64,000 nt of DNA, taken from Acidobacteriota bacterium (lineage in GTDB: Bacteria; Acidobacteriota; Terriglobia; UBA7540). Each line of letters begins with the position of its first letter. Positions within the stretch are counted from its first letter, which is position 1. Positions 1 to 64,000 of the stretch are shown piece after piece. A program made the position numbers and the translations under genes. The stretch spans positions 1 through 64,000 of the forward strand of contig CADDZE010000011.1 of the NCBI GenBank assembly GCA_902812465.1, given 5' to 3'. Below the pieces are notes generated by a model, which saw only the letters and a program-made list of their open reading frames with translations, did not search any database and was not told the DNA's origin.

Positions 1-312
1 CGCATGTACTCGGGGTCGTTGGCGACGATGAGCACGGGCAGGTACGTGAGTGGCAACGCCGCCGCCGACGGGCTTCGTCAGCCAGAGCGAGTCACCCGCG
101 CGCGCGGTCGAGTTCCGGACGAGCGCATCCGGCGCCACCACCCCCGTCACCGCCAGCACCCGCCCCCCACGGAACGGGCCAATCAGCCGCCACTTCATCC
201 CCTTGAACAGACCCGGATCGATCAGCGGCGCCTCCGCCGCCGCCGCGGTCAATGTGCTCACAAGCGCTGTGAGCGCCAGGACCAGGGGCAAAAGACGAAG
301 ATTGCGGGTCAT
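1..312 (-). pseudogene. Secreted protein N-terminus joined out of frame to a transporter-like tail
   Basis: Reading leftward from an ATG at 312 there is a signal peptide ([19 protein letters not shown], cleavage near AAAAEA). It is followed by [19 protein letters not shown], which resembles the first blade of the secreted BNR/VPS10-type beta-propeller proteins often annotated as glycosyl hydrolases. After about residue 60 the frame turns into low-complexity Arg-rich sequence and runs off the window. A different frame at 5-65 reads [19 protein letters not shown], which looks like the C-terminal membrane region of an Nramp-type metal transporter, and it is preceded by a stop. I read this as a broken or chimeric gene. 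Both family assignments rest on short stretches. Confidence 0.35.
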
Positions 313-755
313 GCCTTCGACCTCCAGGCAGGGTTTCACGCTGAGCTTAAAGGACGTGTTGAGGTGCCATGTTATGACGCGAGGCGGGTGATGTCAACAC
401 TCCTCATGCGGCCGATGTCCTTCATATCGAGGACGGGCGCGAGGATGGGTGCTCCCAGCCCCCCGCCGTGCGATGGGTGGCGTCCGGAGCATCGACCACA
501 GAAATGGAGAGCATCCAGTGCGGGGGCACGCTGTGGTCGTGGTAGTCCGCGGGCAGCGAATAAGCCGCGTCGCACTCTTGAAGCCTGAGGATCGAATAGG
601 AATGGTTGCTCGGCGCCAGGGAACACGAAACGCACCACCGGGTGCAGCTGATCCTAATCGAGCGGCAACTGGGGATCGCGCCCCACCTGACGCGGCAGGT
701 CAACGAGCGTCTGGCCCCGATGCGTGCCGCCAAAGTCTAATGCGGGACGCGAGCG
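313..755. other. Intergenic, possibly decayed coding sequence
   Basis: No intact gene is visible. Minus-strand frames between about 420 and 735 give readable but repeatedly interrupted peptide, such as FGGTHRGQTLVDLPRQVG and HSVPPHWMLSISVVDAPDA in different frames. This hints at a gene remnant of unknown family. No promoter or RNA gene was recognised. Confidence 0.3.
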
Positions 756-2153
756 CTACGAATCACGGCGCGCGCGGCAGCGGCAAAAGAGTTGGTCCAG
801 CAGCTCGATGGCCAGATCGATCTCCTGGTGCGTGATGTAGAAGCAGGGTGAGAGGGTGAAGACGTTCTTGTAGTAGCCGCCAACGTCGAGCACCAGGCCA
901 TACCTGCGGCCGCCGGCCCACAGGTTGCCTTTCAGGCCTTCGGCGAAGATGCGGTCGGTCAGCTCGCGGTCCGGCGTGACGCCGTCTTCCTTGCACACCT
1001 CCAGGCGCAAGGCAAGGCCCAGCCCGTCGACGTGGCCGATCACGCCCGGGTGGCGGGACTGGAGTTCGCGCAGGCCGGCGAGAAAGTATGCGCCCTTCTC
1101 GTTCACGAGGGACTCATAGTCATCTTCCTCGAGCATCTTGAGCACTTCCAGAGCCACCGCCGTGCCCAGCGTGTTCGAAGAAAACGTGGAATGGGTCGAC
1201 CCAGGTGGAAACACTTCCGGCGTGATCAGATCTTCTCTCGCCCAGAGGCCAGAAAGGGGATTGAGCCCGTTGGTAAGCGCCTTGCCGAACACGATGATGT
1301 CCGGCTTGATCCCCAGGTTTTCCACGGCCCAGAACTTCCCGGTGCGGTAGAAGCCCATCTGGATCTCGTCGTCGACGATCAAAATGCCATGACGGTCGCA
1401 CGTGCGCCGCAGCCGGACAAAATATTCCGGCGGGGGAATCACGTAGCCGCCCGTGCCTTGCACGGCTTCGATGTAAAAGGCACCGTATTCGCACGCCTGC
1501 GCCTTGGCGTCCCAGAACGAGTAATACTCGCTGTCGAAGACCTTCTCAAACTGGCTGTGGCAATAGAGGCCGCAGCTCTCGCGCTTCTTCTCGTAGAGGC
1601 AGCGGAAGCAATAGGGATAGAAGACGAAGTGCGCGCGGTCGCCGAAATGCCCGTAGCGCCGTCGATAGCGGTAGCTGGAGGTAATAGCGGACGCACCCAA
1701 GGTGCGCCCGTGATAGCCACCCATGAAGGCGAACATCAGATTCTTGCCGGTAGCGTTGCGCACGATCTTCAGGGAGTCCTCGATGGCCTGCGATCCGCCC
1801 ACGTTGAAGTGGACGCGTCCCTTCCGGCCAAAGCGCTTCTCGCAGTACTGGGCGATGCGCGCGGCGACTTCCACCTTCTCGGCGTGCAGGTACTGGCAGG
1901 CGAGCTGCGGCAGGCGCTCGAGCTGGCGCTTCAGGGCTTCGTTCAGCCGGCGGTTCTTGTAACCAAAGCTCGCGGCTGAATACCACATTTGCAGGTCGAG
2001 GTAGGGCGTACCCTCTTCGTCGTAGAGGTAGCTCCCTTCGCAGTTGACAAAGACCTTGGGCGGCTCCAGGTAGTGCACCGTGTCGCCGAAGGAGCAGTAA
2101 GTGCGTTCCAGCTCGAGCAGTTCCGAAGTTCGTGACGTGAGTTCTGAGGGCAA
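756..2153 (-). CDS. Class III PLP aminotransferase with a four-cysteine insert
   Basis: This 465-residue fold-type I aminotransferase is of ornithine/GABA/acetylornithine type. Visible features are the PLP-phosphate and aldimine region GGSQAIEDSLK (about 119-129), the cofactor Asp in DDEIQMGFYRTG (about 261-272) and the Schiff-base Lys at about 291 in FGKALTNGLNPLSG. Between about 181 and 199 there is an insert with Cys182, Cys185, Cys194 and Cys198. The start is TTG at 2153, chosen because GGAGG lies about 6 nt upstream. It is the last gene of a minus-strand run with a HAD phosphatase, an adenylating enzyme, a glycosyltransferase, KAS II and ACP, so its amino acceptor may be a lipid or polyketide intermediate made by that operon. 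That role is inference; the substrate cannot be read from sequence. Confidence 0.85.
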   Translation of the reverse strand: MPSELTSRTSELLELERTYCSFGDTVHYLEPPKVFVNCEGSYLYDEEGTPYLDLQMWYSAASFGYKNRRLNEALKRQLERLPQLACQYLHAEKVEVAARIAQYCEKRFGRKGRVHFNVGGSQAIEDSLKIVRNATGKNLMFAFMGGYHGRTLGASAITSSYRYRRRYGHFGDRAHFVFYPYCFRCLYEKKRESCGLYCHSQFEKVFDSEYYSFWDAKAQACEYGAFYIEAVQGTGGYVIPPPEYFVRLRRTCDRHGILIVDDEIQMGFYRTGKFWAVENLGIKPDIIVFGKALTNGLNPLSGLWAREDLITPEVFPPGSTHSTFSSNTLGTAVALEVLKMLEEDDYESLVNEKGAYFLAGLRELQSRHPGVIGHVDGLGLALRLEVCKEDGVTPDRELTDRIFAEGLKGNLWAGGRRYGLVLDVGGYYKNVFTLSPCFYITHQEIDLAIELLDQLFCRCRARRDS

Positions 2154-2244
2154 GCAACCTCCGATTTAAGAACGAGGGTTAGTGGTTAATGGCCAGCTGC
2201 ATCGGTCAAGCTCAACCTCGTTGTTCGACACCAGAAAGCGTTCG

Positions 2245-2940
2245 CTACCGAGGCGTCAGGGCGGCCATGCGCCGCCGTGCAAGTCCGCGCCGTGCGAGCT
2301 GTTGCTGCAGCCTCTCGGTCACGTTGGCCAGGGTCTCAAAGCGCTGGCAGGGGATACCGCGCTTGAGGCAATACTGCAGCAGGACGTGCTTGGCAAACAC
2401 CGTGTCCGCCGCTTCGACGGCGAACCGGTCAGACAGGCCGTCGCCGACGAAGAGCACGGGCTGGCGGCCCTGGGCCGCCTGACGCATGATCAGCGGCTTG
2501 CAGGTGGCGCACCCGTGTTTGCAGCCAGGCAGGGCGTAGGGGAAGGAGACGCGCAACGCGCTGCCTTCGAACTCGAGGTGGCTGCTGAACACGCCCACTT
2601 CACTGCGAACGCCGGGTGGGCCGCAGCGCCTCAGCACCCGGCGAATGACATAATCGAAGCCCTCGCTCAAAACGTAAACCGGTGTGCGCCAGCGCCGGGC
2701 CAGCCGGAAAAAGTCCAGGGCGCCGGGATCGAGGGGAACCGAGTCGATGAGCGCATTGAGTTGCGCGCGACTGGCCTTAACCAGTGCCATCTGGCGAGCC
2801 AGGCACTCCCGCGAGCCGATCTCACCGCGCACCCATGCCTCTTCGGCGTCGCGCCACGCCGGAGCCGCGAATTCCTCCAGGATGCGGTCGGTGACGTCCG
2901 CCTGGGTAATCGTGCCGTCGAAATCGGCGAAGATGATCAT
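2245..2940 (-). CDS. HAD-superfamily phosphatase (MtnX/SerB-like)
   Basis: About 231 residues. It starts at MIIFADFDGTIT, which carries HAD motif I (DxDGT) at the very N-terminus. VLSEGFDYVI (motif II-like) and VGDGLSDRFA (motif IV, GDGxSD) are also present. The layout fits the HAD-IB phosphatases related to 2-hydroxy-3-keto-5-methylthiopentenyl-1-phosphate phosphatase and phosphoserine phosphatase. A longer in-frame extension exists upstream but overlaps the ligase gene, and the ATG at 2940 gives the canonical motif position, 13 bp after the ligase stop. The rest of the methionine-salvage pathway is absent from the neighbourhood, so an mtnX role is unlikely. It more likely dephosphorylates an intermediate of the surrounding operon (inference). 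Confidence 0.8.
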   Translation of the reverse strand: MIIFADFDGTITQADVTDRILEEFAAPAWRDAEEAWVRGEIGSRECLARQMALVKASRAQLNALIDSVPLDPGALDFFRLARRWRTPVYVLSEGFDYVIRRVLRRCGPPGVRSEVGVFSSHLEFEGSALRVSFPYALPGCKHGCATCKPLIMRQAAQGRQPVLFVGDGLSDRFAVEAADTVFAKHVLLQYCLKRGIPCQRFETLANVTERLQQQLARRGLARRRMAALTPR

Positions 2941-2953
2941 CCGTAGCCAGGGC

Positions 2954-4279
2954 TCATGCTTTTCTTTCGTCCACCAGCCGTTTAGGCTTCCGGCCGCGTT
3001 CCAGCGTTCCCGGAGGAAGAAGGCGGAAGGCCAGCCGATACATGCCGCAAGTGTGGTTGGCCCAAACGTCCGGATAACGGGTGCGGAGGTTGGAGCGCAC
3101 CGCTTCCTCGACCTGGTCCGGGCCGACGCCATTGGTCAGCTCGAGGCGAAACTCGAGAATGTCATGCACTCCTTCCTGTTTCACCGCCACCTGCCAGGCG
3201 TCCGACACGCCCGGAACGTCATGCAGGATGCGCTCGAAGATTTCGGGGTGCAGGTTGCCGGCGCCCATCACCACCATCTCGTCGCGCCGGCCCTTGATAG
3301 GGGCCAGGCGCCGCAACTTGACGCCACAGGCACAGGGCTCCTCGATGAAGCGGGTCACGTCGCGCATACGGTAGCGGATGAGCGGCTGGGTGCGGCGGCA
3401 GAGGGTCGTCATCACCAGCTCTCCGTATCCCTCGGCGTCCGGCTCGGCGATCTCGAACAGGTAGTTGAACTCGTCTACGTGATAGCCCTGGCGCGCGCGG
3501 CACTCCATACCCACCCCGCCGCCCGCCTCTGTTGAGCCGTAACCCAGCACGACCGGGGCTTTCCACGCGTCCTGGACGTATCCGCGGTAGACTTCGGTCA
3601 TGCGGTCGCCCGCAGCCATGATGAGCTTAACGGGCACGAAGCCCTCGCGTTCGCCCAGCTCTGTCAGGCTCACCAGCCATGTGGGATCAGCGATCAAGAC
3701 GTTGTAACCATAATGCTTGAGCCGTGGATAAAACTCGTTCGGGCGCGGCTTCCCCACGGCCGAGCAGAAAACGCCCAGCTCCTCACACGCCCGAAACGTA
3801 ACCCAGCTGCTGATCCAATAGCCTCCGTCGAAGGCGCAGGCCACGCGGTCGCCCGGCCTCACTCCGTTCTCGTAGAGTGCCGCCGCTTCATGGCGTGCCG
3901 ACTGCCGCAGCTCGTCATAACTGAAGTAAACTCGCTTGGGCGAGCCGGAGGTTCCCGTAGTCTCGAAGACGGCCTGCGGCGGCCGGCAGAGAAAGTCTTC
4001 TGCTGGGAAGCGCAGCAAATCTTCCGGGGTGGTGAAAACGGGGCCGAGGTCTTCGGGACAGCGGACGCGCCGCGGGTCGATTCGGTGTTGGCGCAGGCGC
4101 TCGGCCAAGAATCGCTGGTGGCGGGCAGCATAGGCTACGATCGAACGAAAGCCCTCGGCCTGCATGCGTCGCGTGATGGACCGTGGAACAGCCCTGCCCC
4201 ACTTCACCAGCGCAGGAATCGAGTCACCGATCCAAAGCCTTTCGAACAAATGGCGGCCGTGTTCAAGCATGCGTTTCAC
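2954..4279 (-). CDS. Phenylacetate-CoA ligase-like adenylate-forming enzyme
   Basis: This 441-residue protein belongs to the phenylacetyl-CoA ligase/coenzyme F390 synthetase branch of the ANL superfamily. Visible motifs are the P-loop-like FETTGTSGSPKRVYFS (about 105-120), GYGSTEAGGG in the middle, YRMRDVTRF, GRRDEM at the hinge, and a C-terminal GRKPKRLVD with the expected catalytic Lys. Such enzymes activate a carboxylic acid as an acyl-AMP and pass it to CoA or another thiol. With an ACP gene in the same operon, loading of an acyl or aryl starter onto the ACP is a reasonable inference. The start is GTG at 4279; an ATG at 4270 is an alternative. It lies 22 bp after the glycosyltransferase stop. 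Confidence 0.82.
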   Translation of the reverse strand: MKRMLEHGRHLFERLWIGDSIPALVKWGRAVPRSITRRMQAEGFRSIVAYAARHQRFLAERLRQHRIDPRRVRCPEDLGPVFTTPEDLLRFPAEDFLCRPPQAVFETTGTSGSPKRVYFSYDELRQSARHEAAALYENGVRPGDRVACAFDGGYWISSWVTFRACEELGVFCSAVGKPRPNEFYPRLKHYGYNVLIADPTWLVSLTELGEREGFVPVKLIMAAGDRMTEVYRGYVQDAWKAPVVLGYGSTEAGGGVGMECRARQGYHVDEFNYLFEIAEPDAEGYGELVMTTLCRRTQPLIRYRMRDVTRFIEEPCACGVKLRRLAPIKGRRDEMVVMGAGNLHPEIFERILHDVPGVSDAWQVAVKQEGVHDILEFRLELTNGVGPDQVEEAVRSNLRTRYPDVWANHTCGMYRLAFRLLPPGTLERGRKPKRLVDERKA

Positions 4280-4301
4280 CTGGGTGCTTGCGCCTGCCCT
4301 C

Positions 4302-5489
4302 CTACATCAGGTACGCAGATTCGCCGGGCCTGGCGGGAGGCGAAGCCAGGAGATCAATGTAGGAGTCCTTCTCCAGCAAGGCCCGTCCCACCTGCGCCAC
4401 GGCGGAGGCCGCGTCCGGACGCGCCAGCTCGCGTCCCCGCTGTGACATTTGCATCCGCCGCGCCGGGTGGGCCAGGATCTGATGCGTGTGGCGGACGAGC
4501 TCGGCAAAGCCCTCGGCGTGAACGGCGGCGCCGCGCTCGACGAGATAGCGGACGTGCTCCTCTTCCGGGCCGGGTATCGGATGCGTGAGGACCATTGGCA
4601 GCCCAGCGGCCAAGGCCTCGGAGGTCGTCATGCCCCCCGGCTTCGTGATGAGCAGGTCGGCCGCCGCCATCAGCTCGGGAATGGCGTCCGTCCACCCGTG
4701 CACTCGCAGGTCGAGCGCTAGCTCCTGGCGCAGCCTCTCCAGCTTCCGGCGGAGAGACTCGTCGTGTCCCGCCACCACCACCACTTGCAAGGGAAGCTCA
4801 CTGCGTTCCAGGCTTCGCACCACCTGGTCCGCCGGCATCGGCCCCATGCCTCCCGTCATCACCAGCACGGTGGGCCGTGCCACCTCCAAGCCGAGCGCTT
4901 TCCGCACCTCGGCCTTGTCGAAGGGCGTGGCAAATACCGGATCGATGGGAATGCCGCACACCAGGATGCGATGCGGTGACACGCCCCAGCTAATAAGCTG
5001 CGTCCGCGCTTCCTTGCTTCCAACGCAGTAAAAATCGATTTCCGGCTGCACCCAGGGCGGCTCGGTCTGGTAATCGGTTTGGACTGCCAGCAGGGACGCG
5101 CTCAGCCAGCCCTCGCGCTTTGCCAAGGCCCCAATCTCCGCGGCGGCAATCTCCGTCACGATCACCAGGTCGGGGTTAAAAGTCCGCAGCTCCTCGAGTA
5201 CCCGCACACAGCCGTGCCGGAACACCCAATGTGGAGCCGTGGCCCGGTGCCGCCGCGTTTGGCGCCACTGGTACAGGCGCCGCCAGAGCCAGGGAGCACG
5301 CCGCAGCATCCACCAATAGGGCCGGACGTAAAGCCCGTTGAACCAGGGCCGGCCGAAATGGATCACGTCCAGCAGACGTATGTTGACCGGTTCAGGACCC
5401 TCCTGCAGGGCCTGGCTGATCGCGGTTGAGGCCCGCACGTGGCCAGCGCCAATACTCAGCGTCAGGATGGCAATGCGTCGTGAAGCCAT
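4302..5489 (-). CDS. MGDG-synthase/MurG-like glycosyltransferase (GT28 family)
   Basis: This 395-residue GT-B glycosyltransferase begins ILTLSIGAGHVRASTAISQ, the characteristic N-terminal GAGH motif of monogalactosyldiacylglycerol synthases and related GT28 enzymes. Further on it has VLVMTGGMGPMP (start of the C-terminal Rossmann domain) and LLITKPGGMTTSEALAAGLPMVL, the sugar-nucleotide site. These enzymes transfer a hexose from a nucleotide sugar to a lipid acceptor at the inner face of the cytoplasmic membrane. Its operon partners (ACP, KAS II, adenylating enzyme) point to glycosylation of a dedicated lipid. Donor and acceptor are unknown. Confidence 0.85.
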   Translation of the reverse strand: MASRRIAILTLSIGAGHVRASTAISQALQEGPEPVNIRLLDVIHFGRPWFNGLYVRPYWWMLRRAPWLWRRLYQWRQTRRHRATAPHWVFRHGCVRVLEELRTFNPDLVIVTEIAAAEIGALAKREGWLSASLLAVQTDYQTEPPWVQPEIDFYCVGSKEARTQLISWGVSPHRILVCGIPIDPVFATPFDKAEVRKALGLEVARPTVLVMTGGMGPMPADQVVRSLERSELPLQVVVVAGHDESLRRKLERLRQELALDLRVHGWTDAIPELMAAADLLITKPGGMTTSEALAAGLPMVLTHPIPGPEEEHVRYLVERGAAVHAEGFAELVRHTHQILAHPARRMQMSQRGRELARPDAASAVAQVGRALLEKDSYIDLLASPPARPGESAYLM

Positions 5490-5531
5490 CTCGAAACACT
5501 GGAGCCCTATAGCGCTCTCCGGGCGCCGGGC

Positions 5532-6758
5532 TTACAACGCCCTCACCAGAAGTACCGCGTTCAGCCCGCCGAAGGCAAACGAGTTGGAAACCGCGACGCG
5601 CACCGCCGCCTGGCGCGCCTGATTGGGAACGTAGTCCAGGTCGCACTCGGGATCGGGCTGCGTATAGTTGGCCGTGGGGGGAATCACGCCCTGCTCAATG
5701 GCCTTGACCGTTGCTACCAACTCCACGGCGCCGGTCGCGCCCATCACGTGCCCGTGCATCGACTTGGTGGAGCTGATGGCCAGCTTGCGGGCATGATCGC
5801 CGAAGACCGCCTTGATCACCTGGGTCTCCGTCGGGTCGTTTAGCCGCGTGCCCGTGCCATGCGCGTTGATGTAGTCCACCTCTTCGGGAGAAACGCCCGC
5901 CTCTTCCAGCGCCATCCGGATGGCTCGCGCCGGGCCCTCGACGGTTGGCTGGGTGATGTGCCCGGCGTCCGAGCTCATGCCGAAGCCGGCCAGCTCGCCA
6001 TAGACCTTCGCTCCGCGGCGCCGCGCGTGCTCCAGCTCCTCGAGCAGAAGCACACCCGCCCCTTCGCCTATCACCATCCCCTGGCGGTCGGCGGAGAATG
6101 GACGGCAGGCACGCGAGGCATCGCCGTCGCCCGTCGCCATCACGCGCACCGATTCCCAGCATCGCAGCATGCCGTAGGTGATGGGCGCCTCGCTGCCTCC
6201 AGCCAGCATCAGGTCGGCCAGCCCGTATTTGATCAGGTGAAAGGCCTCGCCAATCGCGTGACCGGCACTCGAGCAGGCCGTCACCGTGGCCGATGCCGGA
6301 CCGCGCAACCCGTACTCCATGCAAATCTGCGATGTGGCAGCGTTGTGCATTATCTTGGGAATCGTGAAAGGGTGCAACCGCGTCAATTGCTTCCCGTAGA
6401 GGTTCCAGTAGCCGGAATCGAGCGTCTGCGCACCCCCCATGCCGGATCCCATCACCACGCCGAAGCGCGTCGTATCCTCCTGGGCCAAGTCGAGTCCGCT
6501 GGACTCCAGAGCTTCCTTAGCCGCCAGCAGAGCAAACTGCGTGAAACGATCGAGCAGGTCGAGGCGTTTGGGGGGGAAATAATCGGCCGGGTTATAGTCC
6601 GGAACCTCGGCAGCAATCTGCACGCTCAGGCCGGAGGGATCAAACTGGGTGATGCGCCGGACTCCAGAACGCCCTGCCACCAGGTTTGAGAAAAAAGTCT
6701 TGGTGTCTCGGCCTAGCGATGCAAAGACCCCTAGGCCGGTAATGACAACTCTGCGCAA
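5532..6758 (-). CDS. Beta-ketoacyl-ACP synthase II (FabF-like)
   Basis: This is a full-length 408-residue ketosynthase. The catalytic triad is visible: nucleophile Cys162 in TACSSAGHAIG, His300 in NAHGTGTRLNDPTE and His337 in TKSMHGHVMGATGA with Lys332 beside it. It carries out decarboxylative Claisen condensation of malonyl-ACP with an acyl primer. It is read from TTG at 6758 with GGGAG upstream. The operon supplies its own ACP, but no ketoreductase, dehydratase or enoyl reductase is present. Either those activities are borrowed from housekeeping fatty-acid synthesis or the product keeps keto groups. It is probably a pathway-specific paralogue and not the housekeeping fabF (inference). Confidence 0.9.
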   Translation of the reverse strand: MRRVVITGLGVFASLGRDTKTFFSNLVAGRSGVRRITQFDPSGLSVQIAAEVPDYNPADYFPPKRLDLLDRFTQFALLAAKEALESSGLDLAQEDTTRFGVVMGSGMGGAQTLDSGYWNLYGKQLTRLHPFTIPKIMHNAATSQICMEYGLRGPASATVTACSSAGHAIGEAFHLIKYGLADLMLAGGSEAPITYGMLRCWESVRVMATGDGDASRACRPFSADRQGMVIGEGAGVLLLEELEHARRRGAKVYGELAGFGMSSDAGHITQPTVEGPARAIRMALEEAGVSPEEVDYINAHGTGTRLNDPTETQVIKAVFGDHARKLAISSTKSMHGHVMGATGAVELVATVKAIEQGVIPPTANYTQPDPECDLDYVPNQARQAAVRVAVSNSFAFGGLNAVLLVRAL

Positions 6759-6867
6759 GACTTACTCCCAGCACAATGTTTCCGCCTCCGCTGGCTAGCG
6801 GAACGTAGGCAGGCCCCGGAATGGGCGGCCGGCGTATGCCCAGCTCTCCCGGCAATCACGGAGCGGG

Positions 6868-7158
6868 TCAGCTCGTGGCGGCCGGCGTGCCCTGCTTGGC
6901 CATCTCGACCAAGTCGGAAATGTCCTTACCTTGCAGCACGCGCGTTAGACTATCAACCACCTGTCGCACGCTCTTCATGTTCTGGGCTACCGAATCCGGA
7001 ATGTCAATCTTGAACTCCTCCTCAAGCGCGAAGAGGATGTTCACGCCGTCCAGGGAATCGATCCCCAGCTCCGCAAAGGTCGAATCCGGCTTCACCACAC
7101 CCGGCGGCAGGTGCTGCTCGCGCGTGATGATCTCGATGACTTTTTCCTCGACGTTCAT
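6868..7158 (-). CDS. Acyl carrier protein
   Basis: This 96-residue ACP has the phosphopantetheine attachment motif ELGIDSLDGVNILFALEEEF. Ser35 is the prosthetic-group site, followed by the acidic helix II. It is slightly longer than a housekeeping AcpP (about 78 residues) because of a C-terminal tail after the fourth helix. The ATG overlaps the response-regulator stop as ATGA, so the two are translationally coupled. It presumably carries intermediates for the ketosynthase encoded next and for the adenylating enzyme further down. Confidence 0.9.
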   Translation of the reverse strand: MNVEEKVIEIITREQHLPPGVVKPDSTFAELGIDSLDGVNILFALEEEFKIDIPDSVAQNMKSVRQVVDSLTRVLQGKDISDLVEMAKQGTPAATS

Positions 7159-7583
7159 GAGCTCTCCTTGTTAGGTTGAATGCTCATCGCCAGCCTTTCG
7201 CCTTTCAGGCTTGCGCTGGCGGCAGTCAACTCAGCGACCACCTGAAGCATTTCGCTAAGGCGAAACGGCTTCTCTAACAAAGCCTGTGCCCCCAGCTGCA
7301 GCGCCAAGTTCCGCTCCGAGTCGCTGATGAAACTCGACATCAGCACCAAGGCGGGCTCGAACTTCTGCCGGCGCAAGTCACGCAGCAGCTCTAGCCCCGT
7401 CCCGTCGGGCATACGCAGATCGGCAATCACCAGAGCGTACTGCTCATCGCGGCCAAGCTCGCGCAAAGCGGTGGTGACGTCACCCACGGCCTGAACAGAA
7501 TAACCGTTCCCCGACAAGACCTCGCAGAGGAGTTCACGGCTTTCCTCGTCGTCGTCTACAACCAGAACTTTCTTTTCCTCCAC
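7155..7583 (-). CDS. Single-domain response regulator (CheY-like receiver)
   Basis: This 142-residue protein consists of one receiver domain and a short tail, with no output domain. The acidic cluster is Asp10-Asp12 (VLVVDDDEES), the phosphoacceptor is Asp55 (VIADLRMPDGTG), Ser83 occupies the switch Ser/Thr position, and Lys105 sits in LLEKPF. It heads the operon and overlaps the ACP gene by 4 nt. No histidine kinase is encoded nearby. A receiver co-translated with an ACP is unusual and suggests that phosphorylation controls the pathway at protein level, or that its partner binds the lipid enzymes (inference). GGAGAAGGTGTGGAGG precedes the ATG. Confidence 0.88.
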   Translation of the reverse strand: MEEKKVLVVDDDEESRELLCEVLSGNGYSVQAVGDVTTALRELGRDEQYALVIADLRMPDGTGLELLRDLRRQKFEPALVLMSSFISDSERNLALQLGAQALLEKPFRLSEMLQVVAELTAASASLKGERLAMSIQPNKESS

Positions 7584-7697
7584 ACCTTCTCCTGCCGAGC
7601 TTAGAAGGCAGGCTGGCTGCCATTGCCCAACGGATTTCTAAGTCCTTGTTTGTCAGTTAAGTAGACTGCCTGGGGGCGGAAGCGGGTCCTGGACTGT

Positions 7698-7712
7698 GTG
7701 GCATAATGCCAC
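7698..7712. promoter_or_regulatory. Perfect 15-bp palindrome between divergent transcription units
   Basis: GTGGCATAATGCCAC is a perfect 7+1+7 inverted repeat. It lies 115 bp upstream of the response-regulator/ACP operon and 153 bp upstream of the divergent small gene at 7866. Position and symmetry fit an operator for a dimeric regulator. A weaker inverted repeat, CTGGC-N5-GCCAG, follows at about 7769-7783. Confidence 0.35.
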
Positions 7713-7865
7713 GCCGGGATCGGCGAACTGTCCCAATTTGTCCCAAAACCTCTCGCTGGCGGACACTGGCTTGACGCCAGGAGGTTCCGTTGTTAGCTTA
7801 ACAGTAATATCCGTCAGGCTCGAGCCTCCCGCTGCCCAGCCTGGCCCCAAGGTGGAGGTCTTTCT

Positions 7866-8204
7866 ATGTCCTTACGACGATCGCCCGCTCGTACAGAGCG
7901 CTTCTTGGCAGCTAATCGCGCCAATGCCTGCAAGTCCACTGGTCCGCGTACTGAGCGGGGTAAACAGCGGGTGCGATTCAACGCCCTCCGGCACGGCTTT
8001 CGGAGTTCGCGTTTCGGCGAGGCTCTCGCGGTGCGAGGGAAAGACAGGGAGGACGCTAGGCTCTTTGAGTCTCTCCGGTCAGAACTGATGCAGATCCACC
8101 GCACCACGGGTCTGACCCAAGAGGAGATCGAGGGGCTGGCGAAAATCTACTGGTACGAGGCGCAGCGCTTGAAGGCTTGCAAGCGGCGTGGCGGGAGAAA
8201 TTAA
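7866..8204 (+). CDS. Small basic STGPRT-motif protein, function unknown
   Basis: This 112-residue, Arg/Lys-rich protein has the N-terminal signature RANACKSTGPRTERGKQRVR followed by NALRHGF. I recognise this signature as a small family that is very common and often multi-copy in Acidobacteriota and has no assigned function. The second half is a predicted helix (EEIEGLAKIYWYEAQRL). GGAGG lies 9 nt upstream of the ATG. The first copy of the dispersed repeat begins immediately after its stop, so the gene and the repeat may travel or evolve together. There is no signal peptide or membrane segment. Confidence 0.7.
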   Translation: MSLRRSPARTERFLAANRANACKSTGPRTERGKQRVRFNALRHGFRSSRFGEALAVRGKDREDARLFESLRSELMQIHRTTGLTQEEIEGLAKIYWYEAQRLKACKRRGGRN

Positions 8205-8206
8205 GT

Positions 8207-8270
8207 GTTTTTACAAACAAAGCCGTAATGTCATTTAAAATCAACAGTATACATTCTATGGAAAAATTGG
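8207..8270 (+). repeat. Dispersed repeat, copy 1
   Basis: The copy has a T-run, then the invariant core ACAAAGCCGTAATGT, then exactly 19 nt between AATGT and ACATT, then a TATGGAA tail. It begins 2 nt after the stop codon of the STGPRT-family gene. Four other copies occur at 8421, 38470, 38608 and 38836. Confidence 0.8.
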
Positions 8271-8420
8271 ATTGCTCGGACCTCGTATGCTTAGCCAGTG
8301 AGAACCGGAAGGCTATTGGGCGGAGGCCGTCCGCAGCTACCGGAGGAAGGTCCCCCCAACCGCGAGGCTAAGAGCACTCTACCCGGCGGTTGCCGGTATC
8401 GGTCGCATGCCGAAGTGGCC

Positions 8421-8484
8421 AATTTTTCAAACAAAGCCGTAATGTCACGGCTGATCAATGAGATACATTTTATGGAAGAATTCT
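8421..8484 (+). repeat. Dispersed repeat, copy 2
   Basis: This copy has the same core (CAAACAAAGCCGTAATGT), the same 19-nt gap to ACATT, and the tail TTATGGAAGAATTC. It lies 214 bp from copy 1 in the same orientation. The roughly 150 bp between the two copies shows no gene. Confidence 0.8.
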
Positions 8485-8517
8485 GGAGTGGCCCGTGGCG
8501 GGCGCCGAAGGTACATC

Positions 8518-9177
8518 TCAACGAGCAGAATGGCCGCCAGGATGTTGGCAGCCGGCGTAACTGTCCCAGGCCACCTGACCGGTCCAGCCAAGTTCTTTCA
8601 GGCCGACCTCGGAGGAATAGAAGGCGGTGCTGACCCAGCCCTTAATGTCCTCGAAGTGGTCCCTAAGTGTCAGAACGGGCTCTCCGTTGTTCTTGGCCGG
8701 CCCTGGGCGCCGTCTGCGCCGCCGACCTCCCCCTTCCGCCGGCTGGCCGGGCGGCGCCGTTGATGCGGCGGTGAGAATCGCATGCTGTTGGTCCTCGGTA
8801 AGGGCCTTGAAGGGCGCGTTGTAGCGGGTAATGGCTTCGTGATCGAAGGCGCTGAGCGCAGCGAGAAATTTCTTTTGGTTTTCGGGCGAGTCCACGGCGA
8901 TCAGCGCATCCAGAAACCGGGTAACCCCTGCTTGAGTCGAGTTGGGGACAATTCGTTCCGCCAGGACCGTGAGGGTCTCACATTGGTGTGCGTCAAGGAA
9001 CTGCGGCTCCCAACCGGCCGACGCGGGCTCCTGGTGAGCAACGTCAATGTTGGCGGAACTTGCAGGATACGACCGCGCCGCACGGGCGGCCGGCAAGGCC
9101 AATCCTGCCCCGGCGGCGCTTCCCAGCAGGCGCTGGACGGCCTGACGGCGGTTGAGCGCTCGCGGGTGTGCATACAT
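8518..9177 (-). CDS. Gluconate 2-dehydrogenase subunit 3 family protein (Tat signal)
   Basis: About 219 residues. The N-terminus, LNRRQAVQRLLGSAAGAGLA, is a twin-arginine signal. The body matches the small subunit of gluconate/glucose 2-dehydrogenases (FLDAHQCETLTVLAERIVP). An Arg/Pro-rich low-complexity stretch (about 150-167) interrupts the domain before the conserved C-terminus, GWTGQVAWDSYAGCQHPGG. In the characterised FAD glucose dehydrogenases this subunit carries the signal peptide and exports the catalytic subunit with it. A GMC catalytic subunit without a signal lies divergently at 9488. I chose the ATG at 9177, which has GGAG upstream, over the GTG at 9204. Confidence 0.8.
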   Translation of the reverse strand: MYAHPRALNRRQAVQRLLGSAAGAGLALPAARAARSYPASSANIDVAHQEPASAGWEPQFLDAHQCETLTVLAERIVPNSTQAGVTRFLDALIAVDSPENQKKFLAALSAFDHEAITRYNAPFKALTEDQQHAILTAASTAPPGQPAEGGGRRRRRRPGPAKNNGEPVLTLRDHFEDIKGWVSTAFYSSEVGLKELGWTGQVAWDSYAGCQHPGGHSAR

Positions 9178-9487
9178 GTTAGGGCTCCGGTCTAGTTTGT
9201 TCACGCAGTTTCACCTTGTTGGGTTGTTAGACTCTGTCGGCCGACAACGCCGAATGTATCATCCGCTTTATTTGAATACAACTCTCTTGAACCTTACAAG
9301 CAGAGTTGGCGTATATTGAGCTGTTGCGCCGCTACCCCTTCGCCCCGCCGGGCGCTGGTTCTCCCAACTAGATCCATTAGCTGCCTTTCGCGGGTAGGCG
9401 TGGTGGTGGTGGGGGGCGCGCGCTTTAAAGTGTTTGCCGTCACCCAGTTGGCTCATGCTCGCCGGGTGACGCACCGAGGGATCATCT

Positions 9488-11173
9488 ATGGCTGACCCAT
9501 CGAAGACCATCTATGACGTTATCGTGGTGGGCTCCGGAGCTTCGGGAGGATGGGCCTGCAAGCGCCTCTCTGAGGCGGGCCTGCGAGTGGCTCTCGTGGA
9601 CGCCGGTCGCCCCCAGTCGGACGCCAACTTCAGCGAACACAAACCCGTCTTCGAATTGAAATACCGCGACCAGGCGGAATACCTGATCCGCAAGACGCGT
9701 CCCGTACAGAAGGACTGCTACGCCTGCATGGAATACAACTACGACTGGTTCTGCAACGACCTTGAGGAGCCTTACACTACCGCTGCCGACAAGCCTTTTA
9801 GCTGGCAGGGGCGGCTGCGCGTTACCGGCGGGCGCACCAACGTTTGGGGCCGCGTCAGCCTGCGCCTGAGCGACCTGGATTTTAAGGCCGCCTCGTTTGA
9901 TGGCTATGGCGAGAACTGGCCCCTCAGCTACAAGGATCTCGAGCAGTACTATGACTTGGTCGAGGAGTACGTCGGCGTCTGTGGCCAGGCAGAAGGACTT
10001 CCACACCTTCCTGACGGCCATTTTCAGCCGCCCATGCCGCTCAACTGCGTGGAGATGCACTTCCGCAACCGGGTGAAGGAGAAGCTGGGCTGGGTGCCGA
10101 TGCCGACTCGCAGCGCCAACCTGACCCGGCCCATCAACGGCCGTGCCGCCTGCCATTACTGCGGCCCCTGCGAACGCGGCTGCGTCACTCATTCCTACTT
10201 CAATGCCGCCTTCACCACGGTGGCTGATGCACTGAAGACGGGCAACTGCACGCACATCCCCAACGCCATGGCTTACCAGGTGCTGATGGACACGGACCGC
10301 AACCGCGCCCGAGGCATTCTCTACATTGACCGCATCACCCGGCAGCCTAAAGAAGTCCGCGCGCGCGCCGTGGTGCTGTGCGCGCAGGCGCTCGAATCCG
10401 TCCGCATCCTCCTGAATTCCGCCAATCGCCAGTATCCCAACGGACTTGCCAACTCGAGCGGCGTGCTGGGTCACTACCTGATGGATCACATCATGGGCGG
10501 CGGCGCCAGCGGTGAATTCCCCGATTTCGCCGAGAAGCCGGACATCAACGGCCCCAACCGTCCCTGCGGCATCTACGTGGCGCGCTTCCGCAATCTGCCG
10601 GGCCAGCCCCGCTCGAAGCACTTCCTGCGCGGATACGGCTACGAAGGCGGGGGCGGCACCGGCTTCAACTGGGGCGCCCCGGGATTCGGCAAGGCTTATA
10701 AGGAAGCCTTGTGGAACGGCTCCTGCTACCTTTCGATCGGCGGTTTTGGCGAAAGCCTGGCGCGCTGGGAGAACTACGTCGAGATCGATCCGGAGGTGAA
10801 GGACGTCTTCGGCATTCCCGTCCTGCGCATTCACATGACTTACGGGGAAAACGAACGGGCGATGGTGAAGGACATGGCCGAGTCGGCGGCGGAGATGCTC
10901 GAGGCGGCCGGGGCAAAGAATATCCGCAAGAATGAGCATCCCTCGACCCCTGGATGGGCCATCCACGAGGTCGGTATCGCGCGCATGGGCAACGATCCCA
11001 AGAAGTCCGTGCTCAACCAGTTCCAGCAGACGCATGACATCAAAAACCTCTTCGTCTGCGACGGCGCAGGCTTCACCTCCAGCGCCTGCCAGAATCCGAC
11101 ACTGACGATCATGGCTTTGTGCGTGCGCTCGATGGATTACTTGATGCAGGAAATGAAGCGCGGCAACGTCTGA
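9488..11173 (+). CDS. GMC-family FAD oxidoreductase, dehydrogenase large subunit
   Basis: This 561-residue flavoprotein has the N-terminal FAD-binding Rossmann motif VIVVGSGASGGWACKRL, ending in VALVDAG. A distinctive cluster, CHYCGPCERGC (about 219-229), resembles the cysteine-rich hinge that holds an iron-sulfur cluster in bacterial FAD glucose dehydrogenases. The C-terminal GMC active-site region is present (AIHEVGIARMGNDP, then TSSACQNPTLTIMAL). No signal peptide is visible, consistent with export through the Tat-borne small subunit encoded divergently at 8518-9177. The substrate is probably a sugar or polyol. No multiheme cytochrome subunit is adjacent. Confidence 0.87.
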   Translation: MADPSKTIYDVIVVGSGASGGWACKRLSEAGLRVALVDAGRPQSDANFSEHKPVFELKYRDQAEYLIRKTRPVQKDCYACMEYNYDWFCNDLEEPYTTAADKPFSWQGRLRVTGGRTNVWGRVSLRLSDLDFKAASFDGYGENWPLSYKDLEQYYDLVEEYVGVCGQAEGLPHLPDGHFQPPMPLNCVEMHFRNRVKEKLGWVPMPTRSANLTRPINGRAACHYCGPCERGCVTHSYFNAAFTTVADALKTGNCTHIPNAMAYQVLMDTDRNRARGILYIDRITRQPKEVRARAVVLCAQALESVRILLNSANRQYPNGLANSSGVLGHYLMDHIMGGGASGEFPDFAEKPDINGPNRPCGIYVARFRNLPGQPRSKHFLRGYGYEGGGGTGFNWGAPGFGKAYKEALWNGSCYLSIGGFGESLARWENYVEIDPEVKDVFGIPVLRIHMTYGENERAMVKDMAESAAEMLEAAGAKNIRKNEHPSTPGWAIHEVGIARMGNDPKKSVLNQFQQTHDIKNLFVCDGAGFTSSACQNPTLTIMALCVRSMDYLMQEMKRGNV

Positions 11174-11337
11174 GGCTGTTGGCGCGGCGCTTTTGAGGCG
11201 TCCGGAAGGGTGGAGGCCGCAGGCCTCCGCTACAAGATGGATAGCGCTGGCCCGTGGCCGCCTCGGAGACAGCAAGTAGGAACCGCAGGCTGGGCCTGGC
11301 GGCGCGGCCTCGCGGCCAGAACGCGGGAGGCAGACGG

Positions 11338-12207
11338 ATGATGTGCGCAAGGAAAAGCGTGGTAGCCCTGTGCTTGCTCTTCACGGCGACCGCTTCCGCC
11401 CAGACGCTGAGCGTGAAGTGGGAGGAGCTCACGGCGGCGGATTTCGTTCAGGCGCTGCAGAAATCCCAGGGCGTTTGCATGTTGCCTTTCGGCATCATCG
11501 AAAAGCACGGGCCGCATCTGCCGCTGGGCACCGACCTGATCAACGTCCGCTACCTGGCCGAGCAGGCGGCCCAGAAGGAGTACGCCGTGGTGTTTCCCGC
11601 CTATTACTTCGGCCAGATCTTCGAAGCCAAGCATGAGCCCGGCACGGTAGCTTACAGCGCCGGCCTGCAGCTCGACCTGCTGCAAGAGACCACGGACGAG
11701 ATGGGACGCAACGGCTGCAAGAAGATCGTGATTCTCAACGGGCACGGCGGCAACAACCATCTGCTGCCTTTCTTTGCCCAGGCGCAGCTTGCCCGCCCGC
11801 ACGACTACATCGTCTATGTCTATCAGCCGAACTTGAATGTGCCCGGCCGCCCGCCCTTAAAGGACAAGATCGATGCCCACGCTGGCGAGTCCGAAACGGC
11901 TCACGTCATGGTGTCGCGCCCCGACCTGGTGCACCTCGACCGCGCCACACTCGAGTCCGGCGCCGACCAGCAGCGGCTGCACCTGCCGCCCGGCCTCTAC
12001 ACGGGCATCTGGTGGTATGCGCGCTTTCCCGAACACTACGCGGGCGAAGGTGCGTCCGCCACCCAGGAGCTCGGCCAATTTGACCTGAAGACCGCCGTGA
12101 ACGAGGTCGCAGAAGTTCTCCGCGCCGTCAAGGCCGACGAGGAGGGTCCAAGGCTGCAGAAGGAGTTTTACGAGAAGTCGAGTCATCCCCTCGATACGAA
12201 ACAGTAA
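11338..12207 (+). CDS. Secreted creatininase-family amidohydrolase
   Basis: About 289 residues including a signal peptide (VVALCLLFTATASAQ). Metal-binding motifs of the creatinine amidohydrolase family are present: PFGIIEKHGPHLPLGTD (the Glu-His-Asp set), HEPGTVAYS and ILNGHGGNNH. A later ESETAHVMVSRPDLVH matches the family C-terminus. Cytoplasmic members open cyclic amides such as creatinine or act in coenzyme maturation (MftE). A secreted member suggests a periplasmic amide substrate, which is unknown. The start is the first of two ATGs at 11338, preceded by GGGAGG. It follows the GMC gene by 164 bp on the same strand. Confidence 0.85.
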   Translation: MMCARKSVVALCLLFTATASAQTLSVKWEELTAADFVQALQKSQGVCMLPFGIIEKHGPHLPLGTDLINVRYLAEQAAQKEYAVVFPAYYFGQIFEAKHEPGTVAYSAGLQLDLLQETTDEMGRNGCKKIVILNGHGGNNHLLPFFAQAQLARPHDYIVYVYQPNLNVPGRPPLKDKIDAHAGESETAHVMVSRPDLVHLDRATLESGADQQRLHLPPGLYTGIWWYARFPEHYAGEGASATQELGQFDLKTAVNEVAEVLRAVKADEEGPRLQKEFYEKSSHPLDTKQ

Positions 12208-12284
12208 GATCCTGAGGAGCAGGACCACTTGTGAGGCATGAGACGAACAACGGCGCTTGCTGCGCTGCATTCAATAACCGACGG

Positions 12285-12535
12285 ATGGGTGGAAGGTCCG
12301 CCGGCAAGCTGATCGCGCTGTCCGCGTGTGTGCTGGCTCTGGTGGCCGGCTGTGCGCGTTTCAGCGGCCCTTCCGCGAATATCCCTCCGTCGAGTGCGGC
12401 TAGGCGCCGCTGCCACCCGACTGGCGGGAGAAGGCCGAGTTTGTCATCGCGCGGCGGATGTATCCGCCCGGCCCCAACGACGGATACCGCGGCCGCTTCG
12501 ATGGTGACTGGCGGCAGGGCCTCTCACCCAGCTAG
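12285..12535 (+). pseudogene. DUF4159-like gene, frameshifted and truncated
   Basis: From ATG 12285 a lipoprotein-type signal is read (LIALSACVLALVAGCARFSG). Near 12400 the sensible reading moves to another frame, giving PLPPDWREKAEFVIARRMYP and GPNDGYRGRFDGDWRQGLS before TAG at 12533. The EFVIARRMYPPGP segment resembles the start of DUF4159 domains, which normally continue for well over 100 residues. The gene therefore has a frame change and has lost its 3' part. The following 270 bp to 12805 hold nothing I can identify. Confidence 0.45.
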
Positions 12536-12805
12536 CTGTGGATGCCAAGAGGGGACTAGCAGCCATCTCGGCCAGCCACTAAGCAGAACGAACTTCTCCG
12601 TGAAAAACAGCGAGGGCGGATACTTGAAGAGCACTTGGAACATGGCCGGAGGTCGGCGTGCTGAACCTCTTTCCTGTTTGGTCAACGCTCATCGAAGAGA
12701 TGACGTGAGCATGGCAAGGCTGCCCCGAAAGGCTGGGCAGCCGAGAGGCCTTGAGGAGGGAAGGTTTGACTTGCGGTGTGAGCTGCCGAGGAAGACTACT
12801 GCCTT

Positions 12806-13147
12806 TCAAGCCTCTCCGGATTGCCGAAGCCGGTCGATCTTGGCCGCCATGATGAAATCGCTTTCCGTCAGGCCGTTGACGGCGTGGGTCCACAGCGTGA
12901 TTTCCACTTTGCCCCAAGCGAGGAGTATATCCGGGTGGTGACCTTGCTCTTCTGCGAGCTCGCCGACCTTGTTGACAAAAGCCAGAGCGGTGCGAAAGTC
13001 CGGAAATTTCCACGTCTTCACTAGGTGGTGCTCTTCGACCACCCGCCATCCTTCCAGCTGTTTCTGCAAGGCTACCAGGGCATCCCCTTTGAGCGCCGGT
13101 ACACCACCGTGGCAGGGAACGCAAGTTTTCTCTGCAAGGTCAGACAT
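12806..13147 (-). CDS. 4a-hydroxytetrahydrobiopterin dehydratase (pterin-4a-carbinolamine dehydratase)
   Basis: This 113-residue single-domain enzyme has the family signature GELAEEQGHHPDILLAWGKV and then ITLWTHAVNGLTESDFIMAA. The conserved His-His-Pro and the later His are the pterin-binding/catalytic residues. It regenerates quinonoid dihydropterin after aromatic amino-acid hydroxylation, though many bacterial members have other or unknown roles. The ATG at 13147 was chosen because GGAAGGAG lies 6 nt upstream. It lies 12 bp after actD on the same strand, so it is probably co-transcribed with alternative complex III, with no evident functional link. Confidence 0.88.
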   Translation of the reverse strand: MSDLAEKTCVPCHGGVPALKGDALVALQKQLEGWRVVEEHHLVKTWKFPDFRTALAFVNKVGELAEEQGHHPDILLAWGKVEITLWTHAVNGLTESDFIMAAKIDRLRQSGEA

Positions 13148-13159
13148 TGCCACTCCTTC

Positions 13160-13681
13160 CTAAGCCCCCGGTTTCGAACCAACCACCGAGAAAGCGCCCG
13201 CGTTGCGCAGCGCGGCCTCGATTTTGGCTGAATTCTCGGCGCGCACCTTCGCCGCGCCTACCAGAATCTTACCCTGAGCGACCTCGGTAGCATAGATATG
13301 TGACGTCCCCTCCGGCGACCGTGCGGTGACCACCAGCGTAATGAGCGTCGCGAGGATGGCGCCCAGCATGATCAGCTCGTACGTGATCACCCCATCGGGC
13401 CAGGGAGAGACGATCGGCATCCCTCCGGTCGGCAACGGATAAGCTCGTTGGGTGAAGGCTACGAACAGGAAACCCATCAGTCCTGCGAGCACACCCGCCA
13501 AAACCGCGATCCAAGGCATGAGGGTACGATGGTCCCGGCGGCCGAACGGATAGTCTTCGAAGGGCTCGGCAGAGACGATGACGATGTCGCGCTCCGGAAC
13601 GCCTGCTTCCTCCAGGGCATCGACCGCGCGTTGCGCAGACTCTGGATTTGGATAAAGGCCGTATACAGCGTCTTTATTCAC
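13160..13681 (-). CDS. actD: Alternative complex III subunit ActD (DUF3341)
   Basis: This 173-residue membrane protein has an N-terminal soluble domain (AVYGLYPNPESAQRAVDAL, ending in IVIVSAEPFEDYPFGRRDHR). It is followed by two transmembrane helices (about 55-80 and 98-122) and a short C-terminal domain. This is the DUF3341 architecture of ActD, a membrane subunit of the quinol:electron-acceptor oxidoreductase that replaces the bc1 complex in many bacteria. It overlaps the 3' end of actC by 8 nt. No actE (monoheme cytochrome) or actF follows; a pterin dehydratase gene comes next. Confidence 0.87.
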   Translation of the reverse strand: MNKDAVYGLYPNPESAQRAVDALEEAGVPERDIVIVSAEPFEDYPFGRRDHRTLMPWIAVLAGVLAGLMGFLFVAFTQRAYPLPTGGMPIVSPWPDGVITYELIMLGAILATLITLVVTARSPEGTSHIYATEVAQGKILVGAAKVRAENSAKIEAALRNAGAFSVVGSKPGA

Positions 13682-15110
13682 GTGGCTCCTTGGCCATGAG
13701 ATTCGCGGCCAATACTGCTTCTCCAGCGTTAGGACGTCCCCTCAAATCCCGGCACTGACTCCAGGGCGCGGCTTTCTGCCGCCAAGCCGCCCGAGCAGGA
13801 AGCGTCGCGCGCAATCCTACCTTTAGCTCCCAAATCGAGATGATGGGCACAAACTTGACGAAGAGAAGATAAAGCAAGCCCATGGCCGCGAAGGTACCGG
13901 CCGTAACTGTAATTTCTACCCAGGTCGGGCGGTAGCTCCCGAAGGCGTACGGAAGGTATTTGCGGGCGAGTGATGGCACGATGATCAGGAAGCGCTCGAT
14001 CCACATACCAACCACGATGGTCGATGATGCGATCACCGTCCCGGTGATGGTGCGGAGCTTTTTGATAGCCAGCAGCGGAAACGGAATACCGAAGTTACAT
14101 AGCACCATAATCCAAAAGAGCGGTGCGAAAGCGCCGCGCTGCGTCGCCCAAAACACCGCCATTTCCGAGGATTCATTCCCGTACCACGTGGTCAGACGCT
14201 CAGCCACGATGAAATAAAACCACAACAGGCTCATCATGAGGAGCAGTTTGCCCAGATTGTCGAAGTGAAGCGGGCGCAGATATTCTTCAAGGTGCAGACA
14301 CTTGCGCAGGAGAGCCATGGCCAGGATCAACCCCGCGATACCACTAAAGATGGCGCCGGCCACAAAATACGGCCCGAAAATGGTGGAGTGCCACATCGGA
14401 ACCGGAGCCATAGCAAAGTCCCAGGATACGATCGTGTGCACCGACACTGCTACCGGGATGATGACCACGGCCATGATGTGCATCGCGGTTTCCAAGCGGT
14501 TCCATTGCCTGGGCGTGCCGCGCCAGCCTAGGGAAAGGACGCGATACAGCCTCTTTCTCCAGCCATGGGCGCGCTCCCTGACTACAGCCCAGTCAGGAAT
14601 GATAGGCAATAAGAGGAACGTTACGCTACCCGTCAAATAGCTGGAAATAGCGAAGAAATCCCACAGCAGCGGCGAGCGGAAGTTGGGCCAGATGGTGCGT
14701 TGGCTGGGATAGGGCACCAGCCAGAAGAAGAGCCAGGGCCGTCCCAGATGGATGATCGGGAACATGGCCCCGATGCTCAGGGCGAACACCGTGATCGCTT
14801 CCGCGCAACGCGTGACGGGTCTTCGCCAGGTAGCGTTAGCGAGGCGCAGAATGGCGGAGATGAGCGTTCCCGCGTGACTGATCCCGATCCAGAACACGAA
14901 GTTCGTAATATAGAAGGCCCAGAAGACCGGACGGTTGATTCCCAACACCCCGATGCCGCGCCACACCTGGTAACCGAAGACCGCCACGGCGGTAAGCACG
15001 ATCAGCCCAACCAACGAACTGGCAACGAAGTAGCGGCGCGACGTTGCCATCAGAGGGCGAAGTAGATCGTCGTCGACGCGGTTTAAGGTATCCTGATCCA
15101 AGCTCGCCAT
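13674..15110 (-). CDS. actC: Alternative complex III subunit ActC (NrfD/PsrC-type quinol-binding membrane subunit)
   Basis: About 478 residues with roughly ten hydrophobic helices. The region after the first helix, FWIGISHAGTLISAILRL, and later LHFDNLGKLLLMMSLLWFYF match the NrfD-like subunits ActC and ActF, which contain the quinol site. The ATG at 15110 sits 5 bp after the iron-sulfur subunit stop, which excludes the longer in-frame extension overlapping that gene. The final 60 residues are hydrophilic and poorly conserved. The subunit oxidises menaquinol or ubiquinol in the membrane and passes electrons to the ActB Fe-S chain. Confidence 0.9.
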   Translation of the reverse strand: MASLDQDTLNRVDDDLLRPLMATSRRYFVASSLVGLIVLTAVAVFGYQVWRGIGVLGINRPVFWAFYITNFVFWIGISHAGTLISAILRLANATWRRPVTRCAEAITVFALSIGAMFPIIHLGRPWLFFWLVPYPSQRTIWPNFRSPLLWDFFAISSYLTGSVTFLLLPIIPDWAVVRERAHGWRKRLYRVLSLGWRGTPRQWNRLETAMHIMAVVIIPVAVSVHTIVSWDFAMAPVPMWHSTIFGPYFVAGAIFSGIAGLILAMALLRKCLHLEEYLRPLHFDNLGKLLLMMSLLWFYFIVAERLTTWYGNESSEMAVFWATQRGAFAPLFWIMVLCNFGIPFPLLAIKKLRTITGTVIASSTIVVGMWIERFLIIVPSLARKYLPYAFGSYRPTWVEITVTAGTFAAMGLLYLLFVKFVPIISIWELKVGLRATLPARAAWRQKAAPWSQCRDLRGRPNAGEAVLAANLMAKEPRE

Positions 15111-15115
15111 CGGAA

Positions 15116-15865
15116 TTACCCAGCGCTCGCCGGACCACCCTCCTCGCCACTCCAAGACCCCCGCTCCAAGTATGTGACATTCGGGCGAGTGTTGAGCTCG
15201 CCCAGCAAGACCGTGGCGCGATTGGACCGCGCGAGCTTCGAGACCTCGCTTTCCGGATCGTTCAGGTTGCCGAAAATCAGGGCTTTCGGCGGGCAAGTTT
15301 GCACGCAAGCCGGGTTGAACTCACCATCCTTCAGTTCACGCTTCTCAGCCTTGGCTTGGATTTCCGCCGCCTTGATTCGCTGCACGCAAAACGTACACTT
15401 CTCCATCACGCCGACTTCGCGAACGGAAACGTCCGGGTTTAGCTGCAAATGGAGCGGCTTGTCCCAAACCGGGTTGTAGAAGTTGAAAAAGCGTACGGTG
15501 TAAGGACAAGCGTTGGCGCAGTAACGCGTGCCGATGCAGCGGTTGTAGACCTGAGCGTTGAGACCCTCGGGATTGTGATAGCTGGCGAAGGTCGGGCAGA
15601 CAGGCTCGCAGGGCGCGGCTTCGCATTGCTGGCAGAGCACGGGCCTAAACCGCACCCGCGCTTCGGGGAACTCGCCCTCCCAGTAGCGCTCGACGCGAAG
15701 CCAGTGGATGGCGCGCCCACGAGCTGCTTGGTCCTCGCCCGCCGTCGGCACGTTGTTCTCCGCCCGGCAAGCCACCACACAGGCCTCGCAACCGGTGCAA
15801 CGGTCGAGATCGACGACCATACCCCAGTGGATTTTTGATTCGAGATGATCGATTTCTGATTTCAT
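15116..15865 (-). CDS. actB: Alternative complex III iron-sulfur subunit (C-terminal half of ActB)
   Basis: About 249 residues with four ferredoxin-type cysteine clusters: CTGCEACVVACRAEN, CQQCEAAPCEPVCP, CIGTRYCANACPY, and a last one combining CTFCVQRIK with CVQTCPPKALIFG. In most alternative complex III operons this module is fused behind the molybdopterin-like domain in a single ActB of about 1000 residues. Here it is a separate gene. I took the ATG at 15865 (MKSEIDHLESKIHWGMVVDLDRC...), although an in-frame TTG at 15910 would bring it within 10 bp of the upstream gene. Confidence 0.88.
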   Translation of the reverse strand: MKSEIDHLESKIHWGMVVDLDRCTGCEACVVACRAENNVPTAGEDQAARGRAIHWLRVERYWEGEFPEARVRFRPVLCQQCEAAPCEPVCPTFASYHNPEGLNAQVYNRCIGTRYCANACPYTVRFFNFYNPVWDKPLHLQLNPDVSVREVGVMEKCTFCVQRIKAAEIQAKAEKRELKDGEFNPACVQTCPPKALIFGNLNDPESEVSKLARSNRATVLLGELNTRPNVTYLERGSWSGEEGGPASAG

Positions 15866-15920
15866 GTGCAAATGAGAGTTGAAAAACAAGCACTCCAACC
15901 AGGCCCACAAAGCCCCATCG

Positions 15921-18098
15921 CTATCGCTTCAACAGCTCGCTCGGACGCTCGTACAGCTGACCCCCAAACAGCACCAGTTTCCCTTTACCCACCCTTGCGA
16001 TCTTTACTCGCGTGGCTGCCCAGGCCAGCGATCCCGTCTCCGGTTCGGTCAGCGGTGCCAGGATGGAGAATGGATTAGCTCCGCGGTGGCTGGCGTAGCG
16101 GGTGTAGTTCTCGTGACCCTGCCCAAACGGCACCCCTAAGGTATCCGGCCGGATTCCCGGATACAGCAGAGCCGGCGCTCTGAATGAACCTTGTGCAGAG
16201 GTCACTTCTACCAGGTCGCCCTGCTGGATACCCAGCTTCACTGCTGTTCGGGGATTGATCTCGACCCAACTGCCCCACATGGCTGTCGACAAGGGGTCAG
16301 GCGCTTCCTGCATCCAGGGCAAGTGAGCCAGGGAACCGTCGTAGAGAAACAGCGAGGGATAGGGCAGCAGGTGAAAAGGGAACTCGCGTTCGTCGCCCGC
16401 GAATTCAGGAATCGAAGGAGTTGGCAGGTCAGGAAGAAAATGGCCCTTGAAAGGGGGCGCCGCCACCTGCGCAACCTCACGGCGACCTATCCACCCGGAC
16501 TGCTTGGCTAGCCGCTCCTCGTTCATCACCGCGATATGGCTCAGTGAAGCTGCGACCCGACCACCCAGGGCACGGCCTGCCTCAATCAAGACGGAGCTCA
16601 TGGCGCGCGTGTTGTATAGGGGGCGCATCACGGGCGCGGCCAGTGCCGTTCCCGGCTCGGTCGTGCCTGATTCAGGCGTGTGGCTCAGCGCGGATTCGAG
16701 GGGAGAATGGTCCGGCAGAATTAGGTCGGCCAGGACACTGGTCTCATCGAGGAAACATCCGAAGCTGGCGATGAACGGAACCCTGGCGACGAGGTCGACG
16801 ACGCGCCACGCTTGGGGAGTAGCCAGTACCGGGTTTGCATCCTTCAGAAGCAGTATTCTGGTCCTTTCAAGAACGCCCGACTTGAAAGCCTGGGTGAAGG
16901 TCACACTAGCCGGTTGGGTTGAACCTTCCGGCGGCAGACTTCCTGTGAAGAACAGCCCGCCTGGCTGGCCAACACTATCCAGGAGCACATTGAGCAAGTT
17001 GACCGCGAGTGCGTTAAACAGTCCGTTGGTTTGGGCCAACGCGCTTCCACCGATCATCGCTAGTGCTGGCCGATGGGCTGCCAGCTCCCGGGCAATGCGG
17101 GTCAACACAGCCGCCTTGACCCCTGTTCTGCTCTCAACCTCCGCGGGACTGTGACCGGTCAGAACCTGTTGCCATTCGGGTAGTCCCTTTCGGCTAGGAA
17201 ACAGCTCCTCATTGACGATTACGTGGGCAATGGCCAGCGCGATGGCCCCTTCGCTTCCCGGAGGTGCAGCAATCCACTCATCAGCGTTAGCACCGGTCTG
17301 CGACAGCCGAGGTTCCACCATCACGAACTTCGCACGCTGCCCGGGACGGCCCTGACGCATCTCACCGTAGGCCGCCGACTGTGCCACCGGTGAGTTCCAC
17401 GTACCGAGGAAGTCAGCGCCGAAAGAGATCAAGTAGTTGGTGCGAGCCAGATCGAATGTCGGCAGTTGCGCGCGGTCGAAAAGCTGTTGGTTGGCTCGCC
17501 GCAGCACTGACTCGTCCAGGGGTTCGAAGATCACCGGTCCCGACGCACCCAGGGCCCTCAGGAAGGCCTCGACCACACCGGGCGGATAGACACCGTTCGG
17601 CGGCTTCGTCAGAAACGTAATATTTCCCTCTTGCTGACCGGACTGCAACGCCCTTAACTGTGACACCAGCTCGCCGATGGCTTCTTCCCAGCTAATCTCA
17701 TGCCACCGGCCCGATCCGCGATCTCCGGCGCGCCGGAGTGGACCTCGCAAGCGATCAGGATGGTAGGTCACTTGCAGAATCGCCTGGCCGCGCGCACAAA
17801 GCTTACCCCGATTGACGGGATGCTGGGGATCACCCTCGACCTTTTTGGCTAAGCCCATCTTGATCAGGCCGCGACGACCGTTGCGGACGGCCTCCGCCTC
17901 TCCTTCCATCACTTTTACTAGCGTGCCGCAGCCCGCCGGACAAAGCGTGCAGACGCTCCGTTTCCACGTGGCGACGCCGGCTTGCAGGTCCTCCTCTGGA
18001 ATGAAACGAATCAGCTGATGCTCCGGGTGGCCGCAGCCGTCAAGGGCCGCCGCCGTACCTACTACTCCCGAAGTTTTGATAAAAGTTCTACGATCCAT
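15921..18098 (-). CDS. actB: Alternative complex III molybdopterin-oxidoreductase-like subunit (N-terminal half of ActB)
   Basis: This 725-residue protein starts MDRRTFIKTSGVVGTAAA, a twin-arginine signal. It is followed by CTLCPAGCGTLVKVMEG and GKLCARGQAILQ, the N-terminal Fe-S motif of the molybdopterin oxidoreductase family. In characterised alternative complex III this domain lacks the molybdenum cofactor and is structural. It ends before any ferredoxin domain, and the Fe-S module follows as a separate gene 55 bp downstream, so ActB is split. The C-terminal molydopterin dinucleotide-binding-like domain is present (WVEINPRTAVKLGIQQGDLV). Confidence 0.88.
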   Translation of the reverse strand: MDRRTFIKTSGVVGTAAALDGCGHPEHQLIRFIPEEDLQAGVATWKRSVCTLCPAGCGTLVKVMEGEAEAVRNGRRGLIKMGLAKKVEGDPQHPVNRGKLCARGQAILQVTYHPDRLRGPLRRAGDRGSGRWHEISWEEAIGELVSQLRALQSGQQEGNITFLTKPPNGVYPPGVVEAFLRALGASGPVIFEPLDESVLRRANQQLFDRAQLPTFDLARTNYLISFGADFLGTWNSPVAQSAAYGEMRQGRPGQRAKFVMVEPRLSQTGANADEWIAAPPGSEGAIALAIAHVIVNEELFPSRKGLPEWQQVLTGHSPAEVESRTGVKAAVLTRIARELAAHRPALAMIGGSALAQTNGLFNALAVNLLNVLLDSVGQPGGLFFTGSLPPEGSTQPASVTFTQAFKSGVLERTRILLLKDANPVLATPQAWRVVDLVARVPFIASFGCFLDETSVLADLILPDHSPLESALSHTPESGTTEPGTALAAPVMRPLYNTRAMSSVLIEAGRALGGRVAASLSHIAVMNEERLAKQSGWIGRREVAQVAAPPFKGHFLPDLPTPSIPEFAGDEREFPFHLLPYPSLFLYDGSLAHLPWMQEAPDPLSTAMWGSWVEINPRTAVKLGIQQGDLVEVTSAQGSFRAPALLYPGIRPDTLGVPFGQGHENYTRYASHRGANPFSILAPLTEPETGSLAWAATRVKIARVGKGKLVLFGGQLYERPSELLKR

Positions 18099-18160
18099 AG
18101 AGCTCGTCGTTGTTCGCCTGCAGATTCTTCAAACGTCGGTCGGTACGTTGCGTCGCGGCC

Positions 18161-18748
18161 TCAATAGTGGCACGTCAGGCAATCCACGGGTGCCTTCTGC
18201 TGCCGATGACAGCTCAAGCAATAGCCCATCGTCAGATTGACACTCCGCACGGCCACTGTTTGCTGGGTCATGTCACCATGACAGGCCTGGCAACCGATTC
18301 CAGCACGGATGTGCGGCGCGTGGTTAAACTTCACATGCGAGTACGGGGGATAGTCATACACGCGCTGCCAAGCGACGTCTTCCCCCCGGGCTTGATAGGC
18401 AGCCAACTTTTTTATCTCCGGTTTCTCGGTGGCGATCGCCTGGTGGCAGGTCATGCAGAGCCTCACGCTGGGGAGTTGTGCTTCCGGGCCGCTCGTAACG
18501 CCCGCATGACAAACGACGCATTGCAGCCCCGCGGCTAGGTGAACCTTGTGCGTGAAGGCAATCGGCTGATGCGGTGCCGGGTGATACCCGAAAAAGTCCT
18601 TCATGGCGCTGAGTACAGACGGGTGCGCGGGCGTGTAGAATTCGGCACCGCCCGTTGGACTGTACGGCCGCTGGCTGCGCACCTCGGCCGCGGCGATCAT
18701 CAATCCGGCCGCTGCAGCAGCGGAAAGGATGACACCGGTTCGGCTCAA
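18161..18748 (-). CDS. actA: Alternative complex III pentaheme cytochrome c subunit ActA
   Basis: About 195 residues with an N-terminal hydrophobic anchor (VILSAAAAAGLMIAAA). Five CXXCH haem c motifs are present: CVVCH, CMTCH, CQACH, CLSCH and CLTCH. Extra distal histidines are present (FTHKVHLAAG, VKFNHAPHI). Five haems is the usual ActA number. The open frame continues upstream, but that part is only the permease gene in another frame. A TTG at 18748 overlaps the permease TGA as TTGA and gives a normal-length subunit. It lies 62 bp before the ActB-type subunit. Confidence 0.88.
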   Translation of the reverse strand: MSRTGVILSAAAAAGLMIAAAEVRSQRPYSPTGGAEFYTPAHPSVLSAMKDFFGYHPAPHQPIAFTHKVHLAAGLQCVVCHAGVTSGPEAQLPSVRLCMTCHQAIATEKPEIKKLAAYQARGEDVAWQRVYDYPPYSHVKFNHAPHIRAGIGCQACHGDMTQQTVAVRSVNLTMGYCLSCHRQQKAPVDCLTCHY

Positions 18749-20136
18749 GGGTTCACCGCTCCCGGACTCTTCCCGCGCCGCCAGACCCAATAGATGGGCA
18801 GGCCAGCGAGAATTAGCGAAAGTCCGATCAAGGATTCGCGGGGCTGCCTGAACAGGGTATTTCCAACAATCAGTAAGGCCGCCAAGGCGAAAGCCACCGG
18901 CAAGACCGGATAGCCCCACACCCGGTAAGGCCTGGCCAGCTGCGGCTCGCGCCGACGAAGCACGACCACTGCCAGGCAGGCGAAGGCGTAAAAGATCCAG
19001 CCGGCAAAAATCACATAGGTATAGAGCTGCTCGTAAGTACCGCTCACTGTCAGCACAGTAGACCACGCACCTTGAATCAGGATAGCCCAGGCCGGAGTGA
19101 TGAACCGAGGATGCACGCGGCCTGCTTTGGCAAAGAAGACGCCAGCGTGGGCCATGGCGTAATAAGCGCGCGGCCCGGTGAGGATGGTACCGTTCAACGC
19201 CCCGAAGATCGAGCACAGAATGAGGCCCGAGACGAAAATGGCGCCGCGCGGCCCGCTCAGCGCTTCCATGGCAGTCGCGGCTACTCTTTGGTGCGTTGCC
19301 AGGGCAGGCAGGGAGAGCACCCGCAGGTACGCGAGGTTCGCTCCCAGATAAGCCGCCACTACCAGCATGGTTCCCAACAGGTAGCTGCGCGGCAGTGTAC
19401 GCTCCGGATGACTCACCTCGCCTGCGGTGTAGGAGAGCATATGCCATCCTTCATAGGCCCAGAGCGCTCCGATCAGGGCGACACCGAATCCACTTAGCGT
19501 CGTATGCCCGGCCGGCAGCGTAGCGGAAGAAACGACCGTATGAGTATGAACCTTCAGCAGGGCGTAGCCCATGATGATCGCCAGGCCAGCGAGCTTAGCT
19601 ATCGTGAACACCACCTGAACCGCCGTGCCCTTGCGGACGCCTGCCACATTAATGAGGGTGAGCAGCGCCACCACGGCGCATGCTACCAGCTTCTCCCTTG
19701 TACGCCCGAGGTCGGCAAAGTTCGAGCTATAGATGCCGAAGCCCACGGCCAGCGTTGCAATCGACCCTGAGTGGATCACTAGCAGCATTCCCCACCCGTA
19801 AAGAAATGCAAACAGATCTCCGTAAGCGCGGCGAAGGTAAACATAGACACCTCCGGGCTCGGGAATTGCCGCTCCCAGCTCCGCGAGCGAGAGCGCCCCG
19901 GCCAGCGAGAGAATGCCACCCAGCACCCAGACCAGCAGCAAGCTTCGCACGCTGGCCACATAGAGGGCCACGTTGTGGGGAACCAGGAAGATGCCTGACC
20001 CGATGATGGTGCCCACAACGATAGCGGTTGAGCTCCAGAAACCGATGGAACGCGGCAGAGCGATCGGAGGCGGCTCAGGCGCAGCCTTGCCGATGCCGCG
20101 TTCCTGTGCCAGCACTGTACGGGCAAGCAACTCCAC
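18745..20136 (-). CDS. APC-superfamily amino-acid permease (LAT-like)
   Basis: This 463-residue protein has 12 hydrophobic segments. TM1 contains the substrate-binding signature STAIVVGTIIGSGIFLVP typical of the L-type amino-acid transporter branch of the APC superfamily. GALWAYEGWHMLSYTAGEVS is the conserved TM6 region, and the remaining helices are evenly spaced. It would act as an amino-acid antiporter or proton symporter in the inner membrane. Its stop codon overlaps the actA start, so it may lead the alternative complex III operon although no functional link is known. The start is GTG at 20136 with GGAGCTCC just upstream. Confidence 0.85.
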   Translation of the reverse strand: MELLARTVLAQERGIGKAAPEPPPIALPRSIGFWSSTAIVVGTIIGSGIFLVPHNVALYVASVRSLLLVWVLGGILSLAGALSLAELGAAIPEPGGVYVYLRRAYGDLFAFLYGWGMLLVIHSGSIATLAVGFGIYSSNFADLGRTREKLVACAVVALLTLINVAGVRKGTAVQVVFTIAKLAGLAIIMGYALLKVHTHTVVSSATLPAGHTTLSGFGVALIGALWAYEGWHMLSYTAGEVSHPERTLPRSYLLGTMLVVAAYLGANLAYLRVLSLPALATHQRVAATAMEALSGPRGAIFVSGLILCSIFGALNGTILTGPRAYYAMAHAGVFFAKAGRVHPRFITPAWAILIQGAWSTVLTVSGTYEQLYTYVIFAGWIFYAFACLAVVVLRRREPQLARPYRVWGYPVLPVAFALAALLIVGNTLFRQPRESLIGLSLILAGLPIYWVWRRGKSPGAVNP

Positions 20137-20318
20137 AGGAGCTCCCGTCGCTCGCGGTCGCGCTTTGAACCCAGGCGGGCAAAGGCGTTTACCACGGCGC
20201 AGCGTGCCATTATACTGGCAAATCCCTCGCCAGCGTATCGAGGTCGGCCACCCGGGGCCACGGGGCAGCCCGGGACTTCAAGATTCCGGATTCAAGATTG
20301 CAGTTGACGGGAGGAACC

Positions 20319-20717
20319 ATGCGCAAAGTGATTTGCACGGCTGAGGGACCGCGTCCCCTCGGAGTCTATTCCCAGGCGATCGTCTGTGATGGGTTCGTGT
20401 TCGTCTCCGGCCAAGGACCGGTCAACCCCAGAACCAACGAACTTGAGCTGGGCGACATCCGCAACCAGACCCGGCGCACGCTGGAAAACATCCGCGCCAT
20501 TCTCGAGGCAGCGGGCAGTTCGATGCGCGACGTGGTGAGAATCGGCGTATTCCTGGCTGAGCTGAGCGACTTTCCGGTTATGAACGAGGTCTTTCGCGAG
20601 TTCTTTCCGGAAGATCCGCCAGCGCGCACCACAGTGGGCGCTCAGTTACCAAGGATGAAGATCGAGATCGACTGCATTGCCCGGCTGCGAAAGCCGCCAG
20701 CAGCTCGGAAGCCCTAA
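20319..20717 (+). CDS. RidA/YjgF-family enamine/imine deaminase
   Basis: This 132-residue single-domain protein has the RidA landmarks GPRPLGVYSQAIVCDGFVFV, FVSGQGPVNPRT, LENIRAILEAAGSSMRDVV and PARTTVGAQLPRMKIEIDCIA. The Arg in PARTTV is the conserved carboxylate-binding residue. Family members hydrolyse reactive enamine/imine intermediates from PLP enzymes. GGAGG lies 5 nt upstream of the ATG at 20319. It stands alone on the plus strand between two minus-strand genes. Confidence 0.88.
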   Translation: MRKVICTAEGPRPLGVYSQAIVCDGFVFVSGQGPVNPRTNELELGDIRNQTRRTLENIRAILEAAGSSMRDVVRIGVFLAELSDFPVMNEVFREFFPEDPPARTTVGAQLPRMKIEIDCIARLRKPPAARKP

Positions 20718-20764
20718 GGGCCGGCTGCAGGGCCTGCCCCGGGAGTTTCGAGCATGCCTGTTCC

Positions 20765-23614
20765 CTATTGCACCACGAGGGAAACCGATGTGGTTAGAGC
20801 CAGCGTGCCTGAGGTTCCGATGACGGTTACGGCGTAGGTGCCCGCTGGCGTACCTGACGGAGGCGGCGTCACTCCGCCGCCGTTGCCACCTCCGCAAGCA
20901 AACGGAAAGACCAACGCGAGCAGCAGCAGACCTAGCGCCGCCCATGCCATGGCCACCTGGTGCCGCCTCCTTATCACCGCCACAAGGAGACCGGCAGTCA
21001 CGCCCAGCAGCCAGAGGCCGCGGTTGGAGGCTGGCGGATTTAGCCGCCGGCCGCTGACAGCGGAGCGGGCAGTGGTAGTGATGGTTAGCGTTGAAGGGAC
21101 AGGGTTCGGCCCGGGAGTCACTGAACTTGGGGAAAACACGCACTGAGACTGCGCCGGCAGCCCCGAACACGCCAGGGTCACTGCGCCGGTGAAGGGGCCG
21201 AACTCCGGCGTAACAGCGAGCGAGTACGTTGCTGACTTACCTGCTGCCACGGTGGCGCTCGATGGATTAGCCTCCAGCTTGAAACTGGTCACCGTCACCT
21301 GAACAGTGGCTGTGGGCGAAAACGTCACGCCATTATTGCTCGCCTCGAGCGTCACGCTGCTTGTGCCAAAAGGGCAGATCACGGAACCCGACACGGCACT
21401 GCACCCACCGCTGACAAGGGTCAGCGACAACGGGCAGGAATCGGGATCTGTGAATCCGAGCTGCGACGCGGAAAGGACGGCGCCACGCGGATTGTCACCG
21501 CTCACCGTAGCCTGCTTTACAACCGCACTCGCGCTGGGGACCGTCTTATCGGCGGCGGCCCAAGCGTTCAGCAAGCCGTAGCCGTAAGTGTTGTTGGCTG
21601 GCGCGGGGCCCAGGCCCGAGGCGTTTTCCAGTATCAGACTGCGTACCACTTGGCGGGCAGTGGCGGCGGGCAGGGCACCACTGGCATTTGCCCTCAAGCA
21701 GCTCGCTGCCTGCAGCAGAAGCGCGGCCTCACCCGCGGCGTGGGGCGTGGCCGCCGAGGTGCCATAAAATGGATTCTCGAAGCCCCCAGCTCCGGTAACG
21801 GAGACGCCGTCGACCCCCGTGACATCAGGCTTCAGACGACCATCCACCGTGGGCCCTTGGCTGCTGAAAAATTCGAGGGTGTTAGGCTTCGATGCCCGGA
21901 CAGCTCCGACGGACGTGACGCTGACCGGCGAACCTCCTGCATCCGCTTCCGCCGGGACACTGCTCGTAACCGTATTGTAATTGTGAATCTCGAAGTGCGT
22001 CGAAGGGGAGGGCACCAGGCGAAGCGGACCGGAGGATGCGCATTCGGGCTGAAAGAGAAACATGTTCAGATTTCGGACAGCAGCCAGGTTGTCGGAGTTT
22101 TCGATGATAATCCGGAAAAAATCTTGCTGTCCGGTGTCATTGACGTAATCGATGAACTCGACCGGGTCTTGTGCGCCTGTCTGCGGATTGGTGCTCGCCG
22201 CCACCACCTGGCCGGTGCTCTGCTGGACCAGGAAAAGATCGTAGTCATTGCTCGAGGCGCCGAATGGATCATCCCAGACCAGGAAGATCACGACCTCGCC
22301 GCCCGAGGGCAGCTCAATCAGGTCGTAGGGCTTAGGCCCGAGCCCCAGGACATCGTTCGTACTGGAGTTGGCCTGAAAGAGGTGGAGATCGCCCGGAACG
22401 CCAACCACGAAGCTGCCATCCACCCCCGAGTCCGTGTAAGTGCCGAGATAGTGTTCATTGGCTTCATTACCAACCGCGGTGAAGTAGGCGCGGAGCGGGT
22501 TGGTCGGGCTGTTGAGGTTGCTGGCGGTATTCGAGGAGACGTTGCTGGTACCATCGTAAGGCATACCGAAGAACGAAATATCGTCCATCGCCACGTCGGT
22601 CTGCCCAGCCATCCAGTCGACAGCCCGATTAAAGCTGAGGTCCGTATCAAAATTCGCGAAGAACAGCTGTGCTCCGGGAGCGATGTCATGAACGATCTCG
22701 AGCAGCGCGGTACCTTCGGCGCCAGCCCCGGCAAAGGCACAACCAACCGGCGGCAAACCCTCTAGGTCACCGGTCTCGTTGAACGACTGGCCGGTGATGC
22801 CACCCGTAGAGGAAATCAAAACTCCGGCAGCGTTCCGAATTCCGGTGGAGTTTGGAAGGTCTCCAGTCGAGATCGGCCCTCCCGAGACACCAGAGCAGGT
22901 AGTGCAACCTGTGGCAAAGACGCCCTTCAGGCCGTCCGAGAGCACACCCACCCGCACGCCCGTGCCGTCCACGTGAAGGCGGGAACGCACCTGGTCAGCC
23001 ATAATGATGGAGTCTCCTTGCGTGTCCACGGAACCCGTATGGTGGCGCGGATAGCTCGGCAGGCGGATGTAGTTCACCATGGGCAGGTCCGCTACAGCTT
23101 CCAGACGGCTTGCGGGCACTCGCGCCTGAACTCGGCTAGCACGGGCATCAGCAATCTCCACCACCCCGCCGGCGGACTCGAGGGCATAAAGCGTGTCTGG
23201 CCGAACCTGCGAAACCAGAATCGTGACCTGCACCTCACCGTTCTCGTTCACGCGCATCATCCGGTTATGCAGTGCGTCGCGAACCGACTTCGGCAGTCGG
23301 GCTGCGGCAAAGGCGGCTCGCGCCGCCACTGACTTGTCTCTCGACGTCGCCGACTCCTGAGGGACCGAGCGCGCCAGATCCACCAGAATCGATGCAAGCT
23401 TGGGATGCTTGGCAGAGCCGGAAGCGGGAAGCTGAGATCTTCGTGCCCACGCCCTTCGAATCCAGCCGGGAAAAGCCCACCAATCGTAGGCCGACGCACT
23501 CAGTGCGCGGGGGCAGAACACCGATCCCTCCTCGAGTAGGCCCGGCAACAGTAATCCTAGGACGGCTAAACTGGTCACGGCAATCAGCGTACGCTTTATC
23601 CTCGGGAACGCCAC
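20765..23614 (-). CDS. Secreted subtilisin-like S8 serine protease with altered triad and C-terminal membrane tail
   Basis: This 949-residue protein has an N-terminal signal (RTLIAVTSLAVLGLLLPGLL), an inhibitor-like prodomain (about 80-190) and an S8 catalytic domain. Asp227 lies in VGVLSDGLKG, and the nucleophile Ser620 lies in FYGTSAATPHAAGEAALLL. Where a canonical subtilase has HGT, this protein has AEGTALLEIVHDIAPGA, so Glu300 replaces His. After the protease come Ig-like domains, then RRR followed by a transmembrane segment (about 880-905), and a final GTPAGTYAVTVIGTSG motif. I recognise the tail from many secreted Acidobacteriota proteins and suspect an anchoring role. It is read from GTG with GGAGGAA upstream. 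Confidence 0.82.
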   Translation of the reverse strand: MAFPRIKRTLIAVTSLAVLGLLLPGLLEEGSVFCPRALSASAYDWWAFPGWIRRAWARRSQLPASGSAKHPKLASILVDLARSVPQESATSRDKSVAARAAFAAARLPKSVRDALHNRMMRVNENGEVQVTILVSQVRPDTLYALESAGGVVEIADARASRVQARVPASRLEAVADLPMVNYIRLPSYPRHHTGSVDTQGDSIIMADQVRSRLHVDGTGVRVGVLSDGLKGVFATGCTTCSGVSGGPISTGDLPNSTGIRNAAGVLISSTGGITGQSFNETGDLEGLPPVGCAFAGAGAEGTALLEIVHDIAPGAQLFFANFDTDLSFNRAVDWMAGQTDVAMDDISFFGMPYDGTSNVSSNTASNLNSPTNPLRAYFTAVGNEANEHYLGTYTDSGVDGSFVVGVPGDLHLFQANSSTNDVLGLGPKPYDLIELPSGGEVVIFLVWDDPFGASSNDYDLFLVQQSTGQVVAASTNPQTGAQDPVEFIDYVNDTGQQDFFRIIIENSDNLAAVRNLNMFLFQPECASSGPLRLVPSPSTHFEIHNYNTVTSSVPAEADAGGSPVSVTSVGAVRASKPNTLEFFSSQGPTVDGRLKPDVTGVDGVSVTGAGGFENPFYGTSAATPHAAGEAALLLQAASCLRANASGALPAATARQVVRSLILENASGLGPAPANNTYGYGLLNAWAAADKTVPSASAVVKQATVSGDNPRGAVLSASQLGFTDPDSCPLSLTLVSGGCSAVSGSVICPFGTSSVTLEASNNGVTFSPTATVQVTVTSFKLEANPSSATVAAGKSATYSLAVTPEFGPFTGAVTLACSGLPAQSQCVFSPSSVTPGPNPVPSTLTITTTARSAVSGRRLNPPASNRGLWLLGVTAGLLVAVIRRRHQVAMAWAALGLLLLALVFPFACGGGNGGGVTPPPSGTPAGTYAVTVIGTSGTLALTTSVSLVVQ

Positions 23615-24088
23615 GTACCCAGTTTCCTCCGCGTTATGGCGATGTCATATCTCTGACTATAATCAAGCAACACCTTGAATTCTCTAGGATTGTCGCCGTT
23701 GCCAGTTTAAATCAGAATGCTTGGCTTGAGGCCAGGCTCTTCGGTCAAAACATTCGGAGTTTGCCCGAAGAGCCCGAGTTTGTTGGCAGCCAGCGAAAAC
23801 CTGGGCAATCCTCGCAATCCTCAGGGCACTCCATCGCTCAGCCCAATCGAGCCATCCACATTGGCAGCCATCGACTCCCGGCTGCAATCATCCCGAAAGT
23901 CTGGGTTCCAGAATTTATGCTCGTTGTCCCACCGATCCGCAGCAAGATCCACTGACCAGCGGTGGCTGGCGTCGGAAGCAGCCCAGGAGGTGTGTACACT
24001 CGCGGACGTTTAGGGCATAGCTTAGTTGGGTGCACCTTTCTCGACGGTGCCCCTGATAAAAGGTCCGGCGCGATTGCCAATGGCTCAG
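23615..24088. other. Intergenic, no gene recognised
   Basis: These 474 bp separate the protease promoter side from the 3' end of the tssM remnant. I see no conserved reading frame, RNA fold or repeat. It may contain unrecognisable remains of the far end of the T6SS locus. Confidence 0.4.
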
Positions 24089-27000
24089 CTAGCCGACCAC
24101 TCTAGGCACACAAGGCACGCTCCGCAGGTAGCGCTTTTGGAAGACAGGCGGTACCTTCCCCATGTTGAGGCGGAGCTGAAGCCGCGCCGAACCAGCCTGA
24201 GAAGTAATCACTCTGCCCCCAAACGTCGTTTGCTGGCTCAATGGCCACTCTACCAGGTATCCAGATCCGCTGGGGTCGAACCTCTGGGCGGTGGCGAAGA
24301 ACTGAAAGACCCCCCAGATACCATCGCATCCAAGCGTGAATGCTTCCCCGTTGAGGACAATGTGAACGCCTTGGCCGCTGCCCGGCCAAGCAAAGCGCAC
24401 CGGAGTGTTCGAGCCGGGACAGCGAAGTGTCTGACCGTCAATATTGAGAGTGACGTTTCTTATCCCGGGCGTGTTGCCGCATTGCAGCGTGTCCTCGAGG
24501 CGAGGTGTAGCCGACCCCTGCGGGTAGAGCCCGTCGGAAATCTGCGCTGCCCAATTGAAGAACCTGACGAAAGCCGGGTTTGGAGTGGCAGCACCGGTGA
24601 GCAGAGGAGTGTACCGCTCGCCCTGCTTGGTCAAAAGGCCCTTCAGCGCCTGATTATACAGCACCCACAAGGCTCCACTCTCGGTTTGAAAGACGGCGTT
24701 GAGAGACTCGAGGCTAGCAGGGGTCTGAGCATCCGGGTTAAACGGGCTCTTCCGGACGAGCGCGTCGAACTGGGCGCAGAACGGCCGGGCGGCGGCGTTC
24801 GCCTGCTCGCCTGGCTTGGGCATGGCGCCCTCCACCTTCTGAATAGGGGCTAGCAGCAGCGCTTTCACCGTTTGGTCGACGGGACTGTTGGGATCAAACT
24901 CTTGGCTGAGCTGGTCCGTGGATTTTTCCGCGGCGGCGGCGTCCCCCTCAACCTGCCTGAGAAGGCTGTCATCCGCAGGAGCTCGGGCGAGCTGTTGCAA
25001 GGATGCCTTCAGGGTGAGAAGGGCGCCTAGATATGCCTGATTCTTAGGTCCCACATACTGAGCCTGATCCGCCGGAACCACCGCACTAGCGGGTTGAAAA
25101 GCCTGCCGAACCCCTGGGTCATTGCCTGCGGTATTCTGGGAGACCACCCAAAACAGCTCCATCAGTGGGGATCTATTTCCCGATAGCGCTTCGAGCTTAT
25201 TTGCCGCATCCGAGAGGTTACGGTAGCTGAGAACAGACGTTGCCTTCACGAAGTTAACCCACCGGTTGATGTAGTCTCGCTGATATTGCTGTCGGAGCTC
25301 TTGGCCCAGGTCCGCCGGAGCGGTCGCTGCCGCCGATCCGAGGACCCAGCCCTCTCCCTTCAGGTATGGCCGAAGATCGTCAAGCGCGGCACTAACGAAG
25401 CCCCATCCATCCTTGGTGAATGCCCCGGGGACGGTCACGCTATTGAGAACCCCCTTCTCAGAGTCTTTGAAGTCCCGGTTAAAGTTGACGTCTTTGGCTC
25501 TCCTCGACGCAGCGTCCAACAGGGTACGGTAGACGCGCTGCTTGGGAGGAAAGAGGTTAAGGTAATACCGCGCATGCGCTACAGCGACACTGTCCTGCGC
25601 GGAGAGAAAGCAGTTCGCGGTCCCGAAACGATCCCCGTACTGGAGTTGATCTGCATAAAACTCAAACTGCATCTGCGCCAGGCGCCTTTGCTCTGGGTCG
25701 GCATTCCGGCCTTCACTCCAGGTTTTGAAGAGCGCATCGGGAAGGAAATCGCGAGTGCCCCGGGCATGATCCGAGGTGGTGATGAGATAGGCCTTTAAGA
25801 TTGTATATATCGGGTCGTACTTGGCTTCGTCACCGGGCGCGCGCGCCGAAGGGAGCGCTTACAAAGAGGCTACCCATGCCTTCTGGACGGGGCCCAGCAG
25901 CAGCGCGTTAAAACCCTCAGCGTAAATCCTGCAGGCTTGCGGAAGCAGGGCACCACCCGAATAGAGCCCCCAACGATAGCTTAAGGGAGGGCCACCCGTG
26001 GCGTAGCTGGTCAATATCTGTAAGGATTGGCAGAGATGATCCAGCCTTTGAAGGTCATCCGTTAGATTTGGCGGCCCGGCCCGGGGACGGACAAGGTCTT
26101 GCGCGGCAGTTCGGACCTGCAACTCGAGCATCCGGTTATGGAGGAAGGAGACGATGAAGCCAGCATTGCAAATCAGAAACAAGGTGGTGGCTGTGGCCAG
26201 GAGGGCCCGACGCCAAAAGCTCACCTGAGTGCTGGATGTGCTGGCATTCAGGGCTGCCCGGTCTTGGAGCAGCACGTCGCGGAAGAGACGGGCTAAGAAC
26301 AGCCATTGAGGAACGTGGCGTGTTGGAATGGAGATGGCTAGGGTGCTATCGGCCGCCAGCTTGCGCACCTCCAAGACACGTGTGGCTCCGGCCAGCGTTT
26401 CCTCAGGAGGGGCTTCTTGAGGTCTTCCAACTGCCCCACCTCAAGAACCTTAGTGGCTTCGATGGACGTCACGGTGGCTGCCGCTGTCGGTCGTCCGGCG
26501 GCTGCAGCAGTGGCTGAGGTCTCCGTGACGGTACGAAGCCCTGTAAAGTAGAACCCCCGCAAGAAGGGTCCGACGGTCAACTGACTCGGACGGCACAAGT
26601 CGATGAGAAACCGTACCAGAGGACTCCGGAATTTGCGAAACTCGCGCGGAAACTCATAAATTCTTGGCAGCTTGGCCGGGTCGAACTCGCGGGCCAGCAA
26701 AAAGGGACGCTTGTCGCTGAGCCCGTAAAAGATATCCTCGAAGGCTTGACCCAGCCGCTTCGTTTCCTCCTCGGCATAAGTACCCGAGGCGTAGTCCGTG
26801 CGCACTGTCAGCGTCACTCCCAACACTTCCTTCGCCTCGCCCTCGGTCAGAGGGCTGGCGTACTCTGGGAAGAAAGAAACCTGATCTAGCTTGGTGAAAA
26901 GCATATAGACAGGAAAGCTGACGCCGAGAAGCCGTGCCATTTCGCTCAGCCGCGCCTGCAGCTTCCCCGCGCCGGCTCCGGGAGCCTGTCCGGAGCTGGC

Positions 27001-27540
27001 TTTGAGTTTCTCAAAATCGACGCACACAACGGCGGCTCGACCCGCTTATCCTCGCCCGCCGATCACGGACCCGAGCTTAGCGGGAGCCAGCCGCTTCACG
27101 AGCTTGGCCCAGCGGCCCGGCTCCGAAAGCAGCCTGCCCGCTGCTTCCACCAGAATCGCCCCGCCGGCAAACCAAAAATTGACGGAACGGGTCGGTATGA
27201 CCGATCCGTCTTCGGACACCTGGCCAGCAAGGAGCTCGGCATCGAGCTCCGAGTGCATCACCGTGCTCGTCTTCCCCGATCCGGTATCGCCGATTACCAA
27301 GATGACGGGCAAGTTGCGCAGACGGGCCTTTCCGCCTAGGTTGGAAGAACGTAGACGCGCCTCGGCCTGTTGTATGGCAACCTCGACCTCGTCGGGACCT
27401 GGAGGAGGAGTCTCCTGAGCGGGCTGGGGGGTGGCATCAGGCTTTTTGGCTTCGTTTAAACGCTTCCGCCAGAGCATCAGCCCCCCACAACGAGTACGAT
27501 CGTTGCCAGCAGAGCCCACAGGATGAGTAGCCGGCCTCCC
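24089..27540 (-). pseudogene. tssM: tssM (IcmF) of a type VI secretion system, broken by at least four lesions
   Basis: The fragments line up as one IcmF-family inner-membrane protein. They include an N-terminal transmembrane segment (GRLLILWALLATIVLVV), a Walker A (LVIGDTGSGKTSTV), the IcmF GTPase-like region (VYMLFTKLDQVSFFPEYASP), a second membrane segment near 26190, KAYLITTSDHARGTRDFLPD, and the C-terminal periplasmic region to 24089. Four lesions were read directly. A frame change occurs at a G6 run near 27483. In-frame TAA codons lie at 27046-27048 and 25859-25861, with recognisable family sequence continuing in the same frame on both sides. A frame change lies between about 26395 and 26440. 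A functional full-length product is not possible. Confidence 0.82.
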
Positions 27541-27544
27541 ACAA

Positions 27545-27840
27545 GTTACACCCAGTCTCCTCCGGGCCAAGGCACTAGTGACTCGAAGAGGCTTGCCGAC
27601 GACTCCGCCAGCCATTTCTTTAAGGGGTCACCCACGACCGGTCCTTATGTCCCACTCGGCAGCGCAAAACTCTTTAGCTCGGCAACGGGCAAGCTGAGTG
27701 ACCAGCGAAAGCCCGCAAACAGTGCCAACGCTAACAACAGACTAGCAGCACAGGTGAAGGCAATTCCCCGCAACCAGGGATCCGAGCGCCGGGTGGGCAC
27801 CGATTGAGTGGAAGGCGCCCACCCAAAGCCCGGTTGCACG
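27545..27840 (-). pseudogene. tssL: 3' remnant of tssL (DotU)
   Basis: The minus frame ending at 27645 reads SDPWLRGIAFTCAASLLLAL, then ALFAGFRWSLSL and PVAELKSFAL. This is a charged linker followed by one transmembrane helix, as at the C-terminus of TssL/DotU proteins. The same frame continues past TAA 27645 into KKWLAESSASLFESLVPWPG, which may belong to the tssL end or the tssM start. All of the cytoplasmic DotU domain, which should lie to the right, is missing. tssA sequence in the opposite orientation starts within about 30 bp instead. Confidence 0.55.
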
Positions 27841-27849
27841 GCCCCTCGG

Positions 27850-29090
27850 ATGTGGACACCCAAGGCATTTTACGCCCGCATCGAGAAGGAGCTGGACGCC
27901 TGCCTTGAGATTCTGGCGCAGCTTAAGGCGTCCTGTGATGCCAAATTCGGCTCGCAGTCACCTTCTTTCCCAAGCTTGAGCCAGCTCTGACCGAAGTCCG
28001 GCCTGTCGTGCATGGGTTTCTCCAGAAAAAGCGAGAGAAGGAGCCAGACCCGGTTGAGGAAGTTGCTCCCGCTGAGTTGCCAGCTGAGCCACTGCCGGGA
28101 GCCGCCGGTGAGGCAGGCGGAGCCGTTCCGGCACGCGCCGGCGTGGTCATTACACTCGAAACGTCTTCCGAATCGCCCGAACGTGTAGAAGCTATCCGCA
28201 ACATTGCCGAGGCGGCAGCGTTCCTTAGGCAGCTCGAGCCCCATAGCCCCGCTCCATACCTGATGCTGCGCGGCTTGCGTTGGGGCAAGCTGCGCGCCGC
28301 CGTCAGCCGGTCTGATCCCACCCAGCTTGAAGCGCCACCTACCGAGCTCCGTCGGCACCTGAAGCGTCTGGCGCTCGAGAAGAAGTGGGAGGAGCTGTTC
28401 GAGACTGCTGAGGACGCGATGGCTCTTCCCTGCCGCCTGGCCTGGCTCGATTTGCAGCGCTTTGTGGTCGAGGCCTGCGACGCTCTGGGCGGCGATTACG
28501 GAGGGATCGCTGCCGCCATCCGTTCTGAACTGAGAGCGCTTATCAGCGACATCCCGCAACTGCTGGACGCCACACTGATGGATGACACCCCGGCAGCCAA
28601 TTCCGAGACACGAGCATGGCTGAGGTCGCTATGCGACGAAATTCCGGCCAAGGCTACTGCGGAGGTGCCCGCCCGGGCGATTGCGGTGGCCGACGGCTTC
28701 TCCTCCCGCTGGCCAAGCCAGCCTGCGGATGCCTATGCGGCGGCGGAAGCTCTGCACGAGGGGAAGGAGCGCAAAGCCTTTGAAATCCTCCAGAAGGACA
28801 TTGCACGGCAACGCTCCGGCCGGGAGAAGTTCCACCGCAAGATGCAGTTGGTGGAAATGTGCGTCTCCGCCAACAAACCGGACATCGCCCAGCCCATTCT
28901 GGATGATCCGGCTGCGGCCATTGAAACGCATAAACTCGACGACTGGGAGGAACCGGAGGTAGTGGCGCGCGCTTTGGGCACCATTTTGAAGCTAAGCGAG
29001 CGCATCCAGTGGGATCAGAGAGCGCAGCGAAAGCTTTTTGAGCGCATCTGCCGCCTCGATCCGGCTCCAGCGCTAGGGGATGCAGACTAA
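27850..29090 (+). pseudogene. tssA: tssA, 5' end deleted and frameshifted
   Basis: The C-terminal two thirds of a long TssA (VasJ/ImpA type) are well preserved from 28008: NIAEAAAFLRQLEPHSPAPY, MLRGLRWGKL, PADAYAAAEALHEG, IARQRSGREKFHRKMQLVEM, IAQPILDDPAAAIETHKLDD and LFERICRLDP. Upstream, FYARIEKELDACLEILAQLK is read in another frame. The two join as SPSFPKLEPALTEVRP if one base is restored in the CCC run near 27976. The ImpA_N domain that should precede it is absent because tssL sequence begins at about 27840. TssA normally caps sheath assembly, and without its N-terminus this copy should be inactive. Confidence 0.8.
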
Positions 29091-29154
29091 ACCAAGTCTT
29101 TTTATGTCTCAGCCGTACGACGACAGCGATCGGGAGCAGATTGGGGAGTAGGGC

Positions 29155-29649
29155 ATGGCCAGAACAGATGCGAGCGTACCCGTCATGCTCTCCTTACTGG
29201 ATCGGCTGATCGATAATGACCCGAAGCATAGCGAAGAAGCTCCTCTGACGCGCTGTCAGTCTCTGCGAGCTCTCAAGGCCTCGCTCAAACGCGATCTGGA
29301 ATGGCTGCTGAACACACGACGAACCATCGATCCGGTTTCGAACTCCAACGCGGAGACGGCACGCTCCCTCTACCACTATGGATTCACGGATATTTCCTCC
29401 CGGTCGACACTTTCTCCCGAGGACCACAACGATCTCACCCGCGAGATAGAGGCTGTGATTGCGCTTTTCGAGCCGCGGCTGAAACGCGTCAAGGTGCGTC
29501 TGGAACCGGTGGCCGGACAGACTCAAACGCTACGATTCGTGATTGAGGGGTTGTTGCGCGTGGACCCAGCGCCGGAGAGGGTGCGATTCGACGCGGTGCT
29601 TGAACTAGAGAAAGCACAGTACGAAGTCGAGGCAGACGACCTTGCGTGA
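29155..29649 (+). CDS. tssE: TssE, gp25-like T6SS baseplate protein (intact)
   Basis: This 164-residue gp25/lysozyme-like baseplate component has the conserved KASLKRDLEWLLNTR (the RDLEWLLNTR box is diagnostic), LYHYGFTDISS and EAVIALFEPRLKRVKVRLEP, and an uninterrupted frame. It is the only T6SS gene here without a visible lesion. In acidobacterial and proteobacterial clusters tssB, tssC and hcp usually lie between tssA and tssE. Here tssE follows tssA by 64 bp, so those genes have been lost or moved. Its stop overlaps the start of the tssF remnant. It may still be translated but has no partners in this window. Confidence 0.88.
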   Translation: MARTDASVPVMLSLLDRLIDNDPKHSEEAPLTRCQSLRALKASLKRDLEWLLNTRRTIDPVSNSNAETARSLYHYGFTDISSRSTLSPEDHNDLTREIEAVIALFEPRLKRVKVRLEPVAGQTQTLRFVIEGLLRVDPAPERVRFDAVLELEKAQYEVEADDLA

Positions 29650-31146
29650 CGAGTTAATGACGTACTACGAGGGGAGCTCAGCTTTCTTCGCCAAATGGGC
29701 GCGGAGTTCGCGCAGAAACACCCCAAGATCGCCGCCCGCCTGCTGCTCGAGCCGGACCGCCTCGACCCGACCTTGCTGGCTCCCGAGGCCGCGGCCGTGT
29801 TACGTCTGGAACTGGAATGCTATCCGGGCGTCAGCTTTGACAAACTGGAGCTGGAGACGGTCACCTTTTACCTGAGCGGAGAAGGGGCGGTCGTTCACGC
29901 GCTTTATGAGCTTTTGTGCCGCAACTGCGCGCGCATCGCCATACGCAATCCCGGTAATCCGAAGGCCTCGCCGAGTCACCTACCTCCAGGCAGCTTGCGA
30001 CCGGTGGGTTTCGGAGAGGACGAGGCGGTGCTGCCTTATCCCAGGCGGTCGTTTGTAGGTTATCGCCTGCTTCAAGAATACTTTGCCTTCCCCGAGAAAT
30101 TCTTCTTTGTAACTCTCAGCGGGCTCTCCCAGCTGAAAGCCGCGGGGTTGCAATCGAAGGCGGAGTTGCTGTTTCTGATTGCTCCCTTTGAGCTGCCGCA
30201 GCGTCAGCACCGGCTCGAGGTCGCCGTCGGCGCAAAAACTCTGCGCCTAGGGTGCACACCCGTCATTAACCTGTTCGCGCAGAGCGCCGAGCCGATTCTC
30301 GTTGACCAGACCCGCCATCAATACCGGATCGTGCCTGACGCGCGCCGCCGCCGAAGCATAGAAGTGTATTCGGTAGACGAAGTATTCAGTATTGACCCTA
30401 ATTCGCACCAGACAGTGGTCTATCAGCCTCTCTTTTCGCAGCGGCGCTTGGTTCGGCCGAATCGGTTCCCGCTTATTGGTACGCCAGCCGCCAGCCTTCG
30501 GCCGTTAAAGGCGACGAAGGGACCGACGTCTATCTCTCGCTGGTGGACCTCTCGACGCGGTCGCTGCAACTTGAATACGATACCGTTCACGTGAAGTGCA
30601 CCTGCACCAATCGGGATCTGGTTAGCCGCTTGCCCTTCGGAAGTGAAAGCGGCGATTTCGAGATGGCAGGTGCTCCAGCGATCCGGAGCATTGTAGCCCT
30701 TCACAAGCCAAGCCCCCTTTCTGCGCCCTCCTTTAGCGGGCAAGATGCTCCGGTGCCTGATTTCACACCTTTCGCTGAACTACCTTTCGCTGGTAGATGA
30801 AGGCAAAGAAGCTTTGCAGAAAATTCTCGAGCTCTACGATTTTTCCGAGTCGCCGGACATCCGCAAACAAATTACTGGGATTTCCGCCGTCCGCAGCAAG
30901 CCGCATTTCGCTCGTGTTGTCTCCGAGTACACGGTAACTTTCGCACGGGGCACTCGCGTAGAAATGCAGTTTGATGAGGAACAATTCAGCGGGGGAGGTA
31001 CCTACCTATTTGCCAGTGTGCTGGAGAAATTTCTCGGGCTTTACACATCGATGAACAGTTTCAGCCAGTTGCTGGCGTGGAGCCGCCAGCGAAAGGAGCC
31101 TTTGGCACAGTGGCCTCCGAGAGCCGTACAGTCCATCCTCATCTAG
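29642..31146 (+). pseudogene. tssF: tssF with three frameshifts and an internal deletion
   Basis: The baseplate wedge protein TssF can be pieced together from MRDELMTYYEG to QRKEPLAQWPPRAVQSILI. Lesion 1 is a missing G in the run at 29671, after which the frame reads SFLRQMGAEFAQKHPKIAAR. Lesion 2 is at 29750-29765. LLLEPDR passes directly to LDPTLLAPEAAAVLRLELEC, whereas the family as I recall it has about 100 residues (DPHVERL...DEFPEITE...) between these boxes, so this looks like an in-frame deletion. Lesion 3 lies within 30440-30465, before YWYASRQPSAVKGDEGTDVY. Lesion 4 is an extra C in the C5 run at about 30713, before GKMLRCLISHLSLNYLSLVD. The residual protein cannot fold as TssF. Confidence 0.82.
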
Positions 31147-31745
31147 CTGCTTCTGCAGTGGGCGCCAGACTGCGTTTGCAGCCATTTGCTTTGAGTTCTT
31201 CCAGGCAGTGCGCCTGCTCGAAAGGCTTTTTCCCGCGCGGACGCCGGTGGGCAAGTTGACCCAGCCTGCTAATGAGGTGGTGCGCTTCACTGCTCACGCC
31301 TCCCTCGCGTTCCCCGCTAGTGAGATTCAGGCCTTGGAGTGGCCGCAAGAGGGACCGGTAAAAATGGTTGTTAACTTCATGGGATTAACCGGTCCCGAGG
31401 GCGTTCTGCCCTCCCCTACACGACGCTCCTTATCGAACGATTGCGAGCCTCCGACACCGCGCTGCGGGACTTTCTGGACATCTTTAGCCACCGCTTTATC
31501 TCTCTCTTTTATCAGGCCTGGCGAAAGTATCGCTTTGATATCGGCTCCGAGCAGGGTGAGCACAACCACTTTTTCCACCAACTCCTTAGTCTAATCGGGC
31601 TGGGAACCAGGGATTTGCAAGAACGCCAGGCTGTACCGGATCACGCCCTGGCCTACTACTCAGGTCTGCTGTCACAGCGCGTGCGGCCCGCCGGGAATCT
31701 GCGCCAGATCCTCATGGACTATTTTGAGGTGCCCGTCGATATCGA
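31110..31745 (+). pseudogene. tssG: tssG, frameshifted and missing its 3' half
   Basis: Reading starts at GTG 31110 (ASESRTVHPHLAASAVGARL), overlapping tssF as is normal for these genes. One base is missing in the T run at about 31185. After it the frame gives FFQAVRLLERLFPARTPVGK and LEWPQEGPVKMVVNFMGLTG. A second missing base at about 31413 (C run) restores YTTLLIERLRASDTALRDFL, KYRFDIGSEQGEH and YYSGLLSQRVRPAGNL. Similarity stops at VPVDIE (about 31742), where VgrG sequence begins in another frame. TssG is the second wedge protein, and roughly its last third is gone. Confidence 0.8.
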
Positions 31746-32473
31746 AGGGAGGCAGCGCGTCGAACTACAATGAAATTCGTTTCGAAGACAAGAAGGATAA
31801 CGAGCAGATTTTCATCAACGCCGAAAGGGATATGGACTTGCGCGTGGAGCACGACTCGCGCGAGTATGTGGGGGCGAACCGCCACCTGATCGTTCAGGCG
31901 AGCCAATACGAGGCGGTAGGTGGGGATAAGCACAGTCGCGTCAAGGGCAGCCACGTCGCGGAGATCGAGAAAGATATGCAACTTCGAGTTGTGGGTGACC
32001 AAAAGCACGCAGTGGATGGGAATGGATCTTTCTTCGTCTCGGGCGACCGGAAAGACGCAGTGGAAGGAAAAATGTCGCTCCTGGTGGGTGGTGACCAAGT
32101 TGCCCAAGTCAATAGTAATGTCTCGCTTGAGGTGCTTCAGTCACGAAACGAACGGGTGGGAATGACGCATGCCCTCGAGGCAGGCGGGACCATTCATCTC
32201 AAGGCTGGAATGACCGTAGTGATCGAGGCCAGCATGCAGTTGTCTTTAAAAGGTCCTGGGGGATTTGTGGATATAGGGCCTGCGGGTGTTTCCATTCAGG
32301 GCGCGATGGTGCTTATCAACAGTGGAGGCGCTGCCGCCAGCGGCCCTGGTGCGCAAACGCGGTCTCCCGATCAACCTGATCTACCGGCCGATCCGGCGGC
32401 TCGCCTGGGCGACCAGACAGCGCACGGAGGAGTCATTGTTTCCGGATTCCCTACCGTCATCATCGGACCTTGA
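31746..32473 (+). pseudogene. vgrG: VgrG C-terminal fragment running into a partial PAAR motif
   Basis: The frame ending at 32473 reads GGSASNYNEIRFEDKKDNEQ, which is the gp5-like beta-helix entry of VgrG. It continues through repeated VGANRH, VGGDKHSRVKG, VVGDQKHAVDG and VGGDQVAQVNS units to GGFVDIGPAGVSIQGAMVLI. The last 30 residues contain DPAARLGDQTAHGGVIVSGF, a PAAR-type spike motif cut short after PTVIIGP. The gp27 and OB-fold parts of VgrG are missing because tssG sequence lies immediately upstream. This is a double remnant of spike genes, with no effector domain visible. Confidence 0.78.
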
Positions 32474-32583
32474 CTCCGGATAGTGGCAGGCCGGATGCCA
32501 CGGCAGAAGCCCGTCCCGTTCTCACCATCGCGCGCCCGTGTCGGAACGGTTTCGGGCCAAGCGGCAGCGCCGAACTCACGTTC

Positions 32584-34128
32584 TTAACCTTTCCCGTAGC
32601 CTCCGCCTCCGGGCGTCTCGATCCTCAGTCGGTCGCCGGATCGCACCGTGATGCGCACTTTCGATGGGAGCTCCCGCCCGTTCAGTAGGTTCCGTCCTGG
32701 CTGGCCGGGCTCGCCTCCTTGCAAGCCATACGGTCTCGTCTTGCGCCGGTCGGAGACGATCGTAACGTCAGCGTCCGTTAAAAACTCGATTTCCCGCACG
32801 ATACCGTCGCCACCGCGAAAACGCCCGCGGCCGCCCGATCCCCTGCGGAGGGCATAGCGGCGCACGCGGACAGGGAAGAGGTACTCTAGCGCCTCGACAG
32901 GCGTGTTGAGGCTGTTCGTCATATGCGTGTGGACGGCGTCAACCCCGTCTGCGGCGGGAGGTGCTCCCGTGCCGCCTGCGATCGTTTCATAGTAGGCAAA
33001 AGCTTCGCCCCTTCGGGGATCACGGCCCCCAAATGTCAGGTTGTTCATGGTGCCCGAGCTGGCTGCGGGGATGAGGCCCGGTATAGCGTGGTGGAGTGCA
33101 CCAAGCAGCGTGTCCACAATCCTCTGTGACGTTTCCACGTTGCCGGCTGCCACGGCGGCGGGGGGCAAAGCGTCCACCACTGTGCCGGGTCGGGTGATAA
33201 CTTCGATCGGACGCATGAGTCCGGCGTTGTACGGTACGTCCTCGCGGATCAAGCAGCGGAAGCAGTACATGGTAGCCGACACCGTGACGGCGCGGTTGGC
33301 GTTGATACCGCCCCGCACCTGAGGCGAGGAGTGCGAGTAATCGACCGTGCAGCCGCTGCCGCAAACCGCCAGCCGGCAATGAATGCGCACGGGCTGGTCG
33401 CTGATCCCGTCGTCGTCCATAAAATCCTCGAACTCGTAGTGACCATCGGGAATCTCCAGCAGGCGCGCGCGCATCACCCGCTCAGCGTAGTCCTTCAGCG
33501 CGGTCATCTGGGCCGCAACCGCACGGCGCCCGTACTTGGCGGTGACCTCTGCCAGCCGCTGCTCGCCTATGCGATGCGCGGCGATCTGCGCCCCCAGGTC
33601 ACCGCGCCGCTCTTCCGGCGTGCGGACGTTGGCCAGCAGGAGCTGCATGACGTCCTCGTTCAGCTGCCCGTCCGAGAGTAATCGCACCGGCGGAATGCGC
33701 AGTCCTTCCTGGTAAATCTCCGTGGCCAGCGGCATGGAACCCGGCGAGATGCCTCCGACGTCCGAGTGGTGGGCGCGCGTCGCCAGATAGTAGGCGGGTT
33801 GAGGATCATCTTCAACAAACACGCCGGAGACGGTGGTGATGTCCGGCAGGTGTGTCCCGCCGCGAAACGGGTCGTTGAGGATCACTAGGTCACCGGGCCG
33901 AAGCGACGTCGCACGCAGCACTTCACGCACCGAGGCTGGCATGGCGCCAAGGTGGACTGGCATGTGGTCGCCCATTGCCACCGTCTCGGCTTGCGCGTCA
34001 TAAACGGCGCAGGAATAATCGCGCCGCTCCTTGATGTTGGGCGAGAAGGCGGTGCGGCGCAGCACGATCCCCATCTCTTCGGCTATCGCAACGAAGAGGT
34101 TGCGGAAGACTTCAAGTTCAAGGTTCAT
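32584..34128 (-). CDS. Hydantoinase B / 5-oxoprolinase B subunit
   Basis: This 514-residue HyuB-family protein has typical boxes: LRRTAFSPNIKERRDYSCAV, GDHMPVHLGAMPASV, GDLVILNDPFRGGTHLPDIT, TRAHHSDVGGISPGSMP and, at the C-terminus, RRGSGGRGRFRGGDGIVREI and LQGGEPGQPGRN. With HyuA it forms an ATP-dependent heteromeric amidohydrolase for cyclic amides such as N-methylhydantoin, 5-oxoproline or acetophenone-type substrates. The substrate cannot be assigned. The gene starts 3 bp after the hyuA stop. Confidence 0.9.
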   Translation of the reverse strand: MNLELEVFRNLFVAIAEEMGIVLRRTAFSPNIKERRDYSCAVYDAQAETVAMGDHMPVHLGAMPASVREVLRATSLRPGDLVILNDPFRGGTHLPDITTVSGVFVEDDPQPAYYLATRAHHSDVGGISPGSMPLATEIYQEGLRIPPVRLLSDGQLNEDVMQLLLANVRTPEERRGDLGAQIAAHRIGEQRLAEVTAKYGRRAVAAQMTALKDYAERVMRARLLEIPDGHYEFEDFMDDDGISDQPVRIHCRLAVCGSGCTVDYSHSSPQVRGGINANRAVTVSATMYCFRCLIREDVPYNAGLMRPIEVITRPGTVVDALPPAAVAAGNVETSQRIVDTLLGALHHAIPGLIPAASSGTMNNLTFGGRDPRRGEAFAYYETIAGGTGAPPAADGVDAVHTHMTNSLNTPVEALEYLFPVRVRRYALRRGSGGRGRFRGGDGIVREIEFLTDADVTIVSDRRKTRPYGLQGGEPGQPGRNLLNGRELPSKVRITVRSGDRLRIETPGGGGYGKG

Positions 34129-34131
34129 CGC

Positions 34132-35922
34132 TCAAGGGTGGTTGCGCGTCAGTATCGTGTTGCCCATCGCATCCTCCCTGGCAGACCAGCCAGGCGGGAT
34201 GTACAAGCTGGAAAAGGACTGTTCCTCCGACGGCGCATTTAGTTCGATCTTTTCCAGCCGGGCCGTGGCGCGCACGCGCGCCGTCACCATCTCCACCGGC
34301 TGGCCGGGGTGATCGTACCCGTACCGTCGGCGATGGGCCTGATGGAAGGCCTCGCGTTCGGCATAGGGCAGCGTGATTTCATACGACTGGCCATGATAGC
34401 GCATGTCAATCAGACGCTCACAAACGGGCTGCAACCCTTGCGCGGCGAAGTCTTCGGCGGCGCGCTGCTCGAGCGCGGCAAAAGCAGCTTCGGGGTCGCC
34501 GCGCCACACCGACTGTGAGTAATCCCGCACACAATCCGCCAGCAGCATTCCCACAGCGGAGAGCACACCCGCGTGGCGCGGCACGATGACCGCCGAAATT
34601 GCGAGCCGTGTGGCGAGCTCGCAGGCATGCTGGCTGCCCGCTCCCCCGAAGCTTAGCAGCGCGAACTCACGCGGATCGTAGCCTCGCTCGACCGAGACCG
34701 CGCGGATGGCGCGCTCCATGTTCGAGTTCGCCACCCGGACAATTGACTCCGCCAGTTGTTGCTCCGTGTACCCGACGCGTTGGGCAAATGCCTGCATGGC
34801 GCGGCGAGCGCGGTCCACGTCGAGTTTCATCCGACCACTCAAGAAGCGGTCGGCCTCGATGCGCCCCAGTACCAAGTTGGCGTCCGTCACGGTGATCTGG
34901 TCGCCTTCGCCGTAACAGACCGGGCCGGGCCGGGCACCGGCACTCTGCGGCCCGACACGCAATGCCCCTCCGGAGTCAATCCAGGCAATCGAGCCGCCGC
35001 CCGCTCCCACCGAATGGATATCCAGCACCGGAACACGGATGGGAAAGTCCCCCAGCATCGATTCGGTCGTGTAGGTGAAGCGGCCGTCGTACAGCGAGAC
35101 ATCGGTGGAGGTGCCGCCCATATCGAACGTGATCACGCGGTCGAAGCCGGCAGCGCGCGCCACGGCGACTGCTCCCAGCACCCCGGCGGCCGGACCGGAG
35201 AGGACTGTGTGGATGGCATGCTCCGCGGCGGCGTCAGCCGAAATCGACCCGCCATTCGACTGGAAGACGCGCAGCGACGTCCCGGCCAGCTGGTGGCTAA
35301 GGCGGTGCAGGTAGCGGGCCATCAGCGGCGAGACATAGGCATTGACGAGCGTCGTCGACGCACGCTCAAACTCGCGATACTCCGGCAGGACGCGATGCGA
35401 CAGCGAGACCGAAAATCCCTTCAGGTAGGCGGCCAAGGCGCGCTCGTTAGTGCCGTTGGCGTAAGCGTGCAGCAGGCAGACGGCCACCGATTCGATGCCC
35501 AAGGCTTGTAACTGGTCCGCCAGCGCCTGCGCTGGTGCTGGGTCCACTGGCTTGGCGATGGAACCGTCGTAAAGGGTTCGCTCGTCGATCCCAAAAGTCC
35601 ATTCCCGCGGCACCAGGCGCGCGCGGGGCGGCACCCAGAAGTCGTAGAGGCGCGACCGGTTCTGCCGGCCGATCTCGAGCAGGTCCTCAAATCCCGCAGT
35701 CGTGACGAAGGCCGTGCGTGCACCCTTGCGTTCGAGCACGGCGTTGGTGGCTACGGTCGATCCATGCACGACTTCGTCTGGCGTAAGGCCACGCAGCCCT
35801 TCGAGGATGGCACGCGAGGGATCGTCGGGCGTGGAGCGCACCTTGCGCGTCTCGACGCACTTTCCATCCCAGAAGACGAAATCGGTGAAAGTCCCGCCGG
35901 TGTCAATTCCGACGCGCAGCAT
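34132..35922 (-). CDS. Hydantoinase A / 5-oxoprolinase A subunit (ATPase)
   Basis: This 596-residue HyuA-family protein, slightly shorter than many members, starts MLRVGIDTGGTFTDFVFWDG, the phosphate-1 motif of the ASKHA ATPase fold. Other boxes are VVHGSTVATNAVLERKGART, VITFDMGGTSTDVSLYDGRF, VGAGGGSIAWIDSGGALRVG and GSQHACELATRLAISAVIVP. It phosphorylates the cyclic amide before ring opening by HyuB. The pair forms a two-gene minus-strand unit placed directly against the T6SS remnant. Confidence 0.9.
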   Translation of the reverse strand: MLRVGIDTGGTFTDFVFWDGKCVETRKVRSTPDDPSRAILEGLRGLTPDEVVHGSTVATNAVLERKGARTAFVTTAGFEDLLEIGRQNRSRLYDFWVPPRARLVPREWTFGIDERTLYDGSIAKPVDPAPAQALADQLQALGIESVAVCLLHAYANGTNERALAAYLKGFSVSLSHRVLPEYREFERASTTLVNAYVSPLMARYLHRLSHQLAGTSLRVFQSNGGSISADAAAEHAIHTVLSGPAAGVLGAVAVARAAGFDRVITFDMGGTSTDVSLYDGRFTYTTESMLGDFPIRVPVLDIHSVGAGGGSIAWIDSGGALRVGPQSAGARPGPVCYGEGDQITVTDANLVLGRIEADRFLSGRMKLDVDRARRAMQAFAQRVGYTEQQLAESIVRVANSNMERAIRAVSVERGYDPREFALLSFGGAGSQHACELATRLAISAVIVPRHAGVLSAVGMLLADCVRDYSQSVWRGDPEAAFAALEQRAAEDFAAQGLQPVCERLIDMRYHGQSYEITLPYAEREAFHQAHRRRYGYDHPGQPVEMVTARVRATARLEKIELNAPSEEQSFSSLYIPPGWSAREDAMGNTILTRNHP

Positions 35923-35998
35923 GGCGAAAGGGTGCCTCGGCCGTGGAGCGGGTCACGCGGCTTGACCACGAAGGTTGCTAGCCAGTGCTGGAACGGCT

Positions 35999-38360
<2,362 letters not shown>

Positions 38361-38469
38361 CTAGGGTAAGACGTTAACGCTGGCCGCCTCCAGCCGGGCT
38401 ATCCTATTTGATTATAGAGGGCCAAGACTAGAGCGCCAGCCTGGCGTCCCTGCGGGTTACACCTCTTCA

Positions 38470-38534
38470 AATCCTTCTAAAAAACGTAAACCATTCATTC
38501 CAGGCCACATTACGGCTTTGTTTGCGCGAAAAGC
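38470..38534 (-). repeat. Dispersed repeat, copy 3
   Basis: On the minus strand this reads TTTTCGCGCAAACAAAGCC, then GTAATGT, 19 nt, then ACGTT (one change from ACATT) and TTTTAGAAGGATTT. It is the most diverged 3' half of the five copies, but the core is unchanged. Confidence 0.78.
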
Positions 38535-38607
38535 GTGAGCTTTCGCCATCCAGTCCCCACGCTCGTCACCGGTCTGTTCCCCTTTTTATCGAGCGGGCTA
38601 AGAAGCT

Positions 38608-38672
38608 GGAACCCTTTCAAAAATTGTAACACATTGATTCGAAGCCACATTACGGCTTTGTTTGTAAAAGAG
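38608..38672 (-). repeat. Dispersed repeat, copy 4
   Basis: On the minus strand this reads CTCTTTTACAAACAAAGCC, GTAATGT, 19 nt, then ACAATTTTTGAAAGGGTT. The core starts 140 bp from that of copy 3. Confidence 0.8.
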
Positions 38673-38835
38673 CAACACGGACCCCTTCGCCAGGGCCACA
38701 GGCACCGTCGGACCCGTGTCGGGGCATTGGCCAACCCGCTTTGAGCACCATCGCAAGTCATGCCTGTGGCCTTTTCGCAATCGCACCCTCATTGAGGTGA
38801 ACTTTCCTTGACCAAGAGGCTCTTGGTAGGTTGGC

Positions 38836-38902
38836 TTTTCTTCCAAAAAATGTAACTTGTTCATTCCAACCAACATTACGGCTTTGTTTGCTGAAAAAGC
38901 AG
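38836..38902 (-). repeat. Dispersed repeat, copy 5
   Basis: On the minus strand this reads CTTTTTCAGCAAACAAAGCC, GTAATGT, 19 nt, then ACATTTTTTGGAAGAAAAG. The core is 226 bp from that of copy 4. This copy is closest to the consensus. Confidence 0.8.
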
Positions 38903-38952
38903 CTCCGATGCGACAGTTTTACCCGGGACACCTACGGGACCTAGATACACGA

Positions 38953-39000
38953 AGAGCGGTGTGAAGGCCGAAGGGTTTCGTCTGGCCATCGCACCGCTCT
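38953..39000 (-). terminator. Stem-loop downstream of rpmA
   Basis: AGAGCGGTG pairs perfectly with CACCGCTCT, with an inner GGCC/GGCC pairing, and it begins 8 bp after the rpmA stop. No strong U-run follows on the minus strand, so it may be a weak terminator or an mRNA 3'-end stabiliser separating rplU-rpmA from obgE. Confidence 0.5.
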
Positions 39001-39007
39001 CGAGGCG

Positions 39008-39271
39008 TCAATTTGCCGAGGGAACGAGAATGTGGACGTAGCGCCCCATGCGGCCCTTGTCCTCGAACTTAACCACGCCCGAAACTTTGGCAAACAGGGT
39101 GTCATCGGAACCGATTCCGACATTCTCGCCGGGCTTCAGCCTTGTGCCGCGCTGCCGGACCAGGATGGAGCCACCGGTCACATATTGGCCGTCGAACCGC
39201 TTGACGCCCAAGCGCTGTGAATTGGAATCGCGCCCGTTTCGCGAGCTTCCAAGCCCTTTCTTGTGTGCCAT
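39008..39271 (-). CDS. rpmA: 50S ribosomal protein L27
   Basis: This 87-residue L27 reads [20 protein letters not shown], then [20 protein letters not shown] and [14 protein letters not shown]. The N-terminus carries no Firmicutes-type cleavable extension. It lies 38 bp after rplU, the near-universal arrangement, and contributes its N-terminal tail to the peptidyl-transferase centre. Confidence 0.96.
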
Positions 39272-39309
39272 CTGAACTCGACCCCCGCTAGACCAAACTG
39301 AGAGCGGCG

Positions 39310-39621
39310 CTACCCATCGATGATTTCGTTGATCCGGACTTCACTGAAGGCCTGCCGGTGTCCCTTGGTGCGCCGATATTGCTTCGAAGGCTTATATTTC
39401 AGCACCCGAATCTTACGCCCCCGCCCATTACGAAGGATCGTGGCTATTACTTTGGCGTTCGCAACGAAAGGCGAGCCGAGTTTTAGCTCGTTTCTCCGCA
39501 CCGCAAACACATGGCTGAACTCCACTTGCGCGCCGGGTTCACCCGCCAGTCTTTCCAAACGAATCACGTCCCCGGGTGAAACGCGATACTGTTTCCCGCC
39601 GGTACGAAAAATCGCGTACAT
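39310..39621 (-). CDS. rplU: 50S ribosomal protein L21
   Basis: This 103-residue L21 starts [20 protein letters not shown]. The C-terminal signature [19 protein letters not shown] is seen as [20 protein letters not shown]. The upstream in-frame extension to 39696 is not conserved in L21, so the ATG at 39621 is used. It forms an operon with rpmA. Confidence 0.95.
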
Positions 39622-39747
39622 AGACCTCGCTTGGGTATTGATTAGACGGTTTTCAGTATAAGAGTTCGCCTCGCTCACTGTCAACCAAACGGACATGACC
39701 AGGGGAGGCGTCGTGGCTGGGGGGCAGCCAGCAGGACAGGGTTCTAA

Positions 39748-42633
39748 TCAGGGGCCCGGCTGATTGTCGAGGGCCATCCGAATGACCTCCGCCACGTGCA
39801 TTGCCCGGCGGCCGGTTGCCTGGGCAATCTGCTCGCGGCAGCTAAATCCGTCGGCGATGATCAGGCTTTGCGCTGCGGCGTTCCGCACCGCCGGCAACAG
39901 AACGCGCTCACCGATCTGAAGAGAGACTGCGTAGTGTTCCTTCTCGAAGCCAAAGCCTCCGGCCATTCCGCAGCAGCCCGCTTTCAGCACCTGATACCGC
40001 AGACCCAGGAGGGAAAGCAGCTGGTCTTCGGCACCGAACCCGATGACGGCCTGGTGGTGACAGTGGGCGTGAACCAGGGCGTCCCGCTCAAGCCGCGGAG
40101 GCTGATAGCCCACCTGGACCAGAAATTCGCTAAACATCATCGCCTGGTGGCTGAGCCTTCTGGCCAGCTCGTCATACGGAAAGAGGCTGAGTAACTCGTC
40201 GCGGAAGACGGCCAGGCAGCTCGGTTCAAGGCAGACCACAGGGGTCCCCAGGCCGATCTCGGGCGCCAGCACGTCGAGAACCCTGCGAAGCCGACGCCGG
40301 GCTTGGCCGAGCATCCCGTAGTCATAAAGCGGCCGTCCACAGCACAAGTCCTGCGCCGGAATTTTCACGGCGTACCCCGCAGCCTCCAGGACTTCAACAG
40401 CAGCGATGCCGATCTGCGGCTGAAAAAAGCTGGTGAAGGTGTCCGGCCAGAGGATGACGGAAGGTTTGCCCGCTGGCGGCTGCTTACGGTTAGCGAACCA
40501 GCTCCGCAGCGATTGCGCTGCCAAGGAAGGAAAGCGCCTGGCGGGGGCCATACCCGCAGCGGCCTTGGCCAGCTGGCAGAGAACGGGAGCGCGGGTGAAG
40601 AAATTGGCCAGCCGAGGCACGCGGGCGGCCAGCCTCGCCCAGGTGTGGATCAGGCCCATCGTGTAGGCGCTCGCTGGCCGCAACCTGCCTGCGTAATAAT
40701 GCGAGAGGAACTCAGCCTTATAGGTGGCCATATCGACACCCGCCGGGCACTCGCTCTTGCACGCTTTGCAGGCCAAGCAAAGGTTTAAAGCTTCTTTCAC
40801 GAATGGATCTCGCCAGCCTCCCTTTAAGACCTCGCCCTGTAGCATCTCGAAGAGCATCCGGGCGCGCCCTCGCGTCGAATGCTCTTCCTCCAGTGTCACC
40901 ATGTAACTCGGACACATCGTGCCGCCACCCGTGCGGCGGCACTTTCCCACGCCCACGCAGCGCAGGGTGGCCTGGGCGAAGCTTCCCCCATCTTCGGGAA
41001 AGCCAAAGATAGTCTTTCCGCTCCAGGCTTGGTAGGAGGCTCCAAGGCGCAGATTCTCATCCGCGCGCCAGGCATCCACCACCTTGCCGGGGTTCATCTT
41101 GCCTGCCGGGTCCCAGATGGCCTTGAATTCCCGGAAAGCCTGTACCAGCTCCTCGCCGAACATCCTGGAGAGCAATTCGCCACGCGCCTGGCCGTCACCG
41201 TGCTCGCCGGAGAGCGATCCTCCATAGCGGACGACCAGGTCGGCGGCGTCATAGAGAAAGGAACGAAATTTCGCGATGCCTTCTTTTGTCTTGAGGTCAA
41301 AATCGATCCGCACATGAACGCAGGCTTCGCCAAAGTGGCCGTACAAGGCCCCGCTGTATCCATAGCGCTCGAGCAGCCGGTGGAAATCACGCAAGTAGTC
41401 CGAAAGCCTGGCGGGTGGCACGGCTGCGTCCTCCCACCCCGCCCAGGCCTCACGCCCACGGAAGGCGCGAGAAGTGGCCGCCAGGGCAGACTCGCGGATT
41501 GCCCAGACTTTGCTGGCCTCCGTGGGATCAGCGATCAACTTCCAGGCGGGCGGGCTCGTTCTGCGGCCAAGCGCCTGGACCAGCTTCTGAGCCCGCTCGA
41601 TGGCTTCTTCTCCCGTGCTGCCGCCCAATTCGGCCAGAAGCCATGCCGTGCCGTCGGGGAGTAACCGCAGGTCGGGCGAGTGCAACCGCTGCTCTGCCAT
41701 GGCGGCGATTACCTGGTGGTCGAAACCCTCGAGGCCGAGGGGACCGTACGCCAAAATCTCCTGGATCTCGGCGGCAGCAGTGTAGACGTTCGGATAGCCG
41801 AGCACTGCCAGGGCGCGCGCGGGCGGGCTCTCTACCAGCCGCACGACGGCCGAGAGAACCGTGACGCAGGTTCCCTCGGTGCCCACCAAGGCACGCGCCA
41901 CATGAAATCCGTTTTCAGGGAGCAGTTGATCGAGGTTATATCCGGAAACGCGCCGAGGAATTTTCGGGTAGCGGGAACGAATGAGGTCCGCGTACCGGTC
42001 GCGCAGGGCTTTGAGCTGACGATAGATAGTGCCCTGCCGGCCGCCCGCGCGGATGATTTCGGCCAGGCGATCCTCGCTGGTTTCGCCGACGCGCAAACGC
42101 AGGCCGTCGTAGGTGAGGACCTCGAGCTCTTCTACGTTGTCCACCGTCTTGCCTCCCATCAGGGAGTGCACGCCGCAGGAGTTGTTGCCAATCATGCCCC
42201 CCAGCGTGCAGTGGGGATGGGTGGTGGGATCGGGGGCGAAGGTCAGGTGGTAGTGCTCGGCGGCCGCGCGCAGGTGGTCGAGGACCGCGCCGGGTTCAAC
42301 GGTCGCCCGGCGGGCAGCCGGATCGAGGGCGACGATACGCCGCAGGTACTTCGACAGGTCGAGGACCACGGCGACGTTGCAGCATTGTCCAGCCAGACTC
42401 GTTCCGCCGCCGCGCGAGAGGACAGGCGCCCCATGCGCCCGGCAGACCTCCACCGCCGTCACCACATCCTCAGTGTCCCGCGGAATCACCACGCCAATGG
42501 GGACCTGGCGGTAGTTCGAGGCGTCGGTGGAATAGAGGGCTCGGCTGCCAGCGTCAAATCGGACCTCGCCCCGAATCCGGCGGCGCAATTCGCGACTGAG
42601 AGCCTTGGGATCGAGGGGAGAGGAGTCCACCAT
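39748..42633 (-). CDS. FAD-linked D-lactate/glycolate dehydrogenase fused to Fe-S and CCG domains
   Basis: This 961-residue three-part enzyme begins with a PCMH-type FAD-binding domain (VLSRGGGTSLAGQCCNVAVV, GGMIGNNSCGVHSL). An FAD-oxidase C-terminal domain follows (HFGEACVHVRIDFDLKT, SLSGEHGDGQARGELL). A ferredoxin-like module carries CVGVGKCRRTGGGTMCP and CLACKACKSECPAGVD. At the end are two CCG domains (QDLCCGRPLYD, KAGCCGMAGGFGFEKEH). The fusion combines what GlcD and GlcF do separately and matches the large D-2-hydroxyacid dehydrogenases that feed electrons to quinone. D-lactate and D-2-hydroxyglutarate are both plausible substrates. It has no signal or membrane helix and is probably peripheral on the inner membrane. 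Confidence 0.88.
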   Translation of the reverse strand: MVDSSPLDPKALSRELRRRIRGEVRFDAGSRALYSTDASNYRQVPIGVVIPRDTEDVVTAVEVCRAHGAPVLSRGGGTSLAGQCCNVAVVLDLSKYLRRIVALDPAARRATVEPGAVLDHLRAAAEHYHLTFAPDPTTHPHCTLGGMIGNNSCGVHSLMGGKTVDNVEELEVLTYDGLRLRVGETSEDRLAEIIRAGGRQGTIYRQLKALRDRYADLIRSRYPKIPRRVSGYNLDQLLPENGFHVARALVGTEGTCVTVLSAVVRLVESPPARALAVLGYPNVYTAAAEIQEILAYGPLGLEGFDHQVIAAMAEQRLHSPDLRLLPDGTAWLLAELGGSTGEEAIERAQKLVQALGRRTSPPAWKLIADPTEASKVWAIRESALAATSRAFRGREAWAGWEDAAVPPARLSDYLRDFHRLLERYGYSGALYGHFGEACVHVRIDFDLKTKEGIAKFRSFLYDAADLVVRYGGSLSGEHGDGQARGELLSRMFGEELVQAFREFKAIWDPAGKMNPGKVVDAWRADENLRLGASYQAWSGKTIFGFPEDGGSFAQATLRCVGVGKCRRTGGGTMCPSYMVTLEEEHSTRGRARMLFEMLQGEVLKGGWRDPFVKEALNLCLACKACKSECPAGVDMATYKAEFLSHYYAGRLRPASAYTMGLIHTWARLAARVPRLANFFTRAPVLCQLAKAAAGMAPARRFPSLAAQSLRSWFANRKQPPAGKPSVILWPDTFTSFFQPQIGIAAVEVLEAAGYAVKIPAQDLCCGRPLYDYGMLGQARRRLRRVLDVLAPEIGLGTPVVCLEPSCLAVFRDELLSLFPYDELARRLSHQAMMFSEFLVQVGYQPPRLERDALVHAHCHHQAVIGFGAEDQLLSLLGLRYQVLKAGCCGMAGGFGFEKEHYAVSLQIGERVLLPAVRNAAAQSLIIADGFSCREQIAQATGRRAMHVAEVIRMALDNQPGP

Positions 42634-42759
42634 GCTTACCGGTGTCGGCGAGTCGTGAGCTGACTCTGCCAGGCCTGGCTCCGTGTATCCTCACGAAGGA
42701 GCGGTGGCGGCGGACCGGCGAAGGCGGCACAGCCCGGGTGAACTGGCTGCAACTGGCCT

Positions 42760-43914
42760 CTAGCGGGCTACCTTCTCCCAGCGGCCACTCTGCGCGGAGA
42801 GCTCCACGGCCTCGAGCACCGCTTGATCCCGCGCTCCGTCGCGGAAGTTGGGCTCGGGGAGGGAGTCCTTTTCGAGCGCCACGAGAAAGTCATGCACGGC
42901 GTGGATGAAGGTGTGCTCGTAGCCGATGATGTGTCCCGGTGGCCACCAGGCACCGACATAAGGATGATGACTCTCGGTGACATTGATGGTGCGGAAGCCC
43001 TGGCGGCCAGCCGCGTCGGCCTGGCTGTAAAGCTCGAGTTCGTTCATGCGTTCGAGGTTGAAGGCCAAGCTGCCCTTGCTGCCGTAAATCTGGAAGGTGT
43101 TGTAGTTCCGGCGACCGCCACAGAAGCGGGAAGCCTCAAAGACGCCCACGCTCCCATTCTTGAAGTGGGCCAGGAAGTTCGCATCATCGTCCACGGTCAC
43201 CTTGCCCTTGCCCTTCTTGCCTTTGGCGCCCCAGGCACCGGCACCGTCGGCCGGCAAAGGCCGCTCCTTAATGAAGGTCGTCATCTGGCTGGCAACGGCA
43301 GTGATGTCACTGTTGAGGTACTGGGCCAAGTCGAGGGCGTGCGAGCCGATGTCGCCCAGGGCCCCACTGCCGGCTACCTTCTTGTCCAGGCGCCAGACGA
43401 GGGGGAAGTTCGGATCCATAATCCAGTCCTGCAGGTAGGCACCGTGATAGTGATAGATGTCACCCATAGTGCCATCCTCGATCAGCCGCTTGGCAAACGC
43501 GACGGCAGGCACCTTGCGGTAATTGTGCATCACCATGTGGCACACGCCGGCCTTTTCGACGGCCTTCAGCATGGCCCTCGCCTCGGCTAGAGAGTTGGCG
43601 AGGGGCTTTTCGCAGATGACGTGCTTGCCCGCTGCGGCGGCGGCTAGGGCAATGTCATGGTGCAGGTTGCCGGGCGTGCAGATATCCACAACCTGCACGT
43701 CCCGGCGCTCGACCGCCTTGCGCCAGTCCGTCTCGACCTCTTCCCAGCCGTACTGTCGCGCTGCCGCTTTAGCCCCGGCCCGATCCCGCCCGCAGATCAC
43801 CCGCAGGCGCGGCTGGAGCTTGCCAGGGAAGAAATGCGACACCTGCCGGTAGGCGTTCGAATGGGCTTTGCCCATAAACTTGTAGCCGATCAGAGCGATG
43901 TTGATCTCTGCCAT
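42760..43914 (-). CDS. Gfo/Idh/MocA-family NAD(P)-dependent oxidoreductase
   Basis: About 384 residues. The N-terminal Rossmann motif is INIALIGYKFMGKAHSNAYR, where Tyr replaces the central Gly of GxGxxG. The catalytic-region motif is ICEKPLANSLAEARAML, with the EKP lysine. The C-terminal beta-sheet domain carries GDIGSHALDLAQYL, the Asp-His pair typical of these sugar dehydrogenases. The ATG at 43914 is preferred over an upstream in-frame extension because it begins the Rossmann strand. It is followed 78 bp upstream in the operon by a sugar-phosphate isomerase-like gene, a common pairing for inositol or sugar catabolism. Confidence 0.88.
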   Translation of the reverse strand: MAEINIALIGYKFMGKAHSNAYRQVSHFFPGKLQPRLRVICGRDRAGAKAAARQYGWEEVETDWRKAVERRDVQVVDICTPGNLHHDIALAAAAAGKHVICEKPLANSLAEARAMLKAVEKAGVCHMVMHNYRKVPAVAFAKRLIEDGTMGDIYHYHGAYLQDWIMDPNFPLVWRLDKKVAGSGALGDIGSHALDLAQYLNSDITAVASQMTTFIKERPLPADGAGAWGAKGKKGKGKVTVDDDANFLAHFKNGSVGVFEASRFCGGRRNYNTFQIYGSKGSLAFNLERMNELELYSQADAAGRQGFRTINVTESHHPYVGAWWPPGHIIGYEHTFIHAVHDFLVALEKDSLPEPNFRDGARDQAVLEAVELSAQSGRWEKVAR

Positions 43915-43991
43915 GTCTGACCTCGGTGCTCGCGATGGATGGCTTCCAGCTTCGCTTTCAAGCTCATCATGGCGAAGAGCTAAGCTTCCTC

Positions 43992-44951
43992 TTATGCCCA
44001 CCACATCTCGTTGAGCTTTTCCTTAATCACAATCTGGCTCAGGAAGTTGGCGGCCTTGGTGAGGCCTTCCTCAACCGACATGAGGCTGTCCTCATGCTCG
44101 ATCGAAAGGACGTCATCATAACCGATCATCTCGAGCGTTGAAACGAAATCCGTCCAAAACTCTCGCCCATGGCCATATCCCACCGTGCGAAACAGGAAGG
44201 AGCGGTTCCTTTCATCGCTGTAGGGTTTGGTGTCCAGGACCCCGTTCACCATCGCATTGGTGTGATAGATCTTTGTATCCTTGGCGTGCACGTGAAACAC
44301 GGCCTCGCCCAGAGCGCGGACAGCAGCACAAGGATCAATGCCTTGCCAGAACATGTGACTGGGATCGAAATTGCAGCCGAGGGCGGCGCCCGCTTCGGCG
44401 CGCAGGCGCAAAAGGGTTTCCGGATTGTAGACCACAAAGCCAGGGTGCATCTCGATGCAGATGCGGACGCCGTGCTCCTCGGCAAACTTGGCCCTCTTCT
44501 TCCAGTAAGGAATGACCTTCTTCTCCCACTGCCACTTAAGGATTTCGAGGTAATCCGGCGGCCAAGGGGTGGGCGACCAATTGGGCAGCTTCGAGCTTTC
44601 CGAGTCGCCTGGGCAGCCTGAAAAATCGATGACGCGGGTAACGCCCAGCTTCTCTGCCAACAAGATAGTCTTGCGGTTCACCTCCGCATGGGCGTCGGCA
44701 ATCTTCCGGTTGGGATGGAGCGGGTTGCCGTGGCAGCTCAAAGCGCTGATACTGATACCTTGGTCGTCCAGCCTCTGCTTGAACTCCTTGATGCGGCTGG
44801 GGGAGCTCAGCCAGTCGAGCTTCACATGCGGGCTACCCGGGTAATTGCCGGTGCCCAACTCGACGGTTCGGATGCCCAGGGGCTTAATCTTTTTGATCAC
44901 CTCGTCCAGGCTCAGGTTGGCGAACAGGGCGGTGAAGAGTCCGATACGCAT
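43992..44951 (-). CDS. Sugar phosphate isomerase/epimerase (xylose-isomerase-like TIM barrel)
   Basis: About 319 residues in an AP-endonuclease-2/IolE-type TIM barrel. Metal ligands are likely Glu and His in ICIEMHPGFVVYNPETLLRL, the Asp and His of CNFDPSHMFWQG, His in VFHVHAKDTK and the late Glu in VLSIEHEDSLM. AAGGAGCTC precedes the ATG at 44951, which supports this start over the longer frame. It is paired with the Gfo/Idh/MocA gene downstream. The exact sugar or polyol is unknown. Confidence 0.88.
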   Translation of the reverse strand: MRIGLFTALFANLSLDEVIKKIKPLGIRTVELGTGNYPGSPHVKLDWLSSPSRIKEFKQRLDDQGISISALSCHGNPLHPNRKIADAHAEVNRKTILLAEKLGVTRVIDFSGCPGDSESSKLPNWSPTPWPPDYLEILKWQWEKKVIPYWKKRAKFAEEHGVRICIEMHPGFVVYNPETLLRLRAEAGAALGCNFDPSHMFWQGIDPCAAVRALGEAVFHVHAKDTKIYHTNAMVNGVLDTKPYSDERNRSFLFRTVGYGHGREFWTDFVSTLEMIGYDDVLSIEHEDSLMSVEEGLTKAANFLSQIVIKEKLNEMWWA

Positions 44952-45223
44952 GGGTGAGCTCCTTGTAGGAAATTGGCTCCCAGCCGACGATTGGTTAGCC
45001 GGTGCTTCTAACGCAGGGCCCAATTTCAGGGCGCGCCAAGCTCTTCGGCCATCCACGGGCCGGACGCCGACTACCTTCCCTCTCGCCGGCCATCGGGAGA
45101 CGAAAACAGGGTACTGTATAGGCCTCGGCTTCGGGCGTCAACCCCCGCAGCGGTAGCACCGGCCACCTCAGGTGGGGCATCGCTCGGGGGACGTATGGTA
45201 AACTGAGCCAAAAGGAGGCGCCG

Positions 45224-45796
45224 ATGAGTTCCTGTCGCCGGTTAACAGCCGCCTTCCTTGCATTGAGCGTGTTCTGGCCGGGGCTGGGACGGGGCCAGCA
45301 GGCCGATCAACCACCGGCGGAGCAGTCCGCAGGCCAACAAGAGCAGGAAAACAAGCCACCGAAACGCCCCACCCTTGGCCCGGAAACCGCCGAGTCAAGG
45401 CCGACACTCGGCCGCAGCCAGGATACAGGCGGACCCTTGACTTCCACCACCACCGATGCCCGGAAACTACTCCGCGTCCATGCCATCTATATCGAGTCCA
45501 TGGATAACGCGCTGAGCGACCGCCTGATCGAGGGCTTTGCCAAGGGTACGCCTTTTCGCATCGTCGCGAAGCGCAGCGAAGCTGATGCCATTCTCCGGGG
45601 CACGTGCTTTGATTCGCGCCGCCTCAAGCGCGTCCATTCCGAGGTCTTTCTGAGCGACCTGCGTGGCAGCCCTATCTGGCAGGACAATATTCTTCAGCCT
45701 TTCAATCCACCTCCGCTGGCCCAGGCCGTTTCCGACACAGCGTCACTTATTGTGGCACACCTCAGCGAAAGCCTGCGTGAGGCGCAGCGGAGGTGA
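45224..45796 (+). CDS. Secreted hypothetical protein
   Basis: This 190-residue protein has a signal peptide (LTAAFLALSVFWPGLGRGQ) and a Gln/Pro/Glu-rich disordered stretch (about 26-75). A compact domain follows: RVHAIYIESMDNALSDRLIE, FRIVAKRSEADAILRGTC and VFLSDLRGSPIWQDNI. The ADAILRGT-type box followed by VxLxDxxGxxIW resembles a small Acidobacteriota family of predicted periplasmic proteins with an LptE/TolB-N-like alpha-beta fold. That resemblance is by eye only. AAAAGGAGG precedes the ATG. Confidence 0.65.
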   Translation: MSSCRRLTAAFLALSVFWPGLGRGQQADQPPAEQSAGQQEQENKPPKRPTLGPETAESRPTLGRSQDTGGPLTSTTTDARKLLRVHAIYIESMDNALSDRLIEGFAKGTPFRIVAKRSEADAILRGTCFDSRRLKRVHSEVFLSDLRGSPIWQDNILQPFNPPPLAQAVSDTASLIVAHLSESLREAQRR

Positions 45797-45957
45797 GGCA
45801 CGCCGGCCCGTCCTGCAGTTGACCGCAGCCGCTTCCCTAAGACTAAATAGAGAGTCGCACTCTCTTTGTAACGCGACAGGGTAGAGCAGGCTCCTTGCGT
45901 GCCCAGAATAAGCCACGGCACTCAGCGGACCCTGGAACGACCGCCTTTGCAAGCTTT

Positions 45958-46791
45958 ATGGCCTTGACGTTCCACAAGCTTCTTGCGGGATGCCAAGCGG
46001 GTGAATCCAGCGCGTGGATGGCGTTCGTTCGCGAATATGGGCCCCTGGCGCGCGCCATCCTCGGGGTCTATACGCCCCTTGCGGCGGCGGATTGCGATCA
46101 GCTGTGGCGTGATTGCCTGCGCGACTTGGCGGATGGCGGCGCAGCGCGGCTGAAATCGATGCCCAGCGCGGCGGAGCGGGAGTTTCTCCTTGAGCTGCGT
46201 GTGATGGTTCTCACCCAAGCCGCTATCCGCCTGAAATCTGAACCCAGCCTGTCCGGCGGAGCTGGTCCTTCTACTGAAGCAGCGGTCAGGGACGTACTGA
46301 AAGACTTGCCGCTGCTCCACCAGGTCATCGTATTTCTGAAACTGGCGGGTTACACGGATGCCTCGATTGAGCAGATGCTGAGAATCACGCCCGCAGAGGC
46401 GCGGCGGGGCCTGGAGCGGCTCGAAGCCCGCTATCCGGCGGCGCTGGGAGGCGACAAGAACGTCTGCCTATGGCCGCGGACGTGGCTCCTCGACCTGCTG
46501 TTGAGTGCGTGGGCAGCCGCCACCAGCGCCTGCGTGACGCCACGCCAGATGATCCGTATTCTAGATGGCCAGACGAACTGGTACGACAAGGAACCCATGG
46601 AGCGGCACGTTGCCGGTTGTCTCACTTGCCTCGAACGCTGGGCGGCCCTGAGAGAGGTGGTCTACTGGCGGCGGGTGGCCTCGCGCCTCCCGGAAGGTGA
46701 CGCGGCCCGCTTTCTGAACGGTCTGCCCGGAGTGGCGTCACTGGCAAAGGGTAACCGGAGACGGCCATGGATGGCTCGGCTTCTGGGATAG
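45958..46791 (+). CDS. ECF-sigma-like protein with C-terminal HxxxCxxC zinc finger
   Basis: About 277 residues. The N-terminal part looks like sigma region 2 (LLAGCQAGESSAWMAFVREY, about 8-27). Region 4-like sequence at about 107-155 reads VLKDLPLLHQVIVFLKLAGY, with a helix-turn-helix (DASIEQMLRITPAEARRGLE). At 217-224, HVAGCLTC is the HxxxCxxC zinc finger normally found at the N-terminus of ZAS anti-sigma factors. Both functions thus appear in one polypeptide. Region 2.3-2.4 is weakly conserved, so it may be a degenerate sigma factor. The ATG at 45958 was used; a TTG at 45895 is possible. Confidence 0.6.
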   Translation: MALTFHKLLAGCQAGESSAWMAFVREYGPLARAILGVYTPLAAADCDQLWRDCLRDLADGGAARLKSMPSAAEREFLLELRVMVLTQAAIRLKSEPSLSGGAGPSTEAAVRDVLKDLPLLHQVIVFLKLAGYTDASIEQMLRITPAEARRGLERLEARYPAALGGDKNVCLWPRTWLLDLLLSAWAAATSACVTPRQMIRILDGQTNWYDKEPMERHVAGCLTCLERWAALREVVYWRRVASRLPEGDAARFLNGLPGVASLAKGNRRRPWMARLLG

Positions 46792-46902
46792 GACGGCCTT
46801 CATTCATTGATTTGCACGCCACCCTCGGCTCCTCATCGACAAGGGCCTCTTAGCTAGCTGCTGATGAGGAAATTCGCAACGCTCACGTGAGTGGAGGTGA
46901 TC

Positions 46903-48429
46903 ATGAACGACGCTAGTTCAAAGTACAAGTCCGCGGAATGCCCGGCCGCGCTCCCCCCTGTTAAGGAGTCAGACGGCCAAGGAGCCGACCCTGTCTTGCA
47001 GAAGCCAGTGGATCGCCGCAGCCTGCTGAAGGCGGGGGCGGCGGCTTTGGTGGGTGTAACCCGGGGACATACAAGACCGTTGGGTCGCTCCCCGGCTCAA
47101 GGTGCCAAACGGGTAATTGTCGCCGGCGGTGGCATTTCAGGACTCTCCTGCGCGTATGAGCTCATGAAGCGAGGGCACGAAGTGGAGGTGCTGGAAGCCT
47201 CCGAGCGTACCGGCGGACATGTCCGGACCATGCACGAACCCTTGGCGGATGGGCTCTACGCCGACCTTGGCGCGGAGCAATTCACCAAGCCAGGCTATGA
47301 TCTGTACTGGCGCTATGTCGAGGAGTTTAATCTCCCCTATCTCTATTACCCGCGCCGCCATGGCCTTTTGCGCCGAATTGGCGGTCAGTTTCGAACGGAG
47401 GAAGAGCTGCACGACCGCCGGGTGCTGGCCAACCTGGGTTTTAACCGCCGCGAAATCGATTATTTGGCTACCAACGCCTGGTGGAACCTGCCGATGCTCT
47501 ATTTTCAGCCCTATGTCGATAGCTTTCCCGGCGAATATGAGCCCTATAAGGCAGGGCTCAACCATCTGGATGATGTAGAGCTCGGGGATCTGCTCCGCAA
47601 GGACGGGGCTTCTGAAGCAGCCATCCGCTTCATCGGGGATACCAAAGCATCCGCGCTGCATGCGCTCTGGCACGCGGCCATCCTCAAGATCCGAGGGGTA
47701 CCGCTGTTCCCGATCGATGTCTATCGGTTGAAGGGTGGGAATCAAGTGATGACCGATACCTTAGCTCAGAAGCTCGGCGACCGAGTTCACCTCGAATCCC
47801 CGGTCACCCGCATCGAACGGGGCGAAAGCGGTGTTCGCGTCAGCTATCGCCACGCCGGAGAGGCCAGACAAATGGAAGCAGACTACCTCGTCTGCGCGAT
47901 GTCGGCCGTCTTGTTGCGCCGCATCCCCGTCGAACCTCCGTGGCCGGAGGCCAAGCGTTATGCGATCGACCACGTACCGTATTACTCGGCGTCTCACGCT
48001 GTCTTCCAGACCCGGACGCCCTTCTGGGAAGAAGACGGGCACAGCATCAACTGGGAGACGGAAAATCCGAACCTGGAGCAGCTTTGGCGCATGGCAGAAG
48101 AGGTCCCGACGGAGCGCTCAATTCTGATTGGCTGGTCAGAAGCGAGCGCCTCGGCCAACGATGCCTTGGAGGCGTTTCAGCGCCTTTATCTGGGGCGCGT
48201 TCGCGGGGTCGAGCGAGTTTTCATGCATACTTGGGCGAATGATCCCTGGGCCATGGCGTGCGAAACCGTCACCTATTCTCCAGGCCAGCTGAAGAAGATC
48301 TGGCCAGCCATTGCGGACCCAGTAGGGCGCGTTCACTTTGCCGGAGCTTACGCGGACAATCTCAACTGGGGACAGGAAGCGGGAACGCGTTCTGCCCATC
48401 GTGTCGCCGAGGCTATCGATCGTGCGTAA
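46903..48429 (+). CDS. Tat-exported FAD amine oxidase / protoporphyrinogen-oxidase-like protein
   Basis: About 508 residues. The N-terminal VDRRSLLKAGAAALVGVTRG is a twin-arginine-type signal. KRVIVAGGGISGLSCAYELM, ending in EVEVLEASERTGG, is the dinucleotide-binding motif of the flavin amine oxidase family. The C-terminal VHFAGAYADNLNWGQEAGTR closes the FAD site. HemY-type enzymes are cytoplasmic or membrane-bound, so a Tat signal suggests instead a periplasmic amine or phytoene-type oxidase of unknown substrate. The start is the ATG at 46903 with GGAGGTGATC directly upstream. Confidence 0.82.
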   Translation: MNDASSKYKSAECPAALPPVKESDGQGADPVLQKPVDRRSLLKAGAAALVGVTRGHTRPLGRSPAQGAKRVIVAGGGISGLSCAYELMKRGHEVEVLEASERTGGHVRTMHEPLADGLYADLGAEQFTKPGYDLYWRYVEEFNLPYLYYPRRHGLLRRIGGQFRTEEELHDRRVLANLGFNRREIDYLATNAWWNLPMLYFQPYVDSFPGEYEPYKAGLNHLDDVELGDLLRKDGASEAAIRFIGDTKASALHALWHAAILKIRGVPLFPIDVYRLKGGNQVMTDTLAQKLGDRVHLESPVTRIERGESGVRVSYRHAGEARQMEADYLVCAMSAVLLRRIPVEPPWPEAKRYAIDHVPYYSASHAVFQTRTPFWEEDGHSINWETENPNLEQLWRMAEEVPTERSILIGWSEASASANDALEAFQRLYLGRVRGVERVFMHTWANDPWAMACETVTYSPGQLKKIWPAIADPVGRVHFAGAYADNLNWGQEAGTRSAHRVAEAIDRA

Positions 48430-48487
48430 GGCCTGTTCCGCCCGGTCACCGGCCCTGCCGTGCTGAGGGCCACCGGAGCTCCGCGAA

Positions 48488-49621
48488 ATGCGTGATTATC
48501 GCAAAGAGTTTTTCGACTTCGCGCCCTTTGTCTACCTCGACTGTGCCTATCAGGGCCCGTTCCCACGCCGCACGGCCGCGCGCATCCAGCAAGCCATTGA
48601 GCTGAAGTGCTATCCGCACTCTCTGAGGGCGCCGGAATACGTGGATCTTCCAGAAAGAGTACGCGCCCGGCTGGCCAGGATTATCGGCGCCCGAGCGGAC
48701 GAGATTGCTCTCACCAACAGCGCCACCCAAGGAGTCGGCATCGTGGCCACCGGCCTGGGTCTGGGTTCAGGTGACGAAGTGATTGTTGCGGCTACCAACT
48801 TTCCCGCGAATCTGTTCACGTGGTTGCACCTGCAACGGCTGGGAGTGAAGGTCCACGTACTGAAGCCCCAAAGCGGCGTTGTGGAGCCCGACGACTTGGC
48901 GGCCGTGATTTCACAGCGAACGCGGGTCGTGGCGCTGGACTGGGTTACCTACGACACCGGGCTCAGGGCTGACCTCGCTGCCCTCGGGGAGATCGCTCAC
49001 CGGCACGGGGCGATCTTCGTGGTCGATGGGACACAAGGCGTGGGCGCAGTGCCCCTCGACGTACGAGACCTCCCACTAGATGGGATGGCGGTGGCGGCCT
49101 ACAAGTGGCTGCTGGGACCTTACGGTACCGGCTTTGCCTACCTCAGCCAGCAAATACAGGATCGCCTGGATTTGAGCGTCCTCAACTGGCTCACCGTCGA
49201 AGGAAGCGCCAACTTTGACACCCTCCCAGTGGAAGAATTCACCCTCGAGCGGGGAGCGAAGATCTTCGATGTCCCGGAGACGTCGAACTTCCTCAATCTT
49301 TACGGATTGGAGGCCTCCCTCGAATTCGTCGAGCAGGTTACGGTCGGCGCGGTATGGCAGCACTGCAGGGTTTTGCTGGGGCGGTTGCAGGACGGCTTGC
49401 GAACCCAAGCCCTGATGGTGCTTGGTGACACACGCCCGGAAGAGTCCTCCACCATCCTAAGCTTCCGCGCGGAGTCAGCGGACGCGACTGCCCGCCTGTA
49501 TGTCACGCTCAAGACACGCCGGATCGCTGTCAGTCTGCGCCGTGGCTCCATCCGAGTCTCGCCGTACCTCTACAATACGGAGGCGGATATCGAGGCCTTG
49601 CTCGAGGCAATAGAAGAGTAG
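48488..49621 (+). CDS. Class V PLP aminotransferase (cysteine-desulfurase-like)
   Basis: This 377-residue NifS/isopenicillin-N-epimerase-like enzyme has EIALTNSATQGVGIVATGLG (PLP phosphate contact), FVVDGTQGVGAVPLDV (the Asp stacking on the pyridine) and MAVAAYKWLLGPYGTGFAYL with the Schiff-base Lys. The C-terminal cysteine loop of true desulfurases is not evident. A role as aminotransferase, epimerase or lyase on the product of the neighbouring amine oxidase is possible. It starts 58 bp after that gene on the same strand. Confidence 0.85.
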   Translation: MRDYRKEFFDFAPFVYLDCAYQGPFPRRTAARIQQAIELKCYPHSLRAPEYVDLPERVRARLARIIGARADEIALTNSATQGVGIVATGLGLGSGDEVIVAATNFPANLFTWLHLQRLGVKVHVLKPQSGVVEPDDLAAVISQRTRVVALDWVTYDTGLRADLAALGEIAHRHGAIFVVDGTQGVGAVPLDVRDLPLDGMAVAAYKWLLGPYGTGFAYLSQQIQDRLDLSVLNWLTVEGSANFDTLPVEEFTLERGAKIFDVPETSNFLNLYGLEASLEFVEQVTVGAVWQHCRVLLGRLQDGLRTQALMVLGDTRPEESSTILSFRAESADATARLYVTLKTRRIAVSLRRGSIRVSPYLYNTEADIEALLEAIEE

Positions 49622-49707
49622 GAACCCATAGGCTCGGCCCAGGGTCGAGACAACCTCAAGCGCGCTGTCGCTTTCCCAATCCTAGGTAGGAACATCCGCG
49701 ATCGGTC

Positions 49708-51462
49708 ATGGCCCAATTGGAAAAAACGGGATCGGCTTCCGCAGGGGGAGCGCTTTATCGTCTTGGGGCTGGTTCGCGCCGGCGGTCGGGCGGGGAAGTG
49801 CGACGGTTGCGCCTCGCCGGGGTCGGGTGGCTGGCCGCGGCAGTAGCCGGTAGCGTGACACTAGCCCTGGCGCAGCTCCCGGAAGACGAGTTGACCCGCG
49901 AACAATTAGAGTTCACTCGCATTTACGGGCTGGTGGAAGAAAACTACGCCGAGGCTCTGAGTCCGGACCGGATCATCCTCGACGGCGCCGTCCGCCACAT
50001 GCTGGCGACCCTCGATCCCTTCTCGGCCTTCTTTGATCGCGATCAATTTGCAGCACTACAAGAGCAGGCGCGTGGCCAAGCACTGGGTTTTGGTTCGATT
50101 CTTTACGTCCAGCCCGGCAAGGTGTTGGTGCTTCAAACCACCCAGGGTTCCCCCTCTTGGCGCGCTGGCTTAGGACCTGGTGATGAAATCGTCGCCATCA
50201 ACGGCGAGCGCGTCTCGCGACTCGACTTTCAATCCCTCGTCGCTCTCCTGCAGCGGTCACGCTCCCGCCCCGTGCGGCTGGCGGTGATCCATCCCGGACA
50301 AGTGGTACCCCGCGACTTCGAGCTGAAGCCAGCCGAAGTAGCCCTGCCCACGGTGGATAAGAGCTTCCTGCTGCAACCGGGAATCGGCTACATCCACATT
50401 TCTGGCTTCGAGTCCAAGACGCGTGATGAGGTGGTGCGAGCTCTCAAGGATTTGGGGGCATCGAAACAGCCTAACCGTCGCGGGGGCCACCTTAAGAGTC
50501 TTCTGCTCGACCTGCGTGACAATCACGGAGGCATGGTGGATGCGGCGCTCGGCGTCGTGAGCCTGTTCTTGAAGCCAAACCAGCCAGTGCTCAGCGTCCG
50601 CGGCCGTGCCAGCGCTGGCGGCCCCCAGACCAAGGTGTATCAGGCATTACCGTCGCCGCTCCATTTTGACGGCCCCTTGGTCGTGCTCGTGAACGGCGAC
50701 ACCGCGAGTGCCGCGGAAGTGGTGACGGCGGCGCTACAGGACCATGACCGTGCCCTGATTGTCGGCGAGCCGACGTTTGGTAAGGGCGTAGTGGAGACAG
50801 TGATGGGATTAAGTGAGGGAACAGGCCTGGCGCTGACCACCGCCGAGTATTTTGCTCCCAGCGGGCGCTCTATCCAAAAGCCCTTGCCGGGCACCGCGTT
50901 AGCCTCCCGCGCGATGGCAGAAGATGGTACAGCCGCGCACCCCGCCTCCGGGTTATCGGCAGCCGCGAAGCTGGCGGACGTCGGGCTGGCGACGCGCGAT
51001 GCAGCCGATTCCTCAAGGAACGCTTCCAGTAAAGCCTCCGGAGCTGCCTTCCACACGGACAATGGCCGGCCGGTTTTAGCCGGCGGCGGCGTGACGCCCG
51101 ACGTGCTCATTCCGCCTTTGCAGCTCGATCCTTGGGTCAGCTTTCTCAACCAGCGCGGCGCCTTTACCGATTTCGCCTCCCAATACCTCACCCTGCACCG
51201 CAAGGTGCCGAAGGACTTTGAGCCGGATTCGGACACGCTGGCTGATTTCAAGGACTTTCTCACCCGGCAGGGCATTCGTGCTCCTGACAAATACTGGAAC
51301 AAGGATCAGGCTTATCTGAAACTTCGTATCAAAGTCGAGACCCTTAACCTGGTCTACGGATTGACCTGGGGCGAAGAGGTAGCAACGCAGAACGATCCCC
51401 AAGTTCAAAGGGCTGTGCGACTGTTCGCACAACTCCCGCAGCTCCTGCAGCCAGTGCATTGA
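49708..51462 (+). CDS. S41 C-terminal processing peptidase with PDZ domain
   Basis: This 584-residue protein has a membrane anchor or signal at about 37-58, then the N-terminal helical region with LDGAVRHMLATLDPFSAFFD. A PDZ domain follows at about 125-195 (GLGPGDEIVAINGERVSRLD), and then the S41 catalytic core. SLLLDLRDNHGGMVDAALG is the conserved core strand, Ser334 in VLVNGDTASAAEVV is the nucleophile and Lys359 in VGEPTFGKGVVETV is the general base. It would act on periplasmic proteins or envelope targets. Its C-terminal 120 residues, with FTDFASQYLTLHRKVPKDF, match the long CtpA/Prc-type tail. Confidence 0.9.
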   Translation: MAQLEKTGSASAGGALYRLGAGSRRRSGGEVRRLRLAGVGWLAAAVAGSVTLALAQLPEDELTREQLEFTRIYGLVEENYAEALSPDRIILDGAVRHMLATLDPFSAFFDRDQFAALQEQARGQALGFGSILYVQPGKVLVLQTTQGSPSWRAGLGPGDEIVAINGERVSRLDFQSLVALLQRSRSRPVRLAVIHPGQVVPRDFELKPAEVALPTVDKSFLLQPGIGYIHISGFESKTRDEVVRALKDLGASKQPNRRGGHLKSLLLDLRDNHGGMVDAALGVVSLFLKPNQPVLSVRGRASAGGPQTKVYQALPSPLHFDGPLVVLVNGDTASAAEVVTAALQDHDRALIVGEPTFGKGVVETVMGLSEGTGLALTTAEYFAPSGRSIQKPLPGTALASRAMAEDGTAAHPASGLSAAAKLADVGLATRDAADSSRNASSKASGAAFHTDNGRPVLAGGGVTPDVLIPPLQLDPWVSFLNQRGAFTDFASQYLTLHRKVPKDFEPDSDTLADFKDFLTRQGIRAPDKYWNKDQAYLKLRIKVETLNLVYGLTWGEEVATQNDPQVQRAVRLFAQLPQLLQPVH

Positions 51463-51849
51463 GCGGCTAGCAGCCAAGCGAGATCATCGCGCCCCTTTGT
51501 TAGCGCTCGCGGAGGCAATTTCCGATTCCGGGTAGGTGTTCGCCGAAGCTTACGCTTTCCGGCTTCCTTACCACAACTATTGGACGCCCACGCCATATCG
51601 GCGGAGAAGCGCGCCGCGCAGCCATCGGGGACGTTTGCAAGGAGGGTGGGCTCGCCGATCATAGAAACCGCTTAGCTTGCTCGACGCACGATGGCGCACT
51701 TAGGGTGCGCTCGGGTTAGGACAAGGCCATGAGTGAGGTAGCGGGGTATACACGTCCTCAGGAGAGCGAGTTTATGCAAGTAATGCATAATATTGCAGCA
51801 GGCTTCTTGCCTCTTGCACTTTGATCTGGGTCGCGGTAGGTTCCATCCT
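51463..51849. other. Intergenic, no gene recognised
   Basis: The 387 bp upstream of the membrane-anchored hypothetical gene contain no conserved frame. The AT-richer stretch ATGCAAGTAATGCATAATATTG at 51774-51795 could include a promoter -10 region (GCATAATAT), but no matching -35 box is clear. Confidence 0.35.
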
Positions 51850-52620
51850 ATGGCATGGGTCCTCGGCGCCCTTGGGGGGATGGTGCTTCTCCTGGTGGGG
51901 TCCATCCTAAGGAAAATTTTGCGTCTGGACGAGGCAGCGCCTCACCCGCGCAGGGCTTGCTTTTATCTCGGTGCGGAGCGAGAAGCGGCATATCAGCCCG
52001 TCGCGATAGAGATTGAGACTCGCTCCACCATTCTGGCCGTCGCGCTCAACGACGCGATGGAAGAACGGGACGTCGGACATCTGGCGATCGCTTGGCAGTT
52101 GGTCTTACTGGCGGCGCGCGAGTGGGACCAGCTTTCGCAGGTCTTGCTGGGTCTTCTCGATGCCCTCTCTGAGTATATGCCGAGGGCCGGCGTGGTCGTA
52201 CCGGTCCATCCGATTGCCTCCCACCGGTTTCGCTCTCAGACCATGGTGGATTATGTTCGCATGCACGAACTGTTGGACCAGCTTGTTTTCCGCAACAAAA
52301 TACGCTTCCAGTTGCATGTAAGGGTGCTCCGCCGCGCCCTCGAGACTCTGGGTGGGGAGTTTCGTCGCTCTTGTCGGACGGGCTTGGACACCGAAGTGTT
52401 GGGAATTGCAGTCTGGAATCGGCTGGACAGCTCCTTCCACGACTTGGATCTGGTGTCGAAGGAAAGCCTTTTGGCGCTGCGTGCCTTCCTAGCAGCTCTG
52501 GCGGATGAGTCGCTTCCTTCCTTTGCCCACGACCTGCTGCAACTTGTACGCCACGGCGTTTGTCAGAGTGCCCGGTTCGCCATGGAGCCGCCCACCAACC
52601 TCCCGCTGAATCAACCCTAG
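51850..52620 (+). CDS. Membrane-anchored hypothetical protein
   Basis: About 256 residues. One N-terminal transmembrane helix (VLGALGGMVLLLVGSIL) is followed by an all-helical cytoplasmic region, with repeated leucine-rich helices such as IAWQLVLLAAREWDQLSQVL and LLDALSEYMP. The family is not recognised. The ATG at 51850 puts the membrane helix at the N-terminus; an upstream in-frame start at 51793 is less likely. Its stop codon shares a CTAG tetranucleotide with the stop of the convergent phosphofructokinase gene, leaving no space for a terminator. Confidence 0.65.
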   Translation: MAWVLGALGGMVLLLVGSILRKILRLDEAAPHPRRACFYLGAEREAAYQPVAIEIETRSTILAVALNDAMEERDVGHLAIAWQLVLLAAREWDQLSQVLLGLLDALSEYMPRAGVVVPVHPIASHRFRSQTMVDYVRMHELLDQLVFRNKIRFQLHVRVLRRALETLGGEFRRSCRTGLDTEVLGIAVWNRLDSSFHDLDLVSKESLLALRAFLAALADESLPSFAHDLLQLVRHGVCQSARFAMEPPTNLPLNQP

Positions 52621-53660
52621 CCGTAAAAAATTTCTGCCGTGCTGATCAGCTCCGGCGAGACGCGCTTGAGTTTGCCCATAATAGTACTCAGAGGAACGTA
52701 GCTAATCTCGTTACCCTTCAAGCAGACCATCGTGCCGAATCGGCCCTCATGAATCAGGTCAACAGCCTTGACTCCATAACGAGTGCTCAGCACCCGATCG
52801 AAGGCGGTGGGTGTACCACCTCGCTGAACGTGACCCAGCACGGTGACCCGCGTTTCGAAACCGGTGCGCTTCTCAATCTCCTGGGCGATGACCTCACCGA
52901 CGCCCCCCAAATGCACGTGGCCGAACTGGTCGAGCTTCTGATCCCTGGTCACTTGCGTGGCGCCGTCCAGCTGGAAGCCCTCAGCAACCACGACAATGGA
53001 GAAGAGCCGTCCGCGGGCGTGCCTTTTCTCAAGGATCTCGCAGATTTTCTCAATGCTCATGGGATGCTCTGGGATCAGAATACAGTCCGCCCCGCCCGCC
53101 AATCCTCCAACGGTGGCAATCCAGCCGGTGTGCCGACCCATTACCTCGACCACCATGACGCGCTGATGCGATTCCGCAGTGGTGTGGAGGCGGTCAATAG
53201 CCTCGGTGACGATCGAAACTGCCGTATCAAAGCCGAAGGTCTGGTCCGTCCCTTCGATGTCGTTATCGATGGTTTTGGGGACACCGACTACCCGTACGCC
53301 TTCCTCCGCAAGCTGCCGAGCCACGCCCAATGTATCCTCACCTCCGACGGCGATCAGGCCGTGAAGCTTCAGCTTCTTCAGATTGGCCAGGAGCTTCTTC
53401 TTGTCGGCAGGGGTCTTCAATGGATTGGTCCGGGAAGTTCCCAAAATGGTGCCGCCGCGCGGCAGGATACCTGAAACGGACATGAGCGTGAGAGGCTCGA
53501 CGCTGTACTGCACTAAGCCCAACCACCCGTGCTTGATACCGACCACCGCGTAGCCCAGCATTTCAGCGCGCCGCACCACAGCTCGAATCACGGCGTTCAA
53601 ACCTGGGCAGTCACCGCCACCGGTCAAAATTCCGATTGTGCGCTTAGTCTTCGATTTCAT
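52617..53660 (-). CDS. 6-phosphofructokinase, probably pyrophosphate-dependent
   Basis: This is a full-length 347-residue PfkA-family enzyme. GILTGGGDCPGLNAVIRAVV starts the nucleotide or PPi site, PKTIDNDIEGTDQTFGFDTA is the fructose-6-phosphate/catalytic loop with TIDND, and EVMGRHTGWIA binds the sugar phosphate. At the two positions known to separate phosphoryl donors it has Asp109 (GGEDTLG) and Lys129 (VPKTIDND). This is the pair found in PPi-dependent enzymes; ATP enzymes have Gly at both. The reaction with PPi is reversible and would serve glycolysis and gluconeogenesis. Confidence 0.88.
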   Translation of the reverse strand: MKSKTKRTIGILTGGGDCPGLNAVIRAVVRRAEMLGYAVVGIKHGWLGLVQYSVEPLTLMSVSGILPRGGTILGTSRTNPLKTPADKKKLLANLKKLKLHGLIAVGGEDTLGVARQLAEEGVRVVGVPKTIDNDIEGTDQTFGFDTAVSIVTEAIDRLHTTAESHQRVMVVEVMGRHTGWIATVGGLAGGADCILIPEHPMSIEKICEILEKRHARGRLFSIVVVAEGFQLDGATQVTRDQKLDQFGHVHLGGVGEVIAQEIEKRTGFETRVTVLGHVQRGGTPTAFDRVLSTRYGVKAVDLIHEGRFGTMVCLKGNEISYVPLSTIMGKLKRVSPELISTAEIFYG

Positions 53661-53841
53661 CCTTTATGCTCCTGACTAAAGTGGTGCCTGACGACCCGCG
53701 AGGGACGTAGGATAAGTGGGAAAGTTTGTACGGGCTCACCCCCAAATGTAACAATACTCGCCTGGAAGGTCAATGGTGTAAAGGTGGAGGAAGGCTGGGC
53801 GGCACTGCCGGCAAGCTCAGACCAAGGAGAGGTTCACATCG

Positions 53842-54660
53842 ATGCGCACCAAGAGGTGGAAAGCTACACGCATGACCGTAGGATGTTGCGTGGCGGTCAT
53901 GGCTGCTGTTTGGCGGGTCAGCTGGGCCCAGCCGAGTGGCCAGGGTACACTTACGGCACCCTCGGTATCTCGAACCGTACTCATGCTTAGCCTGAATGGC
54001 AAGTACCCGGTGCGCATTCCGCTTCGCGCCACAGCACCTCTTCCTCGGGCAGCCGGAACTGTCGAGATTTCGGAGAAGCGGGGTGAACTCTATCTCAAGG
54101 CTGAATACTCGGGGCTGGAGCCACCGAGAGGCTTTGGTCCAGAGTACCTCACTTACGTCCTGTGGATCGTTACACCTGACGGCGGCGCGGTCAACCTGGG
54201 GGAGGCTCGTCCTGAACCCGGAAGCAACACCAAAGCGCCCATCGCCTGGCGGCGTTTCGGGCTGGTGGTCACTGCCGAGCCGTACGCTGCCGCTTTCGTG
54301 CCGAGCGACATCGTCGTGCTGCAGAGTGCCCCGGGCGGCGAAGGCGTCCAAGAGTCAGGCAGCGCCAGGTTTCAACTGCTGCCTCGTGGCTACTACGCGG
54401 CTGCCGCGCTCGGGGCTGCAGCTGCTGATCCCGCCCCTCTCGAGATTCGGGAGGCGCGCAACGCGATCGCCATCGCCAAGTGGGCCGGCGCAGAGCGCCT
54501 GGCACCCGAGGGTCTTCAACGGGCGATGAGCCTGTTGAAGGAAGCAGAGGATGCCGAACAAAAGGGCGCCAGTCAGAAGGCCGTTGACGAGATCGCTGCC
54601 CAGGCCGTCCAAGCTGCCGAGGACGCACGCGCCATAGCCATGCGCCGCCGAGCTCACTAA
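53842..54660 (+). CDS. Secreted envelope-associated hypothetical protein
   Basis: This 272-residue protein has a signal peptide (VGCCVAVMAAVWRVSWAQ). The middle domain reads TVEISEKRGELYLKAEYSGL, then GPEYLTYVLWIVTPDGGAVN and FGLVVTAEPYAAAFVPSDIV. I recognise it as a domain common in Acidobacteriota envelope proteins, often ahead of an OmpA-type domain. Here the C-terminus is instead helical and Ala/Glu-rich (about 205-270; APEGLQRAMSLLKEAEDAEQ), like DUF4398-type coiled-coil tails. AAGGAGAGG precedes the ATG. The function is unknown. Confidence 0.65.
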   Translation: MRTKRWKATRMTVGCCVAVMAAVWRVSWAQPSGQGTLTAPSVSRTVLMLSLNGKYPVRIPLRATAPLPRAAGTVEISEKRGELYLKAEYSGLEPPRGFGPEYLTYVLWIVTPDGGAVNLGEARPEPGSNTKAPIAWRRFGLVVTAEPYAAAFVPSDIVVLQSAPGGEGVQESGSARFQLLPRGYYAAAALGAAAADPAPLEIREARNAIAIAKWAGAERLAPEGLQRAMSLLKEAEDAEQKGASQKAVDEIAAQAVQAAEDARAIAMRRRAH

Positions 54661-54907
54661 TCGCCTCCCCATTACCTTCATTCGTGGCACCTTCCGCCGG
54701 CTCATTGACTTCCTTCAGTTCCTTGTTCCAACTGGCCGCCCGGCAGCTATTGCCCGCCTTGAGCCATTGAGCGGCAAGGTTGTCCGTGTGCGATGACGTT
54801 CGCCCTGATCACTCGTGTGTCTATCACCTTTCTTCCCGTGCACTTCCCTGGGGCAATCCGTTTGGACCAGAAACTGCAACCGCCCCGTGGCAGGATCGGG
54901 GTCTAGC

Positions 54908-55669
54908 ATGGACAGTGGCTTCTACGCGGCGCTCACCGGCTTGATCGCAAGAATGGATGCGCTCGAGCTTCTGGCGAACAACTTGGCGAATGTCAGCACA
55001 ACTGGCTACAAAGCCCAGCACGAGTTTTATCGGGCCCTGGCAGCTGCGCAGGCGAATGTGGCGTTAAACCCCATCAATCGCGCCGCGAATGACTACAGTG
55101 TTTTGGGAGGCGCGACGCTCGATCTTCGCCCGGGATCAATCCAGCCAACGGCCAATGATCTGGACATAGCACTGGATGGATCCGGGTTTATCGTCGTGAA
55201 GACGAAAAACGGCTTGCGCTATACGCGGAACGGCAGCCTCCATTTGAGCCCCGAAGGCATTCTGATGTCGTCACAGAATGATCCTGTGCTGAGCGAGCCA
55301 GAGACACCAAAAGATATGCAAACGCCGATCCAAGTGCCTTCGGGAAAGATCGCGATTGGCCCGGACGGTACGGTTTCCGTGAATGGAGCCTTGGTAGCTA
55401 AAATGCGGCTGGTCGATTTCGCAAATCCAGCGTTGCTCACGCTGGAAGGCGAGACCTATTATGTGGCCGCCAAGGGGGTGGTGCCCCGACCAGCGTCGAA
55501 CCCAAGAGTGCGGCAGGGAGCACTCGAGTCCTCCAACTTCGACCCAGTGGCCGGCACTGTTGACTTGATGGTGCTCCAGCGTCACGCCCAACTGTTACAG
55601 CACGCGCTGTTTACGTTTCACAACGACTTTAACCAGGCTGCCGCCCAGACGCTTCCCGCGGTCTCCTAA
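54908..55669 (+). CDS. flgF: Flagellar proximal rod protein FlgF
   Basis: About 253 residues. The N-terminal rod-family motif reads DALELLANNLANVSTTGYKA, the central segment NDLDIALDGSGFIVVKTKNG, and the C-terminus LMVLQRHAQLLQHALFTFHN is the heptad-repeat helix shared by axial proteins. It heads the flagellar gene run flgF-flgG-flgA-flgH-flgI-flgJ. The ATG at 54908 starts the typical short N-terminus; longer in-frame starts upstream are not conserved. Confidence 0.9.
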   Translation: MDSGFYAALTGLIARMDALELLANNLANVSTTGYKAQHEFYRALAAAQANVALNPINRAANDYSVLGGATLDLRPGSIQPTANDLDIALDGSGFIVVKTKNGLRYTRNGSLHLSPEGILMSSQNDPVLSEPETPKDMQTPIQVPSGKIAIGPDGTVSVNGALVAKMRLVDFANPALLTLEGETYYVAAKGVVPRPASNPRVRQGALESSNFDPVAGTVDLMVLQRHAQLLQHALFTFHNDFNQAAAQTLPAVS

Positions 55670-55719
55670 GGCAGTCTAGCGTAGTCAGAGTCTTGCGTAA
55701 TCAGGAGGATACAAAGTCT

Positions 55720-56511
55720 ATGTTCCGGGCCCTCTACACCGCGGCCAGCGGGATGTCGGCACAGCAGGTGAACCTTGACACAATCGCCAACAACCTCGCC
55801 AATGCGAGCACCGCAGGCTTCCGCCGGCGACGCGTGCAGTTTCAGGACCTGCTCTACCAACAGCTGGTCGTACCGGGGTCAGCAGCCAGCCAGCAAACCA
55901 CAGTCAGCTCCGGCTTGCAGGTGGGATTGGGCACGCGTTCGGCGAGCACCGAGACGCTCCAAAACCAAGGAGACATCATTAATACGGGGAATCCGCTGGA
56001 CTTGGTGATTGAAGGGCAAGGCTTCTTTCAGGTCAGGCGTCCTACCGGCGAAATCGCCTACACGCGTTCCGGCGAATTCCACCTGGACCAAACACGCAAC
56101 ATCGTGACTGCTAACGGCGATCCTTTGGAGCCTAGCATCACGATTCCGGCCGATGCGACCAACATCAGCATTGGGTCCGACGGTACGGTTTCGGTCACGG
56201 AACCGGGCCAGCAACAGGCCACCCAGGTCGGTAGCATTCAGCTTGCGCTCTTTCCCAACCCCGGAGGTTTGATCAGCGACGGTGAGAACCTCTTCAGCCC
56301 CACGCTTTCATCCGGCCAGCCGGTAGTGGGAACTCCTGGCGGAGCCGACGGCCTTGGTACAATTCAACAGGGAATGCTAGAACAGTCCAACGTCAATGTG
56401 GTGGATGAGTTCGTCAACATGATTCTGACTCAGCGAGCTTATGAAGCGGACACGCGAGTGGTGACCGCCTCGGACGAAATGTTTCAGGACCTCAACAACC
56501 TGATCCGCTAA
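55720..56511 (+). CDS. flgG: Flagellar distal rod protein FlgG
   Basis: About 263 residues, the normal FlgG length. MFRALYTAASGMSAQQVNLD starts the protein, followed by TIANNLANASTAGFRRRRVQ, GNPLDLVIEGQGFFQVRRPT and a C-terminal FVNMILTQRAYEADTRVVTA. TCAGGAGG lies about 12 nt upstream of the ATG. The distal rod spans the periplasm and passes through the P and L rings encoded by flgI and flgH just downstream. Confidence 0.95.
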   Translation: MFRALYTAASGMSAQQVNLDTIANNLANASTAGFRRRRVQFQDLLYQQLVVPGSAASQQTTVSSGLQVGLGTRSASTETLQNQGDIINTGNPLDLVIEGQGFFQVRRPTGEIAYTRSGEFHLDQTRNIVTANGDPLEPSITIPADATNISIGSDGTVSVTEPGQQQATQVGSIQLALFPNPGGLISDGENLFSPTLSSGQPVVGTPGGADGLGTIQQGMLEQSNVNVVDEFVNMILTQRAYEADTRVVTASDEMFQDLNNLIR

Positions 56512-56524
56512 CCGGACAAGGGTC

Positions 56525-57493
56525 ATGAAGATGCGGATGGTACGGCAAGGCGCGCTCTGGCTTGGATTGGCTGTAATGCCGATAGCCTTGTGGGCTTCGG
56601 GTACGCCCAAGGTCACCCTGCTTCAGAACGTTGAGGTGCGCGGCAGCGTCATCACCTTGCGCGACCTGCTGCCGCCACCCAGTTCCGCCGCCAGCCTGTA
56701 CTCGCGCGCGTCCCGCACCATTATCAGCATCGCGCCGGCTCCCGCTTCGTCAAGGGCCATTTTTCGAGGGGAAATCGAACGAGCATTAAGGAACGAACCA
56801 AAGCTGCTCGATCAGTTGCAAATTCCGCTCCGCATCACGGTTCGCCGCTATGGACGCCGCTTGACGGCAGCCGAAGTTGCTAATGCCATCAACGCGGTCC
56901 TTGGAAACGGAAACGGCACCGGAAAGCTGGAGTCTGGCGAGTTGACGCTGCCGGCCGTTTACGTCACACAGGACGATCCGGGAATCGAGATCGTTCGCAT
57001 CGAGGCTGATCCTTTGCGGCAGCAGACCCGATTTCTCGTGCACGCTCGCCGGGAAACGTCACTCCTGCCGTTTTGGGTGGTCACGCACGCGAGCGTGCGA
57101 GGCGTCCGCTCAGCGGCAGCCGCGCTGGTAACCGCCCGGGCGATCCAAGCCGGACAGGTCGTCGCTCCCGAAGACTTTGTGGTGGTAAATGAGGGGGCTC
57201 AGGAGGATGTGCCACCCGCTGTTTCTGCGGCAGACTTTGCCGGCCTTCAGGCTAAGGTGAACCTCAAAGCCGGCCAGAGAGTGAACCGTTCCATGTTCGA
57301 GCCACCGGTGCTCGTCGAACCAGGAGTGCCCGTTAGGCTAGTGGTCGAGCAGTCTGGCTTTCGAATTACCACCAGCGTGATTCCCCTACAGCGGGGCGTG
57401 CTGGGACAGCGCATTCGCGTCCGCGACCCAGATACCCATCGGATCCTGGCGGCAGAAGTTGTCGGCTTAGGAAGGCTCAGAGCCACCTGGTGA
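56525..57493 (+). CDS. flgA: Flagellar P-ring assembly chaperone FlgA
   Basis: This 322-residue protein is longer than the enterobacterial form. It has a signal peptide (LWLGLAVMPIALWAS), a GSVITLRDLLPP N-terminal domain, and a SAF-type domain (ALVTARAIQAGQVVAPEDFV, LKAGQRVNRSMFEPP). The beta-clip C-terminus (VRLVVEQSGFRITTSVIPLQ, then GVLGQRIRVRDPDT) is as expected. It assists FlgI polymerisation in the periplasm. It sits between flgG and flgH, a common order outside enterobacteria. Confidence 0.9.
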   Translation: MKMRMVRQGALWLGLAVMPIALWASGTPKVTLLQNVEVRGSVITLRDLLPPPSSAASLYSRASRTIISIAPAPASSRAIFRGEIERALRNEPKLLDQLQIPLRITVRRYGRRLTAAEVANAINAVLGNGNGTGKLESGELTLPAVYVTQDDPGIEIVRIEADPLRQQTRFLVHARRETSLLPFWVVTHASVRGVRSAAAALVTARAIQAGQVVAPEDFVVVNEGAQEDVPPAVSAADFAGLQAKVNLKAGQRVNRSMFEPPVLVEPGVPVRLVVEQSGFRITTSVIPLQRGVLGQRIRVRDPDTHRILAAEVVGLGRLRATW

Positions 57494-57501
57494 GGGATAC
57501 C

Positions 57502-58218
57502 ATGCAGCTACATGGCGGAAAGTGCGCGACGCGACTCTGCACAGCCAGCTTTGCCGTCCTTGTGCTCGCAGCTTTGCCTGTCGCCGGCAAACGAGAGAAA
57601 AAGCCCAAGCCGCCGACAACCTTGGACGAATACCTGCAGCATGTGACGCAAGTAACCCCGCCCTCGCCCACGACGGGGAGTCTCTGGGATCCGCTGGGGC
57701 GATTTGCTGACCTTGCGCGCGATTACAAGGCCGAGCGCGTCGGGGATGCCGTCACGATCAACGTCGTACAAAGCACGACGGCCGCCGCCTCGGGCACGTT
57801 GAAGTCGACCCGACAGTTCTCCGCCTCGTCTGGACTCAGTGCTTTGTACGGCACCTTTAAGCCAACAGCCCACTTGCGTGACCTGTTCAGCCCCCAATCC
57901 CAGGAATCGCTGAATGGACAGGCGTCCACGGCATCCAGCTCGGTCTTGACTACCACCCTCACCGGCACCGTGGTCCGTGTGCTACCTAACGGCTACCTGG
58001 TGGTCGAGGCGGAAAGGGAAGTGCTGGTGAACAACCAGCGCGAGAAGTTAATTCTGCGCGGCGTCGTGCGTCCGGGCGACCTCTCGCCGGATAATTCGAT
58101 TCCGTCAACCGCGATTGCCGATGTTGAGATCGAGGTCGAGGGCAAAGGTGTGATTAGCGAGGGGTCGCGCCCGCCCCACAAGCTGACGCGGGCGTTGCTG
58201 AAGATATTCGGATTCTAG
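57502..58218 (+). CDS. flgH: Flagellar L-ring protein FlgH, without a lipobox
   Basis: About 238 residues. SLWDPLGRFADLARDYKAER, VGDAVTINVVQSTTAAASGT, TGTVVRVLPNGYLVVEAERE and VLVNNQREKLILRGVVRPGD are the FlgH core motifs. FlgH is normally an outer-membrane lipoprotein. Here the hydrophobic signal core ends ALPVAGKREKKPK with no cysteine at the cleavage site, so it should be processed by ordinary signal peptidase. The ATG at 57502 has GAGGG upstream. An alternative GTG at 57490 overlaps the flgA stop and would not add a lipobox. Confidence 0.9.
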   Translation: MQLHGGKCATRLCTASFAVLVLAALPVAGKREKKPKPPTTLDEYLQHVTQVTPPSPTTGSLWDPLGRFADLARDYKAERVGDAVTINVVQSTTAAASGTLKSTRQFSASSGLSALYGTFKPTAHLRDLFSPQSQESLNGQASTASSSVLTTTLTGTVVRVLPNGYLVVEAEREVLVNNQREKLILRGVVRPGDLSPDNSIPSTAIADVEIEVEGKGVISEGSRPPHKLTRALLKIFGF

Positions 58219-58273
58219 GGGCTACGAGGAAATGCTCTGCCAGTGCGGCCCAGGCGACAAATCGAGTTCTGCG

Positions 58274-59407
58274 ATGCTTTCACGTCTTAACCTTTGGGTC
58301 GCCTTGGTTGTGGCGTTTGCCGCGCTCCCGCGCCCCGGACGGAGCGCTTCGGCTGACAATGCTCCCCTCGGCCGGTCGGTGCGCATCGGCGATGTGACGA
58401 CCGTCGAAGGGGTGCGTGACAATCCCTTGGTCGGCTACGGCCTGGCCGTGGGATTGAACGGCACTGGCGACCGCCAACAGACGCTGTTTTCCATGCAGAC
58501 GCTCGCGAACATTCTCCGCAAGATGGGGGTACAGGTACCGGGCGCCGTGATTCTAGCGCGCAACGTAGCGTCGGTCTTCGTCACCGCCAACCTGCCGCCC
58601 TTCGCCCGCCCGGGCCAGAGGCTTGACGTCGACGTGGCCTCCACGGGAGACGCCAAAAGTCTCGAGGGCGGTGTCCTCCTTCTCACGCCGCTTTACGGCT
58701 CGGACGGCAAGGTATATGCCGTCGCCCAAGGCCCGCTGGTCCTGGGCGGGTACACCGCCGGTGGACGGGGCAATCAGGTGCAGGTGAATCATCCCACCAC
58801 CGGACGCATTCCTGCCGGGGCACTAGTGGAGCGTGACACGGCGATTGACCTCACTCAGATGAAGACCATTTCTTTGTTGCTTCGAGAACCAGACTTTATA
58901 ACCGCTCAGAACGCGGCCTCAGCCATCAACCAAAGCTTCGGCAAAGGCGTCGCGACGGCGGTGGACGGTCGTCGCATTGAGATCCCGGTGGCCGCCGTGG
59001 GCCAGCCCGTACCGGAAGTGCTCGCCAGGATTGAAGCTCTTCCCATCGCGGTGCATCCGCGTGCGCGTGTGGTCATCAATGAGCGCACCGGAACGGTGGT
59101 GATGGGAAAGGAGGTGAGCTTGGGGGCCGCGTCGATTCTCCATGGCAACCTGGCGATCGAGATCACCACGGTGTTCCAAGTCTCGCAGCCTGCACCTCTT
59201 TCTTCGGGCCAGACGGTGGTAGTCCCCCAAACTACTGTCCAGGCGCAGGAGCAGCCCGCTCACCGGGTTGAGCTCAAGGAGGGAGCGACGGTGGAAGACC
59301 TGGTCAATGGCCTCCAGGCGATCGGCGCCACGGCGCGCGACATCATAGCAATTCTGGAGGCTCTTAAGGCTGCTGGCTCATTGCAAGCTGAACTGGAGGT
59401 CATCTGA
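58274..59407 (+). CDS. flgI: Flagellar P-ring protein FlgI
   Basis: About 377 residues with a signal peptide (LWVALVVAFAALPRPGRS). RSVRIGDVTTVEGVRDNPLV, GYGLAVGLNGTGDR, MQTLANILRKMGVQVP, VFVTANLPPFARPGQRLDVD and the C-terminal VEDLVNGLQAIGATARDIIA make this unambiguous. I used the ATG at 58274, which begins a well-formed signal peptide. An in-frame ATG at 58232 would add 14 unconserved residues. FlgI forms the ring around the rod at the peptidoglycan layer. Confidence 0.94.
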   Translation: MLSRLNLWVALVVAFAALPRPGRSASADNAPLGRSVRIGDVTTVEGVRDNPLVGYGLAVGLNGTGDRQQTLFSMQTLANILRKMGVQVPGAVILARNVASVFVTANLPPFARPGQRLDVDVASTGDAKSLEGGVLLLTPLYGSDGKVYAVAQGPLVLGGYTAGGRGNQVQVNHPTTGRIPAGALVERDTAIDLTQMKTISLLLREPDFITAQNAASAINQSFGKGVATAVDGRRIEIPVAAVGQPVPEVLARIEALPIAVHPRARVVINERTGTVVMGKEVSLGAASILHGNLAIEITTVFQVSQPAPLSSGQTVVVPQTTVQAQEQPAHRVELKEGATVEDLVNGLQAIGATARDIIAILEALKAAGSLQAELEVI

Positions 59408-59472
59408 CGCTCGGTTGGGTGTTGGTTCTGTGAAGGTGGCAACCGTGGCTAGAACAGCCAGCGACACGAGGT

Positions 59473-59880
59473 ATGAGTTCGATGGTGATCTTGAGGACTT
59501 TGACCCACCCGATCGACGGCACCAGGCTTCCGGAAACCGCAGGCGGAAGGCCGGCCTTTACACCACCGAATCGTGCCTCCCGACCTTCCGGTGAGTTGCC
59601 GGGAGCCGAGCAGCTTTCTCCGCAGGCACAAAAGCTCAAAAGGGCCACGGCGGAATTCGAGGGCTTGCTGGTCTCTGAGCTTTGGCAAGATATGGTCAAA
59701 GGCCTGGACGACTTGACGGAAGGGGACTCTGCCGGCCTCGGAGCGGGCTTCGATGCGCTCGAGGGCGTTGGTTTTGAGGCAATGGCGACCAGCGTGGCCT
59801 CGGCCGGCGGGCTGGGGCTGGGCCGGATGATCTATCACAGCCTCGAACCAGCTTTAAGTCGCGGCGAAACAGGAGCTTAG
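59473..59880 (+). CDS. flgJ: FlgJ-like rod-binding protein without muramidase domain
   Basis: This 135-residue protein has the rod-binding domain QAQKLKRATAEFEGLLVSEL, ending in a glycine-rich C-terminus GLGLGRMIYHSL. Full-length FlgJ has a second, peptidoglycan-hydrolysing domain that is absent here. Single-domain forms occur in many phyla and rely on a separate hydrolase. It follows flgI and precedes the flgM promoter, closing the first flagellar unit. Confidence 0.8.
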   Translation: MSSMVILRTLTHPIDGTRLPETAGGRPAFTPPNRASRPSGELPGAEQLSPQAQKLKRATAEFEGLLVSELWQDMVKGLDDLTEGDSAGLGAGFDALEGVGFEAMATSVASAGGLGLGRMIYHSLEPALSRGETGA

Positions 59881-59909
59881 CGAGAAGATGAGAGAATTCT
59901 CACAAGCGC

Positions 59910-59936
59910 TAAAGTTTTGATTTTTCAGGCCGATGG
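59910..59936 (+). promoter_or_regulatory. Sigma-28 (FliA) promoter of flgM
   Basis: TAAAGTTT, 11 nt, then GCCGATGG matches the flagellar sigma-28 consensus TAAAGTTT-N11-GCCGATAA at 14 of 16 positions with exact spacing. It lies 33 bp upstream of the flgM ATG. This fixes flgM-flgN-flgK-flgL as a late (class III) transcription unit that starts independently of the flgF-flgJ unit. Confidence 0.85.
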
Positions 59937-59968
59937 ATAGACGTTGAGGGGCGAACGGAGGCGAGCCT

Positions 59969-60346
59969 ATGACCGTCAACAACACGAATAACTTCCCAGT
60001 TGGACCGCCCACGCCAAGGGATCATGCAGAACCGCCAGTCCAGCGTCCACCGGCGACGCTCCGAGGCGAGCCACCGACTACGGTGCGGGGTGGGCCGGTC
60101 GTGTCGTCCACGGCTGGAACCGGCGGCTTGGAGACCAACGGCGTGGTCGTCGAGTTGAGCCAAGCCGCCGCACAGCAGCTGTCCGAGCTGAGAAGCCAGC
60201 TCAACGGCCTTCCGCAAATCAGACAAGAGCAGACCCAGCGTCTGCAGTCGGCAATCAGAAATGGAACCTTCCAGGTGAGCGGTCGGCAACTGGCGGAGGC
60301 AATGCTGAGCGAACTGATCACTGGAAGAGGGACCAGCAAGCCGTAA
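59969..60346 (+). CDS. flgM: Anti-sigma-28 factor FlgM
   Basis: This 125-residue protein has a disordered Pro/Thr-rich N-terminal half, as expected for FlgM. The C-terminal sigma-binding helices are present: VVELSQAAAQQLSELRSQLN, RQEQTQRLQSAIRNGTFQVS and GRQLAEAMLSELI. It binds FliA until export through the completed hook-basal body. It is transcribed from the sigma-28 promoter just upstream, giving negative autoregulation. GGAGG precedes the ATG. Confidence 0.9.
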   Translation: MTVNNTNNFPVGPPTPRDHAEPPVQRPPATLRGEPPTTVRGGPVVSSTAGTGGLETNGVVVELSQAAAQQLSELRSQLNGLPQIRQEQTQRLQSAIRNGTFQVSGRQLAEAMLSELITGRGTSKP

Positions 60347-60372
60347 CTGGCTGCTCAGCGAGCTGATGGATC

Positions 60373-60558
60373 ATGCCTGAGGTTACCGAGGTCAGCCCCG
60401 TTCGCATTGAGCTCCCCTCCGACCTCCCGGGCAACCAGTGGGAGAATCCGCCCTCTGAGCGGCCAGCCAAACGGGGGCGGCAGGCACCCTCGGAGCAAAC
60501 AAGCCCTGCACCGCCACCTGCGGAAGACGAACATCGTCAGCTCGACATCATGGTATAG
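60373..60558 (+). CDS. Small hypothetical protein between flgM and flgN
   Basis: This 61-residue, Pro/Glu-rich, probably disordered protein has no cysteine, membrane segment or signal. Its position, 26 bp after flgM and 4 bp before flgN in the same unit, suggests it is translated. Its C-terminus ends EDEHRQLDIMV. The family is not recognised. It could be a flagellar export-related peptide or a spurious frame. Confidence 0.4.
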   Translation: MPEVTEVSPVRIELPSDLPGNQWENPPSERPAKRGRQAPSEQTSPAPPPAEDEHRQLDIMV

Positions 60559-60562
60559 CGCG

Positions 60563-60991
60563 ATGGATCAACGTCAGTGGGAGCAATTCCTCCTCGCAGT
60601 GGAAAAGTGTGTGAGTCTCGCCAATAGCTTGGCGCGTGAGATCGGCGAGACCTGCCGCGCCTTCGCCCAGCTGGACCTGGACGCCATTCGCGAGCATACT
60701 TCAGCCCAATTGAAAATTTGCGAAGAACTGCGCGCTACCCAGGAGCCGCTCACCAACCTCGCGGATCCAACGATGGACGACGTTCGCCGCTCGAGGGTTG
60801 AAGCTGCCCTGCAAACTTTCGACTCGGCCTGCCGCGAGGTGCTGCGGCTGAACAAGCTCCAGCAGGAGGTTATTCGGCGCTCGCGCCAGACGCTCCGAGT
60901 GATGATGAATCTTCTGGTGGGCCACTTAGAAGTCTACGAAGCGCCAATGCTGGCGCCGATTCCAGCCACCCATCGCCTGCGAAGAGGCTAA
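60563..60991 (+). CDS. flgN: FlgN-like chaperone for hook-filament junction proteins
   Basis: This 142-residue, all-helical protein (QWEQFLLAVEKCVSLANSLA, RVEAALQTFDSACREVLRLN, RRSRQTLRVMMNLLVG) has the length and heptad pattern of FlgN. It occupies the usual FlgN place directly before flgK. FlgN binds the C-termini of FlgK and FlgL and delivers them to the export gate. Sequence similarity in this family is always low, so position carries much of the assignment. Confidence 0.75.
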   Translation: MDQRQWEQFLLAVEKCVSLANSLAREIGETCRAFAQLDLDAIREHTSAQLKICEELRATQEPLTNLADPTMDDVRRSRVEAALQTFDSACREVLRLNKLQQEVIRRSRQTLRVMMNLLVGHLEVYEAPMLAPIPATHRLRRG

Positions 60992-60994
60992 CGT

Positions 60995-62389
60995 ATGGGG
61001 ACTCTCTCCGGAGCCCTGAATATCGCGCTGCAATCGCTCCTTGCCCAGCAAGGGGCGATCGATGTGACGGCGAATAACATCGGCAACGCCAACACGCCGG
61101 GCTACTCGCGGCAGCGGCCCATCCTCACTGAAGACACGCCCGACGTCGTCGGCAACCTTGTTTTTGGCACCGGGGTATCTTTGCAAGAAATTCAGAGCGT
61201 TCGCGACCAGACGGTAGAGCTCCGCATCCAGCAGGAGATGCAGACCCAAGGCAGTCTGAATGCCTTCCTGGGGGGGATGAACCAAGTTCAGTCCTTGTTC
61301 AACGAAGCCCAGGGCATCGGTTTACAAACTTCACTCAGTAACTTCTTCAACAGCCTGCAAGCGCTATCGGCAGACCCCAGTAGTCTCAGCCTGCGGCAAT
61401 CTGTCCTGAACTCGGCGCAAAGTCTGGCCACGGCCTTCCATCAGGCAGCGGGAGGGTTAGCGCAGATCAAAGCCGGTCTGGACAGCTCTGTGGGCCAGGC
61501 GGTTAGCCAAGTGAACCAGCTGACTCTGCAGATTGCTAAGCTGAACACCCAGATTGCCCAGATGCAGAACCTGGGCGAGAATCCCGGGCAGTTCGTCGAC
61601 CAGCGCGGTCAGTTGATTGAGCAGTTGTCGAACCAGATTGATGTGGCGGTCATTCCCGCGTCGGACGGCACCGTCACGCTGACGACAGCGGCGGGAGCGC
61701 CCCTGGTGGTCGAAGCACAGAGCTACCAGCTCGCGGCCCGCGTCGATGCGGCCTCCGCAACCCTTCATGTTTTCGACCAAGGCACCGACATCACGGCCGC
61801 CATCACCGGCGGCGCGCTGGGCGGACTCATCCAGGCGCGCGACCAGGCTCTCGCTTCGGACCAGGCCGCGCTCGACAACCTCGCTGCCGACTTGGGCAGC
61901 GCCATCAACGCCCAGCATCAGAAGGGCTTCGATCTATCCGGCGCACCGGGTGGGAACTTTTTCGTGCCTTTTACGCCGCCCGGGCCCGGCTCGAACGCGG
62001 GGGCGGCCGCCCAGTTCGCCCTCGCCATCACGGACCCTTCGAAGATCGCGGCTAGTTCCGACGGAACGGTGGGCAGCAATGGAAACGTGGTAGCACTCGC
62101 TGCTCTTCAGAACCAGCCGATCATCCAGGGGCAGAGTCCGACTGATTACTATGCCAACCTGGTGCAGGCTGTTGGCCTGCAGGTCGCAGATGCCAACACC
62201 CACCAACAGGCCTCCAATGTGGCCCTGCAACAGCTCGAGAACCAGCGCTCCGCCGTCTCCGGTGTTTCGATTAATGAGGAGGCTGCCAACCTCGTCAAAT
62301 ACCAGCAGGCCTTCGAGGCCGCGGCCCAAGTGGTCTCGGTGGTCAGCGGCCTGATGCAAACTGTCCTCAGCATGGGAGCCCAGCGGTAA
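60995..62389 (+). CDS. flgK: Hook-filament junction protein FlgK (HAP1)
   Basis: This 464-residue protein has the axial N-terminal motif LLAQQGAIDVTANNIGNANT, then PGYSRQRPIL. The D1 domain reads NQLTLQIAKLNTQIAQMQNL and GENPGQFVDQRGQLIEQLSN. The C-terminus, VSINEEAANLVKYQQAFEAA, is the conserved FlgK/FlgE heptad end. GAAGAGG precedes the ATG. The stop overlaps the flgL ATG by one base (TAATG). Confidence 0.93.
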   Translation: MGTLSGALNIALQSLLAQQGAIDVTANNIGNANTPGYSRQRPILTEDTPDVVGNLVFGTGVSLQEIQSVRDQTVELRIQQEMQTQGSLNAFLGGMNQVQSLFNEAQGIGLQTSLSNFFNSLQALSADPSSLSLRQSVLNSAQSLATAFHQAAGGLAQIKAGLDSSVGQAVSQVNQLTLQIAKLNTQIAQMQNLGENPGQFVDQRGQLIEQLSNQIDVAVIPASDGTVTLTTAAGAPLVVEAQSYQLAARVDAASATLHVFDQGTDITAAITGGALGGLIQARDQALASDQAALDNLAADLGSAINAQHQKGFDLSGAPGGNFFVPFTPPGPGSNAGAAAQFALAITDPSKIAASSDGTVGSNGNVVALAALQNQPIIQGQSPTDYYANLVQAVGLQVADANTHQQASNVALQQLENQRSAVSGVSINEEAANLVKYQQAFEAAAQVVSVVSGLMQTVLSMGAQR

Positions 62390-63282
62390 TGGACCTGCGC
62401 GTCAATCCTGACGTCTTTACTGGCCTGTTGAACGCTATTGAGGCCGATCAGCAACAACTGGACATCGCCCTGCGGGAATCGGCCACCGGCAAGCGCGTCA
62501 ATGCGCCTGCCGACGATCCCGGCGCGGTTGCTGGCCTGATCCAGAACCTGACCCAGTCGAGCGCCATCGACCAGTTCACGCACAGCATCGCCACCCTTCA
62601 GGGACAGTTGCAGGCAGGGGACGGAGCCCTGAACGCCGCCGTTCAGCTTCTAACCCAGGCCATCTCGCTGGGCGTGGAAGGGGCCAACGGAACGCTCACC
62701 CAGGCGGACCGCCAGGCCATCGCCAACCAAGTGATCGGCATCCAGCAAGCCTTACTCGAACAGGCTAATATCACCTATCAGGGTAATTACATCTTTGCAG
62801 GTACCGCCGTGAACGACCCACCGTTTGTGGCCGATAGCACTTCTCCCTCCGGAGTACGCTACGTGGGCAATGAGGACGTTAACGGTGTCGAGATCGCCCC
62901 CGGCCAGCTCATCTCCGTGAACCTGCCCGGCGACCAGATCTTCGATGCCTCAAACGGCGATGCCTTTCAGGCGCTGCACGACCTCATCAACGCTCTCGAG
63001 ACCAACGGGGACATTGCCGGGGCCACCGCCGAGCTGAACCGCGCGCTCAGCGCCGTTTCGCTGCAACGCACCTTCTACGGCAGCACGCTCAACAATCTGA
63101 CCGCCACCGGCTTGAGCCTTAGCCAGCAACGGATCAGCCTCGCCCAGCAGCAAAACGACCTGATCGGGATTGACCCAGCTAAGGCGATTACCGACCTAGT
63201 CCAGGCGGACACGACGCTCCAGGCTGCGCTCGAGTCCTTCGCCAAGATTCCCCAGAATACGTTGTTCGACTACCTTAGGTGA
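62389..63282 (+). CDS. flgL: Hook-filament junction protein FlgL (HAP3)
   Basis: This 297-residue protein has flagellin-like ends: RESATGKRVNAPADDPGAVA at the N-terminus and ITDLVQADTTLQAALESFAK at the C-terminus. NITYQGNYIFAGTAVNDPPF is the characteristic FlgL central box. It is co-translated with flgK. This is the last plus-strand flagellar gene before a convergent small gene. Confidence 0.93.
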   Translation: MDLRVNPDVFTGLLNAIEADQQQLDIALRESATGKRVNAPADDPGAVAGLIQNLTQSSAIDQFTHSIATLQGQLQAGDGALNAAVQLLTQAISLGVEGANGTLTQADRQAIANQVIGIQQALLEQANITYQGNYIFAGTAVNDPPFVADSTSPSGVRYVGNEDVNGVEIAPGQLISVNLPGDQIFDASNGDAFQALHDLINALETNGDIAGATAELNRALSAVSLQRTFYGSTLNNLTATGLSLSQQRISLAQQQNDLIGIDPAKAITDLVQADTTLQAALESFAKIPQNTLFDYLR

Positions 63283-63292
63283 CCTCCGCCTT

Positions 63293-63312
63293 CGCGCGCC
63301 TTAGCGCGTTTT
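63293..63312 (+). terminator. Possible terminator after flgL
   Basis: CGCGCGCCTTAGCGCGTTTT forms a short GC stem followed by four T residues, 11 bp after the flgL stop. It overlaps the last codons of the convergent gene at 63301. Confidence 0.4.
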
Positions 63313-63696
63313 CCTCAAGGAGGCAGCCCAGGCCAGGCTTGCCTGCAGCTTCTGCCATTGCGTTTGCAGGGCCCCTCGCCGCATCTGAAGCTGGGGGCGA
63401 AGCTCTTCCAGCGCGGCTTGGAGGCCTTCGAGGGATTGCGCATACTCCTTGATCAGCTCGCGTCCCGGCTCATCGAGTTGGCTAAAGTGGAGTCTTCGGA
63501 GGACTTCGCCCGCGTGCGCGACCTTCTGCGCTAGGACTTGGAAGGCTGGAACCTGGGGAAGCGTGCTAGTCGAGCCTGGCGTGGCGGCATGGCGCAGGAA
63601 GTCTTGAATGTAGGCATTGGCTTCCCTCAGTGTCGAAAGCGCCTCTGGCGTTGAGACAACGGAGTTTAAGGATCGGCTTTGTCCGGATCGTGTCAT
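63301..63696 (-). CDS. Hypothetical helical protein
   Basis: This 131-residue protein begins with a Ser-rich stretch and continues as a long helix with coiled-coil character (LREANAYIQDFLRHAATPGS, LAQKVAHAGEVLRRLHFSQL, LEGLQAALEELRPQLQMRRG). The start is the ATG at 63696 with AAGAGGG upstream; an in-frame extension to 63801 is less likely. It converges on flgL. Size and helical content resemble small flagellar chaperones such as FliT, but there is no real motif to support that. Confidence 0.5.
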   Translation of the reverse strand: MTRSGQSRSLNSVVSTPEALSTLREANAYIQDFLRHAATPGSTSTLPQVPAFQVLAQKVAHAGEVLRRLHFSQLDEPGRELIKEYAQSLEGLQAALEELRPQLQMRRGALQTQWQKLQASLAWAASLRKTR

Positions 63697-63925
63697 GCTA
63701 CCCTCTTGCCATTCAGGCTGGAGCGCCGTTCGCGCACTAGCCTGATCCATTGTACGCCGCGGGAGAACTGTTACAAGAGCTGGCACGTGGCTCCCGCTCA
63801 ATTAACAGGCTTGATACTTGCCCATCAGCGTCTGCCTGTGATATCAACGGGCGACCGCAGATTCAGCGGTCCCATTTTCCAACGAACGAGAGTCAGACGA
63901 GACCGCTAAGGTCAGAGGGAGGAAT

Positions 63926-64000
63926 ATGAAGATAAGTGTCGACTCACGACCTATCCTGCCAGCGCTCTATTTGGTGCTCTTTTTTAGCCTGCCAGCGCCG
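63926..64000 (+). CDS. N-terminus of a secreted protein, cut by the window edge
   Basis: GAGGGAGG lies 6 nt upstream of an ATG at 63926. The 25 visible residues include a hydrophobic signal-peptide core (ILPALYLVLFFSLPAP). The product is unknown because the gene runs off the window. Confidence 0.55.
   Translation, partial: MKISVDSRPILPALYLVLFFSLPAP

Follow-up and report, generated by a model that had tools for sequence, protein, structure and literature searches.

The window, a 64-kb stretch of acidobacterial DNA from the genome under study (G000), carries five exact copies of a 15-nt core, ACAAAGCCGTAATGT, which lie in two clusters of two and three copies (Table 1). An earlier note on this DNA had described them as a dispersed repeat sharing one core, and the core was confirmed at all five positions. 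In 100 dinucleotide shuffles, at most two core matches were found, even when three mismatches were allowed. The 19-nt spacing that the note had placed between the core and an ACATT-like block was likewise exact, in five of five window copies and in 37 of 37 exact copies across the genome. The first cluster begins 3 nt past the stop codon of a small open reading frame that has no Pfam match, and the second occupies the rpmA–obg gap, which is ~650 bp in this genome. The statement that all copies point in the direction of the flanking genes is true of the rpmA–obg cluster and fails for the first cluster, whose downstream gene lies on the opposite strand.

Table 1. Repeat copies and neighbouring features in the 64-kb window
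Feature	Position	Strand	Remarks
Small ORF, 112 aa	7866..8204	+	contains ANRANACKSTGPRTERGKQ; ends directly before cluster 1
Element copy 1, cluster 1	8207..8265	+	T-run, core 8217-8231, AATCA, ACATT, GGAA tail
Spacer, cluster 1 copies 1/2	8267..8418	+	genome-unique; RNA structure not unusual
Element copy 2, cluster 1	8421..8479	+	core 8431-8445; 214 bp after copy 1
Gluconate_2-dh3 family gene	8518-9204	opposite to cluster 1	downstream of cluster 1
obg (GTP1/OBG GTPase)	37329..38360	-	downstream of cluster 2; PF01018, E 9.6e-63
Element copy 3, cluster 2	38473..38531	-	core 38507-38521; ~110 bp upstream of obg start
Element copy 2, cluster 2	38613..38671	-	core 38647-38661
Element copy 1, cluster 2	38839..38897	-	core 38873-38887; between rpmA and obg
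rpmA (ribosomal protein L27)	39008..39271	-	upstream of cluster 2; from translation

A scan of the whole genome, proposed in the earlier note, added 44 copies to the five of the window and supports the view of a dispersed, directional and unrecognised repeat. The exact core occurs 37 times in the 3.9-Mb genome, compared with no occurrence of a reversed-pattern control, and exact searches did not find it in 60 relatives. A sequence-only profile (R1) recovered 47 strong copies, scoring >40 bits, after which the score dropped sharply to two weak but still recognisable copies on contig 16, 239 bp apart. Together, the 49 copies form 28 intergenic clusters of one to three copies each. Neighbouring copies within a cluster follow one another in steps of 128–226 bp and have identical orientation in all 20 pairs, whereas 49 randomly placed copies give at most two neighbour pairs.

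The full element is ~58 bp long and reads TTTTT-nn-CAAACAAAGCCGTAATGT-nnCYTRn-AATCAR-nnRGWT-ACATTTTWTGGAAG. Along its length, the informative columns form the T-run, CAAACAAAGCCGTAATGT, nnCYTRn, AATCAR, nnRGWT, ACATTTT and WTGGAAG, with successive conserved blocks roughly one helical turn apart. Conserved columns run from roughly -10 to +48 relative to the core, with no conservation outside them, and the conserved inner part measures ~35 bp. Among the 47 profile-found copies, 46–47 agree at each of 14 of the 15 core positions; the invariance therefore does not simply arise from searching for exact matches. At position 9, 40 of the 47 have T, so that the core is invariant, as the note had it, among the five copies of the window and not genome-wide. 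The tail falls into subclasses, namely TACATTTTATGGAAGAA, TACRAAATAACGKAGAA (clusters C3, C31 and C19) and TTGTAAATTTTACA (clusters C30a, C51 and C59). The string WATCARNNNNWTR occupies a fixed position in 32 of the 47 copies, compared with six sites on both strands of the whole window. AATCAR-N4-WTR, in constant register in 32 of the 47, corresponds to a relaxed IHF/HU consensus, as a consensus match only, and the exact consensus, WATCAANNNNTTR, is matched in sequence by 12. In this respect the element resembles an IHF/HU-type bending site, and it departs from a plain site of that kind in that most copies fit the relaxed consensus only and carry the 15-nt core in addition.

Matches of R1 in sister genera (other G numbers denote relatives) were numerous but weak, and a second model, R2, was built on the core that these genera have in common, AMAAAGCYGnWATGT-N2-YYTRGAATCAR. 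This diverged core is patchily distributed in the taxonomic family to which G000 belongs, with 0 to at least 145 copies per genome, and is present in five or more of its genera. R2 matches 16 of 39 family genomes, with 47 copies in G000, at least 120 in G010, at least 145 in G024, 22 in G015, nine in G021 and few or none elsewhere. Across the phylum, under stricter filters, R2 found nothing in 396 genomes apart from its own, and R1 gave one weak match in 297. The phylum itself, Acidobacteriota, was deduced from VWFA-related and ADOP-like genes recognised by their sequences in relatives. Four exact pattern matches in unrelated genomes lack most of the remaining element and look like chance. In ~46 of 65 cases from three sister genomes, element and downstream gene share a strand, and no copy lies inside a predicted gene. 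G010 and G024 hold the units in composite arrays with steps of 52–76 bp and have few element loci in common among those sampled; one clear pair of loci lies upstream of the same gene.

The earlier note had presented AATGT and ACATT as a dyad, and by inspection this weak internal dyad is the sole inverted feature of the element. Among the 37 exact copies, the five positions of its right half are A in 28, C in 33, A in 34, T in 28 and T in 32. Covariation between the copies was at shuffle level. An RNA hairpin formed by AATGT/ACATT and CYTR/YRAG was rejected, with 77.2% of cells paired compared with 77.1% in shuffles. In sister genera, the ACATTTT part is missing and the core persists. Because the pairs do not covary and relatives have mostly lost the right arm, the evidence does not support the dyad as what defines the element. 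RNAalifold predicted zero pairs from the element copies, and Rfam contained no match for the element. The spacers between copies were also rejected as structured small RNAs, their folding stability having a mean z of 0.06. The element might still be thought to act as RNA in 5′ leaders, as a riboswitch, a protein-binding leader or a small RNA array, and its sense orientation upstream of genes would suit such a role; given the lack of covariation, of an Rfam match and of spacer structure, we disfavour this reading as the most improbable of those considered.

Genes around the clusters were called by hexamer-based predictions made in this analysis. Of 27 clusters for which a call could be made, 25 have a downstream gene on the element's own strand (one-sided binomial ~3e-6), and the median distance from element to start codon is roughly 80 bp. 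This sense bias and distance are what an alternative-sigma or activated promoter would show, in which the T-run would serve as UP element, CAAACAAAGCCGTAATGT as activator site or -35 region and TACATT as -10 region, with transcription starting near GGAAGAA. The TACATT segment is indeed -10-like, with T33 in 47 of 47 copies and T38 in 38 of 47. However, its second position is variable (A in 36 of 47), inspection of the consensus revealed no TTGACA-like -35 hexamer 16–18 bp away, and sister genera have lost the ACATTTT part although the core persists. Arrays of two or three copies at 128–226 bp, and a window cluster that faces a convergent gene, also fit a promoter poorly, and we consider it unlikely.

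The spacers are 66–164 nt long and non-coding, with a G+C content of 0.60 compared with 0.61 for the genome. They have no copies at other loci of the genome and no similarity to each other within clusters. The elements themselves are more alike within a cluster (77.2% identity) than between clusters (70.2%; 0 of 2,000 permutations), unlike their flanks, which are no more alike in the same cluster than elsewhere. Same-orientation arrays with unique spacers recall site-specific recombination sites marking short non-coding cassettes, as in integrons, and at two loci in different genera the element lies 3–15 nt past the stop of a similar small open reading frame. In that case AATGTnnCYTR and nnRGWTACATT would be the two arms bound by a recombinase, with a 7-bp centre between them, an assignment to which we give little credence. 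The attC-type ends RYYYAAC and GTTRRRY are absent from the consensus on inspection, there is no conserved fold, and the arms are not conserved in relatives. Copies in G010 are only 52–76 bp apart, and the spacers are non-coding. A phage search with the first 815 nt of the spacer set, and a plasmid search with cluster 1, gave no match. These findings make recombination sites very unlikely. Equally improbable is a novel site-specific system that adds a ~58 bp site plus a unique non-coding spacer, always in the same orientation, before genes; if it existed, which we doubt strongly, it would assemble short unique cassettes into directional arrays and be related to neither integrons nor CRISPR.

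The genes downstream of the clusters are unrelated and belong to no common pathway. They include rpoC (inside rpoBC), sufD (inside sufCD), obg, mutS, metG, asd, rarA and rseP, as well as genes for FTCD, an FTR1 permease, an OPT transporter, SCO1, a carbonic anhydrase, a histidine kinase and an ABC-2 permease. Such heterogeneity, operon interiors included, would be expected of a non-autonomous mobile intergenic repeat of the MITE, REP or BOX type, spread by a putative mobilizing enzyme, tolerated mostly in the sense orientation and without host function. The rpoB–rpoC gap measures 426 bp in this genome and contains two copies; it is 63–93 bp in five relatives, and 154 bp in G024 and 201 bp in G010. 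Upstream of obg, where the gap is also long, the repeat is absent from the nine relatives examined. At one locus (contig 30, locus L030, cluster C30b), the final codons and stop of dxr are encoded inside the element, which suggests insertion at the gene end. The absence of the repeat at obg in nine relatives and the few loci shared even by two genomes of one genus together indicate strong turnover, and copy number is patchy between genera. Against mobility, a scan of 6,475 k/offset combinations gave no signal of target-site duplication at the element borders, where direct or inverted duplications were also lacking. Inspection revealed no terminal inverted repeats, the T-run and GGAAG ends not being inverted copies of each other. 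RAYT/Y1 transposases (PF01797) number 0 in this genome, which carries 49 copies, and 11 each in G004 and G008, which have no element match; an origin from RAYT/REP was rejected for want of a Y1 transposase here. Neither outcome that the earlier note had named as refuting it was observed, as further copies exist and these searches, with that of Rfam, revealed no transposon or integron signature. Moreover, the extra DNA at the loci is larger than the elements and unique each time, clustering is far above random, and a conserved core with unalignable flanks and within-cluster relatedness is not what recent independent insertions would produce. Strong turnover, positions inside operons and the heterogeneity of the genes nevertheless make a mobile, mostly neutral repeat a close second, possible although not probable. 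Were it mobile, its spread would have involved none of the features by which known bacterial intergenic repeats are defined: terminal repeats, target duplications and a transposase.

Several such repeats invite comparison. REP and BIME sequences, known from enterobacteria and Pseudomonas and linked to RAYT, are short, dispersed and intergenic and often form small arrays, as the element does, and some BIMEs carry IHF sites. BIMEs and REP-associated transposases have been described (PMC2817692). Unlike them, the element is not palindromic, has a single orientation per array, faces genes from upstream, has no predicted stem-loop and resides in a genome without a Y1/RAYT transposase. Correia/NEMIS, RUP, ERIC and CIR are likewise dispersed intergenic repeats; one Correia/NEMIS form bears an IHF-binding site, and CIR is listed without terminal inverted repeats (PMC2229807). 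The element differs from these small MITE-like repeats in that neither terminal inverted repeats nor target-site duplications were detected and in that it forms directional tandem arrays with unique spacers. BOX, a modular intergenic repeat near genes and in that sense similar, has a boxA-B-C structure, and the element has neither internal modules of that type nor RNA structure. BOX and RUP of Streptococcus pneumoniae have been analysed (PMC3049150). Our search of the literature on the core strings and on Acidobacteria repeats found no description of the family. These 58-base repeats are a new, previously undescribed family, and their mechanism remains a proposal.

We tentatively favour the interpretation that the element is a ~58 bp DNA recognition site for a putative sequence-specific DNA-binding protein, acting in cis. 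This preference follows from the contrast between conserved elements and unalignable spacers, the within-cluster relatedness, the direction and the upstream position; the inner core common to at least five genera also counts for it. The putative protein would bind single sites or directional tandem arrays of two or three. The resemblance of WATCAR-N4-WTR to the IHF/HU consensus points to a possible bent nucleoprotein complex, in which this block would bend the DNA in the IHF/HU manner. As the arrays immediately precede genes and are oriented towards them, they most likely influence, in cis, how the downstream gene is transcribed, and may serve as regulator or insulator sites. The conserved sites, unalignable spacers and within-cluster relatedness fit old duplicates held by constraint, and we infer that the arrays grew by local duplication with occasional dispersal, after which the spacers drifted. 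Weighing against a recognition site, the downstream genes form no evident regulon, arrays lie inside operons (rpoB–rpoC and sufC–sufD), where separate control would be odd, and turnover of loci is strong. If the elements are protein sites, a cis-element found genome-wide in one acidobacterial family precedes core genes and also stands between rpoB and rpoC. The 15-nt core is sharply defined, which makes the nature of the element directly testable.

Further observations concern neighbouring sequences and relatives. The small open reading frame before cluster 1 and another in G001 (L192:2561-2926) are different but have a common ANR.NA..S.GPRT..GK motif, and in these two genera such frames end 3–15 nt before a same-strand element. 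The window's frame was rejected as a partner of the element, as two other homologues in G000 have no copy next to them. In G001 (L191, ~2871 and 3208), another intergenic motif in tandem, CCTACAATGTTGnTGAAAAAnAAGGnGTTAG, stands beside a core-like element, and recA of G003 (L196) has a single, diverged element ~140 bp upstream. A composite repeat of 420–510 bp, 87–94% identical between loci and made up of degenerate core units, four to five in each, is present in G024 (L198, L199 and L200); the arrays of composite type in G010 and G024 did not resolve into a single autonomous element. Finally, a subfamily, AAAGCTGAAATGTnCTTTGnAATCAA (G010 L100, L102 and L106; G024 L125), has a 3′ flank in common and is often followed by a convergent gene, and its G010 copies have a hairpin-like sequence upstream.
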